This document shows, piece by piece, positions 1-64,000 of a stretch of 64,000 nucleotides of DNA (position 1 is the first letter of the stretch; the number at the start of each line of letters is the position of its first letter). This stretch comes from Bradyrhizobium sp. NDS-1. GTDB taxonomy: Bacteria > Pseudomonadota > Alphaproteobacteria > Rhizobiales > Xanthobacteraceae. Below the pieces are notes generated by a model that had not been told where the DNA came from, made no database searches, and saw nothing but the letters and a program-made list of their open reading frames with translations. The position numbers and the translations under genes are program-made. The stretch spans positions 1,535,501-1,599,500 of the forward strand of contig NZ_CP136628.1 of assembly GCF_032918005.1 (NCBI RefSeq), in the 5' to 3' direction.

Positions 1-203
1 AGGCGAATTCCGACTTGCGCATCCGCAGCCGTTTCGATGACGTCCAGCCGGTAGACAAGGTCGCCAATGCTGACTTGCACGCCTGGGCCGCCATCGCGCG
101 TGAGGGTTACGCACCCCAACGTGCTTTGGACGATGCCGACGATCTGGAGGGGGGAGGTTCTAATGCCCCAATTGTGGGGCTCAACGCCAAAAGCAACTGA
201 CAT
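1..203 (-). CDS. FecR-module protein, N-terminal part (runs off left edge)
   Basis: The minus strand is open from an ATG at 203 to the left edge, giving about 67 residues that read as one coherent domain. Residues such as GDLVYRLDVIETAADAQVGI match the FecR-type module seen in the gene at 646 (GDAVYLRDVVQTGADSRVSI), which supports both strand and frame. FecR-type modules at the N-terminus are found in periplasmic or surface proteins, including large adhesins; how this protein continues cannot be seen. No signal peptide is visible at the N-terminus. A plus-strand reading frame over the same bases looks like noise. The gene is divergent from the FecR gene at 646. Confidence 0.6.
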   Translation of the reverse strand, partial: MSVAFGVEPHNWGIRTSPLQIVGIVQSTLGCVTLTRDGGPGVQVSIGDLVYRLDVIETAADAQVGIR

Positions 204-645
204 GACTGTGGCCTCGCGTGCCGAATAATTCGGGCTCGGCGCGGTGCTGCGGTCTTGTATCGGTTTTGCTAAGCCACGGGCTCAATATGCAATTTTTGGC
301 GTTAGCAACCCCAGGCCTGCACGCCGAAGAAGTTCTGTAAAAAATCGATCTCTATAGGTATGGCCAAGACGATGGCCGGTTCAGCGGAGATGTCTCTCCG
401 CAGCAACAATTTGCGCTCTCTAGAAGTTGACGATCAAGCAACGTGACATTTAGCTCAATTTCGCTGGTCAAGCAAACGGCTTGGGCCTAACATCAATTTC
501 GGAGATACTTTGTCTGGAAGGCAGGTCCGTTAGGACCGATCCAGGTTGTAGAAATTGGCAGTGCACGAATTGCGAGCCCTACCTAGGGCTCATACAGCTC
601 CATCGAGCGGCTCGCAAACCACATCCTTCTCGGAAAGGGCGGGTC
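204..645. other. intergenic region between divergent FecR genes
   Basis: No convincing gene is seen in these 442 bases. The stretch is richer in A and T than its surroundings and must hold the promoters of both divergent FecR genes. It contains short perfect inverted repeats at 524-537 (GGTCC, 4-base loop) and 574-591 (GAGCCCTA, 2-base loop). An in-frame extension of the downstream gene back to 481 has no ribosome site and no domain content. Confidence 0.5.
574..591. promoter_or_regulatory. 8-bp perfect inverted repeat upstream of fecR-like gene
   Basis: GAGCCCTA and TAGGGCTC face each other across two bases, 54 bases before the ATG at 646. It could be an operator or the foot of a hairpin in the leader; nothing else supports either role. 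Confidence 0.3.
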
Positions 646-1287
646 ATGTGCAGACATATGATTGCAGTTTTGGTCACCGGCTTCATTTTGGCATCCGCGG
701 GTGGTCTCGCCGCGCAAGCGCAGACTCCAGTCAATCCCGTGATACGTGGCTCCGATGATGCGGTGCCAAAACCCATTGGCAAGGTCGTAGCCGTCACAGG
801 TTCGGTCTCGATCGAGCACCAGGGTGCGGCCGTCGTCCAGGCGAACCTCGGTGACCCCGCTCAGGCAAAAACCGGCGATGCCGTCTATCTCCGCGACGTC
901 GTGCAAACGGGGGCGGACAGCCGTGTCAGCATCAATTTCAGCGATGGCTCTTCGTTCAATTTGTCGAGCAACGCGCGCATGACCCTGGATGAGTACGTTT
1001 ATGATCCCGACGGCAAGTCCAATGCCACATTTTTCAATCTGGCCAAAGGCACGGCGACTTTCGTCGCCGGCCAGATCGCCAGGACCGGCGACATGAAGGT
1101 CGATACGCCCGTTGCAACGATGGGAATCCGAGGCACTACGCCGCACATCGAAATTGCGGATGACGGCGCGGTCAAGTTCTCGACTCTCATCGAGGAGGGC
1201 AAGAGCAAACTGGCAAAGAAGCACGTGACTGCTGTCACGCCCGAACGGGGGAGCGGTCCGAGGCCGAACATTTGCAGAGGGTGCTGA
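646..1287 (+). CDS. exported FecR-domain protein
   Basis: A 213-residue protein with a likely Sec signal peptide (residues 1-26, hydrophobic IAVLVTGFILASAGG ending in AQAQ) followed by one FecR domain. The domain shows the usual order: GKVVAVTGSVSI, a GDAVYLRDVVQT segment, SDGSSFNLSSNARM and TPVATMGIRGT. In iron-signalling systems FecR is an anti-sigma partner, but single exported FecR domains like this are often next to adhesins and have no sigma factor; none is seen here. The start at 646 was chosen because it opens the signal peptide and has GGAAAGGG just upstream; longer in-frame starts lack both. It lies 12 bases before the TPR gene, so an operon is likely. Confidence 0.8.
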   Translation: MCRHMIAVLVTGFILASAGGLAAQAQTPVNPVIRGSDDAVPKPIGKVVAVTGSVSIEHQGAAVVQANLGDPAQAKTGDAVYLRDVVQTGADSRVSINFSDGSSFNLSSNARMTLDEYVYDPDGKSNATFFNLAKGTATFVAGQIARTGDMKVDTPVATMGIRGTTPHIEIADDGAVKFSTLIEEGKSKLAKKHVTAVTPERGSGPRPNICRGC

Positions 1288-1299
1288 AGCGACACGGGC

Positions 1300-2154
1300 A
1301 TGACCATCCGAGCCGCCATCATCGACAGCGTCGCGTCCGCGCTCGTGATGCTGTCGCTCGGCTTGCCGGCGGGCGCGCAGCAACCGCAGAAGAATAGCCA
1401 CCTCAGGAGCATCGAGCAGTGCAATGGCTCGGACCGTATTCCGGCCCAGGCCCGGGTCGCCGGCTGCACGGCGCTCATCAATTCGAGCGATACCAAGCCC
1501 GCCGCGCTGCCTCTGGCTTATAACAACCGTGGCAACGCCTTTGCCGCGGCGGCGGAGTACGACCGCGCAATCAGCGATTTCGATCGCGCGATCGAGCTCG
1601 CCGAGGGCTACGTCAAGCCGGTGAACAATCGCGGCGTTGCCTATCTGCGGAAGGGGGCCTACGAGGACGCGGTCAAGTCCTTCGACGAGGCCATCAGGCT
1701 CGATCCTGCTTATGTCCGCGCCTTCGCCAATCGTGCGCAAGCCCACCTGAAGCTGAAGCGGTATGACCAGGCCGCGCTGGATTTTGACGAGGCCATTCGT
1801 CTCGATCCGAATTTGACGTGGGCGAGGAGCGGACGTTGCTGGGCCCGGGCGGTGATCGGCGATCTGCAGGCCGGTCTCGACGACTGCGACAGGGTCATTC
1901 AATCGGGATCGAGCGACGCCGCGACCTATGATTCACGCGCACTGATCCATCTGAAGATGGGGCAGCTCGCCGCCGCGGTCGACGACTACAGTTCAGCGCT
2001 GCGCCTGGCGCCAAACCTGGCAAGCGCGCTCTATGGACGCGGACTTGCCCGACTGAGGCAGGGCGACAACGCCGGCGGCGACCGCGACGTCTCGGCGGCG
2101 AAGAGGATCGACCTCAAGATCGCCGACGAGTTCACCCGCTACGGCGTGCAGTGA
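1300..2154 (+). CDS. exported TPR-repeat protein
   Basis: A 284-residue protein with a hydrophobic signal-like N-terminus (LVMLSLGLPAGAQQ) and about six tetratricopeptide repeats from residue 65 onward, for example NNRGNAFAAAAEYDRAISDFDRAIEL and three repeats ending in IRLDP or RLAP. TPR arrays are protein-binding scaffolds, so this is probably a periplasmic partner protein. The pair Cys45/Cys55 region (EQCNGSD and VAGCTALI) resembles exported TPR proteins of Bradyrhizobium in which a small Cys-containing cap precedes the repeats. It follows the FecR gene by 12 bases on the same strand, which suggests co-transcription and a shared envelope role. The partner is not known. Confidence 0.8.
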   Translation: MTIRAAIIDSVASALVMLSLGLPAGAQQPQKNSHLRSIEQCNGSDRIPAQARVAGCTALINSSDTKPAALPLAYNNRGNAFAAAAEYDRAISDFDRAIELAEGYVKPVNNRGVAYLRKGAYEDAVKSFDEAIRLDPAYVRAFANRAQAHLKLKRYDQAALDFDEAIRLDPNLTWARSGRCWARAVIGDLQAGLDDCDRVIQSGSSDAATYDSRALIHLKMGQLAAAVDDYSSALRLAPNLASALYGRGLARLRQGDNAGGDRDVSAAKRIDLKIADEFTRYGVQ

Positions 2155-2184
2155 CGTCAGGATTGGTTCGCCGACATTCGTCCG

Positions 2185-3258
2185 CTAGACGTTCGATCCG
2201 TGGATGGCGTCGATCACGGCATCCGTCACTTCCTTCGTCGTCGCGTTGCCGCCGACGTCGGGCGTGAGCACGCCGGCTGCGCAGACTTTCTCGACCGCCG
2301 CCATCAGCCTTACTGCGGCATCCTTCTCGCCGAGATGCTCGAGCATCTGCGCGCCGGTCCAGAAGGTCGCGACCGGATTGGCGATGCCCTTGCCGGTGAT
2401 GTCGAAAGCCGAGCCGTGGATCGGCTCGAACATCGAGGGGAAGCGGCGCTGCGGATCGATGTTGGCGGTTGGCGCCACGCCGAGGCTGCCCGCCAGCGCG
2501 CCGGCGAGGTCGGACAGGATGTCGGCGTGCAGATTGGTCGCCACGATGGTGTCGAGGCTCTTCGGATGCAGCGTCATGCGCACCGTCATGGCATCGACCA
2601 GCATCTTGTCCCAGGTGACGTCGGGGAATTCGGCCGCGACCTCGGCCGCGATCTCGTCCCACATCACCATGCCGTGGCGCTGCGCGTTCGACTTGGTCAC
2701 GACGGTCAGGAACTTGCGCGGCCGCGACTGCGCGAGCTGGAACGCATAACGCATGATACGGGTGACGCCGACGCGGGTGAAGACCGCAACTTCAGTGCCG
2801 ACCTCTTCCGGCAGGCCCTTGTGCGCGCGGCCGCCCATGCCGGCATATTCGCCTTCCGAATTCTCGCGCACGATCACCCAGTCGAGATCGCCTACGCCGA
2901 CATCGCGCAGCGGCGAGGCCACGCCCGGTAATATCCTGGTTGGGCGCACATTGGCATATTGGTCAAAACCCTGGCAGATCGGCAGCCGCAGGCCCCACAG
3001 CGTGACGTGGTCGGGCACGTCAGGGGCGCCGACCGCGCCGAAATAGATCGCGTCGAACTTCTTCAGTTCGGCGAGGCCGTCGGCCGGCATCATCACGCCG
3101 TGCTTCTTGTAATAGTCCGAGCCCCAGTCGAACGTCCTGACGTTGAAGGCGAGGTCCCCGCTGCGTTTCGCCAGCGCCTCCAGCACGCGGACACCGGCCG
3201 AGATCACCTCGGGGCCGATGCCGTCGGCGGGAATGGCTGCGATGGAATGGGTGCGCAT
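2185..3258 (-). CDS. tartrate dehydrogenase / D-malate dehydrogenase family
   Basis: A 357-residue member of the isocitrate/isopropylmalate dehydrogenase superfamily. PADGIGPEV at the N-terminus, VRENSEGEYAGMGG, KSNAQRHGMVMW and EPIHGSAFDITGKGIANP are the standard substrate and NAD-binding signatures. The VRENSEGEYAGMGG form and 350-360 residue length fit tartrate dehydrogenase/decarboxylase or D-malate dehydrogenase (TtuC/DmlA) better than LeuB. These enzymes oxidise and decarboxylate 2-hydroxy acids with NAD and a divalent metal in the cytoplasm. The gene is divergent from a LysR regulator 153 bases away, the usual arrangement for a regulator of its own catabolic target. The exact substrate cannot be told from sequence. 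Confidence 0.85.
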   Translation of the reverse strand: MRTHSIAAIPADGIGPEVISAGVRVLEALAKRSGDLAFNVRTFDWGSDYYKKHGVMMPADGLAELKKFDAIYFGAVGAPDVPDHVTLWGLRLPICQGFDQYANVRPTRILPGVASPLRDVGVGDLDWVIVRENSEGEYAGMGGRAHKGLPEEVGTEVAVFTRVGVTRIMRYAFQLAQSRPRKFLTVVTKSNAQRHGMVMWDEIAAEVAAEFPDVTWDKMLVDAMTVRMTLHPKSLDTIVATNLHADILSDLAGALAGSLGVAPTANIDPQRRFPSMFEPIHGSAFDITGKGIANPVATFWTGAQMLEHLGEKDAAVRLMAAVEKVCAAGVLTPDVGGNATTKEVTDAVIDAIHGSNV

Positions 3259-3357
3259 GGGGGAGGCTCCGTGTGAGAGATCGTGCCGGCCTGTCGGGCC
3301 GTCCGCGTTGCCGGCAAGTCTAGACGGGAGTGCAGCGCGAGCTCAATTGACGCTGGT

Positions 3358-3378
3358 TTATACAAAAAAATGATATAA
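3358..3378. promoter_or_regulatory. LysR-type operator candidate
   Basis: TTATA and TATAA form a perfect inverted repeat with an 11-base spacer, matching the T-N11-A pattern of LysR-family binding sites. The right arm overlaps a consensus-like TATAAT at 3374-3379 that could be the minus 10 box of the LysR gene starting at 3412. Confidence 0.45.
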
Positions 3379-3411
3379 TCATCGTGGCGCGGGACGAGAG
3401 GATTTTGCGGA

Positions 3412-4329
3412 ATGGAATTGCATCAGCTCCGATGCTTCCTGGCGGCGGCCGAGCAGCTGCATTTCGGCCGCGCGGCACAGCAGCTGCAGATGCTGCCATC
3501 CGCGCTCGGCCGGCAGATCAGGCTGCTGGAAGAGGATTTGGGAGCGCGGCTGTTCGCGCGGACGACGCGTGCGGTGGCGCTCACTGAGGACGGCACGACG
3601 TTGCTGCGCGATGCGCGTGCCATTCTCGCCAGGGTCGAGGCGGCCGAGAACAATTTGCGCAACCGCTCGCGCGCCGGCGCCGCGCGCCGGCTCCGGATCG
3701 GCGCCATCGATAGTGCAGCGGCCGGATTGCTGCCGCCGCTGCTCCGAGATTTCCGCGTCAGGCACCCGGCAATCGCAGTGCAGCTTCTGGAAGACAAGAC
3801 CGTCCGGCTGCTGCCGAAGATCTTGAGCGGCGCGCTCGATGTCGCCTTTGTTCGCCCGCCCGCCACTGCGGACAAGCGGCTCGAATTCCGCGATCTGCTC
3901 CTGGAGACCGCGGTCGTGGCATTCCCGCAGCGGCACGCGCTGGCCAAGAGGACGTCGATCACGCTGGCCGAGATTGCGGACGAGGCGATGCTGGTACCGG
4001 ACCGCCGCTCGCGGCCGCACAGCCACGACCTCACGATGAAGCTGTTCGAACAGGCTGGGTTGACGCCACGCATGGTGCAGGTCGCCGATGAGAAGCAGAC
4101 CATCATCAACCTGGTGGCAACACGGCTCGGCGTCGCCATCGTGCCGCGCTGGACCGCGCGAATGGCGGTGACAGGCGTGCGCTTCGTGCCGCTCCGGCCG
4201 AAGCAGAGCGGTCCCGTCGGCCGCCTGCCGCTCGCCGCGGCCTGGCTGCGCGGCTCGCGCGATCCGGCCCGCGACGCCATGCTGGCTGTGCTCGCGGCGC
4301 GGCTGCGCAGCTATGCGCGGGAGGCGTGA
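3412..4329 (+). CDS. LysR-family transcriptional regulator
   Basis: A 305-residue LysR-type regulator. Residues 1-60 form the winged helix-turn-helix (MELHQLRCFLAAAEQLHFGRAA, then ALGRQIRLLEEDLGARLFAR), and residues 90-300 the effector-binding domain. It is divergent from the tartrate/malate dehydrogenase at 2185-3258, so that enzyme is the most likely target. The aspartate dehydrogenase gene follows on the same strand after a few bases and could be co-transcribed, tying the regulator to dicarboxylate or aspartate metabolism. The effector is unknown. Confidence 0.88.
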   Translation: MELHQLRCFLAAAEQLHFGRAAQQLQMLPSALGRQIRLLEEDLGARLFARTTRAVALTEDGTTLLRDARAILARVEAAENNLRNRSRAGAARRLRIGAIDSAAAGLLPPLLRDFRVRHPAIAVQLLEDKTVRLLPKILSGALDVAFVRPPATADKRLEFRDLLLETAVVAFPQRHALAKRTSITLAEIADEAMLVPDRRSRPHSHDLTMKLFEQAGLTPRMVQVADEKQTIINLVATRLGVAIVPRWTARMAVTGVRFVPLRPKQSGPVGRLPLAAAWLRGSRDPARDAMLAVLAARLRSYAREA

Positions 4330-4365
4330 GGCGCTATGACGGCAGCCGGATCAAAGGTGAGTGCG

Positions 4366-5190
4366 ATGACTGAACAGAGAGCGTCGGGCGAGTTGCGCGT
4401 TGCCATCGCGGGCTTGGGCTCGATCGGCACCAAGGTCGCGACAGCCCTCGATCAGGGCATTGAGGGCTTGACGCTGTCGGCCGTCGCCGTGCGCGATGCC
4501 GCCAAGCATCAAGCCTTCTTGAGCGGCTTGTGCTCCCCGCCATCCGTGCTGCCGATCGCCCAGCTCGGCGACGCCGCCGACATCGTGGTGGAATGTGCGC
4601 CGAGCAGTCAGTTGCGCGCAATCGTCGAGCCCGCGGTGACGCGCGGCAAGGCAGCTATCGTGGTCAGCGTCGGCGGGCTGCTCGATCATTTCGATCTCGT
4701 CGACCTCGCCCGCACCAATGGCGGCCGCATCATCGTGCCCACGGGCGCACTGATCGGGCTCGACGCCGTCAACGCCGCCGCAATCGGCACCATTCATTCG
4801 GTGAAGATGGTGACCCGCAAGCCGATCGACGGCTTGAAGGGCGCGCCGTTCATCGTCCAGAACAACATCGACATCGACAATTTGCGCGAGCCGCTCAAAC
4901 TGTTCGAGGGCACGGCGCGCGAAGCGGCCAAGGGCTTTCCGGCCAATCTCAACGTCGCGGTGGCGCTGTCGCTCGCGGGCGTCGGGCCGGATCGCACGCA
5001 GGTGCAGATCTGGGCCGACCCGACCGTGACGCGCAACGTTCACCGCATCGAGGTCGAGGCGGATTCGGCGCGCTTCTCGATGGCGATCGAGAACATCCCG
5101 TCTGAAAATCCAAAGACCGGCCTGATCACCGCGCTCTCGGTGATCGCGCTGCTGCGCAAGCAGCGCGCCACGCTGTGTGTAGGGACGTGA
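4366..5190 (+). CDS. nadX: aspartate dehydrogenase
   Basis: Predicted NAD(P)-dependent L-aspartate dehydrogenase, which makes iminoaspartate/oxaloacetate and ammonia from aspartate and can replace NadB in NAD synthesis. The Rossmann motif AGLGSIGTKVA lies near the N-terminus, followed by VECAPSSQLR, VPTGALIGLD and a C-terminal VEADSARFSMAIENIPSENPKTG-type segment characteristic of the family. The start at 4366 has AAAGGTGA 6-12 bases upstream; an in-frame ATG at 4336 would add ten residues and is less well placed. Protein of 274 residues, close to the 255-270 usual. It follows the LysR gene directly. No nadA or nadC is nearby, so a role in aspartate catabolism is equally possible. Confidence 0.82.
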   Translation: MTEQRASGELRVAIAGLGSIGTKVATALDQGIEGLTLSAVAVRDAAKHQAFLSGLCSPPSVLPIAQLGDAADIVVECAPSSQLRAIVEPAVTRGKAAIVVSVGGLLDHFDLVDLARTNGGRIIVPTGALIGLDAVNAAAIGTIHSVKMVTRKPIDGLKGAPFIVQNNIDIDNLREPLKLFEGTAREAAKGFPANLNVAVALSLAGVGPDRTQVQIWADPTVTRNVHRIEVEADSARFSMAIENIPSENPKTGLITALSVIALLRKQRATLCVGT

Positions 5191-5194
5191 ACCC

Positions 5195-6499
5195 TTACGC
5201 GCCCGTCACGCGCCAGATCACGTTGCCGACGTCGTCGGCCATCAGCAGCGACTTCTTGTCCGGTCCGATCACGACGCCGACCGGGCGGCCGTAGGATTCC
5301 TTCTCGTCCGGTGCGAGGAAGCCCGACAGGATGTCGCGCGCTGGGCCGGAAGGCCTGCCGTTCTCGAACGGGACGAACACCAGCTTGTAGCCGGACAGCT
5401 TGCTGCGATTCCACGAGCCGTGCTGGCCGATTGCCATGCCGTCCCCGAAGCCGGGCAGGGTGCCCGCGGGCATCCAGCACAGGCCGAGCGAAGCCGTATG
5501 GCCGCCGAGCGCGTAGTCCGGTTGAATCGCCTTTGCGACCATCGCCGGATCCTGCGGCACGCGATCGTCCACCGTCTTGCCCCAGTAGCAATAGGGCCAG
5601 CCATAGAAGCCGCCGTCGCGCACCGAGGTGAGATAATCCGGCGGCGTCTCGTCGCCGAGGCCGTCGCGCTCGTTGACCACGGTCCAGAGCACATTCGTAG
5701 TCGGCTCCCAGGCAAGGCCCACCGGATTGCGCAAGCCTGCGCCGAAAATGCGATGCGTGCCGGCGACGAGGTCGAGCTCGTACACCGCCGCGCGGCCCTC
5801 CTCGACCTCCATGCCCATCTCGGCGATGTTGCTGAGCGAGCCGACACCCGCATACAGCTTCTTGCCGTCCGGGCTTGCGAGGAGGCTGCGTGTCCAGTGT
5901 CCGCCCGGCTTGAAGGTCGTCAGCCGCTTGCCCGGCGCGGTGATGCGGTCGGCGCCCGCGACGTAAGGAAACGCCATCACGCCATCGGTATTGCCGACAT
6001 AGAAGGTGTCGCCGACCAGCGCCATGCCGAACGGCTGGCTGAGGTTTTCCATGAAGGCGCCGCGGACTTCGGCGACGCCGTCGCCATTTTTGTCGCGCAG
6101 CAGCGTGATGCGGTCGGCGGAAACGCCGAGCGCCGCGGCGCGGCGCATGGTGGCCTGCATCGCATAATGAAACACGGACCTCGGTGCGCCCGCGATCTGC
6201 GTCGCTTCGGCGATCAGCACGTCGCCATTGGGCAGCACCTCGATCCAGCGCGGATGATCGAGACCGGTCGCGAACGCATTGACCTTGAGCCCGGGCGCGA
6301 CTGTCGGCTTCTGTCCCTCGCTCCAGCCCCGCGCGGTCGGCATCTTCAGCGTCGGAATCGCACCTTGTGGCTTCGCTTCGGGGATGGCGGGCTTCTCTCC
6401 CCAGGCCGGCACGGGCTCGGTCCCCGTCAGCTTGCGCCATTGCAGCGCGATGCCGCCGAGGAGCGCAACGAACTGCGCGAAGATGCTGGAAAAGGTCAT
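5195..6499 (-). CDS. sorbosone dehydrogenase-like PQQ beta-propeller protein
   Basis: A 434-residue protein of the glucose/sorbosone dehydrogenase superfamily. A hydrophobic N-terminal stretch (FVALLGGIALQW) suggests export or membrane anchoring. The body shows propeller repeats such as HPRWIEVLPNGDVLIAEA, NLSQPFGMALVGDTFYVGNTDG, SPDGKKLYAGVGS and a C-terminal GVVIGPDKKSLLMADDVGNVIWRV blade. Family members are periplasmic PQQ-dependent aldose or sorbosone dehydrogenases, but many have unknown substrates. It ends five bases from the end of the convergent aspartate dehydrogenase gene. No PQQ synthesis gene is in the window. Confidence 0.75.
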   Translation of the reverse strand: MTFSSIFAQFVALLGGIALQWRKLTGTEPVPAWGEKPAIPEAKPQGAIPTLKMPTARGWSEGQKPTVAPGLKVNAFATGLDHPRWIEVLPNGDVLIAEATQIAGAPRSVFHYAMQATMRRAAALGVSADRITLLRDKNGDGVAEVRGAFMENLSQPFGMALVGDTFYVGNTDGVMAFPYVAGADRITAPGKRLTTFKPGGHWTRSLLASPDGKKLYAGVGSLSNIAEMGMEVEEGRAAVYELDLVAGTHRIFGAGLRNPVGLAWEPTTNVLWTVVNERDGLGDETPPDYLTSVRDGGFYGWPYCYWGKTVDDRVPQDPAMVAKAIQPDYALGGHTASLGLCWMPAGTLPGFGDGMAIGQHGSWNRSKLSGYKLVFVPFENGRPSGPARDILSGFLAPDEKESYGRPVGVVIGPDKKSLLMADDVGNVIWRVTGA

Positions 6500-6574
6500 G
6501 AGAAGCCCCTGTTTGCGCGCGCATCCAACTGGTTGACGCGGCCCGCGTCAACCTGTGCGGTACGCCCGTGGGGT

Positions 6575-6591
6575 CTATTCCCGTGGAATAG
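6575..6591. promoter_or_regulatory. inverted repeat upstream of sorbosone-dehydrogenase-like gene
   Basis: CTATTCC and GGAATAG are separated by three bases, about 75 bases before the start codon at 6499. Possible operator; no regulator gene adjoins it. Confidence 0.25.
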
Positions 6592-6639
6592 CAGCCGATC
6601 GAATTTGCATGGGACGAACGCCGGCGGCTTGCCCGTCGA

Positions 6640-6849
6640 TCAGCGGCGGATCTGCCGCTCCAGCCGTCGCGCCGCGCGAAAATCATCGAGATGATGGAGG
6701 TTCGGCGTCAGTGCGGCCTCCTTGGACAGCAGATGATAGACACGCGCCACCGTGCGCTGCTTCTGCTTCGGCCGCCCAGGCGGCAATGTCCGCGCCTTGC
6801 GGATTGCGGCGATCGCATGCTCGCGAAAATAGTCGTAGGCATCCGACAT
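6640..6849 (-). CDS. small basic protein of unknown function
   Basis: A 69-residue protein, rich in Arg and Lys and without a signal peptide or membrane segment. It starts MSDAYDYFREHAIAAIRKAR and ends in RRLERQIRR, with a predicted helical character throughout. I do not recognise the family. Coding is supported by an amino-acid composition that is not that of a shadow frame and by its clean position between 6499 and 7008. It follows the ICMT-like gene by 158 bases on the same strand. Confidence 0.55.
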   Translation of the reverse strand: MSDAYDYFREHAIAAIRKARTLPPGRPKQKQRTVARVYHLLSKEAALTPNLHHLDDFRAARRLERQIRR

Positions 6850-7007
6850 GGCTCGATGCTCTGCGGTTCGGACAGGTGTCGACGGGTAACGGGCCAGAGG
6901 GATTGCGGTTCCTCGGCGCGCCGGTCGTGCGCCTGCCCCGGACGCAGCGCCGCAGCGTTGCACGCTGCAGCGCGTCCGGGACACGAGAGGGAGGCGGGTT
7001 ACTATAC

Positions 7008-7634
7008 CTACCGCGGCGACAGGAACGGGATGATCATCGGCACGCGGCGGCAATAGGCACCGTAGGCGTCTTCGCCGAGCTCCTTGGACAGGAACACCTC
7101 TTCCATCCGGCCCTTCTGCCACATGCCGAGCGAGATCAGGATCGCACCGAGGATCGTCGTTACGAGGCCGATGGCGATGCCGGTGACGAGCATGCCGAAG
7201 ATCAAGCCGGTATAGATCGGGTGACGCACGATGCCGTAGGGGCCGGTGTCGATGACGCGGTGGTCTTCCTTCTGGGTGATGGCGTTGGACCAGAATTTTC
7301 CCAGATGCAGTCGGCCCCACCAGGCGAAGGCAATGCCGGCGGCCGAGAGGATTGCGGCAATGGCGATGCCGGTGTTGCCGAGCACCCAGAGCGGCTTCCA
7401 GCCCAGTATCTCCGCGACCCACGGCGTGTACAGGATGCCGCCGACCAGGATCGGCAAGCGAAAGCGCTGCGACTCCAGCGTCATGACCTGCTTCTTGGTC
7501 TGGCCTTGCCAAAACGAAGCGCCGACCCAGCTGGCGAGAAAGGCGAGCCAGAGCAAGGCCAGCACTTTGGTCGGCCAGGCCGTGGTCCAGCCACCCCAGG
7601 CGACGGAGAGAAGCTTGCTGAAATCGAAGGACAT
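7008..7634 (-). CDS. isoprenylcysteine methyltransferase-like membrane protein
   Basis: A 208-residue integral membrane protein with about five transmembrane segments. The signature GPYGIVRHPIYTGL near residue 130 and the C-terminal YCRRVPMIIPF match the ICMT/phospholipid methyltransferase (PEMT/NnrU-like) fold, in which this region binds S-adenosylmethionine and the methyl acceptor. Bacterial members methylate lipids, isoprenoid-like or unknown small substrates rather than prenylated proteins. It lies 27 bases after the HpnA-like epimerase and is probably in the same transcript. Substrate unknown. Confidence 0.75.
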   Translation of the reverse strand: MSFDFSKLLSVAWGGWTTAWPTKVLALLWLAFLASWVGASFWQGQTKKQVMTLESQRFRLPILVGGILYTPWVAEILGWKPLWVLGNTGIAIAAILSAAGIAFAWWGRLHLGKFWSNAITQKEDHRVIDTGPYGIVRHPIYTGLIFGMLVTGIAIGLVTTILGAILISLGMWQKGRMEEVFLSKELGEDAYGAYCRRVPMIIPFLSPR

Positions 7635-7661
7635 GAAGGTTCTTTGCGTTAGGCGGCGGCG

Positions 7662-8693
7662 TTAGCTCGCGCGCGAGGAGAGCGCGCGATGCTCGATGGC
7701 GCCGGAGGCCGGCTGGCCGCCGCGGGCGAGAAGATGGGTGATGGTTTCGCGCAAGACGGGCTCGATCGGGCGCGGCGAATAGCCGAGCTCGGTGCGCGCC
7801 TTGCCGATCGAGAGGTCGCTGGCGGCGAGCGCGATGCGCACGCCCTCGGCGGTGCCGTTGGGCGGCCGGCGCGTGACATGATCGGAGATGTATTCGAGCA
7901 TGATCGCGGAGAGCTCGGCGATCCTGCCGGGGACGACGACCGGATACTGCCGGCGGCCGCTCATCGCCGACATCATCCGCAGGATGTTGCCGAGCGGAAC
8001 GCAGTCGCCGCCGAGGATGTAGCGCTGGCCGAGGCGTCCGCGCTCCATGGTCAGCACCAGGCCCATGGCGACGTCGCGCACGTCGACGAGGTTGACCAGG
8101 AAGTTGAGATGCGGCTGCACTTTCTTCTGGAGGAAGTACCACAGCATCGCCGTCGGCGGCGTCAGATTGTGGTCGGCGGCGCCGATCGGCATGGTCGGCG
8201 TGCCGATCACCAGCGGAAAGCCGTTGGCCGCCGCCTTGGCGGCATGATGCTCGGCGAGCGACTTCGACCGCGTATAGGCGCCCGGCATCGCATCGGCCGG
8301 CTGCAGCGCCTCTTCGGCGGGAACGCCTTTGAGGTCGGAATAGGGGAACAGGATCGATTCCGTCGAGCAGTGCAGAAAGCGCGACACGCCGCGCTTCATT
8401 GCGGCCGCGAGCACAATCTCGGTGCCCCGGCAATTGACCTCGTGAAAGTCCTGCTTGTTGGCGACCCACATGCCGGGCAGGCCGGCGAGGTGATAGACCT
8501 GATCGACCCCGGCGACCGCCGTATCAACCGCAGCGCTGTCCAGCACGGAGCCGTGGACATGTTCAACGTCAGTGTTCGCCGCCGCCGGCGCGCGGACGTC
8601 GAGCACACGTACCCGCTGCCCACGGGCACGGAGCGCTTCGACGAGATGATGTCCGATGAAGCCACTGCCACCGGTAACCAGGACGAGAGCCAT
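7662..8693 (-). CDS. NAD-dependent epimerase, HpnA-like
   Basis: A 343-residue extended short-chain dehydrogenase/reductase. VTGGSGFIGHH at residues 5-15 is the NAD-binding glycine motif and GAYTRSKSLAEH carries the catalytic YxxxK pair. The segments MPIGAADHNLTPP and LNFLVNLVDVRDVAMG, then GRLGQRYILGGD, resemble hopanoid-associated sugar epimerase HpnA. The start at 8693 places the glycine motif at the N-terminus; an upstream in-frame ATG at 8795 would overlap the preceding gene. It lies between an Mpo1-like gene (28 bases upstream) and an ICMT-like gene, a membrane-lipid context. No hopanoid cyclase is in the window, so HpnA function is an inference. Confidence 0.75.
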   Translation of the reverse strand: MALVLVTGGSGFIGHHLVEALRARGQRVRVLDVRAPAAANTDVEHVHGSVLDSAAVDTAVAGVDQVYHLAGLPGMWVANKQDFHEVNCRGTEIVLAAAMKRGVSRFLHCSTESILFPYSDLKGVPAEEALQPADAMPGAYTRSKSLAEHHAAKAAANGFPLVIGTPTMPIGAADHNLTPPTAMLWYFLQKKVQPHLNFLVNLVDVRDVAMGLVLTMERGRLGQRYILGGDCVPLGNILRMMSAMSGRRQYPVVVPGRIAELSAIMLEYISDHVTRRPPNGTAEGVRIALAASDLSIGKARTELGYSPRPIEPVLRETITHLLARGGQPASGAIEHRALSSRAS

Positions 8694-8721
8694 GCAGAAG
8701 GTTGCTGTTTCGCTTATAGAG

Positions 8722-9258
8722 CTATCGGGTTGATAGGGAATTGGTCGGAAGAGGCGCCAGAATCGCGGCAAGGTCGCGACGGAAGCCCAAGGCAATGAAT
8801 AATTTTGCCATTACGAACATCGGTCCAAGCAAAAGATGCGAAGGAAAAGTGAACAATGAGGCTTCGCGGCCCTCAAAAACCTTGTGGCCGATAGCCTGCG
8901 CGGCGAGGCCGAGCGCTACCAGCACGGCGAAAATTGCCCACATCGTGGCGGTGCTGACTTGCGCCGCGATGCTCGCCGCAACCGAAAACAGCACGATCGA
9001 GACCGCGAGAATGCCGATCCCGAGCGCCATGTCGAGCAACAGCCAATAGACCAGAACCGGCAAGGCCAGGATCACCGCCAGGCTGACGTCGAAACCGAAC
9101 AGCGGCAGCTTGACCAGTGTGAGCGGCAGCACGGCGCCGGTGAACAACAGCAGGATACCGACCACATGCATCGCCGTGTTCCGGGGGTCGCGATGGTACT
9201 CGACATAAACGGCAAGTTGGCGCTGAAAATAGCCACCCATTTCGGTCTCATGCAGCAC
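8722..9258 (-). CDS. Mpo1-like (DUF962) membrane protein
   Basis: A 178-residue protein with the family signature YHRDPRNTAMHVVGI near the N-terminus and four hydrophobic segments. HxxxP/H-type histidines (YVEYHRDPRN, TAMHVVG, IGHKVFE, FTFPSHLLLGP) are conserved in the Mpo1 family, which in yeast is an iron-dependent 2-hydroxy fatty acid dioxygenase acting in alpha-oxidation. Bacterial members are mostly uncharacterised. An alternative start six codons in (MGGYFQRQL, 9240) is possible. First gene of a likely three-gene minus-strand unit with the HpnA-like and ICMT-like genes. Confidence 0.78.
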   Translation of the reverse strand: MLHETEMGGYFQRQLAVYVEYHRDPRNTAMHVVGILLLFTGAVLPLTLVKLPLFGFDVSLAVILALPVLVYWLLLDMALGIGILAVSIVLFSVAASIAAQVSTATMWAIFAVLVALGLAAQAIGHKVFEGREASLFTFPSHLLLGPMFVMAKLFIALGFRRDLAAILAPLPTNSLSTR

Positions 9259-9410
9259 GGGGTCGGGAAGGGCGAACAGAGGCTATAGCACTGGACCGGG
9301 CGGTGCACAAACCGGCGCTCTTGTCGTGCAAAACCGTATTGGTGCGCTCCCGACAGGCTATAAAATATCAGAACTTCAAAGGGTTCCGTCAGCCGCGAAG
9401 CCGCGTTGAC

Positions 9411-10076
9411 TCAGCGCTTCTTCGCGGGCTTTTTCGCCGCAGGCGCAGGCGCCGCAGCCGGATGCGCCTCTTCAGGCAACTTGGCATAGGTCAGGATCTG
9501 CAACTGGCCGTTGACGGCCGACGTCGGCTTGGCCCGGTCGAGAAACTGCTCTTCACCGAGGCCGATCGGGTGCAGCCGCTTGGTCGAGATCTTGAACGTG
9601 TTCACCAGCACGTCGCGGATCGCGTCCGCGCGGCGCTGGCTCAGGATCGCATTGGCCTCGCGCGTCTTCGAGTTGGATTCGACATGGCCCACGATCAGGA
9701 AGGTGTAGGGCAGCAGCGAGGAATGAACCAGCGCGTCCGCGATGCGGCCGACGGTCTGGTAGGAGGCCGGCTGGATGATCGGCGTGTCGGCGTCGAACTG
9801 GATCTGCGCGTTGAAGGCGGGCAACTGGGCGAGATCGGGTGCGATCAGCGGCCGGTTCACCGGACCGGGATCGTTCTTGATCCTGGTCTTGGCGCGCTCC
9901 ATCACCTGCTGCTTCAGCGCGTGAAGGTCGATCTCGGCGGCTTGCTCGAAACGGTTGAGCTTGGCGACGATGTCGTCGCGGGTCGGAGCCGCCGTCTGGG
10001 CGCGTGCGGTGTCCGCGAGCAGAGCGAAGCCCAGGGCGATGCCTAGTCCGGCGGTGGCGAGCCCCTTCGCGCGCAT
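9411..10076 (-). CDS. OmpA-family envelope protein
   Basis: A 221-residue protein with a signal peptide (residues 1-27, GLGIALGFALLADTARAQ) and a C-terminal OmpA-like peptidoglycan-binding domain. AQIQFDADTPIIQPASYQTV, LIVGHVESNSKTREAN, LSQRRADAIRDVL and LHPIGLGEEQ are the domain's landmarks; the family Asp/Arg that bind diaminopimelate are partly changed (HVESNS instead of HTDS). The tail is rich in Ala, Pro and Lys. The ATG overlaps the stop of the upstream Cys-rich gene (TGATG), which points to translational coupling. Confidence 0.8.
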   Translation of the reverse strand: MRAKGLATAGLGIALGFALLADTARAQTAAPTRDDIVAKLNRFEQAAEIDLHALKQQVMERAKTRIKNDPGPVNRPLIAPDLAQLPAFNAQIQFDADTPIIQPASYQTVGRIADALVHSSLLPYTFLIVGHVESNSKTREANAILSQRRADAIRDVLVNTFKISTKRLHPIGLGEEQFLDRAKPTSAVNGQLQILTYAKLPEEAHPAAAPAPAAKKPAKKR

Positions 10077-10501
10077 CAGCGATACCCCGCATCGTCGACG
10101 GCCTTGAGGCAATTGTTGCTGATGCCCTTGGGCGTCGAGACCAGGCAGGGGACCGACTTGCTGGTCTCCTTGGTCGAGCCGCCGCAGACCTTGACGATCT
10201 CGCGCTGGCAGGCGTTCGCCACCGTGACGCGCGCGGCCACGCGCTTCTGGATGGCGTCGAACACGCCGAGATAGTCGCTCGTGCATTGCGGCGAAAGCAC
10301 ATCGCGGTTACGCGACAGGCATTCCTTCAGCCGGTTCGAATCCGGATTGACGCCGCGGCAATTGGCAACGATTTCCGCGCCGCAGCTCGCCGCCAGCTTG
10401 CCGATCGAATCGCCAAAGCTCATCGTCTGCGCCGCGCTGAGCGACGGCATCCCCAATGCAAGCACGATCAATATGACGGAGCCCCGGACCATGGGTTGCA
10501 T
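10076..10501 (-). CDS. exported cysteine-rich repeat protein
   Basis: A 141-residue protein with a signal peptide (VILIVLALGMPSLSAAQ) and seven or more cysteines in regular spacing: KLAASCGAEIVANCRGV, LKECLSRNRDVLSPQC, ANACQREIVKVCGG, VPCLVSTPKGISNNC. This matches the Cys-rich GLG1-type repeat (about 60 residues) found in small periplasmic proteins of alphaproteobacteria. Function is unknown; disulfide bonds are likely. It is co-translated with the OmpA-like gene through a one-base overlap, so the pair probably works together in the envelope. Confidence 0.78.
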   Translation of the reverse strand: MQPMVRGSVILIVLALGMPSLSAAQTMSFGDSIGKLAASCGAEIVANCRGVNPDSNRLKECLSRNRDVLSPQCTSDYLGVFDAIQKRVAARVTVANACQREIVKVCGGSTKETSKSVPCLVSTPKGISNNCLKAVDDAGYR

Positions 10502-10581
10502 CTGATACGGGGAAGTTCGCGATGGTCAAGGGCTGTTCGGACCAGAACCGTCGAACGTCCGGCCAGTGCGGCGAACAATCC

Positions 10582-10872
10582 TCACTCCGGGGCCTCGGCG
10601 AGGGGCGGCCATTCGATCAGGACGACCGTGTGCTTCCCCAGATCGTCGGCAAATTCAGGGGCGGCCTTGAGCTCGTCCAGCGTCCGCGGCGGCGGAAGCT
10701 GCCGGCCGTCCGCGATCAGCTCCTGCGCATAGAACGCGAGTGCCTCGGGCGCATTCTCCAGGGCCTCGTCGACATCGTCACCGCCGGAAATGCAACCGGG
10801 CAGGTCGGGGAACCAGAGGCCCACGGCTTCGTCCGGATCGGTGTCCTCGATGATGGCAACGTACTGAGCCAT
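10582..10872 (-). CDS. HicB-family antitoxin-like protein (orphan)
   Basis: A 96-residue protein whose first 50 residues (YVAIIEDTDPDEAVGLWFPDLPGCISGGDDVDEALENA) are the HicB N-terminal fold. The DNA-binding C-terminal extension is short. HicB normally neutralises the HicA mRNA nuclease encoded next to it, but no HicA-like frame is seen on either side: uvrD ends 10 bases upstream and the Cys-rich gene starts 80 bases downstream. It is thus an orphan HicB, either a solitary regulator or a relic of a lost toxin pair. It may be transcribed with uvrD. Confidence 0.75.
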   Translation of the reverse strand: MAQYVAIIEDTDPDEAVGLWFPDLPGCISGGDDVDEALENAPEALAFYAQELIADGRQLPPPRTLDELKAAPEFADDLGKHTVVLIEWPPLAEAPE

Positions 10873-10882
10873 ATCGCGGGCC

Positions 10883-13504
10883 TCACGCCCGCTGCACGAA
10901 GCTGTCCACGACCTTCTTCTCGCCGGCCTTATCGAAGGCGATGGTGAGCTTGTTGCCGTCGATCCTGGTGACGCGGCCGTAGCCGAATTTCTGGTGGAAG
11001 ACGCGGTCGGACAGCGAGAATTCCGAGGTGGTGCCGGTGGATTTGGCGACCAGTTCGCCCTCGATCGTCAGGGGACCGCGACGGCGCGAGGAGAAGCTGC
11101 CGAAATCGGGGCCCGATGTCGAGGAGGAGGAGAACGTCGCGGCCTCTTCCTCGAAACCGCCGCGCCCGCCACCATTGCGGCCGCCTTGTCCACCTCGGTT
11201 GCGGTTGGCCTGCGCGCGCTGCCAGCCCGGCGTCGAATAGGTGGAGCCGAACGCCTCCATGTCGTCGAAGCGGGAGGCGCCGTAGCCGCCGGTGCCGCCC
11301 CAGGCCGAGCCGCCCTTGGATTCCGTGATCTCGACATTGGCCGCGGGCAGTTCGTCGAGGAAGCGCGAGGGGATCGTGGTCGACCAGGTGCCGTGGATGC
11401 GCCGGTTGGTCGCGAAATAGATCATCGCGCGGCGGCGGGCGCGGGTCAAACCGACATGGCCGAGCCGGCGTTCTTCTTCCAGGCCGGCGCGGCCCTGTTC
11501 GTCCAGCGTGCGCTGGCTCGGGAACAGGCCTTCTTCCCAGCCGGGCAGGAACACGTTGTCGAATTCCAGCCCCTTGGCCGAATGCAACGTCATCAGCGAC
11601 ACCGCATCCTCATCGGCGCCGCTGTCGCGGTCCATCACCAGTGAGATGTGCTCGAGGAACCCTTGCAGGTTCTCGAACTCCTCCATCGAGCGCACCAGTT
11701 CTTTCAGGTTCTCCAGCCGGCCCGCGGCGTCCGCCGAACGGTCCTTCTGCCACATCTCCGTATAGCCGCTCTCGTCGAGCACGATCTGGGCGAGATCGGT
11801 GTGGGCGGTGACCTCGCGCTGGGCGCGCCAGCGATCGAACTGGGCGACGACGTCGCGAAGCGAGCCGCGCGCCTTCGGCTTCAGTTCGTCGGTCTCGACC
11901 ACCGCGCGGGCCGCCTCGAACAGCGGAATGCGGCGCTTGCGGGCGTGGTCGTGCAGCATCTGCACGGTGGCATCGCCGAGGCCCCGCTTCGGCACGTTGA
12001 CGATGCGCTCGAAGGCGAGGTCGTCGGCCGGGGAGTTGATGACCCGCAAATACGCCAGCGCGTCGCGGATTTCCGCGCGCTCGTAGAAGCGCGGGCCGCC
12101 GATGACGCGGTAGGGCAGGCCGAGCGTGACGAAGCGGTCTTCGAACTCGCGCATCTGGTAGGAGGCGCGCACGAGAATCGCGACCTCGTTCAGCTTCTCG
12201 CCGCGGCGCTGGATCTGCTCGATTTCCTCGCCGATGCCGCGGGCTTCCTCTTCCGAATCCCACGAGCCCGTCACCGTGACCTTCTCGCCGTCCTGGTCCT
12301 CGGTGCGCAGCGTCTTGCCGAGCCGGCCTTCATTGTGCGCGATCAGATGCGAGGCGGCAGCGAGGATGTGCCCGGTCGAGCGATAGTTGCGCTCCAGGCG
12401 AATGACCTTGGCGCCGGGGAAATCGTGGTCGAAGCGCAGGATGTTATCGACCTCGGCGCCGCGCCAGCCATAGATCGACTGGTCGTCGTCGCCGACGCAG
12501 CAGATGTTTTTGGTGGGGGCGGCGGGAGCGGCTGCAATCGCCGCCCGCTCCGTCCTTCCGGGATGCGCCGAAGGCGCAGACCCGGAATCTCGATCGTCGG
12601 ACTCACTGCCGGATTCCAGGTTCGGCTCTTCGAGCTGCCCCGGAATGACGGCCGGGGCGGCTGGCTTCGCGGCTGCAGCGGGCGCCTGCGACAGCAGCCG
12701 CAGCCACAGATATTGCGCGACGTTGGTGTCCTGATATTCGTCGACCAGGATGAACTTGAAGCGCTGCTGGTATTGCCGCAGGATATCCGGGTGCTCGCGG
12801 AAGATGCGGATGTTCTCCAGCAGCAGATCGCCGAAATCCGCAGCGTTCAGGATCTTCAGTCGCTCCTGATAATTCGCATAGAGCTTGCCGCCCTTGCCGT
12901 TGGCGAAGGTGGCGGCCTCGCCCGAGGGCACCTGCGACGGCATCAGGCCGCGGTTCTTCCAGCCGTCGATCAGGCCGGCCAGCATCCGCGCCGGCCAGCG
13001 CTTGTCGTCGATGTTCTCGGCCTGGAGCAACTGCTTGAGCAGCCGCACCTGGTCGTCGACATCGAGCACGGTGAAGTTCGACTTGAGCTGAGCCAGCTCG
13101 GCGTGGACGCGCAGGATGCGGCCGCCGATGGAGTGGAAGGTGCCGAGCCACGGCATGCCCTCGACGGCGTGGCCAAGCATCTGGCCGAGCCGGTGCTTCA
13201 TCTCGCGCGCGGCCTTGTTGGTGAAGGTCACCGACAAGATCTCCGCGGGACGGGCGCGGCCCTGGCTCAGGATATGGGCGATACGCGTCGTCAGCACGCG
13301 CGTCTTGCCGGTGCCGGCGCCGGCCAGCACCAGAACCGGGCCGTCGAGCGTCTCCACCGCCTCGCGCTGTTCCGGATTGAGGCCGGAGAGATATTTCGGG
13401 CCCACGGACGCGCGCGCACGCGCGGCGATGCCGCCGGCTGCGGGCTGGTGGTCGGGTACGCTGGTGATCTTGCTCGGCTCGGTCATGCGAATCATCGGCC
13501 CCAC
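10883..13504 (-). CDS. uvrD: UvrD/PcrA-type ATP-dependent DNA helicase with in-frame insert
   Basis: An 873-residue superfamily 1A helicase. Motif I AGAGTGKT is at residues 61-68, motif II DEYQDT at 255-260, motif III GDDDQSIYGWRG from 338, then LERNYRS, VSLMTLHSAKGLEF and GLTRARRR. UvrD unwinds DNA in nucleotide excision and mismatch repair. Between motifs II and III, residues 272-331 form an Ala/Pro/Ser/Glu-rich stretch not typical of the family; bases 12551-12650 within it are a palindromic repeat (see that entry), read in frame. The C-terminus has the Gly-rich linker and the HQKFGYGRVTRIDG Tudor-like motif expected for RNA polymerase binding. An alternative start at 13486 (MTEPSK) is possible. 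The insert lies in a surface loop by position, so the enzyme is probably active. Confidence 0.93.
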   Translation of the reverse strand: MGPMIRMTEPSKITSVPDHQPAAGGIAARARASVGPKYLSGLNPEQREAVETLDGPVLVLAGAGTGKTRVLTTRIAHILSQGRARPAEILSVTFTNKAAREMKHRLGQMLGHAVEGMPWLGTFHSIGGRILRVHAELAQLKSNFTVLDVDDQVRLLKQLLQAENIDDKRWPARMLAGLIDGWKNRGLMPSQVPSGEAATFANGKGGKLYANYQERLKILNAADFGDLLLENIRIFREHPDILRQYQQRFKFILVDEYQDTNVAQYLWLRLLSQAPAAAAKPAAPAVIPGQLEEPNLESGSESDDRDSGSAPSAHPGRTERAAIAAAPAAPTKNICCVGDDDQSIYGWRGAEVDNILRFDHDFPGAKVIRLERNYRSTGHILAAASHLIAHNEGRLGKTLRTEDQDGEKVTVTGSWDSEEEARGIGEEIEQIQRRGEKLNEVAILVRASYQMREFEDRFVTLGLPYRVIGGPRFYERAEIRDALAYLRVINSPADDLAFERIVNVPKRGLGDATVQMLHDHARKRRIPLFEAARAVVETDELKPKARGSLRDVVAQFDRWRAQREVTAHTDLAQIVLDESGYTEMWQKDRSADAAGRLENLKELVRSMEEFENLQGFLEHISLVMDRDSGADEDAVSLMTLHSAKGLEFDNVFLPGWEEGLFPSQRTLDEQGRAGLEEERRLGHVGLTRARRRAMIYFATNRRIHGTWSTTIPSRFLDELPAANVEITESKGGSAWGGTGGYGASRFDDMEAFGSTYSTPGWQRAQANRNRGGQGGRNGGGRGGFEEEAATFSSSSTSGPDFGSFSSRRRGPLTIEGELVAKSTGTTSEFSLSDRVFHQKFGYGRVTRIDGNKLTIAFDKAGEKKVVDSFVQRA
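12551..12650. repeat. cloverleaf-like palindromic element inside uvrD
   Basis: The outer arms CGTCCTTCCGGG (12551-12562) and CCCCGGAATGACG (12638-12650) are complementary with one mismatch. Inside are hairpins TGCGCC-GAA-GGCGCA (12564-12578), a longer imperfect arm CCGGAATC ... GGATTCC, and GCTC-TTC-GAGC (12625-12635). The layout and the core ACCCGGAATCTCGA are shared with the intergenic copy at 62078-62159. It is translated in the uvrD frame as residues 285-318 or so. Confidence 0.8.
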
Positions 13505-13640
13505 GATGGCACCGCGGGGTGGTGGAAGGGAGCCTTCTTAACAGGGATTGGTGCCTATATGGGGCGGCCGAACGAGGTTTTCCACGTGCGCGGCAAGCCA
13601 ATTTGTTCCTGCAGGCCCTGCGAATTTCCATCCTGTGCCG

Positions 13641-13660
13641 GCCGGAACCATCGTTCCGGC
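13641..13660. promoter_or_regulatory. 8-bp perfect inverted repeat in uvrD/DUF1328 intergenic region
   Basis: GCCGGAAC and GTTCCGGC face each other across four bases, 73 bases before the DUF1328 start. It could be an operator shared by the divergent genes. No sigma-factor spacing that I can defend was found with it. Confidence 0.3.
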
Positions 13661-13733
13661 GTCGAGATTGTCTGGACAGGTGGTGCGGTCAGCCGCGCCA
13701 GACGCAAACGGACATCAAGACGAGGGTTTGACC

Positions 13734-13907
13734 ATGCTTGGCTGGGTTGTGACGTTTCTGGTTATCGCGCTGATCGCCGGCATTCTAGGCTTCGGCGGCA
13801 TCGCCGGCGCTTCGATCGAGATCGCCAAGATCATCTTCTTCATCGCGGTTGTTCTGTTCCTGGTCTCGGCCGTGGTGGGCTTGGCGCGCGGCCGCAACAG
13901 GATATAG
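13734..13907 (+). CDS. DUF1328 small membrane protein
   Basis: A 57-residue protein of two transmembrane helices ([19 protein letters not shown] and [21 protein letters not shown]) separated by IAGASIEIA, exactly the DUF1328 (YtjA-like) layout. The start at 13734 gives the family length; a longer in-frame ORF from 13548 adds unrelated sequence. GAGGG lies eight bases before the ATG. Small DUF1328 proteins are often induced by stress in alphaproteobacteria; their function is not known. It is divergent from uvrD. Confidence 0.82.
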
Positions 13908-13910
13908 CGC

Positions 13911-14435
13911 TTACCGCTTCGAGGGCATCGCCACGTTCCGGCCGATGCCCTCGGGCCGCGGTGCGGCGCTGTGGGCCTTTGTCACCGCAGCGATACGCTC
14001 GCGAATATCGAGCGGAAGCGGCGCGACGCGCCGCGTAGTCATATCCATATGCAGCGACATGTTCTCGGAAGTCGCCGAGAGCCAGCCTTCGCTGGCATGC
14101 CGCATCTCCTCGAACGTGTGGAGCCGCTTGTCGTCGGCCTCCAGCAACCAGACGAAGATCTGCACGGGATCGCCGAGGTGGATTTCGCGCAAATAGCGCA
14201 CGTGGCATTCGGCGGTGAAGCTCGAGCCGCCTCGCTCCTTCATGTAGGCCGGCCCCATCCCGAGCTCGAGCCAAAGCTGGTCGATCGCACGGTCGAACAT
14301 CACGTTGTAATAGGCCATGTTCAGATGGCCGTTATAGTCGATCCATTGCGGCTCGATCTGCATGATCGCGGCGCGGAACGGCTCTGCTTTCGGCGTTGAG
14401 GCGGCAGTCTCCGGCATATGTTCTTCCCTAGCCAT
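13911..14435 (-). CDS. hotdog-fold thioesterase
   Basis: A 174-residue acyl-CoA thioesterase-like protein. WIDYNGHLNMAYYNVMFDRAIDQLW (read as overlapping motifs WIDYNGHLNMAYY and FDRAIDQLW) is the 4-hydroxybenzoyl-CoA thioesterase/YbgC-type active-site region with the catalytic Asp/His area, followed by HVRYLREIHLGDPVQIFVWLLEADDKRLH. Members hydrolyse acyl-CoA, and related proteins act on betainyl-CoA. An alternative start at 14417 (MPETAAS) is equally plausible. It is divergent from the FAD oxidase gene, 67 bases apart. Confidence 0.78.
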   Translation of the reverse strand: MAREEHMPETAASTPKAEPFRAAIMQIEPQWIDYNGHLNMAYYNVMFDRAIDQLWLELGMGPAYMKERGGSSFTAECHVRYLREIHLGDPVQIFVWLLEADDKRLHTFEEMRHASEGWLSATSENMSLHMDMTTRRVAPLPLDIRERIAAVTKAHSAAPRPEGIGRNVAMPSKR

Positions 14436-14502
14436 GCGTCCGGTCGCTTGACTTGACCGGTTTTATGTCCTTTGCCACGGTTCTTCTGTCGGGAGGAATT
14501 CC

Positions 14503-15927
14503 GTGGGCACCACCATCACCAATAATCCGCCGCGGCCGGAGCCGAAAGCCCTCGCGAGCGCGCTGGAGCAGCTTGCCGCACGCTTCGGCAACCGCCTGAT
14601 CACCTCGCAGGCCGTCCGCGAGCAGCACGGCCATACCACCACCTGGCTCCCCAACCAGCCGCCTGATGGGGTGGTGATGGCGCAGGAGACCGTCGACATC
14701 CAGGACGTGGTGCGGATCTGCGCTAAAAATCGTGTGCCCGTCATTCCCTTCGGCACCGGCACCTCGCTCGAGGGCCAGGTCAACGCACCCGCCGGCGGGA
14801 TCTCGATCGATCTGCGCGACATGAACAAGGTGCTGGCGGTGCATGCCGAGGACCTCGACTGCGTGATCGAGCCCGGCGTCACCCGCAAGGCGCTGAACGA
14901 GCATCTGCGCGACCAGGGCCTGTTCTTCCCGATCGATCCCGGCGCGGATGCCTCTCTCGGCGGCATGGCCTCGACCCGCGCCTCCGGCACCAATGCGGTC
15001 CGCTACGGCACCATGCGCGACAGCGTGCTGGCACTGAAGGTGGTGCGCGGAGACGGCGAGATCATTACGACGGGCACGCGCGCCAAGAAATCATCCGCGG
15101 GTTACGACCTCACGCATCTGTTCGTCGGGGCCGAAGGCACGCTCGGCATCATCTCGGAGCTGACCATCCGCCTCCGCGGCATTCCCGAGACGATCGCGGC
15201 CGGTGCGGTGTCGTTCGAGAGCGTGCACGGCGCCTGTCAGGCCGTGATCCTGGCGATCCAGACCGGTATTCCCGTGGCGCGCATCGAGTTGCTCAACGCC
15301 GCGCAAGTGCAGGCCTGCAACGCCTATTCCAAGCTTACGCTGCCGGAGACGCCGCTGCTCTTGATGGAATTCCACGGCAGTGAGATCGAGGTCGCCGAGC
15401 AGTCCAAGGCCTTCGGCGAGATCGCGAAGGACTGCGGCGGCGGTGATTTCTCCTGGACCACCAAGCCGGAGGACCGCACGAAACTGTGGCAGGCCCGGCA
15501 CGATGCCTATTGGTCGGTGAAGGCGCTGCGGCCCGGTGACAGCATCGGCGTGGTTGCGACCGATGTCTGCGTGCCGATTTCACGGCTCGCCGATTGCGTC
15601 AGCGAGACCGAGGAGGATCTCAAGCGCCTCAATCTGCTGTCGCCTATCGTCGGCCATGTCGGCGACGGCAATTTTCATTGCTCGCTGGTCTGCGACACCA
15701 ACGACGCGGGCGAGATGGCGCGCGGCGAGGAGTTCATGCATCGCCTGGTCGAACGCGCGCAGGCGATGGACGGCACCTGCACCGGCGAGCACGGCATCGG
15801 CCAGGGCAAGCAGAAATACCTCAAGGCCGAGCTAGGTCCTGAAGCGCTGGATGCGATGCGGGCGCTCAAAAAGGCGCTCGATCCGCTCAATATTTTCAAC
15901 CCCGGCAAGATCGTGCCGGAGGTGTAG
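14503..15927 (+). CDS. FAD-linked oxidase, D-lactate/glycolate dehydrogenase type
   Basis: A 474-residue FAD-binding PCMH protein. PFGTGTSLEGQVNAP is the FAD pyrophosphate loop, GADASLGGMASTRASGTNAVRYG and AGYDLTHLFVGAEGTLGIISELTI complete the FAD domain, and HVGDGNFHCSL plus CTGEHGIGQGK supply the active-site histidines of the GlcD/LDHD branch. These enzymes oxidise D-lactate, glycolate or other 2-hydroxy acids and pass electrons to cytochrome c or quinone. The GTG start at 14503 has a strong GGGAGGA site six bases upstream. It stands alone, without glcE or glcF, which favours a single-subunit D-lactate dehydrogenase (cytochrome). Confidence 0.85.
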   Translation: MGTTITNNPPRPEPKALASALEQLAARFGNRLITSQAVREQHGHTTTWLPNQPPDGVVMAQETVDIQDVVRICAKNRVPVIPFGTGTSLEGQVNAPAGGISIDLRDMNKVLAVHAEDLDCVIEPGVTRKALNEHLRDQGLFFPIDPGADASLGGMASTRASGTNAVRYGTMRDSVLALKVVRGDGEIITTGTRAKKSSAGYDLTHLFVGAEGTLGIISELTIRLRGIPETIAAGAVSFESVHGACQAVILAIQTGIPVARIELLNAAQVQACNAYSKLTLPETPLLLMEFHGSEIEVAEQSKAFGEIAKDCGGGDFSWTTKPEDRTKLWQARHDAYWSVKALRPGDSIGVVATDVCVPISRLADCVSETEEDLKRLNLLSPIVGHVGDGNFHCSLVCDTNDAGEMARGEEFMHRLVERAQAMDGTCTGEHGIGQGKQKYLKAELGPEALDAMRALKKALDPLNIFNPGKIVPEV

Positions 15928-16032
15928 CGCCGGCGAACCGTGGGAACCGGGAACTTTCGGCAATCCCGCCGGTTCCAATTCCCGCCAAGTTCCGGTGCCT
16001 CAATGGCACGGCTTTGCGCGGGAGGGTGCGAT

Positions 16033-17310
16033 ATGCGACCGGTCATGGGAATAGCCGCTGTGGCATTTGCCTGCATGCTGGCGGGCGCGGCGTTCGCGAA
16101 GGGCGGACATGGCGGTGGTCATGGCGGGGGCCATGGAGGCGGGCGCGGCGGCGGCCATTTCCGCGGTCACGGCGGCGGGCACGCGCATGGCGGACATCAT
16201 CGCGCCGTCCGGTTCACGACCGGTGCACGGCGCGGCGGCCCCAATTTCGGTCAGATCCGCAATGCGGCGATCCGGCCCGCAAACTTTCGCAATGCCCTGA
16301 ACTCCAGCGCATTCCGCAATGGCCGGTTGATCAGCAATCCGTCGGCGCGCGCACAGCTCGTGGCCGCGGCCGCGCTGGCCGGCTGGAGCGGCGCAAGCAG
16401 CGGATGGTGGCAGCATGCCGGTGGCGGTTACGGCTGGGTTGGGCCGCTGTTCTGGCCGTTCGCCTACAATGATCTCTACGACTACACGATCTGGGGCGAC
16501 GGGCTCGGCTTCTGGGGCTACGGCTATCCGGACATCTATGCCGGCCTATTCGGCCCCTATGGCTATGACCGCCTGTCGGCCTATCTGCCACAGCAGCCGC
16601 AGGGGCGGCGGCGGGCGCGCAGTGCCCCGCTCGATCAGCTCTGTGGCAGTGACCGCCGTGCCATCGTCGGTCTGCCGATCGACCAGATCGCAGCTGCGGT
16701 GCAGCCGACGGATGCGCAGGGCGCCGCTCTCGATGCGCTCGGCAACGCCTCGATCGACGCGGCAGCGCTGATCCGCACATCCTGTCCCACGCAGGCCGCA
16801 GCGACGGCGCCCGGCCGGCTCGCGACGATGCAGCAGCGTGTCGAGGCGATGCAGAAGGCCGTCGACCTGGTCCAGCCTGCGCTCGACCAGTTCTATGGTT
16901 CGCTCACCGACGAGCAGAAGGCGCGCTTCAATGCGCTGGCCGACGATCAGCGGCGCGCGACGGCGTCGGGCAATGCGAGCGGATCGCCGGTGCAGACTTG
17001 CAGCGCGTCCGCCGCGTTCGATTGGCCCGGTGCCACTCTCGAGGAGAGGCTTCGTCCGAACGACACCCAGCGCGCTGCGCTCCAGGTGCTCCAGGATACC
17101 AGCGCCAAGGTCAGCGCATCGCTCAAGGCGGCCTGCGAGCCCAATGAGGTGATGACACCGCCGGCGCGCATGGCCGCTATCCGCAAGCGGCTCGAGCTGA
17201 TGCTGGATGGCATCAAGTCGGTGCGCGCGGCGCTCGATGATTTCTACGCCACGCTGAACGACGAGCAGAAGGCGCAGTTCGAGGCGATCGGGCCGCGCCG
17301 CATCTCCTGA
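16033..17310 (+). CDS. exported double LTxxQ (Spy-like) protein with Gly/His-rich N-terminus
   Basis: A 425-residue secreted protein. The signal peptide (MGIAAVAFACMLAGAAFA) is followed by a stretch dominated by Gly and His (repeats of GGHGG, residues 18-55) that could bind metal. A Gly/Trp/Tyr-rich middle (residues 120-190) follows. The C-terminal half holds two homologous units, each with a Cys, a VQP/LRPND-TQ helix, and an end motif SLTDEQKARFNAL (about residue 297) or TLNDEQKAQFEAI (about 415), which are the LTxxQ signature of Spy/CpxP periplasmic chaperones. The start at 16033 has GGAGGG seven bases upstream. Probably an envelope-stress or metal-related periplasmic protein. Confidence 0.75.
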   Translation: MRPVMGIAAVAFACMLAGAAFAKGGHGGGHGGGHGGGRGGGHFRGHGGGHAHGGHHRAVRFTTGARRGGPNFGQIRNAAIRPANFRNALNSSAFRNGRLISNPSARAQLVAAAALAGWSGASSGWWQHAGGGYGWVGPLFWPFAYNDLYDYTIWGDGLGFWGYGYPDIYAGLFGPYGYDRLSAYLPQQPQGRRRARSAPLDQLCGSDRRAIVGLPIDQIAAAVQPTDAQGAALDALGNASIDAAALIRTSCPTQAAATAPGRLATMQQRVEAMQKAVDLVQPALDQFYGSLTDEQKARFNALADDQRRATASGNASGSPVQTCSASAAFDWPGATLEERLRPNDTQRAALQVLQDTSAKVSASLKAACEPNEVMTPPARMAAIRKRLELMLDGIKSVRAALDDFYATLNDEQKAQFEAIGPRRIS

Positions 17311-17333
17311 ACACGCTTGCGAACTATGCCGCC

Positions 17334-17732
17334 ATGAAGCTGGACGAGGCGCGACGGGGGGACGGGATGAGGTGGTTTGCAAGGCCGCGCCCGGCGGATA
17401 TCTGGGACGAGCCGGTCCAGGGACCGATCGGCGACATCGAAGCGGCCGACCGCATCCGCAAGATATGCCAGGATGCGAGGGTATGCGCCGAGGCCGTCGG
17501 AGCTTCCGCGCAGTCCGGCGAACGCGAACGCTATGAACGTGCGGCGCGCAACGCGATGGAGATCGCGATGAAGATTTCCGACGATCTGATGCGCGACGAC
17601 GCGGTCCGCCGCATCGTCGATCTCTGCGTGAAGGCCGACGATATAAAGACCGCCCAGATACTGTCGCGCGCAATCCAGGCCAGCTGGGTCCGCGAGGCGG
17701 TGCAGCGCGATTATCCTGCGCTAGCGGAATAG
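17334..17732 (+). CDS. conserved hypothetical helical protein
   Basis: A 132-residue soluble protein with no recognised domain. From residue 35 it is strongly helical (AADRIRKICQDARVCAEAV, RERYERAARNAMEIAMKI, DDAVRRIVDLCVKADDIKTAQIL), a pattern that resembles TPR-like helical hairpins. The start may instead be the ATG at 17367, which is preceded by a run of six G and would remove eleven residues. It follows the Spy-like gene by 24 bases and may share its transcript. Function unknown. Confidence 0.6.
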   Translation: MKLDEARRGDGMRWFARPRPADIWDEPVQGPIGDIEAADRIRKICQDARVCAEAVGASAQSGERERYERAARNAMEIAMKISDDLMRDDAVRRIVDLCVKADDIKTAQILSRAIQASWVREAVQRDYPALAE

Positions 17733-17767
17733 AACCAGGACCGCCTTGTCACGGGTGAAGAACGTGG

Positions 17768-17790
17768 ATGCCCGGGACAAGCCCGGGCAT
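17768..17790. repeat. 9-bp perfect hairpin repeat between convergent genes
   Basis: ATGCCCGGG and CCCGGGCAT are separated by ACAAG. Its sequence is of a type repeated across Bradyrhizobium genomes as I know them. Lying between convergent gene ends (17732 and 17833), it could stop transcription from both sides, though no T-run follows. Confidence 0.55.
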
Positions 17791-17832
17791 GACAGCCTCG
17801 TGGTATGCGCGAATGCGGTTGTGCCGACAGGC

Positions 17833-19314
17833 TCAGTATCTGCGGTAGTCGCCGCGATAATGGTCGCCGCCGCCGCGGCCGCCGCCCATCCCGATGCCGA
17901 TCCCGATACCGACGCCGATGCCCTGCATGACGGCGGCGGGCGGCGGACCTGGAGGGGGCGCGCGCTCATAGACCACTTCCTCGGGCGGCGGACGGCGCTT
18001 GGGCGGCGTCTCGACCACCTTGCGCTTCGGCGGCGTGTCGTCGACGCGCTTCTTGATGATGGGCGGTACACTCGGATTGGCGGGCGTTGCCGGCGGTGTC
18101 GGCGCCGAGCACGGGCAGGTCGGCGCCATCGCGACTGCGACCGGAGCCGGCGTCGCCGCGGCGGAGACGGGCAGGCCGTAGTTGCGGTTCTGCACGCGAA
18201 GCAGCAGCCTGCGTGCGGTTGCAGCGAGGTCGCTGTTGTCCCAGTTCGCAAGATACGCTTCGAACGAAGCGCGGGTGTTGATCGCGGTGGCGCGCTCCCA
18301 GGCCAGCATCTGGCGGCGCCGTTCCAGCACCGTGCGCAGGCGAGGCGTGCGGGTGTCCTGTGCGTAGAGCTCGATATAGGCCTGATACGCCTCCACGGTG
18401 TCTTCGGTGATCACGAGCTCGTAGGCGACCATGGCGGGCTTGCCGCGCAATTCCTTGCGCCAGTCCTCCAGGCTGCGCGTGCCGCCGGCAAGCGCCATCG
18501 CGGATGCGCCGGGAAGAGCGGGCGTGCTGCCGCTGCTCTCGCCGAAAAACTTGAAGTCGGTGGTCAGCGAGGAGCTTTCCCAGGGGATCTGCCGTCCGTC
18601 GGTCGATTGCGCGACGGCGACACGGATGCGCTTGAACACCTCCTCGATCGGCAGATTGGGCTGCTTGGCGACGGTCAGCACGGCCGCGGTGTAGGGGCTG
18701 TCGATGCCGTTGCCGTCCTCGGCTTCGGCGCCGGGCGAGGTCGAATAGGAGATGAAGGAGCCGGGTGCGCCGGCCTTGGTGTCGACGATCGCAAGCCCGT
18801 GGCCAGCGCCGCTGAGCGCGGGGAATGGATTGTTGCGGCAGGCATCGAGCATGAAGATGCGCGCCCGAGTCGGCAGCGCGCCGAGCGTGTTGAGCATGTC
18901 GTTCAGCCGGACGCCCTGCAGCGGAATGTCGGCCTCGCGCTTGGGATCGAGATCGACGGGAACGAGATAGTTCTCGCCGTCGATCTGCAGGCCATGGCCG
19001 GCATAGAACACCAGCGCCACGGTGTCGGCGCCGCTGGCGCTGACCTTGCCGGCGAAATCGGAGATCGCCGCGCGCATCTCATTCTGCGCCAGATTGGCGG
19101 CCGTGGTGACGGTGAAGCCGGCATTGCCGAGCAGTTCGGTCATGCCCTTGGCGTCGTTGGCGGCGTTGGGGAGTTCCGGCACCGTGCGATAGGCGGACTG
19201 GCCGATCACCAGCGCGAGCCGCGCTTCGGCGGCGGCATCCGTCGGTGCCGTCAACAGGGTGAGCGCAAGGAAACCGGACGCAAGAAGCAAACTGGAAAAG
19301 GCTGGACGGCGCAT
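17833..19314 (-). CDS. exported caspase-family (peptidase C14) protein
   Basis: A 493-residue protein with a signal peptide (SSLLLASGFLALTLLTAPTDAAAEA) and a caspase-like p20 domain (residues 31-245). The catalytic dyad is visible as His107 in VFYAGHGLQ and Cys159 in MLDACRNNPF. The domain ends in QIPWESSSLTTDFKFFGE, as usual for these bacterial proteins. Residues 280-380 are helical and the tail is Pro-rich (PPKRKVVETPPKRRPP) ending in a Gly/Asp/Tyr-rich tract. Such proteases are arginine/lysine-directed or uncharacterised; the secretion signal points to the periplasm. GGAGGTGA precedes the start by five bases. No partner gene (adaptor, nucleotide sensor) is adjacent. Confidence 0.85.
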   Translation of the reverse strand: MRRPAFSSLLLASGFLALTLLTAPTDAAAEARLALVIGQSAYRTVPELPNAANDAKGMTELLGNAGFTVTTAANLAQNEMRAAISDFAGKVSASGADTVALVFYAGHGLQIDGENYLVPVDLDPKREADIPLQGVRLNDMLNTLGALPTRARIFMLDACRNNPFPALSGAGHGLAIVDTKAGAPGSFISYSTSPGAEAEDGNGIDSPYTAAVLTVAKQPNLPIEEVFKRIRVAVAQSTDGRQIPWESSSLTTDFKFFGESSGSTPALPGASAMALAGGTRSLEDWRKELRGKPAMVAYELVITEDTVEAYQAYIELYAQDTRTPRLRTVLERRRQMLAWERATAINTRASFEAYLANWDNSDLAATARRLLLRVQNRNYGLPVSAAATPAPVAVAMAPTCPCSAPTPPATPANPSVPPIIKKRVDDTPPKRKVVETPPKRRPPPEEVVYERAPPPGPPPAAVMQGIGVGIGIGIGMGGGRGGGDHYRGDYRRY

Positions 19315-19622
19315 GATGTCACCTCCATTGGCAATGGGCGCAATGATGTCACTTTTTCTAGGGGGCCGCCATCAGTCCGTCTGTGCCCTGGATCACGTTC
19401 GCCGTGCGGCAAAATGGGGCAGGACGTCTACCGCGCCGGAAGCATCATTCGGGGTCGATCCATGGTGAATTGCACATCGATCCATGCTCAATTGGATTGA
19501 TGCCGGCTCTGCGCGGGAGCGCTGCTGCGCGGTGACGTTTCCCTGCCTGGCTCGGCATAGCCTTCGTGCCATCGCGTTCGACAGCGCTGCCTCGCATATA
19601 CGGCGACTGAAGGAGTTCTGCT
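19315..19622. other. intergenic region between caspase and dehydrogenase genes
   Basis: No gene is seen in these 308 bases, which must hold the two divergent promoters. The 10-base word ATGATGTCAC occurs at 19313-19322 (spanning the caspase start codon) and again at 19343-19352. A second direct repeat, TCGATCCATG, is listed separately. Confidence 0.5.
19455..19486. promoter_or_regulatory. paired direct repeats, 22-base period
   Basis: TCGATCCATG occurs at 19455-19464 and 19477-19486, so the copies start 22 bases apart, about two helical turns. This spacing suits two regulator dimers on one face of the DNA upstream of the dehydrogenase at 19623. Confidence 0.3.
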
Positions 19623-20600
19623 GTGAAAGTCCTGCTGGCCCACACGCCTGAGATGCGGCGAAACTATTACGGCGATCGCAGCTTGAACGGCCTGCGTGCG
19701 GCCGCCGAGGTGATTCTGCACGAGGGAGAGGAGCCCTTGGACGCCACCGGCCTCGTGCGCGCGGCGAGGGAAGTCGACATCATCGTCGCCGACCGGATGA
19801 CAGAAGGTCGCGGCGAGATTTTTGCGCAATTGCCCCGTTTGCGGGCCTTCGTCCGCTGTGCCGTCGACATCCGCAACGTCAATGTCGACGCCGCCTCGCA
19901 AGCCGGCGTGCTCGTGACCCGCGCGGGCCCCGGCTTCGTGCAGGCCGTGGCCGAACTCGCGCTCGGCTTCATGGTCGATCTGTCCCGCGGCGTCTCGCGC
20001 ACCACCGCCGACTACCAGGCCGGCCGCAAACCCGAGGCGCGGATGGGCCGCCAGCTCGCCGGCAGCAAGCTCGGCATCATTGGTTATGGCAGCATCGGGC
20101 GCTATCTTGCCGAGGTGGCAAAGGTGCTGCGCATGGAGGTGCTGGTCGCCGATCCCTTCGTCGATGTCAGCGATGCCGCCATCCGGCAGGTCCCGCTCGA
20201 CGAGCTCCTCGCTGCGTCGGACTACGTCGTCTGTCTTGCGATTGCGAATGAGCAGACCGAAAATCTGATCGGCGAGGCGGCGCTGGCGCGCATGCAGAAG
20301 CATGCAATGTTCATCAATCTGTCGCGCGGCAATCTCGTCGAAGAGGCGGCGCTGGCGCGCGCCTTGCGCGATGGTCGCATCGCCGGCGCGGCGATGGATG
20401 TCGGTCGCGCCCCCGATCAGATGCCGACGCCGGAGCTGGCGAAGCTCCCCAACGTGGTCGCCACGCCGCATGTCGGCGGGCTGACGCCGCAGGCGATCGA
20501 ATACCAGTCGCTGGAAACCGTGCGGCAGGTGGACGCAATCGTCAGAGGCGTGGTCCCGCCGGGGGCGGTCAACGCCGAGCGCTGGACGCGGCGCCCCTAA
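19623..20600 (+). CDS. D-2-hydroxyacid dehydrogenase family protein
   Basis: A 325-residue NAD-dependent dehydrogenase of the D-isomer-specific 2-hydroxyacid family. GYGSIGRYLAEVAK is the NAD-binding motif, INLSRGNLVEEAALARAL follows, and ATPHVGGLTPQAIEYQS carries the catalytic His. The substrate (phosphoglycerate, glyoxylate, hydroxypyruvate or another) cannot be told; LVEEAAL replaces the common VDEEAL. The start is a GTG with AAGGAG seven bases upstream. Its stop overlaps the stop of the convergent ABC binding protein gene by a few bases. Confidence 0.83.
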   Translation: MKVLLAHTPEMRRNYYGDRSLNGLRAAAEVILHEGEEPLDATGLVRAAREVDIIVADRMTEGRGEIFAQLPRLRAFVRCAVDIRNVNVDAASQAGVLVTRAGPGFVQAVAELALGFMVDLSRGVSRTTADYQAGRKPEARMGRQLAGSKLGIIGYGSIGRYLAEVAKVLRMEVLVADPFVDVSDAAIRQVPLDELLAASDYVVCLAIANEQTENLIGEAALARMQKHAMFINLSRGNLVEEAALARALRDGRIAGAAMDVGRAPDQMPTPELAKLPNVVATPHVGGLTPQAIEYQSLETVRQVDAIVRGVVPPGAVNAERWTRRP

Positions 20601-21763
20601 AGCCGGTCCACCGCCCGGAACGTGCCGTCCTTCTGGATCACCGTCAAAAATACCTTCGGCGGCGTGTCGAGCATGCGCAGGCCGACGCTGATGATGCTGC
20701 CGCTGATGTCGAAGCGGCCGACATCGTTGATGGCGCGAAGCAGGCTTGCGCGCGTCGGCTTCGGCCCGGCCTTTTCCAGGGCCGCAGCCGCGAGGCGACC
20801 GGAGAGATAGCCTTCCAGCGACACGAAGTCCGGTGTCAGCGTCGGGTCGAACGCCTTCTGCGCTGCCTGGTAGTCGGCAACGAGCTTGAGCGAGCGATCC
20901 CACGGGAACGGCACGACTTGCGAGACGATGACGCCTTCGCCTTCGGGGCCGAGTTCCTTGGCGAGCGCAGTGGCGCCGACGAAGGAGACGTTGACGAAGG
21001 TCGGATGGAAGCCGCGGCGGTGCGCAAGCTTGATGAACTCCGCGCAGGGGCCGTAGGTCCCGACCATCACGACGGCCTCCGGTTCGGCGCGCTTGATCAT
21101 TCGCCAGGCGGCCGTGACGGCGCGGGTGTTGCGCTCGAAGGTGCCTTCGGCGGCGAGCTCCAGGCCACGCCTCGCGAGCGCGCGCTTTACGCCGGACAGG
21201 CCGTCGCGGCCGAAGGAATCGTCCTGGTAGAAGATGCCGATGCGTGTGAACTTGCGATCCTCGGTGAGGTGCTTGATCCACGCTTCGGCCTCCGCACCGT
21301 AACTCGCGCGGATGTTGACGACGTTCGCAAGCTCGAGATCGCGCAGGAACTCGGCGCCGGTGAACGGCCCGATGAAGGGCACGTTCCGGGCGCTGGTGAT
21401 CGAAATGGTCGCCATGGCGGTCGGCGTGCCCACTGCGCCGATCAGCGCGAACACCTTGTCGTCGTCGATCAGGCGCAACGTCTGCGCCACCGAACGGTCG
21501 GGATCGTAGCCGTCATCGCGGCTGATGAGCTGGAGCTTGCGACCGTGGACGCCGCCCTTGGCGTTGATCTCGGTGAACGCCGCGACGATGCCTTGCCGCA
21601 TGTGACGTCCGAGTGCGGAGGAGGGGCCTTCCAGTGCGGCAGCCTGGCCGAACAGGATCGCATCCTCGCTGACGCCGGCCTCGTCGGCCTTCGCCGGAAG
21701 CATGGCCGCGGTCAGGAGCGCGATGGTCAGGACGACGGATGTCGCTGATCGAAATCGATACAT
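20597..21763 (-). CDS. branched-chain amino acid-type ABC substrate-binding protein
   Basis: A 388-residue periplasmic binding protein of the Leu/Ile/Val (Peripla_BP_6) family. The signal peptide is SVVLTIALLTAAMLPAKA; the mature part starts DEAGVSEDAILFGQAAALEGPSSALG and contains IGAVGTPTAMATI and GRDGLSGVKRAL. It delivers a small ligand to an ABC importer, but no permease or ATPase genes adjoin, so it is an orphan component. Start at 21763 chosen because it opens the signal peptide; a start at 21817 adds 18 unrelated residues. Such orphans are numerous in Bradyrhizobium. Confidence 0.85.
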   Translation of the reverse strand: MYRFRSATSVVLTIALLTAAMLPAKADEAGVSEDAILFGQAAALEGPSSALGRHMRQGIVAAFTEINAKGGVHGRKLQLISRDDGYDPDRSVAQTLRLIDDDKVFALIGAVGTPTAMATISITSARNVPFIGPFTGAEFLRDLELANVVNIRASYGAEAEAWIKHLTEDRKFTRIGIFYQDDSFGRDGLSGVKRALARRGLELAAEGTFERNTRAVTAAWRMIKRAEPEAVVMVGTYGPCAEFIKLAHRRGFHPTFVNVSFVGATALAKELGPEGEGVIVSQVVPFPWDRSLKLVADYQAAQKAFDPTLTPDFVSLEGYLSGRLAAAALEKAGPKPTRASLLRAINDVGRFDISGSIISVGLRMLDTPPKVFLTVIQKDGTFRAVDRL

Positions 21764-21999
21764 CGGGAGATCTTGCCGGATGGATAAAATAAGACGTGGG
21801 CAAGATAGCTCCCGCACCTGAATAGCTCGCTAACCGGGTGCGCGCCGGCGGCCCGTAGTGTTCCGGGCAAAACCGGCAGATTGTTTCCACAACGCCGGGT
21901 CATTCACGCACTTCATTAACTAATTCACGCGTTGCATGACGATCCGGTTCCCGAAATTGTGCAGTTCTTAACCGCGGTCTTGCTCCGATAACGGCGTCG

Positions 22000-24483
22000 A
22001 TGCCTCAACCAGAGGTTCGGCGTCGCAGACTAGGGGACGGCGGCTTCAAGATGGGCGTTCGCGATCGGAACGATCAGGATCGGAGGCGTGCGACAACCGG
22101 ATGGTGGCGTGCTGCGCCGCTGCTCGGACTTTATCGCCCTGCGCTCGTCGCGGCCGGCGTCGGTCTTCTGTTCTCGGTCGTGGGCGCGGCCGCCGTGGCG
22201 CGGTGGGAAGATCGCGTCAACAGAATCGAGTTCGAGAACGCGGCCGAAACCGAAGCGATCGTCATGCAGAACGGCATGGGCGAATACATCTCCCGGGTCC
22301 TCGCGCTGCGTACGCTGTTCGAATCGACCAACGACGAAGTCACCCGCAGTGAATTCGAGACTTTCAGCGCCCGTCTGTTCGAGCGCCATCCCGGCATGCT
22401 GCGCATCGGCTGGCTGCCACGCCTCAACCGCAAGGAGCGCGCGGAATACGAGGCCGCGGCGATTTCGGACGGCGTTTCCGGCTATCGCATCAAGTCGCTT
22501 CAGGGCGAAAGCTTCGCGACTGCGCCGCAGAGCGACGAATATTTTCCGGTGTTCTACTCGACCCAGCCGAAGACCTCGTCGGTCTACGGCATGGACTACG
22601 GCACCGTTCCGGAGCGCCGCGCGATCTTGGAGCGCGCGCGCGACAACGATAGGGTCGCAGCCATTCGCACGCGCCTGTTCGAGCCGAGGGAGGGGGGCAG
22701 GCTGCCCGATGTCCTCGTTGCCGTTCCCGTCTACGCCAAGGGAACCTCGCGCGAGACGGTCGCGGACCGTCGCCGCAATCTCTCCGGCTTCGTCATCGGC
22801 ATTTTCGATCTGCCGCTGCTGATTCAGTCCATTCGCGTGTCGACCGGAGCAAGCTCCGCGGTCAGCATGAACGTCTATCCGCCCTTTATCGGCCAGATCA
22901 TCAGCCTGGAGCAGATGTTGCCGGACTATTCGTCGGCGGCGACGGCGCCGCAGTCGATGCGGGATGTCGCGCGGGCGCTGCATTGGTCGGGTAGTCTCAA
23001 GATCGGCGATACCGATTGGCAGGTGCGGGCGGTGCCAACTGCCGGCGGTCCGCTGGAGACGACTTATGATCGCGCGGGCGCGGTGCTGATCGTCGGCATG
23101 CTGCTGACGCTGTCGCTGTCGACCTATCTGATGCTCGCCAGCCGCAATTCGCGGCGGCTGACGCTCGCCAACCGGCGGGTGCTCGAGCTCGCCCAGACCG
23201 ACATTCTGACCGGACTGCCGAACCGCGCCTTCTTCCTCGCCCGGCTCGACGAGCTCAATGGACGGCTGGAGGATGGCGCGCCGACCTTCTCGATCCTGAT
23301 GCTCGACCTCGACCGCTTCAAGAACGTCAACGACTCCCTCGGTCACGGTGCCGGCGACGCGCTGCTGCGCCAGGTGGCGCAGCGGCTGAGATCGGCCGTG
23401 CACGCCGGCGACGTGCTGGCACGGCTCGGCGGCGACGAGTTCGCCATCATCCAGGAGCGGTGTCAGGATCAGCGCGCCTGCTCGACCGAGCTGGCGGGGC
23501 GGATCGCCAAGCTCTTGACCGAACCGTTCCTCCTGCCCGGTCATCGCGTCGAGATCGGCACCAGCATCGGCATCGCCGTCGCGCCGGATCACGGCCGCGA
23601 CCAGGAGCAGCTTCTGAAGAAGGCGGACCTTGCGCTCTATCGTTCGAAATCGGCGGGCCGCAACTGCTTCACCATCTACGACGAGGCCATGTCGGCCGAG
23701 CTGGAGGCCCGCAACACGCTGGAGGGGGACCTGCGCGATGCGATCGCGCGCTGCCAGCTTGAGGTGCATTACCAGCCGTTCGTCGACGCCCTCAGCGGCG
23801 AGCGGCACGGCTTCGAGGCCCTGGTGCGCTGGCGGCATCCGACACGCGGCCTGATCCCTCCGGACCAGTTCATTTCGCTCGCTGAGGAGACCGGGCTGAT
23901 CGTGCCGCTCGGCGAGTTCGTGCTGCGGCGCGCCTGCGCGGACGCGGCCGGCTGGCCTCCCGGCCTTTCGGTCGCGGTCAACCTGTCGCCGATCCAGTTC
24001 AAGGAAGCCGAGTTGTTCGAGATGATCTGCGCGGCACTCGCCGATTCCGGCCTGCCGCCCCAGCGGCTCGAGATCGAGATCACGGAATCCGTGCTGCTGG
24101 AGCGCGGCAGCGAGAACCACGACTTCATGCAGCGATTGAAGCAGCTCGGCATCGAGCTCGCGCTCGACGATTTCGGCACCGGCTATTCCTCGCTGAGCTA
24201 TCTGACGGCGTTCCCGTTCGACAAGATCAAGATCGACAAGTCGTTCATCCGCAACCTCACACATCAGCCGCGCAGCTCCGCCATCATCTCCGCGATCGTG
24301 ACGCTGGCGCGCGGGCTGGACATGTCGGTCACCGCGGAAGGCGTCGAAACCCGCGAGGAGTTCGATCGGCTGAAGGCGCTCGGCGTCAACTTTGCGCAAG
24401 GTTATCTGTTCGGTCGCCCGCAGCCGATCGAGCGGATCCTGTTCGACGAACCCGTCAAGTCGCCACGCCGCGACGCCGCCTGA
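22000..24483 (+). CDS. CHASE-GGDEF-EAL cyclic di-GMP enzyme
   Basis: An 827-residue membrane protein. A first transmembrane segment (VAAGVGLLFSVVGAAAVA, about 50-67) precedes a periplasmic CHASE sensor (about 75-300), and a second (VLIVGMLLTLSLSTYLML, about 357-374) leads to cytoplasmic GGDEF and EAL domains. GGDEF is intact (RLGGDEFAII, about 475) and EAL is intact (FEALVRW, about 604), with NLSP, EITES and DDFGTGYSS further on. Both diguanylate cyclase and c-di-GMP phosphodiesterase activities are therefore possible. A start at 22051 (MGVRDRND) is an alternative. It senses an external small ligand through CHASE and adjusts c-di-GMP, a control of attachment or motility. Confidence 0.88.
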   Translation: MPQPEVRRRRLGDGGFKMGVRDRNDQDRRRATTGWWRAAPLLGLYRPALVAAGVGLLFSVVGAAAVARWEDRVNRIEFENAAETEAIVMQNGMGEYISRVLALRTLFESTNDEVTRSEFETFSARLFERHPGMLRIGWLPRLNRKERAEYEAAAISDGVSGYRIKSLQGESFATAPQSDEYFPVFYSTQPKTSSVYGMDYGTVPERRAILERARDNDRVAAIRTRLFEPREGGRLPDVLVAVPVYAKGTSRETVADRRRNLSGFVIGIFDLPLLIQSIRVSTGASSAVSMNVYPPFIGQIISLEQMLPDYSSAATAPQSMRDVARALHWSGSLKIGDTDWQVRAVPTAGGPLETTYDRAGAVLIVGMLLTLSLSTYLMLASRNSRRLTLANRRVLELAQTDILTGLPNRAFFLARLDELNGRLEDGAPTFSILMLDLDRFKNVNDSLGHGAGDALLRQVAQRLRSAVHAGDVLARLGGDEFAIIQERCQDQRACSTELAGRIAKLLTEPFLLPGHRVEIGTSIGIAVAPDHGRDQEQLLKKADLALYRSKSAGRNCFTIYDEAMSAELEARNTLEGDLRDAIARCQLEVHYQPFVDALSGERHGFEALVRWRHPTRGLIPPDQFISLAEETGLIVPLGEFVLRRACADAAGWPPGLSVAVNLSPIQFKEAELFEMICAALADSGLPPQRLEIEITESVLLERGSENHDFMQRLKQLGIELALDDFGTGYSSLSYLTAFPFDKIKIDKSFIRNLTHQPRSSAIISAIVTLARGLDMSVTAEGVETREEFDRLKALGVNFAQGYLFGRPQPIERILFDEPVKSPRRDAA

Positions 24484-24630
24484 GGGCGCGCCTCGTCCTT
24501 CGGGACGGCGCTGACGCGCCTCCATCATGTCCGACTGTTGCGCGCCAAAAGCGGCGTCACGCGAAAATAGCTTGACCCGGACACCCCCAGATGGTCGGAA
24601 GGACCGTCCAGGGATGAAATAAACAAAACA

Positions 24631-25929
24631 ATGCGGCTTCCGTTCTTCTACGGCTGGGTCGTGGTCGTCGTGACCTTCGTCACGATGGCCATCGGCGTCA
24701 ACGCGCGTACCGCCTTTTCGCTGTTCTTTCCTCCCATCATCTCCGAATTCGGCTGGGAGCGCGGCATCACCGCCGGCGCCTTCTCATTCGGCTTCGTGGT
24801 GTCGGGTGTAGTCAGTCCGCTGATCGGCCGCCTGATGGATCGCGCCGGCCCGCGCGCGGTGATGGAGCTCGGTGTCGTACTGATGGGCGGCGGGTTGTTG
24901 CTTGCGCCGCTCACGAGCACGCCCTGGCATCTCTATGTCACCATCGGCGTCATGGTCGGTGCCGGCTCGGTGTGTCTCGGCTATTCCGGCCAGTCACTAT
25001 TTCTGCCGAACTGGTTCATCCGCAAACGCGGCTTCGCCATCGGCATTGCCTTTGCCGGCGTCGGCATCGGCTCGGTGACGCTGCTGCCGTGGGTGCAGCT
25101 CATGATCGAACAGACCGGCTGGCGCACCGCCTGCACCGCGATGGGGCTGCTCATCCTGGTCGTGCTGGCGCCGATCAACTTGTTGCTGCACAAACGACCC
25201 GAGGATATCGGCCTGCAGCCGGACGGCGATGCCGCTCCAGCTGCGGGAGCGGCATCGCCCGTCTCCAATATCGTCGATCCGGTCTGGGTCGGCACCGAAT
25301 GGACACTGAAGCGCGCCGTCGCGACCGCGCGGTTCTGGTGGATCGCGCTCGGCTATTTCTGCGGTCTGTACATCTGGTACGCGGTGCAGGTGCACCAGAC
25401 CAAATTCCTGCTCGACATCGGCTTCAGCCCTGGCGTCGCGGTGTGGGCGCTCGGCCTCGTCAGCCTGCTCGGCATTCCGGGCCAGATCCTGCTCGGCCAT
25501 GTCTCCGACCGGATCGGGCGGGAATGGGTGTGGGCGATCAGCTGCGCCGGCTTTGCGATCAGCTTTGCCGCGCTGATGGCACTGAAGTTTCAGCCGTCGC
25601 TCTGGCTGGTCTATGTGATGGTGTTCGCGCAAGGCGCGCTGGGCTACGGCCTCACCTCGATCATGGGCGCGGTGGTGTTCGAGATTTTTCAGGGCAGGCA
25701 TCAGGGCAGCATTTTCGGTACGATCATGCTGGCGGCGCTGGCGGGCGGTGCCGCCGGTCCCTGGGTGACCGGCGTCCTCTACGATCGCGCCGGCGACTAC
25801 ACGCTCGCCTTCGGCATCGCCATCGTCATGAGCGGATTGTCGGCGCTCTCGATCTGGCAGGCTGCGCCGCGCAAGGTGCGGGCCGTTGCCGGCCGGCTGC
25901 ACAAGCTCCAGGGCCGAGTCGCCGAGTAG
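24631..25929 (+). CDS. MFS transporter, monocarboxylate/oxalate-formate type
   Basis: A 432-residue carrier with twelve predicted membrane segments. GRLMDRAGPRAVM is the loop 2-3 MFS motif and GHVSDRIGREWVW its repeat in the second half. The N-terminal FYGWVVVVVTFVTMAIGVNARTAFSLFFPP region resembles the oxalate/formate and monocarboxylate branch. The central cytoplasmic loop contains DGDAAPAAGAASPV, encoded by a 17-base inverted repeat (see 25222-25263). It lies between two GGDEF-EAL genes on the same strand but with 100-150 base gaps, so co-transcription is uncertain. Substrate unknown. Confidence 0.85.
   Translation: MRLPFFYGWVVVVVTFVTMAIGVNARTAFSLFFPPIISEFGWERGITAGAFSFGFVVSGVVSPLIGRLMDRAGPRAVMELGVVLMGGGLLLAPLTSTPWHLYVTIGVMVGAGSVCLGYSGQSLFLPNWFIRKRGFAIGIAFAGVGIGSVTLLPWVQLMIEQTGWRTACTAMGLLILVVLAPINLLLHKRPEDIGLQPDGDAAPAAGAASPVSNIVDPVWVGTEWTLKRAVATARFWWIALGYFCGLYIWYAVQVHQTKFLLDIGFSPGVAVWALGLVSLLGIPGQILLGHVSDRIGREWVWAISCAGFAISFAALMALKFQPSLWLVYVMVFAQGALGYGLTSIMGAVVFEIFQGRHQGSIFGTIMLAALAGGAAGPWVTGVLYDRAGDYTLAFGIAIVMSGLSALSIWQAAPRKVRAVAGRLHKLQGRVAE
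25222..25263. repeat. long inverted repeat within MFS coding sequence
   Basis: GACGGCGATGCCGCTCC (25222-25238) pairs with GGAGCGGCATCGCCCGTC (25246-25263) with one bulged base and a seven-base loop. It encodes part of the loop between membrane segments 6 and 7, where extra residues are tolerated, and may be an inserted palindromic element or a regulatory mRNA hairpin. Confidence 0.6.
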
Positions 25930-25995
25930 GTTCCAGACGCGCTGCATTGCCTGTGTCTGTTTCGCCGAACGTTAAGCACGTGGCAGCATTGGCGA

Positions 25996-28674
25996 ATGCA
26001 GCCGGGATTGCAAAAACGTCTTGGACACCTTCCGCGCGTTAACGTCGGGCCATTGCCGCTTCTTCCCGACGCTCTCACGGTCCAAATGATGTCTGCCTCC
26101 GATTGCCTCGTGACGGAAATGCCGGGCGTGCTGCTGGCCGCGCTGGAACGCACCGACGATGCCATCATCATCGTCGACGGCGCGCGGCGCGTCACGCATT
26201 TCAACGCCGGCGCCGAGCGGATCTGGAAGCTGGCGCGCACCGACGTGCTCGGCCGCGATGCCGGCATTCTCACCTTGAAGTGTCTTCAGGACGATTCGAT
26301 CGCGGAGTTTCGCGACGAGATCAGCCTCACACGTCCCGATGGCAGCCGGATACGGGCGGCCATCTCGCTTTCTTCGGTCGCAAGCGGTGGCGTGGCCCAT
26401 CGCGTCGTGTTCGCGCGCGACGTGACCACCGAAGCCGAACGACGCGCGCGGATCGCGCTGCTCGACGCCGTCTCGGACCAGACCAACCGCGCCGTGCTCA
26501 TCACGGACACCCAGCTCGGCATCCGCTACACCAATGCGGCGTTCACCACGCTGTTCGGCCATTCCCCCGCGGAAGCCGAGGGGCGGCGGGTGACCGATCT
26601 GCTGGCCGGCCCTCACACCCACCGCAAAGCGCTGACGCGGCTCGGACGGCGTCTCATCAAGGGCGGTCCGGGCGGTGAAGCCGAGGTCCTGACCTATACC
26701 AAGGACGGCGAGGAGATCTGGGTCAGCGCCCGGATCGATGCCTTCCGCGACAGGAAGGGCCGGGTCAAGCATATCTTCGCGCTGCTCGATGACATCACCG
26801 AGACCAAGCAGCTGCGCTCGCTCCAGCAGCTCATCATGAGCGCGCTCGCCGACGAGGTGCCGATCGGCGAGATCGCCGACCGGCTCTGCCGCCGTGTCGA
26901 GGAGATCGCGCCCGACGTCGTCTGTTCGCTGCTCCACATCGATGCCGCCGGCCTGATCCATCCGCTCGGCGGCCCCAGCCTGCCCGAGGACTATTCCCGC
27001 GCATTGGACGGTGTCGTGATTGGCCCCAATGTCGGCTCTTGCGGCACCGCCGCCTTCTATGGCGAACCAGTGCTGGCGACCGATCTCGAGACCGATCCGC
27101 GCTGGCAGCCGTACAAGGCGATGCCGCTCGCGATCGGCCTGCGGGCCTGCTGGTCGACCCCGGTCAAGGCCAAGGACGGCCGCGTCATCGCGACCTTCGC
27201 CTTCTACTATCGGGAGCCCCGCGCGCCCAGCAATTGGCACCGGCGCATCGTCGAGGCCTGCGTCAATCTCGGTGCCTTCGCGATCGAGCGCAAGGAAGCG
27301 CGCGCCGAGATCGCACGGCTCGCCTATCACGACATCCTCACCGGCCTGCCGAACCGTGCGCAGCTGCGGCACCTCATCACCACCGCGATCGACGCGTGCC
27401 CGACCGGCAGCCATGTGGCGCTGGCCTTCCTGGACGTCGATCATTTCAAGGACGTCAACGATACGCTGGGTCACGCCGCCGGCGACGAGCTGCTGATCCA
27501 GCTCGCCCAGCGCCTGCGCGAGCAGATCGGGCCCGGAGACATGCTGGGCCGGCTCGGCGGCGACGAATTCGTCATCCTGCTGCCGCAACGCAACGCGCAA
27601 GACGCCGAGCGCGTCGCAGCCGGGATCACGGAAGCGCTCGCCGCACCCTTACGGCTCGGATCGAAGCTGATGCCGATGTCGGCCAGCATCGGCATCAGCC
27701 TCTATCCCGATCATGCTACCGACATTGACACCTTGATGCAGCAGGCCGACGCCGCCATGTACATGGCCAAGCAGGCCGGGCGCTCGACCCATCGCCTGTT
27801 CTGCGCCGAGATGAACGGGCTCGCCGAGCAGCGCCTGGCACTGATCGCAGCGCTCCGCCGCGCCATCGCGGAAGGCGCGCTGAGCCTGAGTTATCAGCCG
27901 CAGATCCGCAGTTGCGACGGCGCCATTCACGGCGTCGAGGCACTCTCGCGCTGGCGCGATGCCGTGCTCGGCGACGTCTCGCCTGCAAGGTTCATCCCGC
28001 TGGCCGAGGAGTGCGGCCTGATCGAGCAGATCGGCCTGTGGTCGGTGCGCGAGGCCTGCCGCCAGATGGCGAGCTGGCGCCGCGCCGGGCTCAGCATTCC
28101 CTGCGTCTCGGTGAACCTGTCGCCGATCAATTTCCGTAACGTCACGCTGGCCGCGCGGCTCAAGGACATCCTCGCCGAATACGACCTGCCGGCCGACGCC
28201 CTGATGCTGGAGATCACCGAAGGCGCGTTCATGCAGGACGGCGTCGCCGCGCTGGAGACCATGAACGCGATTCGCGAGCTCGGTGTCGGCCTCGCCGTCG
28301 ACGATTTCGGCACAGGCTATTCGAGCCTCAGCCGGCTCGCGCATCTGCCGATCCGCGAATTAAAGATCGACCGCAGCTTCATGCGCGACATCGAGAACGA
28401 CGCGGGCGCGCTCGCGATTGCCACCGCCGTGGTCCGCGTCGGCCAGGGCCTCGGCATGACCGTCGTCGCCGAGGGCGTCGAGACCGAAGGCCAGCGCAAG
28501 ACGCTGGCCGAGCTCGGCTGCGACGTCGTGCAAGGCTTCCTCTACGCCCCCGCGCTTCCCCCCGTCGCCTTCGAGCGCTGGCTGATCGAGCACTGCGCGG
28601 AGCAGGCCAGGGCGATGCTGGGCCGGCTTGATGTTGCGGCGGCGGGGAGTGACGAGGTGAGGCGGTCGGCTTAG
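25996..28674 (+). CDS. PAS-PAS-GAF-GGDEF-EAL cyclic di-GMP enzyme
   Basis: An 892-residue cytoplasmic signalling protein with no membrane segment. Two PAS domains (about 47-150 with AIIIVDGARRVTHFNAGAE, and 160-275 with TDTQLGIRYTNAAFTTLFG) are followed by a GAF domain (285-430; GSCGTAAFYGEPV and ATDLETDPRW), GGDEF (about 519, RLGGDEFVILL) and EAL (about 645, GVEALSRW; NLSPINF, EITEG, DDFGTGYSSLSRL). Both catalytic signatures are intact, so the protein can in principle make and break c-di-GMP under control of an intracellular cue. A start at 26086 (MMSASD) is an alternative. It is the second c-di-GMP enzyme in 7 kb. Confidence 0.9.
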   Translation: MQPGLQKRLGHLPRVNVGPLPLLPDALTVQMMSASDCLVTEMPGVLLAALERTDDAIIIVDGARRVTHFNAGAERIWKLARTDVLGRDAGILTLKCLQDDSIAEFRDEISLTRPDGSRIRAAISLSSVASGGVAHRVVFARDVTTEAERRARIALLDAVSDQTNRAVLITDTQLGIRYTNAAFTTLFGHSPAEAEGRRVTDLLAGPHTHRKALTRLGRRLIKGGPGGEAEVLTYTKDGEEIWVSARIDAFRDRKGRVKHIFALLDDITETKQLRSLQQLIMSALADEVPIGEIADRLCRRVEEIAPDVVCSLLHIDAAGLIHPLGGPSLPEDYSRALDGVVIGPNVGSCGTAAFYGEPVLATDLETDPRWQPYKAMPLAIGLRACWSTPVKAKDGRVIATFAFYYREPRAPSNWHRRIVEACVNLGAFAIERKEARAEIARLAYHDILTGLPNRAQLRHLITTAIDACPTGSHVALAFLDVDHFKDVNDTLGHAAGDELLIQLAQRLREQIGPGDMLGRLGGDEFVILLPQRNAQDAERVAAGITEALAAPLRLGSKLMPMSASIGISLYPDHATDIDTLMQQADAAMYMAKQAGRSTHRLFCAEMNGLAEQRLALIAALRRAIAEGALSLSYQPQIRSCDGAIHGVEALSRWRDAVLGDVSPARFIPLAEECGLIEQIGLWSVREACRQMASWRRAGLSIPCVSVNLSPINFRNVTLAARLKDILAEYDLPADALMLEITEGAFMQDGVAALETMNAIRELGVGLAVDDFGTGYSSLSRLAHLPIRELKIDRSFMRDIENDAGALAIATAVVRVGQGLGMTVVAEGVETEGQRKTLAELGCDVVQGFLYAPALPPVAFERWLIEHCAEQARAMLGRLDVAAAGSDEVRRSA

Positions 28675-28755
28675 GCCTTGGGGGCGTGTTGCTCGGGAAC
28701 CAGAGATCGGATATCTCCGCGCATCGAATGATGCGTATCGGGCCTGACAAGACAG

Positions 28756-29145
28756 ATGCCGTTCAACCGACTTCACGTCCCGCTGGAATTGGCGACTGAG
28801 ACATGCCAAGCCATCAATGCGTGCCTCCATGCAAGTCTCGTGGCCACCTGCGGCGTCAATCCGGACGACGACTTTTGCTTGATCTCGCGGTACCCTCCAG
28901 GCGAGATGATCTGTCATCCGACGTTCTTGGGGCGACGCGATCCGAACTCGACCGTCATCATTGAAATCACGTTGCTTGCGGGCCGCTCCGACGTGCAAAA
29001 GGAAGCTTTGTACAAGGACGTTCGCGGTCGACTGGCCAAGATCGGCTTTGATCCAGCCAATTCAATCGTCTTCCTGACGGAGAACAAGCCGATCGACTGG
29101 TCTTTCAGCGAAGCTGGATCCGTCAAGTCGGTTCTCGGCCTGTAG
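28756..29145 (+). CDS. tautomerase-family protein
   Basis: A 129-residue protein of the tautomerase superfamily. It begins Met-Pro, giving the catalytic N-terminal proline after Met removal, and has the fused-subunit pattern HPTFLGRRDPNSTVIIEITLLAG and the C-terminal ENKPIDWSFSEA that mark the malonate-semialdehyde decarboxylase-like branch. Family members tautomerise, dehalogenate or decarboxylate small acids. It stands alone at the start of a gene-poor stretch with smaller genes. GC content of this gene is visibly lower than that of the GGDEF gene upstream, hinting at different origin. Confidence 0.72.
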   Translation: MPFNRLHVPLELATETCQAINACLHASLVATCGVNPDDDFCLISRYPPGEMICHPTFLGRRDPNSTVIIEITLLAGRSDVQKEALYKDVRGRLAKIGFDPANSIVFLTENKPIDWSFSEAGSVKSVLGL

Positions 29146-29347
29146 TCGATAATCAGCCATTCCGGGATCGAACGGGAGTCCGCTTCGCCGGGAATGGATT
29201 CCATCAAACGTTGGCCACCCTCACTCCGCCGCGAACTCCCATCAGCAGAGTTCAGGATTCGCGCCTTGAGAGCGATGCTGTCTGCGAGAGAGTTCGACCG
29301 GTCAACTGCGACCGGCGAAAGTGCTCATGCTCACGTCTTCGCTCCGA

Positions 29348-29569
29348 CTAGAACATCGAAAGCACGACAATCCCGTCTTCGAGCTCTCCCGAAGCAAGGC
29401 GCGCACGGGCCATACGCTCGAACTCCGTTCGATGCTTCTGCAAATAGCTGAAGGCCTGCTTCTGCGTGTTGAATGTCGTGGCAAGCCGGCACAACTGCCG
29501 ATCTGCGCCGGACGCGAGAAAGAAGGTGATGGTTCCGTGGTCTGGTTTGATTCTAGGCACGATCTGCAC
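29348..29569 (-). CDS. small conserved hypothetical protein
   Basis: A 73-residue protein starting at a GTG, with the body RQLCRLATTFNTQKQAFSYLQKHRTEFERMARARLASGELEDGIVVLSMF read as overlapping helices followed by a short strand. No signal peptide or membrane segment is visible and I do not recognise a named family. GGAG precedes the GTG very closely; a second GTG at 29560 has better spacing. Function unknown. It stands in a cluster of small minus-strand genes. Confidence 0.55.
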   Translation of the reverse strand: MQIVPRIKPDHGTITFFLASGADRQLCRLATTFNTQKQAFSYLQKHRTEFERMARARLASGELEDGIVVLSMF

Positions 29570-29619
29570 TCTCCGGCATGTGAGCGGCCCCCCAAATTCC
29601 GGTGGCGGTCTGAAGACGA

Positions 29620-29862
29620 CTAGCGCGCCGGCTTCCGTGAACGCTTCTTGAGTGCTGGTGCCGGCGAGGCGAGCCGAAGAGCTTCGTCTGCCGCTTCCTT
29701 GGCCTCGCGCGCCTCTCGGAGGCGCGCCATGTTCTTGCGAACATCGACGGCCTGCCTTTCGGCATCGGCCATGGCCTGCGCTCCGTCTTCAGCGGCCAGG
29801 CGCCGGCGGACGGACCGCGCGACGCTTTCGGGTGACGGCTCTGCCGGCTTCTTGGTGCTCAT
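29620..29862 (-). CDS. small Ala/Arg-rich helical protein
   Basis: An 80-residue protein made almost entirely of Ala, Arg, Glu and Lys: SVRRRLAAEDGAQAMADAERQAVDVRKNMARLREAREAKEAADEAL (in short helical pieces) and a basic tail KKRSRKPAR. It should form a long helix or coiled coil; the basic tail suggests nucleic-acid contact. Similar short proteins are frequent in Bradyrhizobium, without known function. It starts just downstream of the terminator of the cold-shock gene, so it needs its own promoter. Confidence 0.6.
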   Translation of the reverse strand: MSTKKPAEPSPESVARSVRRRLAAEDGAQAMADAERQAVDVRKNMARLREAREAKEAADEALRLASPAPALKKRSRKPAR

Positions 29863-29884
29863 CGCTCGCCCGGCTCCGAAAACG

Positions 29885-29916
29885 ACTAAACCCGCTCAAT
29901 CCTGGGATTGAGCGGG
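29885..29916 (-). terminator. Rho-independent terminator of cold-shock gene
   Basis: On the minus strand CCCGCTCAATC and GATTGAGCGGG form a perfect 11-bp stem with a four-base loop, followed by TTTAGTCGTTTT. It lies 43 bases after the cold-shock gene's stop codon. Confidence 0.85.
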
Positions 29917-29959
29917 CAGGGCGGCCGTTTCAGTACATCCGTGAAACGGCGCCACGATA

Positions 29960-30169
29960 TCAAGCCAGCGAGAGGTTCTCGGCGCTGACTTTGCCTCGCA
30001 TCTTGTCGGTCTTGGCCTCGAAATTGACCTGTTGGCCCTCAGCGAGACCTGCAAGACCGGCCTTTTCAACGGCGCTGATGTGAACGAACACATCGTTGCC
30101 GCCGTCGTTCGGCTGAATGAAACCGAAGCCCTTTTGGCCATTGAACCACTTCACAGTACCTGTCGCCAT
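29960..30169 (-). CDS. CspA-family cold-shock protein
   Basis: A 69-residue single cold-shock domain. [20 protein letters not shown] contains RNP1 (KGFGFI) and [13 protein letters not shown] contains RNP2, the RNA-binding surfaces. It binds single-stranded nucleic acid and acts as an RNA chaperone or antiterminator. The start at 30169 gives the family's usual length and has GGAGAAG upstream; a longer start at 30208 adds 13 unrelated residues. A strong terminator follows. A long leader upstream (up to 30300 and beyond) could carry the usual cold-regulated 5' UTR, but no cold box was identified. Confidence 0.93.
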
Positions 30170-30600
30170 CTTCTTCTCCAAAGCGCGCAAGCGCATTCCG
30201 CGCGACAATCACGCGGCGATCTTCAACTTCGTCGATGTCTCTGGAAAAGGAGCCCGCGGGCGCATTCAACAAGGCACAGCGGCTAATCGAACGGCTTCAA
30301 TATATATGATTTCCACGATTTTGCAAGGAGCTAAGCCAGTTTGTTTTGTGCGAGGCACTTCCGCTGTTCCGGTCGAGGCGGTTTGTGTCCATCGACCGGC
30401 AAGCGTTAGCGATTGACAGCGCTGCACGACGATGGTCACGTTCACGCCGCACAAGCTGCATCGCTGTGACAAGCAGATCAGCTCATCCAAGCCGCGACGA
30501 GTGTCGCCGCTGCCATCCTCAACAATCGCAACGAAGCTCCTGCGCAATTGGCTGCCCTGCAGGACGTGTCGCATTCGCAGCCCCCAGCTCGGAGGATCAA
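30170..30600. other. intergenic region between csp and rpsU
   Basis: These 431 bases hold no gene that I can support. They must contain the promoters and leaders of the divergent cold-shock and S21 genes. An AT-rich patch at 30298-30325 may be a promoter area. At about 30472-30585 one plus-strand frame reads like protein ([16 protein letters not shown]) but has a stop just upstream and no start codon, so it may be a gene remnant. Confidence 0.4.
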
Positions 30601-30876
30601 TTGCACGTACTCGTCAGAGACAACAATGTCGACCAGGCTCTCCGCGTTCTCAAGAAGAAGATGCAGCGCGAGGGCGTCTTCCGGGAAATGAAGCAACGGC
30701 GTTCCTATGAAAAGCCGTCGGAGAGAAAGACCCGCGAGAAATCTGAAGCCATTCGGCGCGCCCGCAAGCTCGCCAGGAAGCAGGCGATCAGAGAGGGATT
30801 GCTGCCCGCGCCGCCGAAAAAGAAACCCTTTGAACGCAAGGCGCCCTTGCCGGAGATCAAGGCGCGGACGGAGTAG
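30601..30876 (+). CDS. rpsU: 30S ribosomal protein S21, TTG start
   Basis: A 91-residue S21. [23 protein letters not shown], then [34 protein letters not shown] are typical of the protein that helps mRNA pairing at the 3' end of 16S rRNA. The start is a TTG at 30601 with GGAGG ending five bases before it; no ATG or GTG exists at the right place. The C-terminal extension ([23 protein letters not shown]) is common in Rhizobiales. Alphaproteobacteria often have several rpsU paralogues; this one sits near a cold-shock gene in an accessory region and may be an alternative copy. Confidence 0.9.
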
Positions 30877-30963
30877 AGAAAACGTTCGAGCTGGCTGCGA
30901 TCATGGGTCCGCGACGATCGGGTCCTTCTGCCATGCAGCCGGCTGTCGCGGTGCTGCCGGCTC

Positions 30964-31242
30964 CTATGGCCTGAAATCGATGCCGCGTAGCACGATGCCG
31001 GGCGGCGTGCCTTCGAACTCCGTCGCACGATATTTGCTCGCCGCGCGCGCTTCGATGCGATCCCGCAGGCGGGTGAACTGGGCCTCCCGCTGCTCGGGCC
31101 TGACTTTCGGGCCGCGCTCGAGATCGTCCATCGCGGAGGTCGAGATCGCGCAAGGAACCTCCCTGGTGCCGTCATGCATCGAGAACCGGACGATCATCCG
31201 GTCGTATTCGTGGCTGATGAAGTGGCCGCTGGTCAATGTCAT
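30964..31242 (-). CDS. DUF1488-like small protein
   Basis: A 92-residue protein starting MTLTSGHFISHEYDRMIVRFSM with CAISTSAMDDLER in the middle and RIEARAASKYRATEFE near the end. The strand-strand-helix pattern and the phrase VPCAIS-x-SAMDDLE match DUF1488, a small family of unknown function in proteobacteria. The start at 31242 has GGAGCAAGCC upstream; the longer in-frame ORF to 31452 adds low-complexity sequence. Function unknown. Confidence 0.7.
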   Translation of the reverse strand: MTLTSGHFISHEYDRMIVRFSMHDGTREVPCAISTSAMDDLERGPKVRPEQREAQFTRLRDRIEARAASKYRATEFEGTPPGIVLRGIDFRP

Positions 31243-31360
31243 GGCTTGCTCCGTTCCGTGATTGCCGGGCACGATCGTGCCCTCAAACTCCCGGCGACCG
31301 GCCGCCTGCTTTCCCGTCGCGCGTGGCACGTGTTGAGAATGCAGGCGGCGGTCGTTCGCC

Positions 31361-31657
31361 TCAGCTCTCCCCCGACAGCCGAGCGAAATCGTCGAGCAGG
31401 GCTGACACGAGCGCGCGGTGGCGCGTGTCCTCGGCTGGTAGGCCCGCGGCATAGAGGTTGAGCAAATGACGCGCTTTCACCGCGGCCTCCGCCCAGGACG
31501 CGGACGGCACCGTCATCATGCGGTGCTCGAGATCGGCCTCGCGTTCGCGCAGCTCCCTGACCTGGGCTTCGACGTCCGCGAGCGCGCGGCGCAGGTCGGT
31601 CGCCTTCTGTGCGGCCATGCCGCGGTGCTTGTCGAGATCGACCGGGTGGTCAGTCAT
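31361..31657 (-). CDS. small coiled-coil hypothetical protein
   Basis: A 98-residue soluble protein starting MTDHPVDLDKHRGMAAQKATDLRR. Residues 15-48 (LRRALADVEAQVRELREREADLEHRMM) have heptad-like Leu/Val spacing expected of a coiled coil. The C-terminal half is helical with ARHLLNLYAAGLPAEDTRHRALVSALLDDFARL. No family is recognised. Its start lies inside the 3' end of the gene at 31650-31916 (8-base overlap), which suggests co-translation. Confidence 0.62.
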   Translation of the reverse strand: MTDHPVDLDKHRGMAAQKATDLRRALADVEAQVRELREREADLEHRMMTVPSASWAEAAVKARHLLNLYAAGLPAEDTRHRALVSALLDDFARLSGES

Positions 31658-31916
31658 TGCAGATGCTCGCGTCTGCGGCTTGCGCATTCGCAAGGTCCAC
31701 TGAGCCGATCGACAGCCTCTCCATGGTGCCGGCCGCACCTTCGGCGGGCACGGTAATCATCGTGGCGATGCGGCGATAGGCGGCGAAGGTCAGGCCGTCG
31801 ATCGTCTCTTCGTCAGTGACGACCTCATAGGCGCCGGCCGGCAAGACGCGGTCGATGCCGCGAACGCTGAAGGGATGCCTGAAGGTGACGGTTTCTCGCC
31901 GCGAGCGGATGGTCAT
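31650..31916 (-). CDS. small hypothetical protein, beta-rich
   Basis: An 88-residue protein (MTIRSRRETVTFRHPFSV, DRVLPAGAYEVVTDEETIDGLTFAAYRRIATMI). The alternating pattern suggests a small beta sandwich; similar short proteins occur widely in Bradyrhizobium next to other small genes. No named domain is recognised. Start at 31916; a longer frame to 31970 is less likely. It overlaps the next gene downstream by eight bases, forming a two-gene unit. Confidence 0.62.
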   Translation of the reverse strand: MTIRSRRETVTFRHPFSVRGIDRVLPAGAYEVVTDEETIDGLTFAAYRRIATMITVPAEGAAGTMERLSIGSVDLANAQAADASICND

Positions 31917-32178
31917 GCACGCCTGCCTTTCGCAAGTGAAGCCCCAACCGGTGCCGGCACCCCAAACCATGCGCCTTTGGCGCCGCGATAGCCAGCACTA
32001 TCGTCACCGCGTCGGCTAACGACGATGTCACGGCGCAATAGTCGCCCGCGAGGGATTTTACGCTCGCTATTGGTTCGGCAAGGGCGTAGCGTTACTGCCA
32101 TCACCGCACGTCTGCACGGCTTCGACCGGTGACTGAGGGTCACGTGTGCTCCCGCCGAAGGCTTCGCAGGAGCGTTCG

Positions 32179-32277
32179 ATGTCGCGTGTTCGCATCTCGG
32201 AACGAATCGTGCCGCCGGTGATCGTTCCGCTGTCTCTTCTGCTTCTCGTGTGCGGTGCGGCCATCCTGCATGGCTAG
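32179..32277 (+). CDS. 32-residue membrane micro-protein
   Basis: ATG at 32179 opens 32 codons ending in TAG at 32275. The product begins MSRVRISERIVPP and has a hydrophobic segment VIVPLSLLLLVCGAAIL, enough for one membrane helix. AGGAGC lies six bases before the ATG, a good ribosome site. Its last codons overlap the ATG of the next gene at 32270 in another frame, so it may act as a coupled leader peptide or a real membrane micro-protein. No family known. Confidence 0.45.
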   Translation: MSRVRISERIVPPVIVPLSLLLLVCGAAILHG

Positions 32278-32614
32278 GCTGACACGACTGCCATATCTGG
32301 TCAGCGGAACGAACGAATATGGCAGTTCCAATCTCGGCCGCGGCACCGCGACGGTCGCGCTGCGCTACGCTCGAAAGCTGCTGCGCGAAGGCTACATGGA
32401 TGTCAGAGTCTGCACCCCGCGCGGACGGGTGCTCCAGCCGGATGAATTCGACCAACTCAAACCACCAGAGGAGAGCGACATGGCGAAGGGTCAGCAACGC
32501 GGCAATCGCGAAACCAAGAAGCCGAAGAAGGAGAAGTCCAAGGTCATCGCCGCGGCTCCGAGCCGCAAGGACGCCGCCTGGCAGCCGGATTTCGGACCTA
32601 CAAAGAAGAAGTAG
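32270..32614 (+). CDS. small hypothetical protein with internal start
   Basis: A 114-residue frame whose first 70 residues (MARLTRLPYLVSGTNEYGSS, ATVALRYARKLLREGYMDVRV, VLQPDEFDQLK) form a small alpha/beta unit of unknown family, and whose last 44 residues begin at an internal ATG at 32480 with a strong ribosome site. The start overlaps the stop of the 32-codon gene upstream by eight bases. Either a fusion product or two proteins are made from one frame. Function unknown. Confidence 0.55.
   Translation: MARLTRLPYLVSGTNEYGSSNLGRGTATVALRYARKLLREGYMDVRVCTPRGRVLQPDEFDQLKPPEESDMAKGQQRGNRETKKPKKEKSKVIAAAPSRKDAAWQPDFGPTKKK
32480..32614 (+). CDS. internal-start Lys-rich small protein
   Basis: ATG at 32480, in frame inside the preceding gene, has GAGGAGA six bases upstream. 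The 44-residue product starts MAKGQQRGNRETKKPKKEKS and ends FGPTKKK; a free-standing protein of this kind, with the same opening, is common in Rhizobiales. The strong ribosome site and the free-standing relatives argue that this short form is made, whether or not the long form also is. Confidence 0.55.
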   Translation: MAKGQQRGNRETKKPKKEKSKVIAAAPSRKDAAWQPDFGPTKKK

Positions 32615-32628
32615 GCACGAGCTGCAGC

Positions 32629-32850
32629 TCACCAGCTGTCTTTGACGACTCCCTTGCCGGCATAACTGGTGAGATTGCCGGAGAACTCGCTTTCGAACGC
32701 CGCACCGACCGAGAATCCGTTGGGCCACTTGGTCTCGGCGGTCGCGCCGGCAAGCGCGGAATCGGGATCCGGCCGCGCGCCGTTCACGATGAAGCTCGTG
32801 CCCCGGCAGCGACTGGAAGGCCGCACGCACCGCGCGCGGCCAAGTTCAGG
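32629..32850 (-). pseudogene. remnant of autotransporter beta-barrel C-terminus
   Basis: The last 65 residues of a minus-strand frame (TSFIVNGARPDPDSALAG, FSVGAAFESEF, TSYAGKGVV) match the C-terminal strands of autotransporter domains common in Bradyrhizobium, ending in the aromatic residue needed for barrel insertion. The expected preceding segment AFQSLPG is in another frame, so a one-base shift lies in the GGGG run near 32800. Nothing upstream of about 32850 continues the barrel. This is a broken tail left by deletion. Confidence 0.6.
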
Positions 32851-32899
32851 AGCGCTTGTGATATTTGGAGCACGGCCAACAGGCGCGTGACGCGATTGA

Positions 32900-33520
32900 T
32901 TACGGATTCGACTTCGTTGCCAATCCCGTCCTCCGCCGCAAATCCGTAATCGCGCGCAGAAAGCTGTCGGCCGGCGTGGTCTCGGGATCGATCAGCCGGT
33001 GCAGGCGAAAGCCGTCTTCCAGCGCCAGCACCACCGACGCCATCCACGATGGGTTCAGGTTGTGATTGCGTCCGTTGCTGGTCAGCGTGGCCTCGACGAT
33101 GTCGGCGACCAGCTTGCGCCGCGCGCGCAGCCGTTTGGCGAGCTCGGGCCGGCGCTTCTCGGCGCGCGCGACGAACAGGATCATCTCCATGTGCAGCAGC
33201 GGCGCGCGGCCGAGCGGGTCCTGCCGGCTGCGGTCCATCGTCTTCAGCGCCGCGATGAAATCGTCGAGATTGTCGTGCTCGGCAAGGATGTCCATGTTGC
33301 GGCGGATCGACTGCTCGACATGGTCCTCGAGCATGGCGATGATCAGCTCGTCCTTGCTCCTGAAGTTCGAATAGAACGCGCCGCGGGTGAAGCCTGCCGC
33401 CGCCGCAATCGCCTCGATGCTGGCGCCGCCGATGCCGTCCTCCTCGAACACGCGCGCGGCCGCCTCGAACAGTCTGTCGCGCGTATCGTCCCTGGTCGGC
33501 CTGGTTCTCGCCCTTGACAT
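32900..33520 (-). CDS. TetR-family regulator
   Basis: A 206-residue repressor. Residues 10-56 form the TetR helix-turn-helix (DRLFEAAARVFEEDGIGGASIEAIAAAAGFTRGAFYSNFRSKDEL in overlapping parts), and the rest a ligand-binding helical domain. It is divergent from the P450 gene, and a 20-base palindrome between the genes at 33547-33566 is the obvious operator. It probably represses the P450 and itself until an aromatic or lipid-like inducer binds. Confidence 0.9.
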   Translation of the reverse strand: MSRARTRPTRDDTRDRLFEAAARVFEEDGIGGASIEAIAAAAGFTRGAFYSNFRSKDELIIAMLEDHVEQSIRRNMDILAEHDNLDDFIAALKTMDRSRQDPLGRAPLLHMEMILFVARAEKRRPELAKRLRARRKLVADIVEATLTSNGRNHNLNPSWMASVVLALEDGFRLHRLIDPETTPADSFLRAITDLRRRTGLATKSNP

Positions 33521-33546
33521 CGGACGAGGTTAGGGCAGGATGCAAT

Positions 33547-33566
33547 TCGATACAACAATGTATCGA
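33547..33566. promoter_or_regulatory. TetR operator candidate
   Basis: TCGATACA and TGTATCGA form a perfect inverted repeat with a four-base spacer, 27 bases from the TetR start codon and 86 before the P450 start. Size and position fit a TetR-family operator. Confidence 0.7.
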
Positions 33567-33651
33567 GTTGATAAATTCAGGGATGGTTACGCCGGGCAGT
33601 GGGGCTGCGATCGGCGTATGCGTGTCATGCGGCAACCGATTTGAGGTCACC

Positions 33652-34884
33652 ATGAACGAGCATTTGCAGGGCGCCGGCGGCGCACCGCTGTTCAACCCGC
33701 TCTCGCCGGATTTCATCCGCGATCCCTATCCGCATTACGACCGGCTGCGCACGATCGATCCGGTCCATGTCACGCCGTTCGGTCAGTTCGTCACTAGCCG
33801 CCACGCCGATGTCAGCCTGGTGTTGCGCGACAGGCGCTTCGGCAAGGATTTCGTCGAGCGCTCCAAGCGCCGCTACAGCGACAAGATCATGGACGAGCCG
33901 GTGTTCCGCAGCATGAGCCACTGGATGCTGCAGGCCGATCCGCCCGACCACACCCGCCTGCGCGGCCTCGTCGTGAAGGCCTTCACCGCGCGCCGGGTCG
34001 AGGACATGCGGCCGCGCATCCAGGAGATCGTCGACCAGGCCATCGATGCCGTGACCGACCGCGGCCACATGGACCTGATCGAGGATTTCGCTTTCCGCCT
34101 GCCCGTCACCATCATCTGCGAGATGCTCGGCATCCCCGAGGATCATCGCGAGGTCTTCTACAAGAGCTCGCGCGACGGCGGGCGGCTGCTCGATCCCGTG
34201 CCCCTCTCACCGGAGGAGATCAAGAAGGGCAACGAGGGCAACCTGATGGCGCAGATGTATTTCCAGCAGCTATTCGAGCTGCGCCGGCGCAATCCCGGGG
34301 ATGATCTCACCACCCAGCTCGTGCAGGCAGAGGAGGACGGCAACAAGCTCACCAACGAGGAGTTGACCGCGAACATCATCCTTCTGTTCGGCGCCGGCCA
34401 CGAGACCACGGTGAACCTGATCGGCAACGGCCTTCTGGCGCTTCACCGCAATCCGGACCAGCTTGCGCTGCTCAAGGCGCGCCCCGAGCTGATGGAAGGC
34501 GCGATCGAGGAGTTCCTGCGCTACGATTCCTCGGTGCAGATGACTGGACGCGTCGCGCTGGAGGATATCGACGATCTCGGCGGCAAGAGGATCCCCAAGG
34601 GCGAGACCGTGCTGTGCCTGCTCGGCTCGGCCAACCGCGATCCGGCAATCTATCCCGATCGGCCGGACCGGCTTGATGTCACCCGCCAGAACGTGAAGCC
34701 GCTGTCGTTCGGCGGCGGCATCCATTTCTGCCTGGGCGCTCAATTGGCGCGCATCGAGGCCGAGATCGCCATTGCCACGCTGCTGCGGCGGCTGCCCGAT
34801 CTGCGCATCGACGACGTCGAAAACCCGGAATGGCGGCCGACCTTCGTGCTGCGCGGCCTCAAGCGGCTGCCGGCGAGCTGGTAA
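33652..34884 (+). CDS. cytochrome P450
   Basis: A 410-residue class I bacterial P450. The I-helix motif FGAGHETTVNLIGNG carries the acid/alcohol pair (Glu-Thr) for oxygen activation, the ExxR region is EEFLRYDSS to NRDPAIYPDRPDRLDVTR, and FGGGIHFCLGAQLAR contains the haem-ligand Cys360. It is cytoplasmic and needs ferredoxin and reductase, which are not adjacent. The start at 33652 gives usual length and has GAGGT five bases upstream; the frame is open back to 33514 without domain content. Divergent TetR suggests induction by its substrate, which cannot be predicted. Confidence 0.93.
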   Translation: MNEHLQGAGGAPLFNPLSPDFIRDPYPHYDRLRTIDPVHVTPFGQFVTSRHADVSLVLRDRRFGKDFVERSKRRYSDKIMDEPVFRSMSHWMLQADPPDHTRLRGLVVKAFTARRVEDMRPRIQEIVDQAIDAVTDRGHMDLIEDFAFRLPVTIICEMLGIPEDHREVFYKSSRDGGRLLDPVPLSPEEIKKGNEGNLMAQMYFQQLFELRRRNPGDDLTTQLVQAEEDGNKLTNEELTANIILLFGAGHETTVNLIGNGLLALHRNPDQLALLKARPELMEGAIEEFLRYDSSVQMTGRVALEDIDDLGGKRIPKGETVLCLLGSANRDPAIYPDRPDRLDVTRQNVKPLSFGGGIHFCLGAQLARIEAEIAIATLLRRLPDLRIDDVENPEWRPTFVLRGLKRLPASW

Positions 34885-35027
34885 AGGCGTCCCGGCGTTA
34901 ACCTCCGCGCGCAACAGTCGCTGTGACTTCGCCACACTTCCCCCTATATAAGGGACTGTTCCGGCACGCCTGAAGTCCAATAAGGCCAGGGTTTGGTCCG
35001 GGTGCCGGTTTGGCCGAGGGGAGACCC

Positions 35028-38000
35028 GTGCAGACGACGCTGCTCGGATTGGCGATTGCCTTCATCATTGCGCTGCTGGCCGCGCTGATCGGGCCTTACT
35101 ACGTCGACTGGAACCAGTTCAGGCCCCAGTTCGAGGCGGAGGCTGGCAAGATCATCGGCGTGCCGGTGCGGGTCGCGGGCGAGCTCGACGCACGGCTGCT
35201 GCCGGCGCCGACGCTGCGGCTGCGCCAGGTCACCTTCGGCGGCAACAACGATCTCGGCCGCCTGCGCGCCGACAAGCTCGACGTCGAGTTCAGCCTGGGC
35301 TCCCTGATGCGCGGCGAATGGCGCGCCACCGAGCTTTCCGTGGGCGGCATGGCGGTCGATCTCGGCCTCGATGCCCGTGGACGGGTCGATCTGCCCTCCA
35401 CCGCGAGCGGCACCTTCAATCTGGCATCCCTCGCCATCGAGCGGCTCAATCTTACCGGCCGCATTGCCCTGCACGACGCCGCCAGCCGCTCGACGCTGGA
35501 GCTGAACGACATCGCCTTTTCCGGCGACGTCCGCTCGCTTGCCGGCTCGGTCCGCGGCGACGGCGGTTTCACTGCCGCCGGGGTGCGCTATCCGTTCCGC
35601 GTCTCCTCCGGCCCGAGCGCCGACGGCAACGCCACCCGTCTGCACCTCAACATCGATCCCGGCGAGCGCGCCATCCTCGCCGATCTCGAAGGCGTGCTCG
35701 CCTTCGACAACCGCCTGCCGAAATTCGACGGCGTTCTGACGCTGGCCGTACCGGCGGCCAAGAAGGCGGGCGAGGCGGGGCCGACGCCGTGGAAGCTGAC
35801 GACCAAGCTCAAGGCGGATCCGGCCGGCGCGAAGTTCGAGCAGATCGACGCGGGTTTCGGCCCTGAAGACAGCGCGCTGAAGCTCGGCGGCGTCGGCGAC
35901 CTCAAGTTCGGCGCCTCGCCGCTGCTGCGCGCGGTGCTGTCGGCGCGCCAGGTCGATGCCGACAGGCTCACGGCCAAGGGCGATGCCGAGCCGCTCCGCA
36001 TCCTGCCGGCGCTGCGCGCAGGGCTTGCCGCAATTCCGCAGGCGCCGATCCCGGCGCAGATCGAGTTCAACTCCGACCAGATCATGCTCGGCGGCCGTCC
36101 GCTCCAGAACATCTCGGCCGAGCTTCAGACCGACGGACGATCCTGGACCTTCCAGCGGCTCGAGCTGCGGGCCCCCGGCATGACGCAGCTCTCGCTCAAC
36201 GGCGCGACGCCCGGCGCCGACAGTTTCAGCGGCCGTCTCAGCGTCGAATCGTCCGACCCGGATACGCTGATGGCCTGGCTCCAGGGCCGCAGCGAGATCA
36301 ACCGCCGCAGCACGCGGCCGCTGCGCCTTGCCGGCGACGTGACGATCGCCGCCAATCATCTCGCCATCGACGGGCTGAAGGCCGACATCGAAGGCGGCGC
36401 TGTGCAAGGCCGCATCGCCTTCGTGCAAACAGGCGCGAGCAAGGGCTCGCGGATCGACGCCGAGCTCAAGGCCGACCGGCTCGACCTCGACGCCGCCGCA
36501 AGCTTCGTGCGCGCGCTCGCGGGTCCGCAAGGCGAATGGCCGGAAGAGGCAAAGCTCTCGCTCGATATCGGCCGGGCGATCTCCGCCGGCCAGGAGTTGC
36601 GCCCGTTCGCTGCAAAGCTCGGCTATGGCCCCGCATCGCTGTCGCTGGAGCAGCTGCGCTTCGGCCAGGCGAGCGGCGTGACCACCGAGGCGAGCGGCAG
36701 CTTCGACCGCACCAAAGCCACCGGAAGGCTCGCACTGAAATCCTCGTCCAATTCGCTGCGTGAGCTCACCGCGCTGATCGAGCCGTTTGCGCCCACGGTG
36801 CGCGCGCGCTTCGACTCCATCCCGGCGCTGCCGGGCGCGACGCGCCTCAAGCTCGATCTCAGCCTCGACAGGAATGCCGAGCATGCCGATCGCAGCAATG
36901 CCCGCGCGGTGCTCGAGCTCGACGCGCCGCAGCTCAAGGCGACCACCACGCTGGCCGCGCAGATGCCGGCAGCCGCCATTGGCGGCATTGATCTCGACCG
37001 GCTGAGGAACAGCGATTTCACACTCGAGTCGAAAGTCTCGGCGCCCCAGGCCGGAGCACTGCTGGCGCTGCTCGGGCTCGATCGCGTGGCGGCCGCAGGC
37101 GAGGGCGCTTCACAATTCGAGGGCAAGCTGACCGGCGCCTGGCGGCGGCCGATGCAATTGAACGCAAAGCTCAGCGGCGGCGGTCTGGATGCCGATGCGC
37201 AGGGCAGTGTCGAATTGTCGGAGCCGAAAGCCAGCGTGAATCTGCGCGTGCGCAACGTCAATCTGGCGCCGCTGCTCGGGACCGGCCCAACCGACAAATC
37301 GGCGCAGAAGGTCAGCCTGTCCTCCCGCCTCACGCTGACGGGCAATCGCCTGATCTTCGACGATCTCGACGGCAATGCGGCCGGCTCGCATCTGCGCGGC
37401 CATCTGGCCGTGACGCTGGATCCGGAGAAGAGCGTCGACGGCGAAGTCGGTCTCGATACGCTCGATCTTGCCCCGGCGCTGGCGATGGCGATCGGCGCAG
37501 CCGGGCATGATACGGGCGAGCCGTTGAGCGCAGGGCTCGTCACCGGCTGGCGCGGTCGGATCGCGTTCCAGGCGTTGCGCGGGATGTTGCCCGGCGGCAT
37601 CGAGCTGCGCCCGTTCGGCGGCATGATCCGCAGCGACGGCCAGTCGCTCGCGCTTGATGCGCTGAAAGGCGGCGTCGGCGGCGGCGAGATGTCGGCGAGC
37701 TTTGACGCGCGCAACGGCGCGAGCGGTCTTGCGTTGAATGCGCGTATCGAGCTCGGCAATGTCGATGCAGCGACGCTGCGCTATCGCGATCTCGCGCTGC
37801 CGAAGGGGCGCGTCTCCATGCAGATGGCGCTGACCAGCCAGGGCCGCAGCGTCTCGGCCCTCACCGGCGCGCTCGCCGGCAACGGCACGGTGACGCTGGC
37901 CTCCGCGGAAATCAGCGGCCTCAATCCGCGCGCCTTCGAGATCGCGATCCGCGCCAGCGACGGCGGCCAGGTCGCCGACGACAACCGCTTGCGGCAGCTC

Positions 38001-38678
38001 GTCGAGCCCGCGCTTGCCGCTGCACCGATTGCGGTGGCCTCGGCGCAAATCCCGTTCACGATCCGCGACGGACGACTGCGCGTCGGCGCGACGCCGCTGG
38101 AAGCGAAGAACGCCCGCGCCATTGTCTCCGGCGGCTACGACATCCCCGCCGACCAGGCCGACATCCGCGCCAGCCTGACGCCGATCATGACCGGCCTCTC
38201 CGGCGCCCCGCCGGAGATCCAGTTGTTCGCGGCGGGACCTCCGGACAAGCTCAGTCGCATCATCGACCTCGCGCCGCTGTCCTCGTGGCTTGCGGTTCGC
38301 ACGATCGACCGCGAGACGCGCCGGCTCGATGCCATCGAGCGCGGCGAGCCGCCACCGGCGACCGCGGCGCTGCCGACGCTGGTGTCTCCGGACGCAGCGC
38401 CCGAGCAAGCGCCTGGCAATGTGCCGCTGCCGGGCCAGGACCCGCGCCGTCCGCCGTCGAAGTCTAGAGTTGAACCCAAGATCGACCCCAAGATCGAACC
38501 CAGGGCTGCTCCGACGCCGAGGGCCCCGCAGGCCGCGCCCGCCGCGCCGAGCCCGCCGCTGGCGAGCCAACAGCTCGCACCGCTGCCGCCGCCGATCGAC
38601 GTGAGGCCTGCGCCGGGCCCTGCGCCCGCAAAGCCCCGGCCAAAACCGCCGCTGGTGCTGACGCCGCAGAATCCGTGA
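35028..38678 (+). CDS. AsmA-family protein
   Basis: A 1216-residue protein with an N-terminal membrane anchor (LLGLAIAFIIALLAALIGPYYV, residues 4-25) followed by the AsmA N-terminal pattern FRPQFEAEAGKIIGVPVRVAGELDARLLPAPTLRLRQV, and a C-terminal AsmA-2 region (about 850-1080). The last 140 residues are Pro/Ala-rich. AsmA proteins are inner-membrane-anchored bridge-like proteins that affect lipid transport to the outer membrane. The start is a GTG at 35028 with GGGGAG nine bases upstream; a TTG at 35010 is less likely. It stands alone, with the P450 upstream on the same strand. Confidence 0.85.
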   Translation: MQTTLLGLAIAFIIALLAALIGPYYVDWNQFRPQFEAEAGKIIGVPVRVAGELDARLLPAPTLRLRQVTFGGNNDLGRLRADKLDVEFSLGSLMRGEWRATELSVGGMAVDLGLDARGRVDLPSTASGTFNLASLAIERLNLTGRIALHDAASRSTLELNDIAFSGDVRSLAGSVRGDGGFTAAGVRYPFRVSSGPSADGNATRLHLNIDPGERAILADLEGVLAFDNRLPKFDGVLTLAVPAAKKAGEAGPTPWKLTTKLKADPAGAKFEQIDAGFGPEDSALKLGGVGDLKFGASPLLRAVLSARQVDADRLTAKGDAEPLRILPALRAGLAAIPQAPIPAQIEFNSDQIMLGGRPLQNISAELQTDGRSWTFQRLELRAPGMTQLSLNGATPGADSFSGRLSVESSDPDTLMAWLQGRSEINRRSTRPLRLAGDVTIAANHLAIDGLKADIEGGAVQGRIAFVQTGASKGSRIDAELKADRLDLDAAASFVRALAGPQGEWPEEAKLSLDIGRAISAGQELRPFAAKLGYGPASLSLEQLRFGQASGVTTEASGSFDRTKATGRLALKSSSNSLRELTALIEPFAPTVRARFDSIPALPGATRLKLDLSLDRNAEHADRSNARAVLELDAPQLKATTTLAAQMPAAAIGGIDLDRLRNSDFTLESKVSAPQAGALLALLGLDRVAAAGEGASQFEGKLTGAWRRPMQLNAKLSGGGLDADAQGSVELSEPKASVNLRVRNVNLAPLLGTGPTDKSAQKVSLSSRLTLTGNRLIFDDLDGNAAGSHLRGHLAVTLDPEKSVDGEVGLDTLDLAPALAMAIGAAGHDTGEPLSAGLVTGWRGRIAFQALRGMLPGGIELRPFGGMIRSDGQSLALDALKGGVGGGEMSASFDARNGASGLALNARIELGNVDAATLRYRDLALPKGRVSMQMALTSQGRSVSALTGALAGNGTVTLASAEISGLNPRAFEIAIRASDGGQVADDNRLRQLVEPALAAAPIAVASAQIPFTIRDGRLRVGATPLEAKNARAIVSGGYDIPADQADIRASLTPIMTGLSGAPPEIQLFAAGPPDKLSRIIDLAPLSSWLAVRTIDRETRRLDAIERGEPPPATAALPTLVSPDAAPEQAPGNVPLPGQDPRRPPSKSRVEPKIDPKIEPRAAPTPRAPQAAPAAPSPPLASQQLAPLPPPIDVRPAPGPAPAKPRPKPPLVLTPQNP

Positions 38679-38721
38679 AGTGCGACTTGGTTTTGCGCAG
38701 ATCGGGCCGCGAGTTGGCCCA

Positions 38722-38743
38722 CCTCTCCCGCTTGCGGGACAGG
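38722..38743. repeat. short palindromic repeat
   Basis: CCTCTCCCGC and GCGGGACAGG face each other across TT, with one mismatch. The same kind of motif recurs in Bradyrhizobium intergenic regions. It follows the AsmA stop codon by 44 bases and may act as a transcription stop. Confidence 0.5.
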
Positions 38744-38944
38744 CAGCGCACCTCTTGCGCAGCGCCCTTCGCACTGCTTAACCCATTCTCTCGCATTTGA
38801 ATGAATTTTGCCCGGCAAAACTGATTTGCCGATTTTACTGAATTCTCGCGTTTCATCTCTAGCGTCGTTTCCAGAGGAATTCGGCGTCGCGTCAACTGAG
38901 GCGCGACGGTTCGCAAAGAACGGCCAAGAACTGGGGATATCGAG

Positions 38945-40069
38945 ATGAACGGGGCGAAATCGCTTCTGCAGGATCTGGACGATGCGATCGCGCGCGGCAC
39001 CGACGAAAGCCGGGCGAAGGCGTTGTGGCATGCGACCGACATTCTGATCACCGGACGCTACAGCGACGACGAGATCAGCATGTTCGGCGAGGTCATCGGC
39101 CGGCTCGCCGAAGAGATCGAGGTCGCCGCGCGGGCGCAGCTTTCGGAGCTGATGGCGGCGTGCGATCACGCTCCCCTCAACGTCATCGAAAAGCTCGCCC
39201 TCGACGACGAGATCGAGGTCGCCGGTCCTGTGCTGCGCGAGTCCAATCGTCTCGACGAGAAGATGCTGGTCGAGAGCGCCATGACCAAGGGCCAGTCGCA
39301 TCTGCTCGCGATCGCCCAGCGCAAGTCGATCGGCGAGGCCGTGACCGACGTGCTGGTCAAGCGCGGCGATCAGGAGGTCGTGACGTCGGTGGCAAGGAAC
39401 GAGGGCGCGCGCTTTTCCGGTTCGGGCCTGCTGCACATGGTTCGCCGCGCCGAAGGCGATTCGATCCTCGCCGAGCAGCTCGGCCTGCGCAAGGACGTGC
39501 CGCGTCACATCTTCCAGCAGCTGATCTCGAAGGCGTCGGAGGACGTCCGCCGCCGCCTCGAGACCGAGCGGCCCGAAATGATGGCGCAGATCCAGAGCTC
39601 GGTGACCGAGGTCACCGGCGATCTTCAGTCCAAGTTCGGCCCGTCCTCGCGCAGCTATTTCGTCGCCAAGCGGGTCGTGACGACGCAGTATCGCCAGGGC
39701 AACCTCAATCAGGATTCGATCTCGAGCTATGCGCGCCAGCATCGCTTCGACGAGGTGCAGATCGGCCTGTCGCTGCTGTCGGCGCTGCCGGTGGACGTGA
39801 TCGAGCGCGCGATGATGGACCGCAACCGCGAGATGATTCTGGTGCTGTGCAAGGCGCTCGACTTCTCCTGGGACACGACCATGTCGTTGTTGTTCCTCGG
39901 CGCCAAGGATCATCTGATCACGGCGCGCGAGCTTCACGACAACGAGCGCGATTTCGGCCGGCTCAAGATCGAGACCTCGCGCAGCGTTCTGAAGTTCTAC
40001 CAGTCGCGCAAGAACAGCGCGGGTGCCGATTCCGCTACGGGCCGTCAGCCCGAGCTTCAGGTCCACTGA
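38945..40069 (+). CDS. DUF2336 domain protein
   Basis: A 374-residue soluble, largely helical protein of the DUF2336 family, found almost only in alphaproteobacteria. It starts MNGAKSLLQDLDDAIARGTDESRAKALWHATDIL and contains LVESAMTKGQSHLLAIAQRKSIGEAVTDVLVKRGD and a helical C-terminal region with DFSWDTTMSLLFLGAKD. HEAT-like repeats are probable, so a scaffold role is likely; no enzymatic signature is seen. A second gene of 79 residues follows after 28 bases, probably in the same transcript. Confidence 0.8.
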   Translation: MNGAKSLLQDLDDAIARGTDESRAKALWHATDILITGRYSDDEISMFGEVIGRLAEEIEVAARAQLSELMAACDHAPLNVIEKLALDDEIEVAGPVLRESNRLDEKMLVESAMTKGQSHLLAIAQRKSIGEAVTDVLVKRGDQEVVTSVARNEGARFSGSGLLHMVRRAEGDSILAEQLGLRKDVPRHIFQQLISKASEDVRRRLETERPEMMAQIQSSVTEVTGDLQSKFGPSSRSYFVAKRVVTTQYRQGNLNQDSISSYARQHRFDEVQIGLSLLSALPVDVIERAMMDRNREMILVLCKALDFSWDTTMSLLFLGAKDHLITARELHDNERDFGRLKIETSRSVLKFYQSRKNSAGADSATGRQPELQVH

Positions 40070-40097
40070 TCAGGAATTCGACAGGGGAGTATTTGCA

Positions 40098-40337
40098 ATG
40101 TTGCCTCAATTCGGCACCGCCGTTCGCAAGAAGAACCTCAACAGTGCTCTCACCGCCGATATCGGCGGTGCACCGGACAAGGCGTCGGTGGACGCGGCCT
40201 GGCTCGTTCTGGAAGCCGCAAACGATCTCGGCGACCACGCCGCGATCGAAGCCTGCCGCCGCGTCATCGACGCCGAGCTGAACGGCACGGTCGCCGGCGG
40301 CTCGGATGTCGATCTCGTGCTGGGATATTTCAGGTAA
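40098..40337 (+). CDS. small hypothetical protein after DUF2336
   Basis: A 79-residue protein starting MLPQFGTAVRKKNLNSALTADIGG and containing DAAWLVLEAANDLGDHAAIEACRRVIDAEL. It is mostly helical and has no named family. GGGAG lies about nine bases before the ATG at 40098. It follows the DUF2336 gene by 28 bases and probably shares its transcript, so a linked role is possible. Confidence 0.6.
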   Translation: MLPQFGTAVRKKNLNSALTADIGGAPDKASVDAAWLVLEAANDLGDHAAIEACRRVIDAELNGTVAGGSDVDLVLGYFR

Positions 40338-40369
40338 GACTTCGTAGCGCAGCGAATCATCGAACGCTC

Positions 40370-42076
40370 TCAGCCGGAATTGGAGCGCTTGGATCCTGCG
40401 TCGGGCCGTAGTTTTGATCTTGCCGCGCTCAGCGCTGCCGCCAGCTCGTCGATGTGGTAGGGCTTCGCCAGGATCTGGACGCCCGCTGCGTGGGCATCGT
40501 GGGCCGAAGCTTCGGCATATCCGCTGGTCAACAACACCGGGATGTGGCCTCGCCGTTTTCTGATCTCGCGTGCGAGCTCGACGCCGTTCATGCCGCCGGG
40601 CATCATGATATCCGAAAAAACAACATCGACCGAGCGGCCATCGGCCAGGGCGCCGAGAGCCGCGGCAGCGCTGGCGGCGCGCGTGACGTCGTAACCAAGC
40701 TGGCCGAGCATCTCGCTGACCAGCGCGGCAACTTCGTCGTCGTCTTCCACCAGCAGGACCTTGCCCTGGTTGCTCTTTTTCGGCCGCACCCGTGTGAGGT
40801 CGATCAGGTGTCGCCCGCTGGTGGGAAGATCGTGCGATCGAGGCAGGTACAGCGCAATGCTCGTGCCCCGGCCGACTTCCGATTGAATTCGTACGGTGCC
40901 GCGGGACTGGGTCGCAAATCCGTGGACCTGCGCGAGTCCCAGGCCGGAGCCCTTTCCCACGTCCTTGGTCGTGAAGAACGGCTCGAACACGCGCGCCAGG
41001 ATCTCGGGAGACATGCCGATACCGGTGTCGACGACGGATAGCCGGACATAGTCGCCCGTGATCTGCTCGTCGTTGAAACCAGGGAGATTCTCCCCGCGCA
41101 CGACGATCGTGCCGCCATTGGGCATGGCATCGCGGGCATTGACGGCCAGGTTCAGAATGACCAGTTCGAGTTCACCGGGATCGACCTCCACTGGCCAGAG
41201 CTGCTCCGGGAAATCGAACTCGACATGGACGTCGCCCCGCAGGCTGCGATCGAGCAGTTCACGCATCCCGCCGATCTGCACGGCAACGTCGACGGGCTCG
41301 GGACGAAGTGTCTGCCTGCGCGAAAACGCCAGAAGCTGCTTGGTCAGGCTGGCGCCGCGCTGCGCCGCCTGGATCATCCCCTCCATCAAGCGGCGGCGGC
41401 GGTTTGGATCGGTCTGGCGGTCGAGCATGTCGAGGCCACCGGAAATCACCATCAGCAGATTGTTGAAGTCGTGAGCTACGCCGCCGGTGAGCTGGCCGAT
41501 GGCCTCGATCTTCTGGGCCTGGCGCAGCGTTTCCTCGACGCGGGCGCGCTCGTTCATTTCGAGACGCAACTGCTCGTTGGCCTCCTTCAGCTCGCGCGTG
41601 CGCTCGACCACCAGCTTCTCGAGGTCTTGCGCCGTCTGCTCGCGGGCCTGGAGCAGGGCCCGGATTTCATACTGGCGCCGTCGCGCCCTCATCGCGGATT
41701 GAACCGTGCTGGTTAGTGTGATCGGCTGAACCGGACGTTCGAGCAGCGAAACGTTGCGGAGAAGTTCGACGATGCTGCGTCGCCACGCAACGACAGCCGG
41801 CTGTTCTCGATGGCTGGTGAGGACGACAAAGGGCAGGTCGGACCATGGCGGTTGCGCCGCGATCCATTGGGCCAGCGGTGCCGTGTCCTTCCCGAACAAT
41901 CCTTCCTCGGCGAGAAAGACGGCGCCCACGCCTTCGCTCATCGCGCTGACGAGTTCGGGCAGGCTTCGGCAGTTCACCGCTTCCAGATGGGAGTTGCGGA
42001 AGAGCTCGGCTGATGCCGGTCCATCGCGTCCGATCGGGGCGAATATGAGAACGCGGCTATCGCGAGCCGCGTTCAT
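40370..42076 (-). CDS. hybrid histidine kinase / response regulator
   Basis: A 568-residue soluble hybrid kinase. Residues 1-125 look like a degenerate receiver (VLIFAPIGRDGPASAELF, then LPFVVLTSHREQP), without the phospho-acceptor Asp. A coiled coil (140-190) precedes the HisKA box GGVAHDFNNLL with His202, the ATP-binding N box NLAVNARDAMP, G boxes DTGIGM and GKGSGLGLAQV, and a C-terminal receiver with Asp489 in VVFSDIMMPGG. Its ATG overlaps the stop of the upstream KaiC-like gene by four bases (ATGA), so the two proteins are co-translated. It is likely the output partner of the KaiC-like ATPase. Confidence 0.9.
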   Translation of the reverse strand: MNAARDSRVLIFAPIGRDGPASAELFRNSHLEAVNCRSLPELVSAMSEGVGAVFLAEEGLFGKDTAPLAQWIAAQPPWSDLPFVVLTSHREQPAVVAWRRSIVELLRNVSLLERPVQPITLTSTVQSAMRARRRQYEIRALLQAREQTAQDLEKLVVERTRELKEANEQLRLEMNERARVEETLRQAQKIEAIGQLTGGVAHDFNNLLMVISGGLDMLDRQTDPNRRRRLMEGMIQAAQRGASLTKQLLAFSRRQTLRPEPVDVAVQIGGMRELLDRSLRGDVHVEFDFPEQLWPVEVDPGELELVILNLAVNARDAMPNGGTIVVRGENLPGFNDEQITGDYVRLSVVDTGIGMSPEILARVFEPFFTTKDVGKGSGLGLAQVHGFATQSRGTVRIQSEVGRGTSIALYLPRSHDLPTSGRHLIDLTRVRPKKSNQGKVLLVEDDDEVAALVSEMLGQLGYDVTRAASAAAALGALADGRSVDVVFSDIMMPGGMNGVELAREIRKRRGHIPVLLTSGYAEASAHDAHAAGVQILAKPYHIDELAAALSAARSKLRPDAGSKRSNSG

Positions 42077-43587
42077 TCGATCGATCCTTCCGGGAGTGCC
42101 GTGCCGGTATAATGCGGATTGCCGGAAAAGATGCCACTGAACTCCTGGAGGGGCGGGCCGAGCTTGATCCCGGTGCTGCCGAGCCGGAACTCGCGGATGG
42201 TATGCTCGTGGTTGCCGCTGCGCTTCTTCACGACGGAAAGAGCGCGCCGCACCGTTCCGCCGAACTCGAAATAGCGCAACATCAACACTGCATCGCTCAA
42301 ATAGCTGAGGTCGAGCGGCGTTTCCATTGGGCCCACCAGCCCATGCTGCGCGAGGATCAGGATGGTGAGCACACCCTGCTGCGCCAGATAGCTCAGCAGC
42401 TCATGCATCTGCAGGATGAGAAAGCGCTCGTCCGGCATCGCGTTCAAATAGCCGTTCAGGCTGTCGATAACGACAATGCGGGCGCCGTCGACCTCGACGC
42501 TTTGACGAAGCGTTGCTGCGAACTCACCGGGCGACAATTCGGCGGGATCAATCTGTTGAAATCGCACTTTGCCGGAATCGAGGTGTTTCTGCAGGGGCAG
42601 GCCCAGCGTAAGAGCCCGTGCTTCGATCGTTCCCCGGCCTTCATCGAACGCGAAGAAGACGGCGTGCTCGCCGCGTTCCGCCGCCGCGATGGCATAGGCG
42701 AGCGCGAGCGACGATTTCCCCACACCGGCCGAGCCGAGGAGCAGCACGTTGGTGCCCCGCTCGATCCCGCCTCCCAGGAGCCGATCCAGCTCGGGGTTTC
42801 CGCTGGACATGGACTCGCCGCGGAACGCCTTGTGATGTTCCGCCGCGACGAGCCGGGGAAAGATGCGCAAGCCTCCTTGCGAAATCGTAAAATCGTGATA
42901 GCCGCCCCGAAACCGGATGCCGCGCATCTTGATCACGCGAAGCCGTCGCCGCTCGGCCCCGTAGTCGATCGCGAGCTGTTCCAGCATGACGACGCCGTGC
43001 GCGATCGAATGCAGCTGCAGATCGTCCTGAGACGATGAGAGGTCGTCGAGGAGGACGACGGTGCAACTTCGGTTGGTGAAGAAGTGCTTCAAGGCCAGCA
43101 CCTGGCGGCGGTAGCGCAGCGGATTCTGCGCCAGGAGGCGCAGTTCGGACAGGCTGTCGAGCACCACGCGGGTGGGATTGAGCCTTTCGACTTCCTTGAA
43201 GATCAGATTGGTGGTTTCGCTCAGCTCCATCTCGGCGGGATGGAAGACCGTGAGCTCCCGATCGGGATCGAGCGTCGTCTCCGGCGGTACCAGTTCGAAG
43301 ATGTCCACGCCTTGCAGGGACCAGCCGTGCCTACGCGCTACGAGCTCGAGCTCCCGCCTCGTCTCGGACAGGGAGATATAGAGCACGCGTTCGCCGCCCC
43401 TCGCGCCCTCGAGAAGAAATTGCAGCGCAATCGTTGTCTTGCCGGTGCCCGGCCGACCCTCATAGAGATACATCCGGTTGGCGTCCAAACCGCCGCCCAG
43501 AATGTCATCCAAACCGTCGCTGCCGGTCGAAACTCTTGGCAAATCTTTGGGACTGTTGTCGGAAGCAGCCGTCGACGTATCGGTCAT
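42073..43587 (-). CDS. KaiC-like double-domain ATPase
   Basis: A 504-residue protein with two RecA-like KaiC domains. Walker A motifs are GRPGTGKT (residues 45-52) and GSAGVGKS (285-292); YISLSETRREL and FFAFDEGRGT carry the adjacent acidic residues and VVLDSLSELR and IVVIDSLNGYL are the Walker B strands. Cyanobacterial KaiC is the clock ATPase/kinase; proteobacterial relatives exist without KaiA and sometimes without KaiB and often pair with histidine kinases. Neither KaiA nor KaiB is seen here. It is co-translated with the hybrid kinase at 40370. A palindromic sigma-EcfG-like promoter candidate lies about 85 bases upstream. Confidence 0.88.
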   Translation of the reverse strand: MTDTSTAASDNSPKDLPRVSTGSDGLDDILGGGLDANRMYLYEGRPGTGKTTIALQFLLEGARGGERVLYISLSETRRELELVARRHGWSLQGVDIFELVPPETTLDPDRELTVFHPAEMELSETTNLIFKEVERLNPTRVVLDSLSELRLLAQNPLRYRRQVLALKHFFTNRSCTVVLLDDLSSSQDDLQLHSIAHGVVMLEQLAIDYGAERRRLRVIKMRGIRFRGGYHDFTISQGGLRIFPRLVAAEHHKAFRGESMSSGNPELDRLLGGGIERGTNVLLLGSAGVGKSSLALAYAIAAAERGEHAVFFAFDEGRGTIEARALTLGLPLQKHLDSGKVRFQQIDPAELSPGEFAATLRQSVEVDGARIVVIDSLNGYLNAMPDERFLILQMHELLSYLAQQGVLTILILAQHGLVGPMETPLDLSYLSDAVLMLRYFEFGGTVRRALSVVKKRSGNHEHTIREFRLGSTGIKLGPPLQEFSGIFSGNPHYTGTALPEGSIE

Positions 43588-43905
43588 TGCACCCCCTTAA
43601 CGCATTCCCAAAAAGAAAGCCGGTCTTGGGCAAAGCAGCCCCTTGGACCGGACAAAATCCGTCTCTATGGAACTCACACAGTCGGATTGAGTTCCGTCCG
43701 TGAGGCCGGCCCGGGCAGGTCGAACGAAGGGGACCCTCGGACCGGGAGCGGCACAACCGTTAACCGCACTGGTTCCTGTGGATTGCCCGGCTCGGGCCCA
43801 ATGCTTGAGGATGCGACGTCAGTCGAGCCGTGTCGGTCCAGAATTGGACGAAGCGTGCGGATCATTGACCCGCCAATCCGGCTATTCGCGGCCCGATGCG
43901 GTAGC
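43588..43905. other. intergenic region upstream of kaiC-like gene
   Basis: These 318 bases contain no gene that I can support; the LysR gene on the same strand ends at 43906 and the KaiC-like gene starts at 43587. The only notable structure is the GGAACTCA palindrome at 43669-43695, listed separately. Confidence 0.5.
43669..43695 (-). promoter_or_regulatory. palindromic EcfG-type promoter candidate
   Basis: On the minus strand GGAAC (43695-43691), 16 bases, then AGTT (43674-43671) resembles the sigma-EcfG general-stress promoter GGAAC-N16/17-CGTT. The whole is a palindrome, GGAACTCA and TGAGTTCC with an 11-base spacer, so the same match exists on the plus strand. Distance to the kaiC-like start codon is about 80 bases. 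Confidence 0.4.
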
Positions 43906-44844
43906 TCAGGCCAGATCGCGGGGGACGGGTTTGTTTGCGGCGATTGCTGAGAGGATCCTGATGAAAGTCGTCACCGCCGGAGCTGGCGTGCGGTGCCGCT
44001 GGGTGATGAGGCCGAATTCGATGTCGATCGGCGCGGGCTTCATCACCAGATGGGCGAGTTCGCGCCTGCGCCAGTAAGGCTCCAGAAGCGGGATTGGCGC
44101 CCAGCCGATTGCGTCGCTCGCCATCGCTACCTGGCGCATCGCGGCGAAGCTCTCGGCCCAGATCCGCGGAACGAAGCCGCCGGACTTGGGCACCCTGAAT
44201 GCACGATTATCGCCGGCGCCGTTGGTCGCCTCGGATGAATAATGCGAGGGACGGGGGCCGGTGAGGGGATAGTCCAGCAGATCCTCCGGCTTGATCACCT
44301 TGTGCCGCAGCAGCGGATGGCCGCGCCGGCAGTACAGCGCGACCTTGACGGTGGCCAGTTTCTCGAACCCGAGATCGTCGAGCTCGCGGACCTCGACCCG
44401 GTCGGCGATCGCGATATCGGCGCTGCCGTTCAGCACCTCCTTGACTGCGAACCGGGCTTCAGTTGAGCGGAGCCGACAGCGGAGGTTGGGAAATTCCATC
44501 GCGAGGCGTCCGAGTGCCTGCGGCACCCAGAGTTCGGACGGAAACGTGCCGGCAACCACCGTGATCTCGCCGACTTCGAGCCCTCTGGCCAGACGAATCT
44601 CGCGCGACAGGAGGTCCATGCTGCGCGTCACCGGCTCGCCTCGCTCCAGCACGATGCGGCCGAACATCGTCGGCTCGGGCACGCCCGTTCCCCTGTCGAA
44701 CAGTCGCACGCCGAGCTCGCCTTCAAGCGCCTGAAGCGCGCGCGTCAGCGCCGATTGGGTGATGCCGAGTGCTTCGGCCGCGCGTCCGAAATGACGGTGG
44801 TGGGCGAGAGCCTTGACGATCTCGATGTGCCGGATGGTGAGCAT
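43906..44844 (-). CDS. LysR-family transcriptional regulator
   Basis: A 312-residue LysR-type regulator. The N-terminal helix-turn-helix (MLTIRHIEIVKALAHHRHFGRAAEALGITQSALTRALQALEGELG in overlapping parts) is followed by an effector domain with GEITVVAGTFPSELWVPQAL and ADIAIADRVEVREL. A clear inverted repeat just upstream (44854-44882) is a probable autoregulation site. No divergent target gene exists in the 194 bases upstream; the next gene there, a GNAT acetyltransferase, is on the same strand. The target is unknown. Confidence 0.85.
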   Translation of the reverse strand: MLTIRHIEIVKALAHHRHFGRAAEALGITQSALTRALQALEGELGVRLFDRGTGVPEPTMFGRIVLERGEPVTRSMDLLSREIRLARGLEVGEITVVAGTFPSELWVPQALGRLAMEFPNLRCRLRSTEARFAVKEVLNGSADIAIADRVEVRELDDLGFEKLATVKVALYCRRGHPLLRHKVIKPEDLLDYPLTGPRPSHYSSEATNGAGDNRAFRVPKSGGFVPRIWAESFAAMRQVAMASDAIGWAPIPLLEPYWRRRELAHLVMKPAPIDIEFGLITQRHRTPAPAVTTFIRILSAIAANKPVPRDLA

Positions 44845-44853
44845 GCATAGGAC

Positions 44854-44882
44854 TCATCAAATTTTGTCCTTGATGAATTTGA
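44854..44882. promoter_or_regulatory. LysR operator candidate
   Basis: TCATCAA and TTGATGA (9-base spacer) nest with TCAAATT and AATTTGA (12-base spacer). The compound repeat starts 10 bases before the LysR start codon, so binding would block its own expression. Confidence 0.5.
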
Positions 44883-45038
44883 CACATGTAGACGCGCTTT
44901 GTCATCTCACGGCGGGCGGTAAGTGGTTCATGCAGAAGCAGCTTTGGTCCGTCTGGAACGGGAATGAGCGCGGCGTGCATTGGGCCGCACTAAGGGGCTG
45001 GGCGGCTCAACCTCCTGCGCGGTGGCGTGCTGCCACTG

Positions 45039-45557
45039 TCACTGCGCAGGAGGACTTACGGCTCTCGACTTGCGGTAGATCACGACGTCTTCGCCGTGAC
45101 GGTTCGTGTTCCGCTCGATGAGATAGTCTGATCTTTCCAGCACGCGGCGGGATGCACCGTTCCTGACATTCACGATGCCGATGAGGGACGGCAGCTTGTG
45201 ATGCGACAGCCCGATGTCCGTCATCGCGGCCGCGATCTCGCTTGCGAATCCCCGGCCCCAGAATTCGCGCTTGTACGCGTAGAGGATCTCGATCTCGTCG
45301 ATGTCCTCGACGAGAATGTGCCGGATGCCCGCGCGTCCCACGAACGCTCCGTCCTGCGTTCGCAGCACCCAGAGGCCGAAGCCGTGCTGGTCCCAATGGG
45401 CCATGTTGGTGGCGAGATAGGTCTTCGTGACCTCGGGCGTCCGCACCCCACCGAGATAGCGGGAGACCTCGGCATCGAGATGCAACGCGACGAGGTCGGT
45501 GAGGTGGCTTTCGTTCAGCCGCTCTGCGGTGAGCCGCTTGGTACTGAAGTGATCCAT
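45039..45557 (-). CDS. GNAT acetyltransferase, RimJ/RimL-like
   Basis: A 172-residue N-acetyltransferase. The opening STKRLTAERLNESHLTDLVALH and the core GLWVLRTQDGAFVGRAGI, then YAYKREFWGRGFASEIAAAM and IGIVNVRNGASRRVLER, match the RimJ/RimL branch with the acetyl-CoA loop GRGFAS. It probably acetylates the amino terminus of a ribosomal or other protein, or a small molecule. The start at 45557 gives standard length; the same frame is open far upstream through feoB, which is a shadow. It lies between feoB and the LysR gene. Confidence 0.82.
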   Translation of the reverse strand: MDHFSTKRLTAERLNESHLTDLVALHLDAEVSRYLGGVRTPEVTKTYLATNMAHWDQHGFGLWVLRTQDGAFVGRAGIRHILVEDIDEIEILYAYKREFWGRGFASEIAAAMTDIGLSHHKLPSLIGIVNVRNGASRRVLERSDYLIERNTNRHGEDVVIYRKSRAVSPPAQ

Positions 45558-45713
45558 GATTGCGAGGTCGTCACCAAAACGCGTCACCAACTGGTCGCCA
45601 GTTGGATGCCGCTGAGGTCGATCATGCCAGCGTGCTGATGTTTTGCCCGACGGGTCAACCGGTCCGTCATCTGCGGTCGGATGATTTTCGTGCTCGCGTA
45701 AGCCATTGATTTT

Positions 45714-45760
45714 ACAACCCCCGTCCACGGTGCATGGGGTTGTTTTCGCAGTTTTTGTTT
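45714..45760 (+). terminator. hairpin with T-run, plus-strand polarity
   Basis: ACAACCCC and GGGGTTGT form an 8-bp stem with a 14-base loop, followed on the plus strand by TTTTCGCAGTTTTT. No plus-strand gene precedes it; on the minus strand, where feoB ends at 45770, the bases after the stem are AAAATC, a poor terminator. It may serve both ways. Confidence 0.45.
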
Positions 45761-45769
45761 GAAGGGGGC

Positions 45770-47641
45770 CTAGCCCGCCCCCAACGCGACCGCGACGTTG
45801 TAGGTCAGCAGGCTCGCGGCATAGGCCAGCACCAGCATGTAGGTGAAGGTCACGGCCATCCAGGTCCAGCTTCCGGTCTCGCGCCGGATCACGGCTAGCG
45901 TCGAGGCGCATTGCGGGGCGAAGATGTACCAGGCCAGCATCGACAGCGCCGTTGCGAGCGACCATTTCGTCGCCAGCACCTGCCCGATCTGCTCGGCCGC
46001 TTCCTTGCCGCCTTCGATCGCGTAGACGGTGCCGAGCGCGGCGACCGCGACCTCCCGCGCCGCCATGCCGGGGATTAGCGCCACCGCAATCTGCCAATTG
46101 AAGCCGACGGGGGCGAGCAGCGGCTCGAGCGCCTTGCCGATCATCGCAGCCAGGCTGAAGTCGATGGCCGGCTCGGTGGCGCCCGCCGGCGGCTGCGGGA
46201 ACGAGGCCAGAAACCAGATCAGCACCATCATCGAGAAGATCGTAGTGCCGGCGCGCACCAGGAACATCTTGGCGCGGGTGTAGATGCCGATCACGATCGA
46301 TTTCAGCCGCGGCATCTTGTAGTCCGGCAGCTCCAGCATGAACGGCGCCGGAGCATAGTCGCGCAGCATGAAGAACTTGATGAGGAACGAGACAGCCAGC
46401 GCGCTGATGATGCCGGCCGCATAGAGGCCGAACATCACGAGGCCCTGCAGGTTGATGAAGCCCCAGACGTCCTTCGCGGGGATGAAGGCGGAGATGATCA
46501 GCGTGTAGACCGGAATGCGCGCCGAGCAGGTCATCAGCGGCGCGATCAGGATCGTCGTCAGACGGTCGGGCTTGTTGTCGATGACGCGCGTCGCCATGAT
46601 GCCGGGAATGGCGCAGGCAAAGCTCGACAGCAGCGGAATAAAGGCGCGGCCGTGCAGCCCCGCGCCGCCCATGATGCGATCCATCAGGAACGCGGCGCGC
46701 GCCATGTAGCCGAAATCTTCCAGCAGCAGGATGAACAGGAAGATGATGATGATCTGCGGCAGAAACACGATCACGCTGCCGACGCCCGAGATCACGCCGT
46801 TCTGAAGGAAGCTCTGCAGAAGGCCGGAGGGCAGGGTGGCTTGGATGAGCTCGCCCAGCGCATCGAAGCCGGAGTTGAGCAGGTCCATCAGGGGCTGCGC
46901 CCAGGCGAACACCGCCTGGAACATCACGAACAGGATCAGCGCCAGCACGATGAGGCCGCCAACGGGATGCAGGACGACCCGGTCGATCCGCCCGGTCCAG
47001 GTGTCGGGTCTGGCAGGCAGGCTGACGCAGTCGGCGATGATGCGGTCGGCCTCGCGCTGGGTCGCGCGCAATTCGGAGACGCTGAGCGCGCGCCAGCTGT
47101 TCGCCTCCGCCTCGGCGGCGAGCTTCGCCGAGATATCGTCGGTCAGTTTCAGGAGATCGGTGGTGCCGCCCTTGCGCACCGCGATCGAGGTGACCACGGG
47201 CAGGCCGAGCTCCTTGGCGAGCCGCTCGACGTCGACGGTGATGCCGCGGCGGGCGGCGATGTCGAACATGTTGAGCACGAGCACCATCGGCCGTCCGGTG
47301 CGCTTGAGCTCGAGCAGCAGGCGGATGGTCAGCCGCAAATTGGTCGAATCGGCCACGCACAGCACGAGATCGGGCACCGTCTCGCCGGAGGCCTTGCCGA
47401 GCACGAAGTCGCGGGTGATCTCCTCGTCCGGGCTGCGGCCGCGCAGCGAATAGGTGCCGGGCAGGTCGACCACCGAGACCTGGCGTCCCAGGGGCGTGAC
47501 GAAGAAGCCTTCCTTGCGCTCGACGGTGACGCCGGGATAGTTGGCGACCTTCTGCCGGCTGCCTGTCAGTGCGTTGAACAGCGAGGTCTTGCCGCTGTTC
47601 GGCGTGCCCACCAGGGCGAGATGCAGCAGGGGTAATTCCAT
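45770..47641 (-). CDS. feoB: ferrous iron transporter FeoB
   Basis: A 623-residue inner-membrane iron(II) transporter. The N-terminal G domain has GTPNSGKTSLFNALTG (residues 12-27, G1), DLPGTYSLRG (G3) and LNMFD (G4); from about residue 210 there are the two Gate domains with 10 or so membrane segments and the FeoB core. Length is shorter than E. coli FeoB (773), mainly in the C-terminal region, as usual in alphaproteobacteria. It lies downstream of feoA on the same strand, 37 bases apart. Expression should rise when iron is short; an Irr-type operator candidate lies at 48009. Confidence 0.95.
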   Translation of the reverse strand: MELPLLHLALVGTPNSGKTSLFNALTGSRQKVANYPGVTVERKEGFFVTPLGRQVSVVDLPGTYSLRGRSPDEEITRDFVLGKASGETVPDLVLCVADSTNLRLTIRLLLELKRTGRPMVLVLNMFDIAARRGITVDVERLAKELGLPVVTSIAVRKGGTTDLLKLTDDISAKLAAEAEANSWRALSVSELRATQREADRIIADCVSLPARPDTWTGRIDRVVLHPVGGLIVLALILFVMFQAVFAWAQPLMDLLNSGFDALGELIQATLPSGLLQSFLQNGVISGVGSVIVFLPQIIIIFLFILLLEDFGYMARAAFLMDRIMGGAGLHGRAFIPLLSSFACAIPGIMATRVIDNKPDRLTTILIAPLMTCSARIPVYTLIISAFIPAKDVWGFINLQGLVMFGLYAAGIISALAVSFLIKFFMLRDYAPAPFMLELPDYKMPRLKSIVIGIYTRAKMFLVRAGTTIFSMMVLIWFLASFPQPPAGATEPAIDFSLAAMIGKALEPLLAPVGFNWQIAVALIPGMAAREVAVAALGTVYAIEGGKEAAEQIGQVLATKWSLATALSMLAWYIFAPQCASTLAVIRRETGSWTWMAVTFTYMLVLAYAASLLTYNVAVALGAG

Positions 47642-47678
47642 GGAATCACTGGTCCGGGATCAGAGGTCCGGCCGCTAT

Positions 47679-47954
47679 CTAAGCGACGATGATGGCCATG
47701 GCTTCGCGGCGGCGGACCGCGATCGTGATGCTGTCGACCCGCACGGCGATGGGGTCGCGCCCGACCAGCCCTTCGTGCAGGACCTCGACCCGTGCGCCCT
47801 CGACGAAGCCGAGCTCGATCAGGCGACTCTCGAGCTCGATGTCCGAGAGCGCAGAGCCGGCCTCGCGAGCCGAAAGATGCTGGATGACGCCGGTGTAGCC
47901 GCGCTGGGCCAGACCCAGCGGCATGTGCGGGCGCGTGTCATTGGTGTCGGTCAT
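47679..47954 (-). CDS. feoA: FeoA accessory protein
   Basis: A 91-residue SH3-like FeoA protein (LGLAQRGYTGVIQHLSAREAGSALSDIELESRLIELGFVEGARVEVLHEG in parts, then IAVRVDSITIAVRRREAMAIIV), a cytoplasmic partner of FeoB. The start at 47954 is the ATG of MTDTNDT; a start at 47969 adds five residues. First gene of feoAB. An imperfect 27-base palindrome at 48009-48035 lies 55 bases upstream. Confidence 0.9.
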   Translation of the reverse strand: MTDTNDTRPHMPLGLAQRGYTGVIQHLSAREAGSALSDIELESRLIELGFVEGARVEVLHEGLVGRDPIAVRVDSITIAVRRREAMAIIVA

Positions 47955-48008
47955 GCCCTGTAATTTCAACGCAGGGTATTGAGGTCAAGCGGCGGGGTCG
48001 GCCGAAAC

Positions 48009-48035
48009 TGCACCTTAGAGTGATTTTAAAGTGCA
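48009..48035. promoter_or_regulatory. Irr/Fur-type iron operator candidate upstream of feoAB
   Basis: TGCAC-CTTAGAG-TGA-TTTTAAA-GTGCA has matching outer arms, and the centre agrees with the Irr box TTTAGAA-N3-TTCTAAA at eleven of fourteen positions. It lies 55 bases before feoA, a position suited to iron regulation by Irr, which in Bradyrhizobium acts both as repressor and activator. Confidence 0.5.
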
Positions 48036-48068
48036 GATTGCCGGGCGCCGGGGAAAGCGGCCCGGCGG

Positions 48069-48320
48069 CTACTGGGCCGGGATCTTGTCCGGCTGGGCGG
48101 CCATGGCCCGGCTCTTGAAGTAGTCCAGGACGAACAGGCGGATCGCCGACGACAGGTTGCCCTGCTGGCGATTGTTGTCGATCTCGCCGACCAGCTCGGA
48201 CAACGTCATGTTGCGCAGGCCCGAGATCTCCTTCATGCCGTTCCAGAACGCCTCTTCGAGGCTGACGCTGGTCTTGTGCCCGGCGACGACGATCGACCGT
48301 TTCACGACCGGCGACTTCAT
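48069..48320 (-). CDS. ribbon-helix-helix domain protein
   Basis: An 83-residue protein with the ribbon-helix-helix fold used for DNA binding: VVKRSIVVAGHKTSVSLEEAFWNGMKEIS gives the beta-ribbon and helix 1, MTLSELVGEIDNNRQQGNLSSAIRLFVLDYF helix 2 and the tail. It matches the RHH_4 family typical of Rhizobiales. Its ATG overlaps the stop of the DUF4169 gene by four bases (ATGA). No toxin gene is paired. Probable transcriptional regulator of unknown target. Confidence 0.82.
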   Translation of the reverse strand: MKSPVVKRSIVVAGHKTSVSLEEAFWNGMKEISGLRNMTLSELVGEIDNNRQQGNLSSAIRLFVLDYFKSRAMAAQPDKIPAQ

Positions 48321-48505
48321 GGCTGCTCCTCGCGATCGATCTGATGCTGATCCAGGTGCGCCTTCGCCTTGTCCGCGCGCGTCTCCTCCGCCGACCGTTC
48401 CGCCTTCGTGCGACCGAACTTCGTCCGGTTGGCGTCCGCCTGTTTCGCCGAGGCTTCCCGCTCGGCGCGCTTCCGGAAGCGATTCAGGTTGATGACGTTC
48501 CCCAT
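48317..48505 (-). CDS. DUF4169 small protein
   Basis: A 62-residue protein (MGNVINLNRFRKRAEREASAKQADANRTKFGRTKAERSAEE in parts) matching DUF4169, a short, charged family with the conserved opening INLNRFRK and FGRTK. It is co-translated with the ribbon-helix-helix gene through a four-base overlap, an arrangement conserved in Rhizobiales. Function unknown. Confidence 0.82.
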   Translation of the reverse strand: MGNVINLNRFRKRAEREASAKQADANRTKFGRTKAERSAEETRADKAKAHLDQHQIDREEQP

Positions 48506-48785
48506 GCCGCGTCTCCATCATCCGATCCTCTTCAGGCTGGATGAAACATTCAGAAACAGGGTGCCGCTTTGCGCCCCACAAGACTTGATCGCCATTCGCT
48601 CGTCCTCGTCAATCGGCCCCTCGGGCCATCAAACGATGAATTTCGCCCTGTCGAGGGGGGCGGAAAGGCTGCGTAGCACGCCGTCCCGCCGGAACATTGA
48701 CGGTAATCAAATCCCGCCCCCAAAACTGCATATTTCTGGGCGCCGAGCGTCCGTATCATTACGGATGCCTATCGGAATTCGGAAT

Positions 48786-50207
48786 TTATCCCGGGCTGGT
48801 CATCTTCTCCGGGCGCACCAGGCGGTCGAATTCATCCGCCGAGACGAAGCCGAGCCGCAGCGCCTCCTCCTTCAGCGTGGTGCCGTTGGCATGCGCCGTC
48901 TTGGCAACCTTGGCGGCGTTGTCGTATCCGATCTTCGGGGCGAGCGCCGTCACCAGCATCAGCGAGCGCTGCATCAGCTCGCTTATCCGCTTCTCGTCGG
49001 CGCGGATGCCGCTGACGCAATGCTCGGTGAAGGATCGCGCGGCATCCGCCATCAGGCGGATCGAGTGCAGCATGTTGTAGGCGAGCACGGGCTTGTAGAC
49101 GTTGAGCTCGAAATGGCCCTGGCTGCCGGCGACCGTGATCGCGGTGTGATTGCCGAACACCTGGCAGCACACCATGGTCATCGCCTCGCATTGCGTCGGG
49201 TTGACCTTGCCCGGCATGATCGAGGAGCCCGGCTCGTTCTCCGGCAGGATCAGCTCGCCGAGGCCGGAGCGTGGGCCCGATCCCAACAGGCGGATGTCGT
49301 TGGCGATCTTGAACAGGCCCGTCGCCACCGAATTGATGGCGCCATGCACCAGCACATAGGCATCGTTCGAGGCCAGTGCCTCGAATTTGTTGGCGGCGCT
49401 GGTGAAGGGCAGTTTCGTGATGCCGGCGACATGCTTTGCGAACAGTTTCGCGAAGCGCGGCTTCGAGTTGAGGCCGGTGCCGACGGCGGTGCCGCCCTGC
49501 GCCAGCGGATGGAGGTCCTTCACCGCGACCTTGAGGCGGGCGATGCCGCTCTCGATCTGCGCCGCATATCCGGAGAATTCCTGACCGAGCGTCAGCGGCG
49601 TCGCATCCTGGGTATGGGTGCGGCCGATCTTCACGATCTTCGAGAACTCCTTCTCCTTCTTGCGCAGAGCGCGCAGCAGTTCGCCGAGTGCAGGGATGAG
49701 ATCGGCATTGATGCGGCTTGCGGCCGCGATGTGCATCGCGGTCGGGAAAGAGTCGTTCGACGACTGGCTCATGTTGACGTGGTCGTTGGGATGCACCGGC
49801 TTCTTGGCGCCGAGTTCGCCGCCCAAGAGCTCGTTGGCGCGGTTGGCGATCACCTCGTTGAGGTTCATGTTGGTCTGCGTGCCGGAGCCGGTCTGCCATA
49901 CGACGAGCGGGAAATGATCGTCCAGTCTGCCGTCGATCACCTCGCGCGCGGCGCGGATGATGGCGTCCGCCCGGCGCCGGTCGAGCAGGCCGAGCTCGAG
50001 GTTGGACTGCGCTGCGGCGAGCTTGACGATACCGAGCGCGTGTACGAGCGCGATCGGCATGCGATCCGTGCCGATCCGGAAGTTCTGGCGCGAACGTTCA
50101 GTCTGCGCGCCCCAATAGCGGTCAGCGGTGACTTCGATGGGACCGAAGCTGTCGGTCTCGATGCGGGTCGCGGGGCGGGCGGTCTTCGAGCGGGAAACTT
50201 TGGCCAT
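48786..50207 (-). CDS. fumC: fumarate hydratase class II
   Basis: A 473-residue fumarase that converts fumarate to malate in the TCA cycle. [28 protein letters not shown] opens the fold (in overlapping parts), [41 protein letters not shown] and [17 protein letters not shown] are the three conserved active-site regions (Ser in the SS loop). The oxygen-stable class. The start at 50207 gives the conserved MAKVSRSK opening; in-frame ATGs at 50219 and 50252 are possible. It lies downstream of sspB on the same strand, 101 bases apart. Confidence 0.94.
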
Positions 50208-50308
50208 GAGCACATCCATTCCGCCGCGCGAGATGCCGCGCGGCCTCTTCATGTGCTCTTCTATATAGACAGTCTGGCCGGGTGCGACGGCTTCGCGGCC
50301 AACCTAGA

Positions 50309-50827
50309 TCATTTCTTGCGGAAACGATCGAGCCGAACGACCTCGGCGCCGCCCTGGTTCGGGGCCGCCGGCTCCTCCGTGCCTTCCGCCGTTTCAGGGG
50401 AAGGCGTCTGCACCGCGACGGCCGACGGCGCGGGAGCCGCCGGCAGCGTCTCGGGCGCGACCTCGGCGACATCGGACGTGTCGAACTGCAGGCCGAACTT
50501 CACGGACGGATCGAGGAAGCTCTTGATGGCGCTGAACGGCACGATCAGCCGCTCAGGAATGCCGCCGAAGGACAGGCCGACCTCGAAGCGGTCCTCGAGC
50601 ACGGTCAGATCCCAGAACTGGTGCTGCAGGATGATCGTCATTTCTTCCGGATATTGCGCGAGCAGCCGCGACGATAGCTTCACGCCCTCGGCCTTCGACA
50701 CGAAGGTGATGAAGAAATGGTGCTCGCCCGGCAGGCCGTGGGCCGCGGCGTCGGTCAAAACCTTCCGGAGCACGCCGCGCAGCGCGTCGCGGGCCAGCAC
50801 ATCGTATCGGATATGATCGGTCGCCAT
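50309..50827 (-). CDS. sspB: SspB, ClpXP adaptor for ssrA-tagged proteins
   Basis: A 172-residue SspB-alpha protein. The substrate-binding domain (DHIRYDVLARDALRGVLRKVL, HHFFITFVSKAEGVKLSS, YPEEMTIILQHQFWDLTV, FEVGLSFGGIPERLIVPFSAIKSFLDPSV in pieces) is followed by a flexible acidic and Pro/Ala-rich linker and the C-terminal VVRLDRFRKK that docks to ClpX. SspB delivers proteins carrying the tmRNA-encoded tag to the ClpXP protease. The start at 50827 is the ATG opening the domain. The tmRNA gene itself lies about 100 bases upstream on the same strand (see 50930-51275), and fumC downstream. Confidence 0.92.
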   Translation of the reverse strand: MATDHIRYDVLARDALRGVLRKVLTDAAAHGLPGEHHFFITFVSKAEGVKLSSRLLAQYPEEMTIILQHQFWDLTVLEDRFEVGLSFGGIPERLIVPFSAIKSFLDPSVKFGLQFDTSDVAEVAPETLPAAPAPSAVAVQTPSPETAEGTEEPAAPNQGGAEVVRLDRFRKK

Positions 50828-50929
50828 GGTGGTCCTGTTGCATCCCCGAAGCCGGACCGTGCCGGCCCGACTCGCCAAGCCGCAATAGTACCGCGCCTGA
50901 CGGGTCAGCAGGAGTCCCCGCCGGGGAAG

Positions 50930-51152
50930 AAATCGAGATTAAAGTGGAGGCTTCTGTTGCCAGGTGCCTCCGAACCCCGCCTAACGGAGCTTAACCCGTT
51001 AGGACTTTAAGTCGGTCTTTCAAACTGCGTTACGCAGCCTGAGCAACCGGAGCAAAGTTGTCGTTGGCAACTATTGCAGTAGCCCGATAACGGCGGAACA
51101 ATACCGGGAAAAAGTTCGCCCTTTACGCCCTCGTCGATCCTATTTCGCCCCC
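50930..51152 (-). ncRNA. ssrA: tmRNA, coding piece (two-piece, permuted gene)
   Basis: Read on the minus strand, GGGGGCGAAATAGGATCGACG (start at 51152, given here in halves GGGGGCGAAATAGG and ATCGACG) is the 5' end of an alphaproteobacterial tmRNA. The tag reading frame at 51068-51030 is GCC AAC GAC AAC TTT GCT CCG GTT GCT CAG GCT GCG TAA, coding ANDNFAPVAQAA, the alphaproteobacterial type. Pseudoknot-like repeats follow, including the GGAGGC/GCCTCC stem at 50946-50971. The 3' end is approximate. It rescues stalled ribosomes and tags the product for ClpXP. Confidence 0.92.
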
Positions 51153-51190
51153 GCCAAAACCCGCTTCTAGGGTATGCCCCGCGTGGGCTT

Positions 51191-51275
51191 TGGTGGAGGC
51201 GCCGGGTACCGCCCCCGGGTCCGAATGGTTTATTGCGACGACCGTTTATTTCCATAGCCGGCGAACCGGCACCCC
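51191..51275 (-). ncRNA. ssrA: tmRNA, acceptor piece (upstream part of permuted gene)
   Basis: On the minus strand this piece lies before the coding piece and ends in GGCGCCTCCACCA at 51191. Its CGCCTCC pairs with the GGGGGCG that opens the coding piece, giving a 7-bp acceptor stem with a G-U wobble at position 3, the mark read by alanyl-tRNA synthetase. The 38 bases between the pieces (51153-51190) are removed in the mature RNA. The T-arm stem CCGGG/CCCGG encloses GGCGGTA rather than a standard TTC loop. The 5' end is approximate. Confidence 0.85.
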
Positions 51276-51393
51276 CAATATAGGGGGCAAACGTTTCGAA
51301 AGACAGGGGTTTGGCGTGGATTGCGTCCGGTTCCCTTTGGATAGGTTCCGGATGCGCTTGGCCGTGGCGCGACCCCTGTTCTAAGCTCCTGAC

Positions 51394-52002
51394 ATGTCCC
51401 CGGATTCAGTACCGGCTGTCCAGGACTCGGACCAGGAGCCGGACCTCGCTGCCGCGCCGCCAGGTCTGGTCGCGCTTTTCCTGGCGTTCGCCCGGATGTC
51501 GCTGGCCGGTTTCGGCGGCGTGCTGGTGTTTGCCCGGCGGGCCATCGTCGAGCAGCATCGCTGGATGACCGCCGACGAGTTCAACGAGACCTTCGCGCTC
51601 TGCCATTTCCTGCCCGGGCCCAACATCGTCAATCTGTCGATGGTGTTCGGCGCCCGACTGCGGGGGGTCGCCGGGGGAGTGGCCGCCTTTGCCGGCCTGC
51701 TGCTGCCGCCGACATTCATCATGACCGGGCTCGCGATCATCTACGCTCAGTTCGGCGAATTGGAGCTGCTGCGCCGCAGCCTCGCCGGCATCTCCTGTGC
51801 GGCGGTGGGCCTGTTGATCGCGGTGGTCTTCCGCATGATGACCCCGCTGTTGAAGCGGATGGACGCCGTCGCGCTCACCCTGATGCTCGGTGTGTTCGCC
51901 GCCATCGGCCTGCTCCGCCTGCCGCTTCAGGCAGTGCTGCTGGTCGCAATCCCCGTGAGTATCGGCGCCACCTATTTCCTGCGGCGGAAAGTAGCAGCAT
52001 GA
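51394..52002 (+). CDS. chromate transporter, first half
   Basis: A 202-residue membrane protein of the CHR family (ChrA). FLAFARMSLAGFGGVLVFARRAIVEQHRWMTADEFNETFALCHFLPGPNIVNLSMVFGARLRG (in parts) is the family's signature half; five or six membrane segments are predicted. Short-chain ChrA proteins come as pairs of half-size genes with opposite membrane topology that work together. Its stop overlaps the second half's ATG (ATGA). Function: chromate efflux or a related anion; in this genome it may not be chromate. Confidence 0.85.
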   Translation: MSPDSVPAVQDSDQEPDLAAAPPGLVALFLAFARMSLAGFGGVLVFARRAIVEQHRWMTADEFNETFALCHFLPGPNIVNLSMVFGARLRGVAGGVAAFAGLLLPPTFIMTGLAIIYAQFGELELLRRSLAGISCAAVGLLIAVVFRMMTPLLKRMDAVALTLMLGVFAAIGLLRLPLQAVLLVAIPVSIGATYFLRRKVAA

Positions 52003-52529
52003 ACGCCGAGAACCCGATCTGGGTGCTGATCTCCACCTTCGGTCTGATGTCGCTGTTCGCGGTCGGCGGCGCCGCGGCGGCGGTGCCGGAGATGCACCGC
52101 ATTGCGGTCGAGGTGCATCACTGGATGACCGACAAGCAGTTCGCTGATGCCTATGCGATCGCGCAGCTCTCGCCAGGTCCGAACGTTCTTATCGTGACCT
52201 TAATCGGCTATGCCGTCGCCGGGATCCCCGGGGCGCTGGCGGCGACGCTGGCGATGTGCCTGCCGACGGCCCTGCTTGCCTATTATGTCAGCCGGCTTCT
52301 GAATCGGCCCAGCCAATCGCGCTGGCCCGGATTGATTCAGGCTGCGCTGGTTCCGCTCTCGATCGGATTGATGGCGGCGAGCGCTCTGATCCTGGCCCAG
52401 TCGACCGATCGCACAATTGTTGCGGTGCTTCTGACCGCAATGGTTGCGGTGATCGCATCCGTCTCGCGCATCAATCCTCTTTGGCTTTTGCTCGCCGGGG
52501 GCTTGTTGGGTTTTGCTGGCATTGTGTAA
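51999..52529 (+). CDS. chromate transporter, second half
   Basis: A 176-residue CHR-family half protein: ISTFGLMSLFAVGGAAAAVPEMHRIAVEVHHWMTDKQFADAYAIAQLSPGPNVLIVTLIGYAVAG (in parts). It repeats the fold of the upstream half, with the G-x-x-A/P and LSPGPN motifs. The four-base overlap with the upstream gene ensures equal amounts of the two halves. Confidence 0.85.
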   Translation: MNAENPIWVLISTFGLMSLFAVGGAAAAVPEMHRIAVEVHHWMTDKQFADAYAIAQLSPGPNVLIVTLIGYAVAGIPGALAATLAMCLPTALLAYYVSRLLNRPSQSRWPGLIQAALVPLSIGLMAASALILAQSTDRTIVAVLLTAMVAVIASVSRINPLWLLLAGGLLGFAGIV

Positions 52530-52624
52530 CGAAAATCGCTAGGCAATGGTCGGGGCGGGGGATCCAGTTCCAACTGATTTAGAACAACAGTGCTCGTGAC
52601 TTACGGGTCGCGGAGGAGACATGC

Positions 52625-53386
52625 ATGGCCGACACGATGGGCCACTCAGCGACGACCACCCGAAACACGCGGTTGGCGCTCGGCTTTTGTCTGCTGGCGA
52701 TTGCGCCGCAGATTTTCGAATTGATCTGGTCGATCGGGACGATCTTCGGCTGGGGGACCGGCCGCGGCCCCGCGACGGTCGTCACCAGCCACGCGGCGGC
52801 GCTGATCGCAGGCGCGCCCAGCGCGATGTTCGGATCGCTTGGCGGCGGCACCAAGAAGATGTCGTCAGAGGTCCTGCTGGCGCTGATCTATTCCTATCCG
52901 CTGTTCGTGGTCGCAATCCTCACGCTGTTCATGAGCATCAGGTCGGCCCAAGATTATGTCGGCGGCGTCGTCCTGATGGCGGTCGCCCTGTTCGCGCTGT
53001 GGGCAGGGAGCGACTTGCAGGGCATGCGGGGCTTCTCCTTCGGCGCGGGCACCGCGCCGCGAATGTTCGGCGGCCTGCTGGTCGCCTTGTCCGCCGGCAT
53101 CGCCTTGACCGGTCTTCTGACCGATGGGCCGGCAATGGCCCATTATTCATGGCGGGGGCCATTGTTCGTGGTGGCGGCGATTCTGTTTTTCGCGCTGGCG
53201 ATCCGGCCGCTCGGCCTCGTGGTCACGGCCTTCGCGAGCTTCATGATCGCCGCGACGGGATCGCAGGAGACGCGCTGGGTGGAGGCGGTGATCGTGGGCG
53301 CTTGCCTGACGATCGGTTGCGCAATCCTGTTTCCATACGTGCTCGGGCTGCCGATGCCGATGTATCCGCGTTTTATGATCCAGTGA
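52625..53386 (+). CDS. tctB: TctB family membrane protein
   Basis: A 253-residue small membrane subunit of a tripartite tricarboxylate transporter, with about four to five membrane segments (LALGFCLLAIAPQIFELIW, VLLALIYSYPLFVVAILTLF, GGVVLMAVALFALWAG, RPLGLVVTAFASFMIAATGS) and the TctB-type loop GTAPRMFG. The start at 52625 has GGAGGAGA seven bases upstream. It is longer than typical TctB (150) by an N-terminal extension. Followed by tctA after 7 bases; tctC lies downstream. Confidence 0.85.
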   Translation: MADTMGHSATTTRNTRLALGFCLLAIAPQIFELIWSIGTIFGWGTGRGPATVVTSHAAALIAGAPSAMFGSLGGGTKKMSSEVLLALIYSYPLFVVAILTLFMSIRSAQDYVGGVVLMAVALFALWAGSDLQGMRGFSFGAGTAPRMFGGLLVALSAGIALTGLLTDGPAMAHYSWRGPLFVVAAILFFALAIRPLGLVVTAFASFMIAATGSQETRWVEAVIVGACLTIGCAILFPYVLGLPMPMYPRFMIQ

Positions 53387-53393
53387 GGGTGTG

Positions 53394-54908
53394 ATGGATA
53401 TCTTTGCCAACCTCGCTCACGGCTTCGCCGTCGCGTTCTCTCCGATCAACCTCCTGATGTGTCTGATCGGCGCCCTGGTCGGGACGCTGGTCGGCGTGCT
53501 CCCGGGCATCGGCACCATCGCAACGGTGGCGATGCTGCTGCCGATCACCTTCGGACTGCCGCCGGTCGGCGCCCTGATCATGCTCGCCGGCATCTATTAC
53601 GGCGCGCAATATGGCGGCTCGACCACGTCGATCCTGGTCAACATACCAGGCGAGGCGACGTCGGTCGTCACTGCCATCGACGGCCACCAGATGGCGAGAC
53701 AAGGCCGCGCCGGCCCGGCGCTGGCGATCGCCGCGATCGGCTCGTTCTTCGCCGGCTGCGTCGCGACCGTCCTGATTGCCGTCCTCGGCGCGCCGCTCAC
53801 CAAACTCGCGCTGGCGTTCGGCCCGGCCGAATATTTCTCGCTCATGGTGCTCGGCCTGATCTTCGCGGTGGTGCTGGCCAAGGGCTCCGTGCTGAAGGCG
53901 ATCGCGATGATCGTGTTCGGCCTTTTGCTCTCCATGGTCGGCTCGGACATCGAGACCGGCGCCTCACGCATGGCCTTCAACATTCCGGAGCTCGCCGACG
54001 GCCTCGGCTTTGCGACGGTGGCGATGGGCGTTTTCGGCTTTGCCGAGATCATCCGCAATCTCGACGCCGGCGCCGAAATGAGCCGCGATCTCGTGCAGCA
54101 GAAGATCACCGGCCTGATGCCGACCAAGAAGGATCTGATCGACTCGACGCCCGCGATCCTGCGCGGCACCGTGCTCGGCTCGATCCTCGGCATCCTGCCC
54201 GGCGGCGGCGCGACCATCGCATCGTTCGGCGCCTATACGCTCGAAAAGAAACTCGCCAAGGACCCGTCGCGGTTCGGTCGCGGCGCGATCGAGGGCGTGG
54301 CGGGGCCGGAAAGCGCCAACAACGCTGCGGCGCAGACCTCGTTCATCCCGCTGCTGACGCTCGGCATCCCGCCGAACGCCGTGATGGCGCTGATGGTGGG
54401 CGCGATGACCATCCACGGCATCGTGCCGGGCCCGCAGGTGATGCAGAAGCAACCCGACCTCGTCTGGGGCATGATCGCCTCGATGTGGATCGGCAATCTG
54501 ATGCTGATCATCATCAACCTGCCGCTCGTCGGCATCTGGGTCCGTCTGCTCCGCGTCCCCTACCGGCTGATGTTCCCCTCGATCGTGATTTTCTGCGCGA
54601 TCGGCATCTACTCGGTGAACAACGCACCGGTCGATGTGATCCTCGCCGGCGTGTTCGGTCTCGTCGGCTACTGGCTGATCAAGCACGATTTCGAACCGGC
54701 GCCGCTGCTGCTCGGCATGGTGCTCGGACCGTTGATGGAAGAGAACCTGCGCCGTGCGCTGCTGATCTCGCGCGGCGACTGGAGCGTCTTCCTGACGCGT
54801 CCGTTGTCGGCGGTGCTGCTGGCGGTCGCGGCGGGTCTGCTTATCCTTACGGTGTTACCGGCGTTGCGCGCCAAGCGCGACGAGGTGTTCACCGAGTCCG
54901 AGAACTGA
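53394..54908 (+). CDS. tctA: TctA family permease
   Basis: A 504-residue large membrane subunit of the same transporter, with 10-12 membrane segments. PGIGTIATVAMLLPITFGLPP and the GGSTTSILVNIPGEATSVVTAIDGHQMARQGRAGPAL segment (in parts) are the TctA signature. It moves citrate, tricarballylate or other carboxylates with the binding protein TctC. The start at 53394 (ATG) is preceded by TGAGGG; a GTG at 53391 adds one residue. A terminator-like hairpin lies between it and tctC. Confidence 0.9.
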   Translation: MDIFANLAHGFAVAFSPINLLMCLIGALVGTLVGVLPGIGTIATVAMLLPITFGLPPVGALIMLAGIYYGAQYGGSTTSILVNIPGEATSVVTAIDGHQMARQGRAGPALAIAAIGSFFAGCVATVLIAVLGAPLTKLALAFGPAEYFSLMVLGLIFAVVLAKGSVLKAIAMIVFGLLLSMVGSDIETGASRMAFNIPELADGLGFATVAMGVFGFAEIIRNLDAGAEMSRDLVQQKITGLMPTKKDLIDSTPAILRGTVLGSILGILPGGGATIASFGAYTLEKKLAKDPSRFGRGAIEGVAGPESANNAAAQTSFIPLLTLGIPPNAVMALMVGAMTIHGIVPGPQVMQKQPDLVWGMIASMWIGNLMLIIINLPLVGIWVRLLRVPYRLMFPSIVIFCAIGIYSVNNAPVDVILAGVFGLVGYWLIKHDFEPAPLLLGMVLGPLMEENLRRALLISRGDWSVFLTRPLSAVLLAVAAGLLILTVLPALRAKRDEVFTESEN

Positions 54909-54972
54909 GGTCCTGCGTCGGCGCGCCGCATTCGGAAGTCGAATCGACTTGTGTTACGGCTTCGTGAAATGG

Positions 54973-55003
54973 AAATGCCGGCCTTTGGGCCGGCATTTTA
55001 ATT
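54973..55003 (+). terminator. hairpin terminator between tctA and tctC
   Basis: AAATGCCGGCC and GGCCGGCATTT form a perfect stem with a four-base loop, followed by TTAATTA. It sits 65 bases after tctA and 20 bases before the tctC start, and may make tctC expression differ from that of tctBA. Confidence 0.7.
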
Positions 55004-55023
55004 ATGTCCAAAGGGGAAACGTC

Positions 55024-56004
55024 ATGACGTTCATTCGCGCGCTTACGGGCGCATGTGCCGCAGCGCTCACAGCGCTCGGCAGCTTCATCGCAACGGCTGA
55101 GGCGCAGACCTATCCGACGCGCAGCATTACCATGATCGTGCCGTTCGCGGCCGGCGGCCCGACGGACGTGATCTCGCGCATTGTCACCGGGCACATGGCG
55201 CAGACTCTCGGACAGAGCATCATCATCGAGAACGTGGTTGGCGCCGGCGGCACCACCGCCACCACGCGCGCCGCGCGTGCGGCCAATGACGGCTATACGC
55301 TCATCACCGGGCATATGGGAACGCATGCCGCCTCGGTGCCGCTCTATCCGAAGCTTGCCTATCATCCCGAGAAGGACTTCGAGCCGATCGCGCTGCTCGC
55401 GGGCACGCCGATCCTGATCCTCGCGCGGAAGGACTTTCCGCCGAAGGATCTCAACGAATTCGTCACCTATGTGAAGGCGAACGTCGAGAAGGTGAACGCC
55501 GCGCATGCCGGCGTCGGTTCGGTTTCGCACGTTTCGTGCGAGCTCCTCCATTCCATCCTCGACATCAAGCCGGTCGGCGTGCCTTTCAACGGCACCGGCC
55601 CCGCGATGAACGCATTGGTGGCTGGACAGGTCGACTACATGTGCGACCAGATCGTCAACGCCGTTCCGCAGATCAATGCCGGCACCATCAAGGCCTATGC
55701 GATCGCCACGGCCGAGCGTAACCCGTCCCTGCCGAACGTCCCGACGACGGCGGAAGCCGGCCTGCCAAAATTCCAGGCCCAGGCCTGGAACGCGATATTC
55801 GCCCCGAAGGGAACCTCGCCCGCGATCATCGCAAGCCTGAACGCCGCTGCCATCAAGGCGCTCGACGACGAGACCGTGAAGAAGCGTCTGCTCGACCTCG
55901 GCAGCGTCATTCCGGCCGCCAAGGATCGCACGCCGGAAGCGCTGGCGGCGCTCGTCAAGAGCGAGATCGCAAAGTGGAGCCCGGTGCTCAAGCCGGCGAC
56001 TTAG
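55024..56004 (+). CDS. tctC: TctC/Bug-family substrate-binding protein
   Basis: A 326-residue periplasmic binding protein. The signal peptide is RALTGACAAALTALGSFIATAEAQ and the mature protein starts TYPTRSITMIVPFAAGGPTDVISR, the Bug fold opening. PIALLAGTPILILARKDFPPKDLNEFVTYVKANVEKVN (in parts) and TAEAGLPKFQAQAWNAIFAPKGTSPAI are typical. Bradyrhizobium genomes carry many; here the gene sits with its own tctBA, so this is a complete TTT system. The start at 55024 opens the signal peptide. Confidence 0.9.
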   Translation: MTFIRALTGACAAALTALGSFIATAEAQTYPTRSITMIVPFAAGGPTDVISRIVTGHMAQTLGQSIIIENVVGAGGTTATTRAARAANDGYTLITGHMGTHAASVPLYPKLAYHPEKDFEPIALLAGTPILILARKDFPPKDLNEFVTYVKANVEKVNAAHAGVGSVSHVSCELLHSILDIKPVGVPFNGTGPAMNALVAGQVDYMCDQIVNAVPQINAGTIKAYAIATAERNPSLPNVPTTAEAGLPKFQAQAWNAIFAPKGTSPAIIASLNAAAIKALDDETVKKRLLDLGSVIPAAKDRTPEALAALVKSEIAKWSPVLKPAT

Positions 56005-56029
56005 CCCAGCGAGATCAAGCTGATAGGCG

Positions 56030-56060
56030 AGGGGCGGAACGTCGAGTTCCGCCCCTTGTC
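56030..56060 (+). terminator. terminator after tctC
   Basis: AGGGGCGGAAC and GTTCCGCCCCT form a perfect 11-bp stem with a five-base loop, followed by TGTCGTTTGC. It lies 26 bases after the tctC stop codon. Confidence 0.75.
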
Positions 56061-56176
56061 GTTTGCTCCAGAAACACTCAATTTTCCGGGTATAATCGGT
56101 GCGAACAGCGAATCGCCGCTGTTGCAGCGCGGGGGCGGCCGTTAAGTTCGCCGCCTTCCCAAAGGCTCAGTCGCAC

Positions 56177-56971
56177 ATGCACCAGTATCAGGACCTGCTC
56201 GAGCGGATTCTTTCAGACGGCGCCGAGAAGACCGACCGGACCGGCACCGGAACGCTGTCGGTGTTCGGCCATCAGATGCGCTTCAATCTGTCCGCCGGCT
56301 TCCCGATGCTGACCACCAAGCGGCTGCCGCTGAAGGCGATCGTGCACGAGCTGTTGTGGTTCCTGAAGGGCGACACCAACATCAAATATTTGCGGGACAA
56401 CGGCGTCACCATCTGGGACGAATGGGCGGACGCCAATGGCGATCTCGGCCCGGTCTACGGTCATCAGTGGCGCTCCTGGCCGGCGCCTGACGGCCGCAGC
56501 ATCGACCAGATCGCGAACGTGGTCGACATGATCAAGCGCAACCCGGACTCGCGCCGCCTGATCGTCTCGGCGTGGAATCCCGCCGAGGTGGACAAGATGG
56601 CGCTGCCGCCGTGCCATTGCCTGTTCCAGTTCTACGTCGCAGGCGGCAAGCTGTCCTGCCAGCTCTATCAGCGCTCGGCCGACGTCTTCCTCGGCGTGCC
56701 CTTCAACATCGCCTCCTACGCATTGCTGACGATGATGGTTGCGCAGGTCACCGGCCTGAAGCCCGGCGACTTCGTGCATTCGTTCGGCGACACCCATCTC
56801 TATTCCAACCATCTGGAGCAGGCAAAGCTCCAGCTCACCCGCGCGCCGCGTCCGCTGCCGGTGATGCGGATCAATCCTGACGTGAAGGACATCTTCTCCT
56901 TCCGCTTCGAGGATTTCGAGCTCGTCGGCTACGACCCGCATCCGCACATCAAGGCGGAAGTTGCGGTCTAG
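56177..56971 (+). CDS. thyA: thymidylate synthase
   Basis: A 264-residue thymidylate synthase, which methylates dUMP to dTMP using methylene-tetrahydrofolate. The catalytic Cys146 is in [22 protein letters not shown], the Arg pair in [34 protein letters not shown] (in parts) and [12 protein letters not shown] are all present. Length equals that of E. coli ThyA. The start at 56177 fits the family start. Folate is recycled by the folA product two genes downstream. Confidence 0.97.
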
Positions 56972-56976
56972 CACCC

Positions 56977-57462
56977 ATGTCGCTCAATATCCGCCGCGCG
57001 CGCCCGGGCGAAGCCGGGCTCGTTCTCTCCTTCATCCGCGAGCTTGCCGAATACGAAAAACTCTCACACGAGGTCGAGGCGACCGAGGCCGACATCGCCG
57101 ACGCGCTGTTCGGCGACAGGCCGCAACTCCATTGCGCAATCGCCGAGTGGAACGGTGACGCCGTCGGCTTCGCGGTGTGGTTCACGAATTTCTCCACCTT
57201 CAGCGGCCGCCGCGGCATCTATCTCGAGGATCTCTACGTGCGGCCGTCGCATCGGGGCAGTGGTCTCGGCAAGGCGTTGCTTGTCCATCTCGCGAGGGAG
57301 TGCGTCGACAACGGCTGGGCGCGCCTGCAATGGGCGGTGCTCGACTGGAACGCGCCGTCGATCGCGTTCTACAAATCGCTCGGCGCCGTCATGATGGACG
57401 ATTGGACGCTGTGCCGCCTGTCCGGGCCGGCGCTGACGCAGCTTGCCGGGAGCACATCCTGA
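56977..57462 (+). CDS. GNAT acetyltransferase
   Basis: A 161-residue N-acetyltransferase (IRRARPGEAGLVLSFIRELAEYEKL, LEDLYVRPSHRGSGLGKALLVHLAREC in parts, LQWAVLDWNAPSIAFYKSLGA). The pattern LYVRPSHRGSGLGKALL is the acetyl-CoA site, and the whole resembles diamine/thialysine-type acetyltransferases. It lies between thyA (5 bases) and folA (overlapping start), so the three form one transcript. Its substrate is unknown. Confidence 0.88.
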   Translation: MSLNIRRARPGEAGLVLSFIRELAEYEKLSHEVEATEADIADALFGDRPQLHCAIAEWNGDAVGFAVWFTNFSTFSGRRGIYLEDLYVRPSHRGSGLGKALLVHLARECVDNGWARLQWAVLDWNAPSIAFYKSLGAVMMDDWTLCRLSGPALTQLAGSTS

Positions 57463-57974
57463 TGGAAATCGTCTTCGTCGTCGCGATCGCGGAGAACGGC
57501 GTGATCGGCGCGGGCAACGCGATGCCGTGGCGATTGAAATCCGACATGGCGCGCTTCAAGGCCCTCACGATCGGCAAGCCCGTGATCATGGGCCGCAAGA
57601 CCTTCGAATCGCTGCCCCGCCGTCCCCTGCCGGGCCGCACCAATATCGTGATCACGCGCGACGTGGACTATCGCGCCGCAGGCGCCATCGTCACGACATC
57701 GGCGGCGGATGCGGACGCGGTTGCGCGCGGCGATGCCCTGCGGCGTTCGGTCACTGAAATCGCGGTGATCGGCGGTGCCGAAATCTTTCGGCAATGGCTC
57801 GATCGCGCCGATCGCCTCGAAATCACCGAAGTCCACGCGCGCCCCGAAGGCGATACGCATTTCGACATCGACAGGGCGAAGTGGGACGAGGTCGCGCGTG
57901 TCCGCCATCCTGGCGGAGGCGACGACAGCGCCGATTTCTCCTATGTGACATATCGTCGGCGGCCCCGCCATTAA
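57462..57974 (+). CDS. folA: dihydrofolate reductase
   Basis: A 170-residue type I dihydrofolate reductase. IAENGVIGAGNAMPWRLKSDMARFK has the catalytic Asp28, GKPVIMGRKTFESLPRRPLPGRTNIVITRD (in parts) the NADPH site, and IGGAEIFRQWLDRADRLEITEV the C-terminal signature. It regenerates tetrahydrofolate after the ThyA reaction. Its ATG shares its first base with the stop of the GNAT gene (TGATG), so the genes are translationally coupled. Confidence 0.95.
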   Translation: MEIVFVVAIAENGVIGAGNAMPWRLKSDMARFKALTIGKPVIMGRKTFESLPRRPLPGRTNIVITRDVDYRAAGAIVTTSAADADAVARGDALRRSVTEIAVIGGAEIFRQWLDRADRLEITEVHARPEGDTHFDIDRAKWDEVARVRHPGGGDDSADFSYVTYRRRPRH

Positions 57975-58126
57975 CCGCATTTGCCAATGTTAACATTGAC
58001 TTTTCTGCCCCCGAGCTTAGCTCGAAAGGCGGCGGGGGTTACGTTGTAAGGGACTTGCCTGTCCCCTATAAAGCCGGACCGGACAAAGCGGGCGGGGACA
58101 ATCCACCCTGCCGAGGAGAGCGTCGA

Positions 58127-59263
58127 ATGCCGTGGAAGAATCAGGGCGGTGGCCCATGGGGCTCGGGTCCAAAGGGACCATGGGGCTCAGGCCCGCAACC
58201 GGTCGGGCCGAGGCCGCCGGATCTGGAAGACCTTCTGCGGCGCGGCCAGGACCGCCTGCAGCAGATCATGCCGGGCGGCTATTTCTCCGGCATCGGCATC
58301 ACGCTGATCGTGCTGCTGATCGTCGCGTTCTGGCTGCTGTCGGGCTTCTTCCGCGTGCAGTCCGAAGAGCTCGGTGTCGTGCTGCGCTTCGGCAAGCATG
58401 TTCGCACCGTGCAGCCCGGCCTGAACTATCATCTGCCCTATCCGATCGAGACGGTGCTGCTGCCCAAGGCGCTGCGCGTCTCCACCATCTCCATCGGCAT
58501 GACGGTGATCGACGATCCGGCGCGACGCGGCCGCTCCATTCGTGACGTGCCGGAAGAGAGCCTGATGCTGACCGGCGACGAGAACATCGTCGACGTCGAT
58601 TTCACCGTGCTCTGGCGCATCAAGCCGGACGGCGTCGGCAATTTCCTCTTCAACATCCAGAACCCTGAAGGCACCGTGAAGGCGGTCGCAGAGAGCGCGA
58701 TGCGCGAGGTGATCGGCCGGTCGCAGATCCAGCCGATCCTGACCGGCGCGCGCAACGTGACCGAGCAGGGCGTGCAGGAACTGATCCAGCGGACCCTGGA
58801 CAGCTACGGCGCCGGCATTCAGATCAGTCAGGTACAGATGCAGAAGGTCGACCCGCCGGCCCAGGTGATCGACGCCTTCCGCGACGTCCAGGCGGCGCGC
58901 GCCAATCTCGAGCAGCTGCAAAACGAGGCGCAGACCTACGCCAACCAGGTCGTGCCGCAGGCCCGCGGACGTGCGGCGCAGATTCTGCAGGCCGCCGAAG
59001 GCTACAAGGAACAGACGGTCGCCGAGGCCAAGGGCCAGAGCTCGCGCTTCCTGAAGGTGTACGAGGAATACAAGAAGGCGCCCGACGTGACTCGTGAACG
59101 GATCTATCTGGAGACGATGGAGCGCGTGCTCGGCGGCGCGGAAAAGCTCGTCTATGACGCCGGCCGCTCCGGCCAGGGTGTCGTGCCCTATCTGCCGCTT
59201 CCGGAATTGACGACCAAGCGCCCGGCCGCCGCCGGTCAGCAGTCGAGCGGAGGCAACCGATGA
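58127..59263 (+). CDS. hflK: HflK, SPFH membrane protein
   Basis: A 378-residue inner-membrane protein of the SPFH family. A Gly/Pro-rich N-terminal tail (residues 1-30), one membrane segment (GIGITLIVLLIVAFWLLSG, about 55-73), then the band-7 domain (SEELGVVLRFGKHVRTVQPGLNYHLPYPIETV in parts) and a long coiled coil. With HflC it surrounds and regulates the FtsH protease. The start at 58127 has GAGGAGAG. The gene overlaps hflC by four bases (ATGA), so the two are made in step. Confidence 0.95.
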   Translation: MPWKNQGGGPWGSGPKGPWGSGPQPVGPRPPDLEDLLRRGQDRLQQIMPGGYFSGIGITLIVLLIVAFWLLSGFFRVQSEELGVVLRFGKHVRTVQPGLNYHLPYPIETVLLPKALRVSTISIGMTVIDDPARRGRSIRDVPEESLMLTGDENIVDVDFTVLWRIKPDGVGNFLFNIQNPEGTVKAVAESAMREVIGRSQIQPILTGARNVTEQGVQELIQRTLDSYGAGIQISQVQMQKVDPPAQVIDAFRDVQAARANLEQLQNEAQTYANQVVPQARGRAAQILQAAEGYKEQTVAEAKGQSSRFLKVYEEYKKAPDVTRERIYLETMERVLGGAEKLVYDAGRSGQGVVPYLPLPELTTKRPAAAGQQSSGGNR

Positions 59264-60156
59264 GATCCCCGGTCACAGGTATCGTCACGCTGCTCGGCCT
59301 CCTGCTCGTCGTGGTCGTCGGCTACATGTCGCTGTTCACGGTCCAGCAGACCGAGCAGACCATCGTGCTGCAGTTCGGCCGGCCCGTCGACGTCGTCACC
59401 GATCCAGGCCTGCACTTCAAGGCGCCGTGGAACTCGGTGATCAACATCGACAAGCGGATTCTCGACCTCGAGAACCCGTCGCAGGAAGCGATCGCGTCCG
59501 ACCAGAAGCGGCTCGTGGTCGATGCCTTCGCACGCTATCGCATCAAGGACGCGCTGCGCTTCTATCAGAGCATCGGTTCGATCCAGGCTGCGAACATCCA
59601 GCTCACCACGCTCCTGAACGCGGCGCTGCGCCGCGTGCTCGGCGAGGTTACCTTCATCAACGTGGTGCGCGACGACCGTGAGAAGCTGATGCAGCGCATC
59701 CGCGAGCAGCTCGATCGCGAGGCCGACGGCTACGGCATCCAGGTCGTCGACGTCCGGATCCGGCGCGCCGACCTGCCGGAGCAGAACAGCCAGGCGGTCT
59801 ACCAGCGCATGAAGACCGAGCGCGAGCGCGAAGCCGCCGAGTTCCGCGCTCAGGGCGGCCAGAAGGCCCAGGAGATCCGCTCCAAGGCCGACCGCGAGGC
59901 AACCGTGATCGAAGCAGAAGCAAGGTCGCAGGCCGAGCAGACGCGCGGTATCGGCGATGCCGAGCGTAACCGCCTGTTCGCCGAAGCCTACGGCAGGGAT
60001 GCCGACTTCTTCGCTTTCTACCGCTCGATGACGGCGTACGAGAACGGGCTGAAGGCGAGCGACACCCGCTTCCTGCTGCGGCCGGACTCGGATTTCTTCC
60101 GGTTTTTCGGCAACCCGTCCGGCAAGACGGTAACCGAGACGCCGGCGAAACCGTAA
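59260..60156 (+). CDS. hflC: HflC, SPFH membrane protein
   Basis: A 298-residue partner of HflK. One N-terminal membrane segment (GIVTLLGLLLVVVVGYMSLF, about 6-25), then the SPFH domain starting VQQTEQTIVLQFGRPVD and a coiled coil (RMKTEREREAAEFRAQGGQKAQEI). HflK and HflC form the large cage-like complex around FtsH. It is co-translated with hflK. A hairpin follows at 60161-60190. Confidence 0.95.
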   Translation: MRSPVTGIVTLLGLLLVVVVGYMSLFTVQQTEQTIVLQFGRPVDVVTDPGLHFKAPWNSVINIDKRILDLENPSQEAIASDQKRLVVDAFARYRIKDALRFYQSIGSIQAANIQLTTLLNAALRRVLGEVTFINVVRDDREKLMQRIREQLDREADGYGIQVVDVRIRRADLPEQNSQAVYQRMKTEREREAAEFRAQGGQKAQEIRSKADREATVIEAEARSQAEQTRGIGDAERNRLFAEAYGRDADFFAFYRSMTAYENGLKASDTRFLLRPDSDFFRFFGNPSGKTVTETPAKP

Positions 60157-60160
60157 GCCA

Positions 60161-60191
60161 GACGAGGGCGGCAGGTCTGCCGCCCTTCGTC
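60161..60191. terminator. long hairpin after hflC
   Basis: GACGAGGGCGGCAG pairs with CTGCCGCCCTTCGTC with one bulged base. No T-run follows, so it may be a transcript-stabilising or attenuating hairpin between hflC and the DUF2065 gene rather than a full terminator. Confidence 0.5.
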
Positions 60192-60226
60192 CCGACAAGA
60201 ACAGCACACCGGGAGGTTCCAAGCCG

Positions 60227-60433
60227 ATGAGGTCCATTGCGTTCGCCGACTTCCTCATCGGCCTGGGCATCCTGTTCGTACTGGAAGGCTTGATGTTCGC
60301 GGCCAGTCCGAACTGGATGCGCAAGGCCATGAAGAGCGCCATCGCCACGCCGGACAATATCCTGCGGGTGGTCGGGATCGGCTCCGCCGTCGTCGGCCTG
60401 ATCCTGATCTGGGTTATGCGACGCCCGGTTTAG
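60227..60433 (+). CDS. DUF2065 small membrane protein
   Basis: A 68-residue protein with two membrane segments (FADFLIGLGILFVLEGLMFAA and ILRVVGIGSAVVGLILIWVM), the DUF2065 (YjeT-like) layout. It is usually found after hflC or near purA in proteobacteria, as here. GGGAGG lies nine bases before the ATG. Function unknown; the context suggests membrane protein quality control. Confidence 0.9.
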   Translation: MRSIAFADFLIGLGILFVLEGLMFAASPNWMRKAMKSAIATPDNILRVVGIGSAVVGLILIWVMRRPV

Positions 60434-60576
60434 GCCTCGCACCAACGCCAAAGTGAAGGCAAAAGACCGGATTTCGCCGTATTATCGGGGTCATGAGGCC
60501 CGTTGACCTCCGTGCTTGCGCCGTCCCCCCGTTCGAGCGCAGTCTGGACGCCGAATCCCTTTCTCTGGAGATACCA

Positions 60577-62070
60577 ATGCCCGCTGCCACCATTGCCCCG
60601 ACCCGCTTGCGTTTAGGGCTGGCCGCGCTCGCCGTCAGTGCATTCAGTGTGTTCGGCACGCCGGCACAGGCGCGCGGACCGGATGGCATCGCCGACGTTG
60701 CCGAGAAGGTCATCGACGCGGTCGTCAACATCTCGACCTCGCAGACCGTCGAAGCCAAGGGCGGTGTCGGCAATACCATGCCGCAACTGCCGCCCGGCTC
60801 GCCCTTCGAGGAGTTCTTCGACGACTTCTTCAAGAACAGGAAGGGCCCCGGCGGCAGCAAGGGCGGTGAAAATAGCCCGGCGCCGCGCAAGACCAATTCG
60901 CTCGGAAGCGGTTTCATCATCGACACGGCGGGCGTCGTCGTGACCAACAACCACGTCATTGCAGACGCCGACGAGATCCACGTCATCCTCAACGACGGTA
61001 CCAAGATCAAGGCCGAGCTCGTTGGCGTCGACAAGAAGACCGATCTCGCCGTGCTCAAGATCAAGCCGACGAAGCCGCTCGTCGCGGTGAAGTTCGGCGA
61101 CAGCGACAAGCTGCGCCTCGGCGACTGGGTGGTCGCGATCGGCAACCCGTTCAGCCTGGGAGGCACGGTGACGGCCGGCATCGTCTCGGCCAAGAACCGC
61201 GACATCTCCTCGGGGCCCTACGACAGCTACATCCAGACCGACGCCTCCATCAATCGGGGCAATTCCGGCGGTCCGCTGTTCAACCTCGACGGCGACGTCA
61301 TCGGCGTCAACACGCTGATCATCTCGCCCTCGGGCGGCTCGATCGGCATCGGCTTCGCCGTGCCGTCGAAAACGGTGGTGGGCGTCGTCGACCAGCTCCG
61401 TCAGTTCGGCGAGCTGCGCCGCGGCTGGCTCGGCGTGCGCATCCAGAGCGTCACCGACGAGATCGCCGAAAGCCTCAACATCAAGCCGCCGCGCGGTGCG
61501 CTGGTTGCGGGCGTCGATGACAAGGGGCCGGCCAAGCCGGCCGGCATCGAGCCGGGCGACGTCGTCGTCAAGTTCGACGGCAAGGACGTCAAGGATCCGA
61601 AGGACCTGTCCCGCGTCGTCGCCGACACGGCGGTCGGCAAGGAGGTCGACGTCGTCGTCATCCGAAAGGGCCAGGAGCAGATCAAGAAGGTCACGCTCGG
61701 CCGTCTCCAGGATCCCGACAAGGTGCAGGCCACGCTGAAGACCGACGAGCCGGCGCCGGAGAAGCCGGTGACGCAGAAGGCGCTCGGCCTCGATCTGGCA
61801 GTGCTGAGCAAGGATCTGCGCACGCGCTACAAGATCAAGGAGAGCGTCAAGGGCGTGGTCGTCACCAATGTCGAGGCCAATTCCGACGCCGCCGAGAAGC
61901 GGCTCTCCGCCGGCGACGTCATCGTCGAAGTCGCCCAGGAGGCGGTGTCGAGCGGCGCTGACATCCAGAAGCGGGTCGACCAGCTCAAGAAGGATGGCAA
62001 GAAGTCGGTGCTGCTGCTGGTCTCGAATGCCGAAGGCGAGCTGCGATTTGTCGCGCTGAGCGTACAGTAG
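60577..62070 (+). CDS. degP: Do/DegP-family periplasmic serine protease
   Basis: A 497-residue exported HtrA protease. A signal peptide (LRLGLAALAVSAFSVFGTPAQA) precedes a trypsin-like domain with the triad His126 (NNHVI), Asp156 (KTDLAVL) and Ser230 (GNSGGPL), then PDZ1 (LRRGWLGVRIQSVTDEIAESL in parts) and PDZ2 (VVTNVEANSDAAEKRLSAGDVIVEVA in parts). It degrades misfolded envelope proteins. The start at 60577 opens the signal peptide; the frame is open from 60493 without content. It completes the hflK-hflC-DUF2065-degP block. DegP and DegQ cannot be told apart here. Confidence 0.93.
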   Translation: MPAATIAPTRLRLGLAALAVSAFSVFGTPAQARGPDGIADVAEKVIDAVVNISTSQTVEAKGGVGNTMPQLPPGSPFEEFFDDFFKNRKGPGGSKGGENSPAPRKTNSLGSGFIIDTAGVVVTNNHVIADADEIHVILNDGTKIKAELVGVDKKTDLAVLKIKPTKPLVAVKFGDSDKLRLGDWVVAIGNPFSLGGTVTAGIVSAKNRDISSGPYDSYIQTDASINRGNSGGPLFNLDGDVIGVNTLIISPSGGSIGIGFAVPSKTVVGVVDQLRQFGELRRGWLGVRIQSVTDEIAESLNIKPPRGALVAGVDDKGPAKPAGIEPGDVVVKFDGKDVKDPKDLSRVVADTAVGKEVDVVVIRKGQEQIKKVTLGRLQDPDKVQATLKTDEPAPEKPVTQKALGLDLAVLSKDLRTRYKIKESVKGVVVTNVEANSDAAEKRLSAGDVIVEVAQEAVSSGADIQKRVDQLKKDGKKSVLLLVSNAEGELRFVALSVQ

Positions 62071-62077
62071 TTTCATC

Positions 62078-62159
62078 CGTCATTCCGGCGCGATGCGAAG
62101 CATCGAACCCGGAATCTCGAGGTTCCGGGTCTGGTGCTTCGCACCATCCCGGAACGACG
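62078..62159. repeat. cloverleaf-like palindromic repeat between degP and serB
   Basis: Outer arms CGTCATTCCGG (62078-62088) and CCGGAACGACG (62149-62159) pair with one mismatch. Inside are three hairpins: GATGC-GAA-GCATC (62092-62104), ACCCGGAATCTCGAGGTTCCGGGT (62107-62130; arms of ten, read as ACCCGGAA and TTCCGGGT) and TGGTGC-TTC-GCACCA (62132-62146). The core is shared with the copy inside uvrD. It lies between convergent genes and may end both transcripts. Confidence 0.8.
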
Positions 62160-62165
62160 TTTGCG

Positions 62166-63071
62166 TCAGCCCTCCACGAACTCCTCGCGCCGGTATCCCT
62201 GCGCGTACAGCAGCGCTGTGAGATCGCCGTGATCGATCCGCGCAGCTGCCGCCGCCGCGACCGCCGGCTTGGCGTGGTAGGCGACGCCGAGCCCCGCCGC
62301 CTGGATCATCGCGAGATCATTGGCGCCGTCGCCGACCACCACCGAGTCGATGTCGTCGAGATCGAACGATTCCATCAGGTCGACCAGTGTCGCCAGCTTC
62401 GCTGCGCGGCCCAAAATCGGCTCCTTCACCTCGCCGGTGAATTTGCCGTCGCGCACGACGAGTTCGTTGGCGCGGTTCTCCTGAAAGCCGATCTTGGCGG
62501 CGACCGCGGACGTGAACAGCGTGAAGCCGCCGGAGACGAGGCAGGTATAGGCGCCGTGGGCGCGCATGGTCGCGACCAGTGTGCTGCCGCCCGGGGTCAG
62601 CGTGATGCGCTTGGCCAGCACCTCGTCGACGGCGCTGGCGGGCAGGTCCTTGAGCAGCGCGACGCGCTCGCGCAGCGCCGGCTCGAACTCGATCTCGCCG
62701 CGCATCGCGCGTTCGGTAATGGCGGCCACATGGGCCTTCACCCCGACGAGATCGGCGAGCTCGTCGATGCATTCCTGGCCGATCATGGTGGAATCCATGT
62801 CGGCGAGAAAAAGCTTCTTGCGCCGGACCCCGACTGGCTGCACGACGATGTCGATGGGCAGGTCGCCGCGCAGCTCGCGGAGCCGCTGCTCGATGGCGTG
62901 ACGGTCGCCTTCGAGGTTACTGTCGGCGCCGAAGGGAATATCGACCGCGACCCCGTCGAACAGCCAGTGCGCGGGAGCTGCCTGCGGCAGCACGGCGCGG
63001 GCGCCGTCGACGATGGTCGAGTCGAGCGCGGGATTGTCGGGGTTGCAGATCAGCGTGGCGACGAGGGACAT
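62166..63071 (-). CDS. serB: phosphoserine phosphatase
   Basis: A 301-residue SerB. An N-terminal ACT-like part ([15 protein letters not shown]) is followed by the HAD phosphatase core: Asp91 and Asp93 in [29 protein letters not shown], and [22 protein letters not shown]. It makes serine from phosphoserine, the last step of serine synthesis. Its start codon is only 11 bases from the miaA start on the other strand, so the promoters of both must lie within the opposite gene or be shared. Confidence 0.94.
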
Positions 63072-63082
63072 TTGAGGTTTTC

Positions 63083-64000
63083 GTGAACGAGGAGCAGGTC
63101 AGCAGAAGGCCTCTTGGCGAGGCCGTGCTTATCGCAGGCCCGACCGCCAGCGGCAAGTCGGCGCTGGCGCTGGAGCTCGCGCTCGCCACCGGTGGCATCG
63201 TCATCAATGCCGATTCCATGCAGGTCTATCGTGACCTCCGCACCATCACGGCACGGCCGACACATGACGAGGAGGCCCGCGCTCCGCACCGTCTCTACGG
63301 CCATGTCGATGCGGCCGTGAACTTCTCGGCGGGCGCCTGGGTGGCTGACGCGGCAAAGGCGCTCGACGAGGCGAAGGCGCAAGCCCGCCTGCCGATCTTC
63401 ATCGGTGGCACCGGGCTCTATTTCAAGGCGCTGACGGCGGGCCTCTCCGTGGTCCCGCCGATTCCTGCCGAGGTGCGCGAGGCAGTGCGCGCGCGGCTGG
63501 AACGGGACGGCGCGGAGGCGCTGCATGCGGAACTGGCGCGTCGCGATCCGCGCGCGGCCGAGCGATTGAACCTGCGTGACCGCACCCGGATCGCGCGCGC
63601 GCTCGAGGTGATCGAGGCGACCGGCCGTTCGCTGCTCGACTGGCATCGGGAGGGCCAGCCGCCGCTGCTGCCGAAGGACAGTTTTCGCGCGGTATTTCTC
63701 GCCCCCGAGCGCGACGAGCTCTATGCCCGCATCGATGCCCGCTTCGATGCCATGCTGGGAGCCGGCGCGCTGAGGGAGGTCGAGCGGCTCGCCGCCAGGC
63801 ACCTCGATCCGCTGCTGCCGGCAATGAAGGCCCATGGTGTGCCGGCTTTGATCCGGCATCTGCGCGGTGAGATCAGCCTGGAGGAGGCCGCAGGAATCGG
63901 CCGCGCCGACACCCGCCACTATGCCAAGCGGCAATTCACCTGGTTCCGGCATCAATTGCCGGACTTCGAATGGGTGAAGCCGAAGGAGGCGAGGGGATGG
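63083..64000 (+). CDS. miaA: tRNA dimethylallyltransferase, cut by right edge
   Basis: The first 306 residues of MiaA, which puts a dimethylallyl group on A37 of tRNAs reading codons starting with [19 protein letters not shown] is the P-loop, [12 protein letters not shown] and [10 protein letters not shown] are family motifs, and the tail [18 protein letters not shown] is the DRQ region near the C-terminus. The start is a GTG at 63083 with GAGG about five bases upstream. The gene is nearly complete: the remaining few residues are beyond the window. Confidence 0.94.

What the first reader, a model, noticed from the sequence alone, without database searches (positions are those of the whole stretch)
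12551..12650. A palindromic repeat has become protein-coding inside uvrD
Bases 12551-12650 have the arms, the two GAA/TTC-capped hairpins and the core ACCCGGAATCTCGA of the intergenic cloverleaf repeat at 62078-62159, yet they are read in frame as about 33 residues of UvrD between motif II (DEYQDT) and motif III (GDDDQS). The flanking Ala/Pro-rich residues (272-284 and 319-331) look like extra linker. This resembles the Rickettsia palindromic elements that insert in genes, which are not widely described in Bradyrhizobium. The repeat's length (100 bases) is not a multiple of three, so flanking bases must complete the frame.
Basis: partly seen in the sequence, partly recalled or inferred. Interest (0 to 1): 0.82.

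Follow-up and report, generated by a model that had tools for sequence, protein, structure and literature searches.

The report
DNA-repair gene loop built from repeats
In this soil bacterium a hairpin-forming repeat that normally lies between genes is translated as a floppy loop of the DNA-repair helicase UvrD, and in related bacteria the same spot holds repeats of other kinds, so one place in one gene has taken up repetitive DNA several times without losing its reading frame.

Summary
Confirmed, and larger than reported. Window 12551-12650 is a CGTC-type REP dimer (Br-REP class). A covariance model built only from intergenic copies finds it at exactly those bases among 81 places in the 7.65-Mb genome, read inside uvrD (10883-13504, minus). 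Residues 273-328 are absent from E. coli UvrD; 277-328 are predicted disordered. Relatives do not lack an insert: 150 of 150 Bradyrhizobium UvrDs examined have a 55-97 aa linker there, and 143 match a profile made from intergenic repeats: A 75, B 17, C 50, A+C 1; codon-shuffled linkers 0. A Rhodopseudomonas and an Ensifer genome carry two further repeats at the site; 46 of 79 loci have at most 33 aa. Outside uvrD, 0 of 80 A places in the own genome, and 0 of 26 B and 0 of 22 C copies in two relatives, look coding. Hairpin arms inside uvrD change in pairs. Linkers of one type are nearest each other, so insertions were few and then inherited or exchanged. In-frame REPs are known; this multi-family hot spot I did not find in print.

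The parts
10883..13504 (-). uvrD (DNA helicase II), 873 codons, GTG start as listed by the ORF tool
   Evidence: about 41% identity to E. coli UvrD structures, alignment
12725..12742 (-). helicase motif II, DEYQDT, residues 255-260
   Evidence: translation; coordinates computed from the codon number; motif name recalled
12521..12688 (-). extra linker, residues 273-328, absent from E. coli UvrD, mostly predicted disordered
   Evidence: residues 277-328 pLDDT under 50
12551..12650 (-). CGTC-type REP dimer (Br-REP class, family A), 100 bp, read in frame as about residues 285-318
12623..12637 (-). hairpin CAGCTC-GAA-GAGCCG in coding sense (left arm pair)
   Evidence: sequence; arm statistics
12593..12611 (-). 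central spacer, 19 bases in place of one base of the TCTCGAGA centre of the 82-bp intergenic form
   Evidence: by eye
12564..12578 (-). hairpin TGCGCC-TTC-GGCGCA in coding sense (right arm pair)
   Evidence: sequence; fold
12476..12493 (-). helicase motif III, GDDDQS, residues 338-343
   Evidence: translation; coordinates computed from the codon number; motif name recalled
62078..62159 (.). intergenic copy of the same repeat, 82 bp; one long hairpin as single strand, four-way cloverleaf in the family consensus
   Evidence: G000:C1:1597578-1597659, 97.5 bits; this copy is one of the 14 in the model

Best explanation
A REP dimer of the CGTC/Br-REP class lies in frame in UvrD between motifs II and III and is translated as a probably disordered, Pro/Gly/Ser/Ala-rich, acidic linker. 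SHOWN: the site holds five distinguishable repeat families in Hyphomicrobiales (A, B, C in Bradyrhizobium; one more each in a Rhodopseudomonas and an Ensifer genome; A and B share a CGTC-type end, and C and the Ensifer repeat look alike by eye, so at least three clearly dissimilar groups), while a 76-105 aa C-terminal region of the same protein, also largely disordered in the window's model, holds none of A, B, C in 150 genes. SHOWN: within Bradyrhizobium linker type is almost independent of the flanking gene sequence, and hairpin arms change in pairs. INFERRED: few insertions were tolerated because the loop lies off the catalytic core; once there, the repeat made the loop longer and itself became a target for nested insertion, short-tract exchange between strains and arm replacement, while selection only keeps the frame open and the peptide hydrophilic. 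UvrD is then a safe harbour for REPs rather than a protein with a known new function.
For: Profiles built only from intergenic copies match 143 of 150 Bradyrhizobium linkers (A 75, B 17, C 50, A+C 1) and 18 of the 79 linkers, 7 of these 18 from outside Bradyrhizobium; codon-shuffled linkers 0 of 229 for each family at E<1e-3, 1 for C at E<0.05. The R. palustris MAG linker has 77 matches (both strands, itself included) in its own genome and 0 in three others; the Ensifer BR816 linker has 88 in its own. Linker type goes with the copy number of that family in the same genome (Mann-Whitney p 9e-8 A, 8e-8 C, 7e-5 B; regex classes, 11 unclassified of 150 left out, kinship not corrected). Nested states: C after a remnant of A in 8 of 50 C linkers, two or more A-type starts in 31 of 76 A linkers. 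No A, B or C match at E<1e-3 in up to 250 codons upstream and the whole part downstream of the linker in 150 genes. Flanks correlate across the linker (r 0.27, p 0.001, 77 genomes of one clade; 0.79 over all 142), linker type with neither flank there (r 0.02, p 0.22). Hydrophobic fraction of uvrD linkers 0.13-0.15; Cys in 1 of 76 A linkers against 34 of 128 readings of own-genome copies in that frame (first 11 codons).
Against: Linkers of one type are always nearer to another uvrD linker than to the sampled intergenic copies (A 76/76, B 17/17, C 50/50), so most of the 143 are inherited or exchanged, not fresh insertions; the intergenic sample comes from one genome per family. In the 65 genomes outside the main clade, type does correlate with three of four flank segments (r 0.17-0.32). 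Only 1 of 25 arm types in uvrD (15 of 75 copies) occurs in the own-genome intergenic set, so ectopic conversion is not shown. The Mesorhizobium L-8-3 linker has only one other match in its genome. 7 of 150 linkers match no profile. The coding test could miss degenerate copies inside genes, and one search scored 150 of 6672 candidates. No expression or protein data were seen. The structure model is modest (pLDDT 68.9, pTM 0.42), and the position of the loop relative to the catalytic core was not measured.
Confidence: 0.62

Rival explanations
1. Selected module: the disordered acidic linker is useful (partner binding, tuning of helicase activity or mutation rate), and repeats are merely its recurrent raw material.
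For: All 150 Bradyrhizobium genes examined keep a 55-97 aa linker and none has 21-25 aa; all three families yield similar composition: net charge -3.5 to -4.0, about half Pro/Gly/Ser/Ala, hydrophobic fraction 0.13-0.15. Di Nocera 2013 speculates that REPs in repair genes alter their activity (passage).
Against: Sequence is not shared between types; linker type hardly tracks the gene tree; deletion may simply be rare. In 46 of 79 loci the UvrD linker has at most 33 aa.
Confidence: 0.18
2. Nucleic-acid function: the hairpins in uvrD DNA or mRNA are kept because they act (transcript stability, pausing, replication or repair of the gene), with the peptide a by-product.
For: Arms inside uvrD stay paired while changing: A left stem 5.76 of 6 pairs against 4.51 (sd 0.16, max 5.08) in 5000 shuffles; C inner stem 5.57 against 4.00 (sd 0.22, max 4.87). 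Pairs such as L227/L220 share most of the linker but differ in the arms.
Against: Shuffles do not correct for kinship. Paired arms also follow if arms are swapped as units or copied by template switching, without selection. A, B and C differ in layout. Seven linkers of 150 match no repeat profile.
Confidence: 0.12
3. Site-directed insertion: the REP-mobilising machinery favours this sequence, as some elements favour particular sites.
For: Five distinguishable families at one site; none of A, B, C in the other disordered region of 150 genes; 0 of 80 other A places of the own genome in genes.
Against: CGTC repeats were found without an associated transposase (Di Nocera 2013); insertion points differ by several residues by eye; no empty site among the 150 genomes, so no target duplication could be read.
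Confidence: 0.06
4. Annotation, assembly or chance artefact.
For: None found.
Against: Open frame in 150 of 150 genomes, coding-like by codon-position GC on both sides; model match E 7e-13; codon-shuffled control 0 of 229.
Confidence: 0.02

Closest known systems
CGTC-tagged REPs (Di Nocera, De Gregorio and Rocco 2013, PMC3733652)
   Same: Terminal CGTC, two head-to-head palindromes, many copies, mostly intergenic, present in Bradyrhizobium; REPs inside excinuclease ABC, UvrD/Rep helicase, recBCD and other repair genes are reported, and two Xanthomonas recB genes carry different REPs at about the same site (section 15)
   Different: I saw no Bradyrhizobium uvrD case in the text read (figure 7B and additional file 3 were not readable); the genus-wide, multi-family occupation of one site, its turnover and the paired arm changes are not in the passages read
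Br-REP1 / Br-REP2 (Hahn et al. 2016, PMC5082802)
   Same: Same sequence class; 12612-12650 is close to the Br-REP2 consensus; three palindromes as in Br-REP1 with flanks (section 15)
   Different: Described in 3' UTRs and intergenic regions; the Br-REP1 centre CCGGAATCTCGAGATTCCGG is interrupted in uvrD
Rickettsia palindromic elements (RPE; Ogata 2000 and 2002, not read, known here through passages of Delihas 2007, PMC2229807, and of PMC3733652)
   Same: 105-146 bp palindromes read in frame in conserved proteins; one decorated enzyme (guanylate kinase) is translated and active, with altered substrate affinity
   Different: RPEs hit many genes (19 reading frames in the passage read); here one gene is hit by several families, and the other sampled copies are intergenic

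Membership tests
CGTC-tagged REP | CGTC (or variant) at the terminus | tested here: met
   CGTC at both ends of 12551-12650, each read inward on its own strand
CGTC-tagged REP | head-to-head dimer of short stem-loops in many genomic copies | tested here: met
   81 places in the genome, a lower bound since 150 of 6672 candidates were scored
CGTC-tagged REP | no associated transposase | not tested
   statement of PMC3733652; flanks of copies not scanned for transposases
Br-REP1 | centre CCGGAATCTCGAGATTCCGG | tested here: not met
   uvrD copy has a 19-base spacer in the centre; the copy at 62078-62159 differs by one base
Br-REP2 | CGAGATTCCGGGTTCGGCTCTTCGAGCCGCCCCGGAATGA | tested here: inconclusive
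   plus strand 12612-12650 GATTCCAGGTTCGGCTCTTCGAGCTGCCCCGGAATGACG compared by eye with the consensus: two differences in the shared part, the first bases differ
Rickettsia palindromic element | palindrome in frame in a conserved gene | tested here: met
Rickettsia palindromic element | sequence kinship with RPE-4 or RPE-6 | not tested
   kinship of CGTC repeats with RPE-4/6 is taken from PMC3733652
MITE | terminal inverted repeats with target-site duplication | not testable with these tools
   no empty site among the 150 Bradyrhizobium genes examined

The most novel reading that the evidence does not exclude
The motif II-III loop of UvrD in Hyphomicrobiales is a selected, rewritable cassette: palindromic repeats keep landing there, are kept base-paired by coordinated arm replacement while being translated, and are exchanged between species as alleles, giving a repair helicase a fast-evolving module shaped by DNA palindromes rather than by codons.
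Probability: 0.2. Interest if true: 0.85.

Novelty: new variant of a known kind. Interest (0 to 1): 0.62.

Why it matters
In-frame palindromic repeats are known mainly as scattered cases in Rickettsia and some other species. A single site in one DNA-repair gene occupied in each of 150 Bradyrhizobium genomes examined, by several repeat families that turn over, offers a replicated natural experiment on how repeats become protein sequence, and makes the 2013 suggestion that REPs in repair genes change their activity and mutation rates directly testable by deleting or swapping linkers.

Tried and rejected
Rfam scan of the window: only two tmRNA models matched at the gathering score, no Rfam family for the repeat. 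First regex classification of linkers missed degenerate A copies, the window's own included; replaced by profiles, but the copy-number comparison still uses the regex classes (A 72, B 17, C 50; 11 unclassified left out). First version of the family A arm test used a wrong anchor and is void; redone. First coding tests by GC3-GC2: 0 of 71 pattern copies, then 2 'strict' and 10 'relaxed' of 72; the two strict ones (L322, L338) have flanks whose richest codon position is not the third on both sides, so I judged them not coding; the stricter test is. For the loci found by short patterns (23 A, 26 B, 22 C) one search took the matched motif, not the whole repeat, as the interval that the frame must cross. 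The idea that every type switch is a fresh insertion was rejected. The idea that the whole element is inverted in L110 was not supported by alignment (plus 89%, minus 81%), though the centre motif occurs in both orientations. A search for import tracts near the linker showed none: near/far flank divergence 0.98 for nearest neighbours of different type, 0.99 for same type. The parsimony count (48 type changes on the uvrD tree, 200 label shuffles mean 56, minimum 50) shows weak association with the tree but, with recombination likely, is not a count of insertions. The Mesorhizobium L-8-3 linker failed the multi-copy test.

Full report
OBSERVATION. The window's uvrD is one open frame, 10883-13504 minus, 873 codons. 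Bases 12551-12650 share arms, two capped hairpins and core with the intergenic element at 62078-62159 and fold better than all 200 shuffles on either strand. I built a covariance model from 14 intergenic copies of the own genome (alignment, model; the consensus structure is a four-way cloverleaf). It finds 147 matches, both strands counted, which are 81 places in the 7,645,890-base genome, and one of them is exactly 12551-12650 (76.9 bits). Only 150 of 6672 first-look candidates were scored, so 81 is a lower bound.

WHAT THE INSERT IS IN THE PROTEIN. Against E. coli UvrD (3lfu) query residues 39-272 align to 7-237 and 329-725 to 238-642: residues 273-328 are extra, between motif II and motif III (names recalled). 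An AlphaFold2 model from 39 sequences (pLDDT 68.9, pTM 0.42) puts helix 262-272 and strand 333-339 on either side and gives residues 277-328 pLDDT under 50, so the linker is probably disordered. The best Foldseek hits are UvrD, PcrA and Rep structures, with low TM-scores; I use the model only for local disorder.

RELATIVES. Of 195 Bradyrhizobium genomes searched, all have a UvrD match; the 150 with listed coordinates, which are the best-scoring, were fetched and 45 were not examined. All 150 have a linker of 55-97 aa between DEYQDT and GDDDQS. Of 80 loci from a second collection (it includes some of the same strains), 79 gave a segment (L083 did not): at most 33 aa in 46, 34-59 aa in 4, 60 or more in 29.

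SEVERAL FAMILIES. Profiles were built only from intergenic copies: A from 21 distinct sequences of the own genome, B from 26 of genome G053, C from 22 of G002. At E<1e-3 they match A 75, B 17, C 50 and A+C 1 of the 150 Bradyrhizobium linkers; 7 match none (L130, L162, L180, L185, L249, L251, L253). Of the 79 linkers A matches 6, B 4, C 8. Codon-shuffled linkers: 0 of 229 for each family at that cut-off. Seven of those 18 come from records titled Rhodopseudomonas infernalis, Nitrobacter, Rhodoplanes, Pseudorhodoplanes, Pseudolabrys, Xanthobacteraceae and Proteobacteria; the other 11 are titled Bradyrhizobium or, for L024, Bradyrhizobiaceae. Two further repeats sit at the site: the R. palustris MAG linker has 77 matches in its genome and 0 in three other genomes; the Ensifer BR816 linker has 88 in its own, with weaker matches in a Mesorhizobium MAG (65) and the R. 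palustris MAG (50) and none in Mesorhizobium L-8-3. These counts take both strands and the query itself. A and B share a CGTC-type end, and C and the Ensifer repeat are both CTCCCC-rich palindromes by eye, so 'five families' means five that the profiles or searches tell apart, in at least three clearly dissimilar groups. The Mesorhizobium L-8-3 linker has only one other match in its genome, so its long linker is not shown to be a repeat. Exact-pattern counts over 195 genomes (A in 161, B in 134, C in 167 genomes; reversed-pattern control 0 throughout) are higher in genomes whose own uvrD carries that type, a comparison not corrected for kinship.

HOW SPECIAL IS THE SITE. With a coding test (open frame at least 30 aa on both sides, third codon position richest and second poorest in GC on both sides) uvrD copies pass 150 of 150. 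The 95 own-genome loci that cover the 80 other A places pass 0, B copies 0 of 26, C copies 0 of 22. Degenerate copies inside genes could have been missed. The 76-105 aa C-terminal region of the same protein (in the window's own UvrD residues 731-765 and 770-822 have pLDDT under 50) has no A, B or C match at E<1e-3 in 150 genes, nor has the rest of the gene examined, so permissiveness alone does not fully explain the site.

DYNAMICS. Linker type is nearly uncoupled from the gene: at least 48 type changes on the uvrD tree of 153 rows, 143 labelled, against a shuffled mean of 56 (minimum of 200 shuffles 50). Neighbours about 98% identical in 600-bp flanks carry different families (L219 A / L241 C; L177 B / L188 C). 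In the main clade (77 genomes) left and right flanks correlate with each other (r 0.27, p 0.001) but type correlates with neither (r 0.02, p 0.22); in the remaining 65 genomes type does correlate with three of four flank segments. Flank divergence is not raised next to the linker. However, linkers of one type are in every case nearest to another uvrD linker, not to the sampled intergenic copies. The best reading is few insertions followed by exchange of short tracts or old shared alleles, plus nesting: C after a remnant of A in 8 of 50, repeated A-type starts in 31 of 76.

PAIRED ARMS. Inside the coding copies the hairpin arms vary in step: A left stem, 75 of 76 copies read, 25 distinct, 5.76 of 6 pairs (G-T counted as a pair) against 4.51 (sd 0.16, maximum 5.08) in 5000 arm shuffles; C inner stem, 41 of 51 copies read, 23 distinct, 5.57 of 6 against 4.00 (sd 0.22, maximum 4.87). 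Shuffles ignore kinship. L227 and L220, 96.6% identical in flanks, share most of the linker but read HAEGM against RLDEA in the arms, with two further differing residues nearby. Whether this is conversion from other copies, template switching or selection is open; only 1 of 25 arm types (15 of 75 copies) occurs in the own-genome intergenic set.

PROTEIN FILTER. B is read in the more hydrophilic of its two forward open frames in 15 of 15 copies with the exact motif, although the other forward frame is open in more intergenic copies (20 against 16 of 26). Linkers have a hydrophobic fraction of 0.13-0.15 and a net charge of about -4. Cys occurs in 1 of 76 A linkers, but in the first 11 codons of 34 of 128 readings of own-genome copies in the uvrD frame. 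This fits selection on the peptide only for harmlessness, though inheritance from few ancestors gives the same pattern.

LITERATURE. Searches were run; of those naming uvrD, helicase or in-frame insertion (35, 73, 74 and 75, the last with 12 of 34 papers listed) one relevant paper appeared, Di Nocera 2013, which reports REPs inside repair genes including UvrD/Rep helicase; I saw its abstract, passages and section 15, not figure 7B or the additional files. Hahn 2016 names Br-REP1 and Br-REP2 in intergenic regions (passages and section 15). Delihas 2007 reviews in-frame elements (passages). I found no description of this hot spot in the library searched, which lacks most subscription journals.

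VERDICT. Real, a known kind of element (CGTC-type REP) and a known kind of event (in-frame REP), in a form I did not find described: one loop of one repair gene filled by several repeat families with turnover. Function of the linker is inferred, not shown.

Noticed in passing
50943-51309 minus: Alphaproteobacterial tmRNA gene, Rfam RF01849, 318 bits; the permuted-tmRNA model RF04321 matches inside it.
   Followed up: no
62078-62159: The intergenic copy starts 7 bases after a TAG at 62068-62070 that appears to end an upstream frame (by eye), the 3'-end position described for Br-REPs.
   Followed up: no
own genome, e.g. L325-L327, L330, L331, L334, L335: A second size class of the repeat, about 105 bp, with a CCATC/CCATT...GATGG or AATGG centre whose inner spacer differs from copy to copy, next to the 82-bp class and a class with a GCGCAATTGCGC hairpin.
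   Followed up: partly
uvrD linkers of family A, e.g. L113 and L110: A centre motif occurs as GATGAGTCC or a near variant in 18 and as GAGGACTC in 24 of 76 A linkers, and in 0 of 72 own-genome intergenic copies; it may mark descent of uvrD alleles or local inversion.
   Followed up: partly
Mesorhizobium loci L046 and L080: Long uvrD linkers with a shared peptide PAPSGAE, twice in L046; for the L046 linker only one other genomic match was found.
   Followed up: partly
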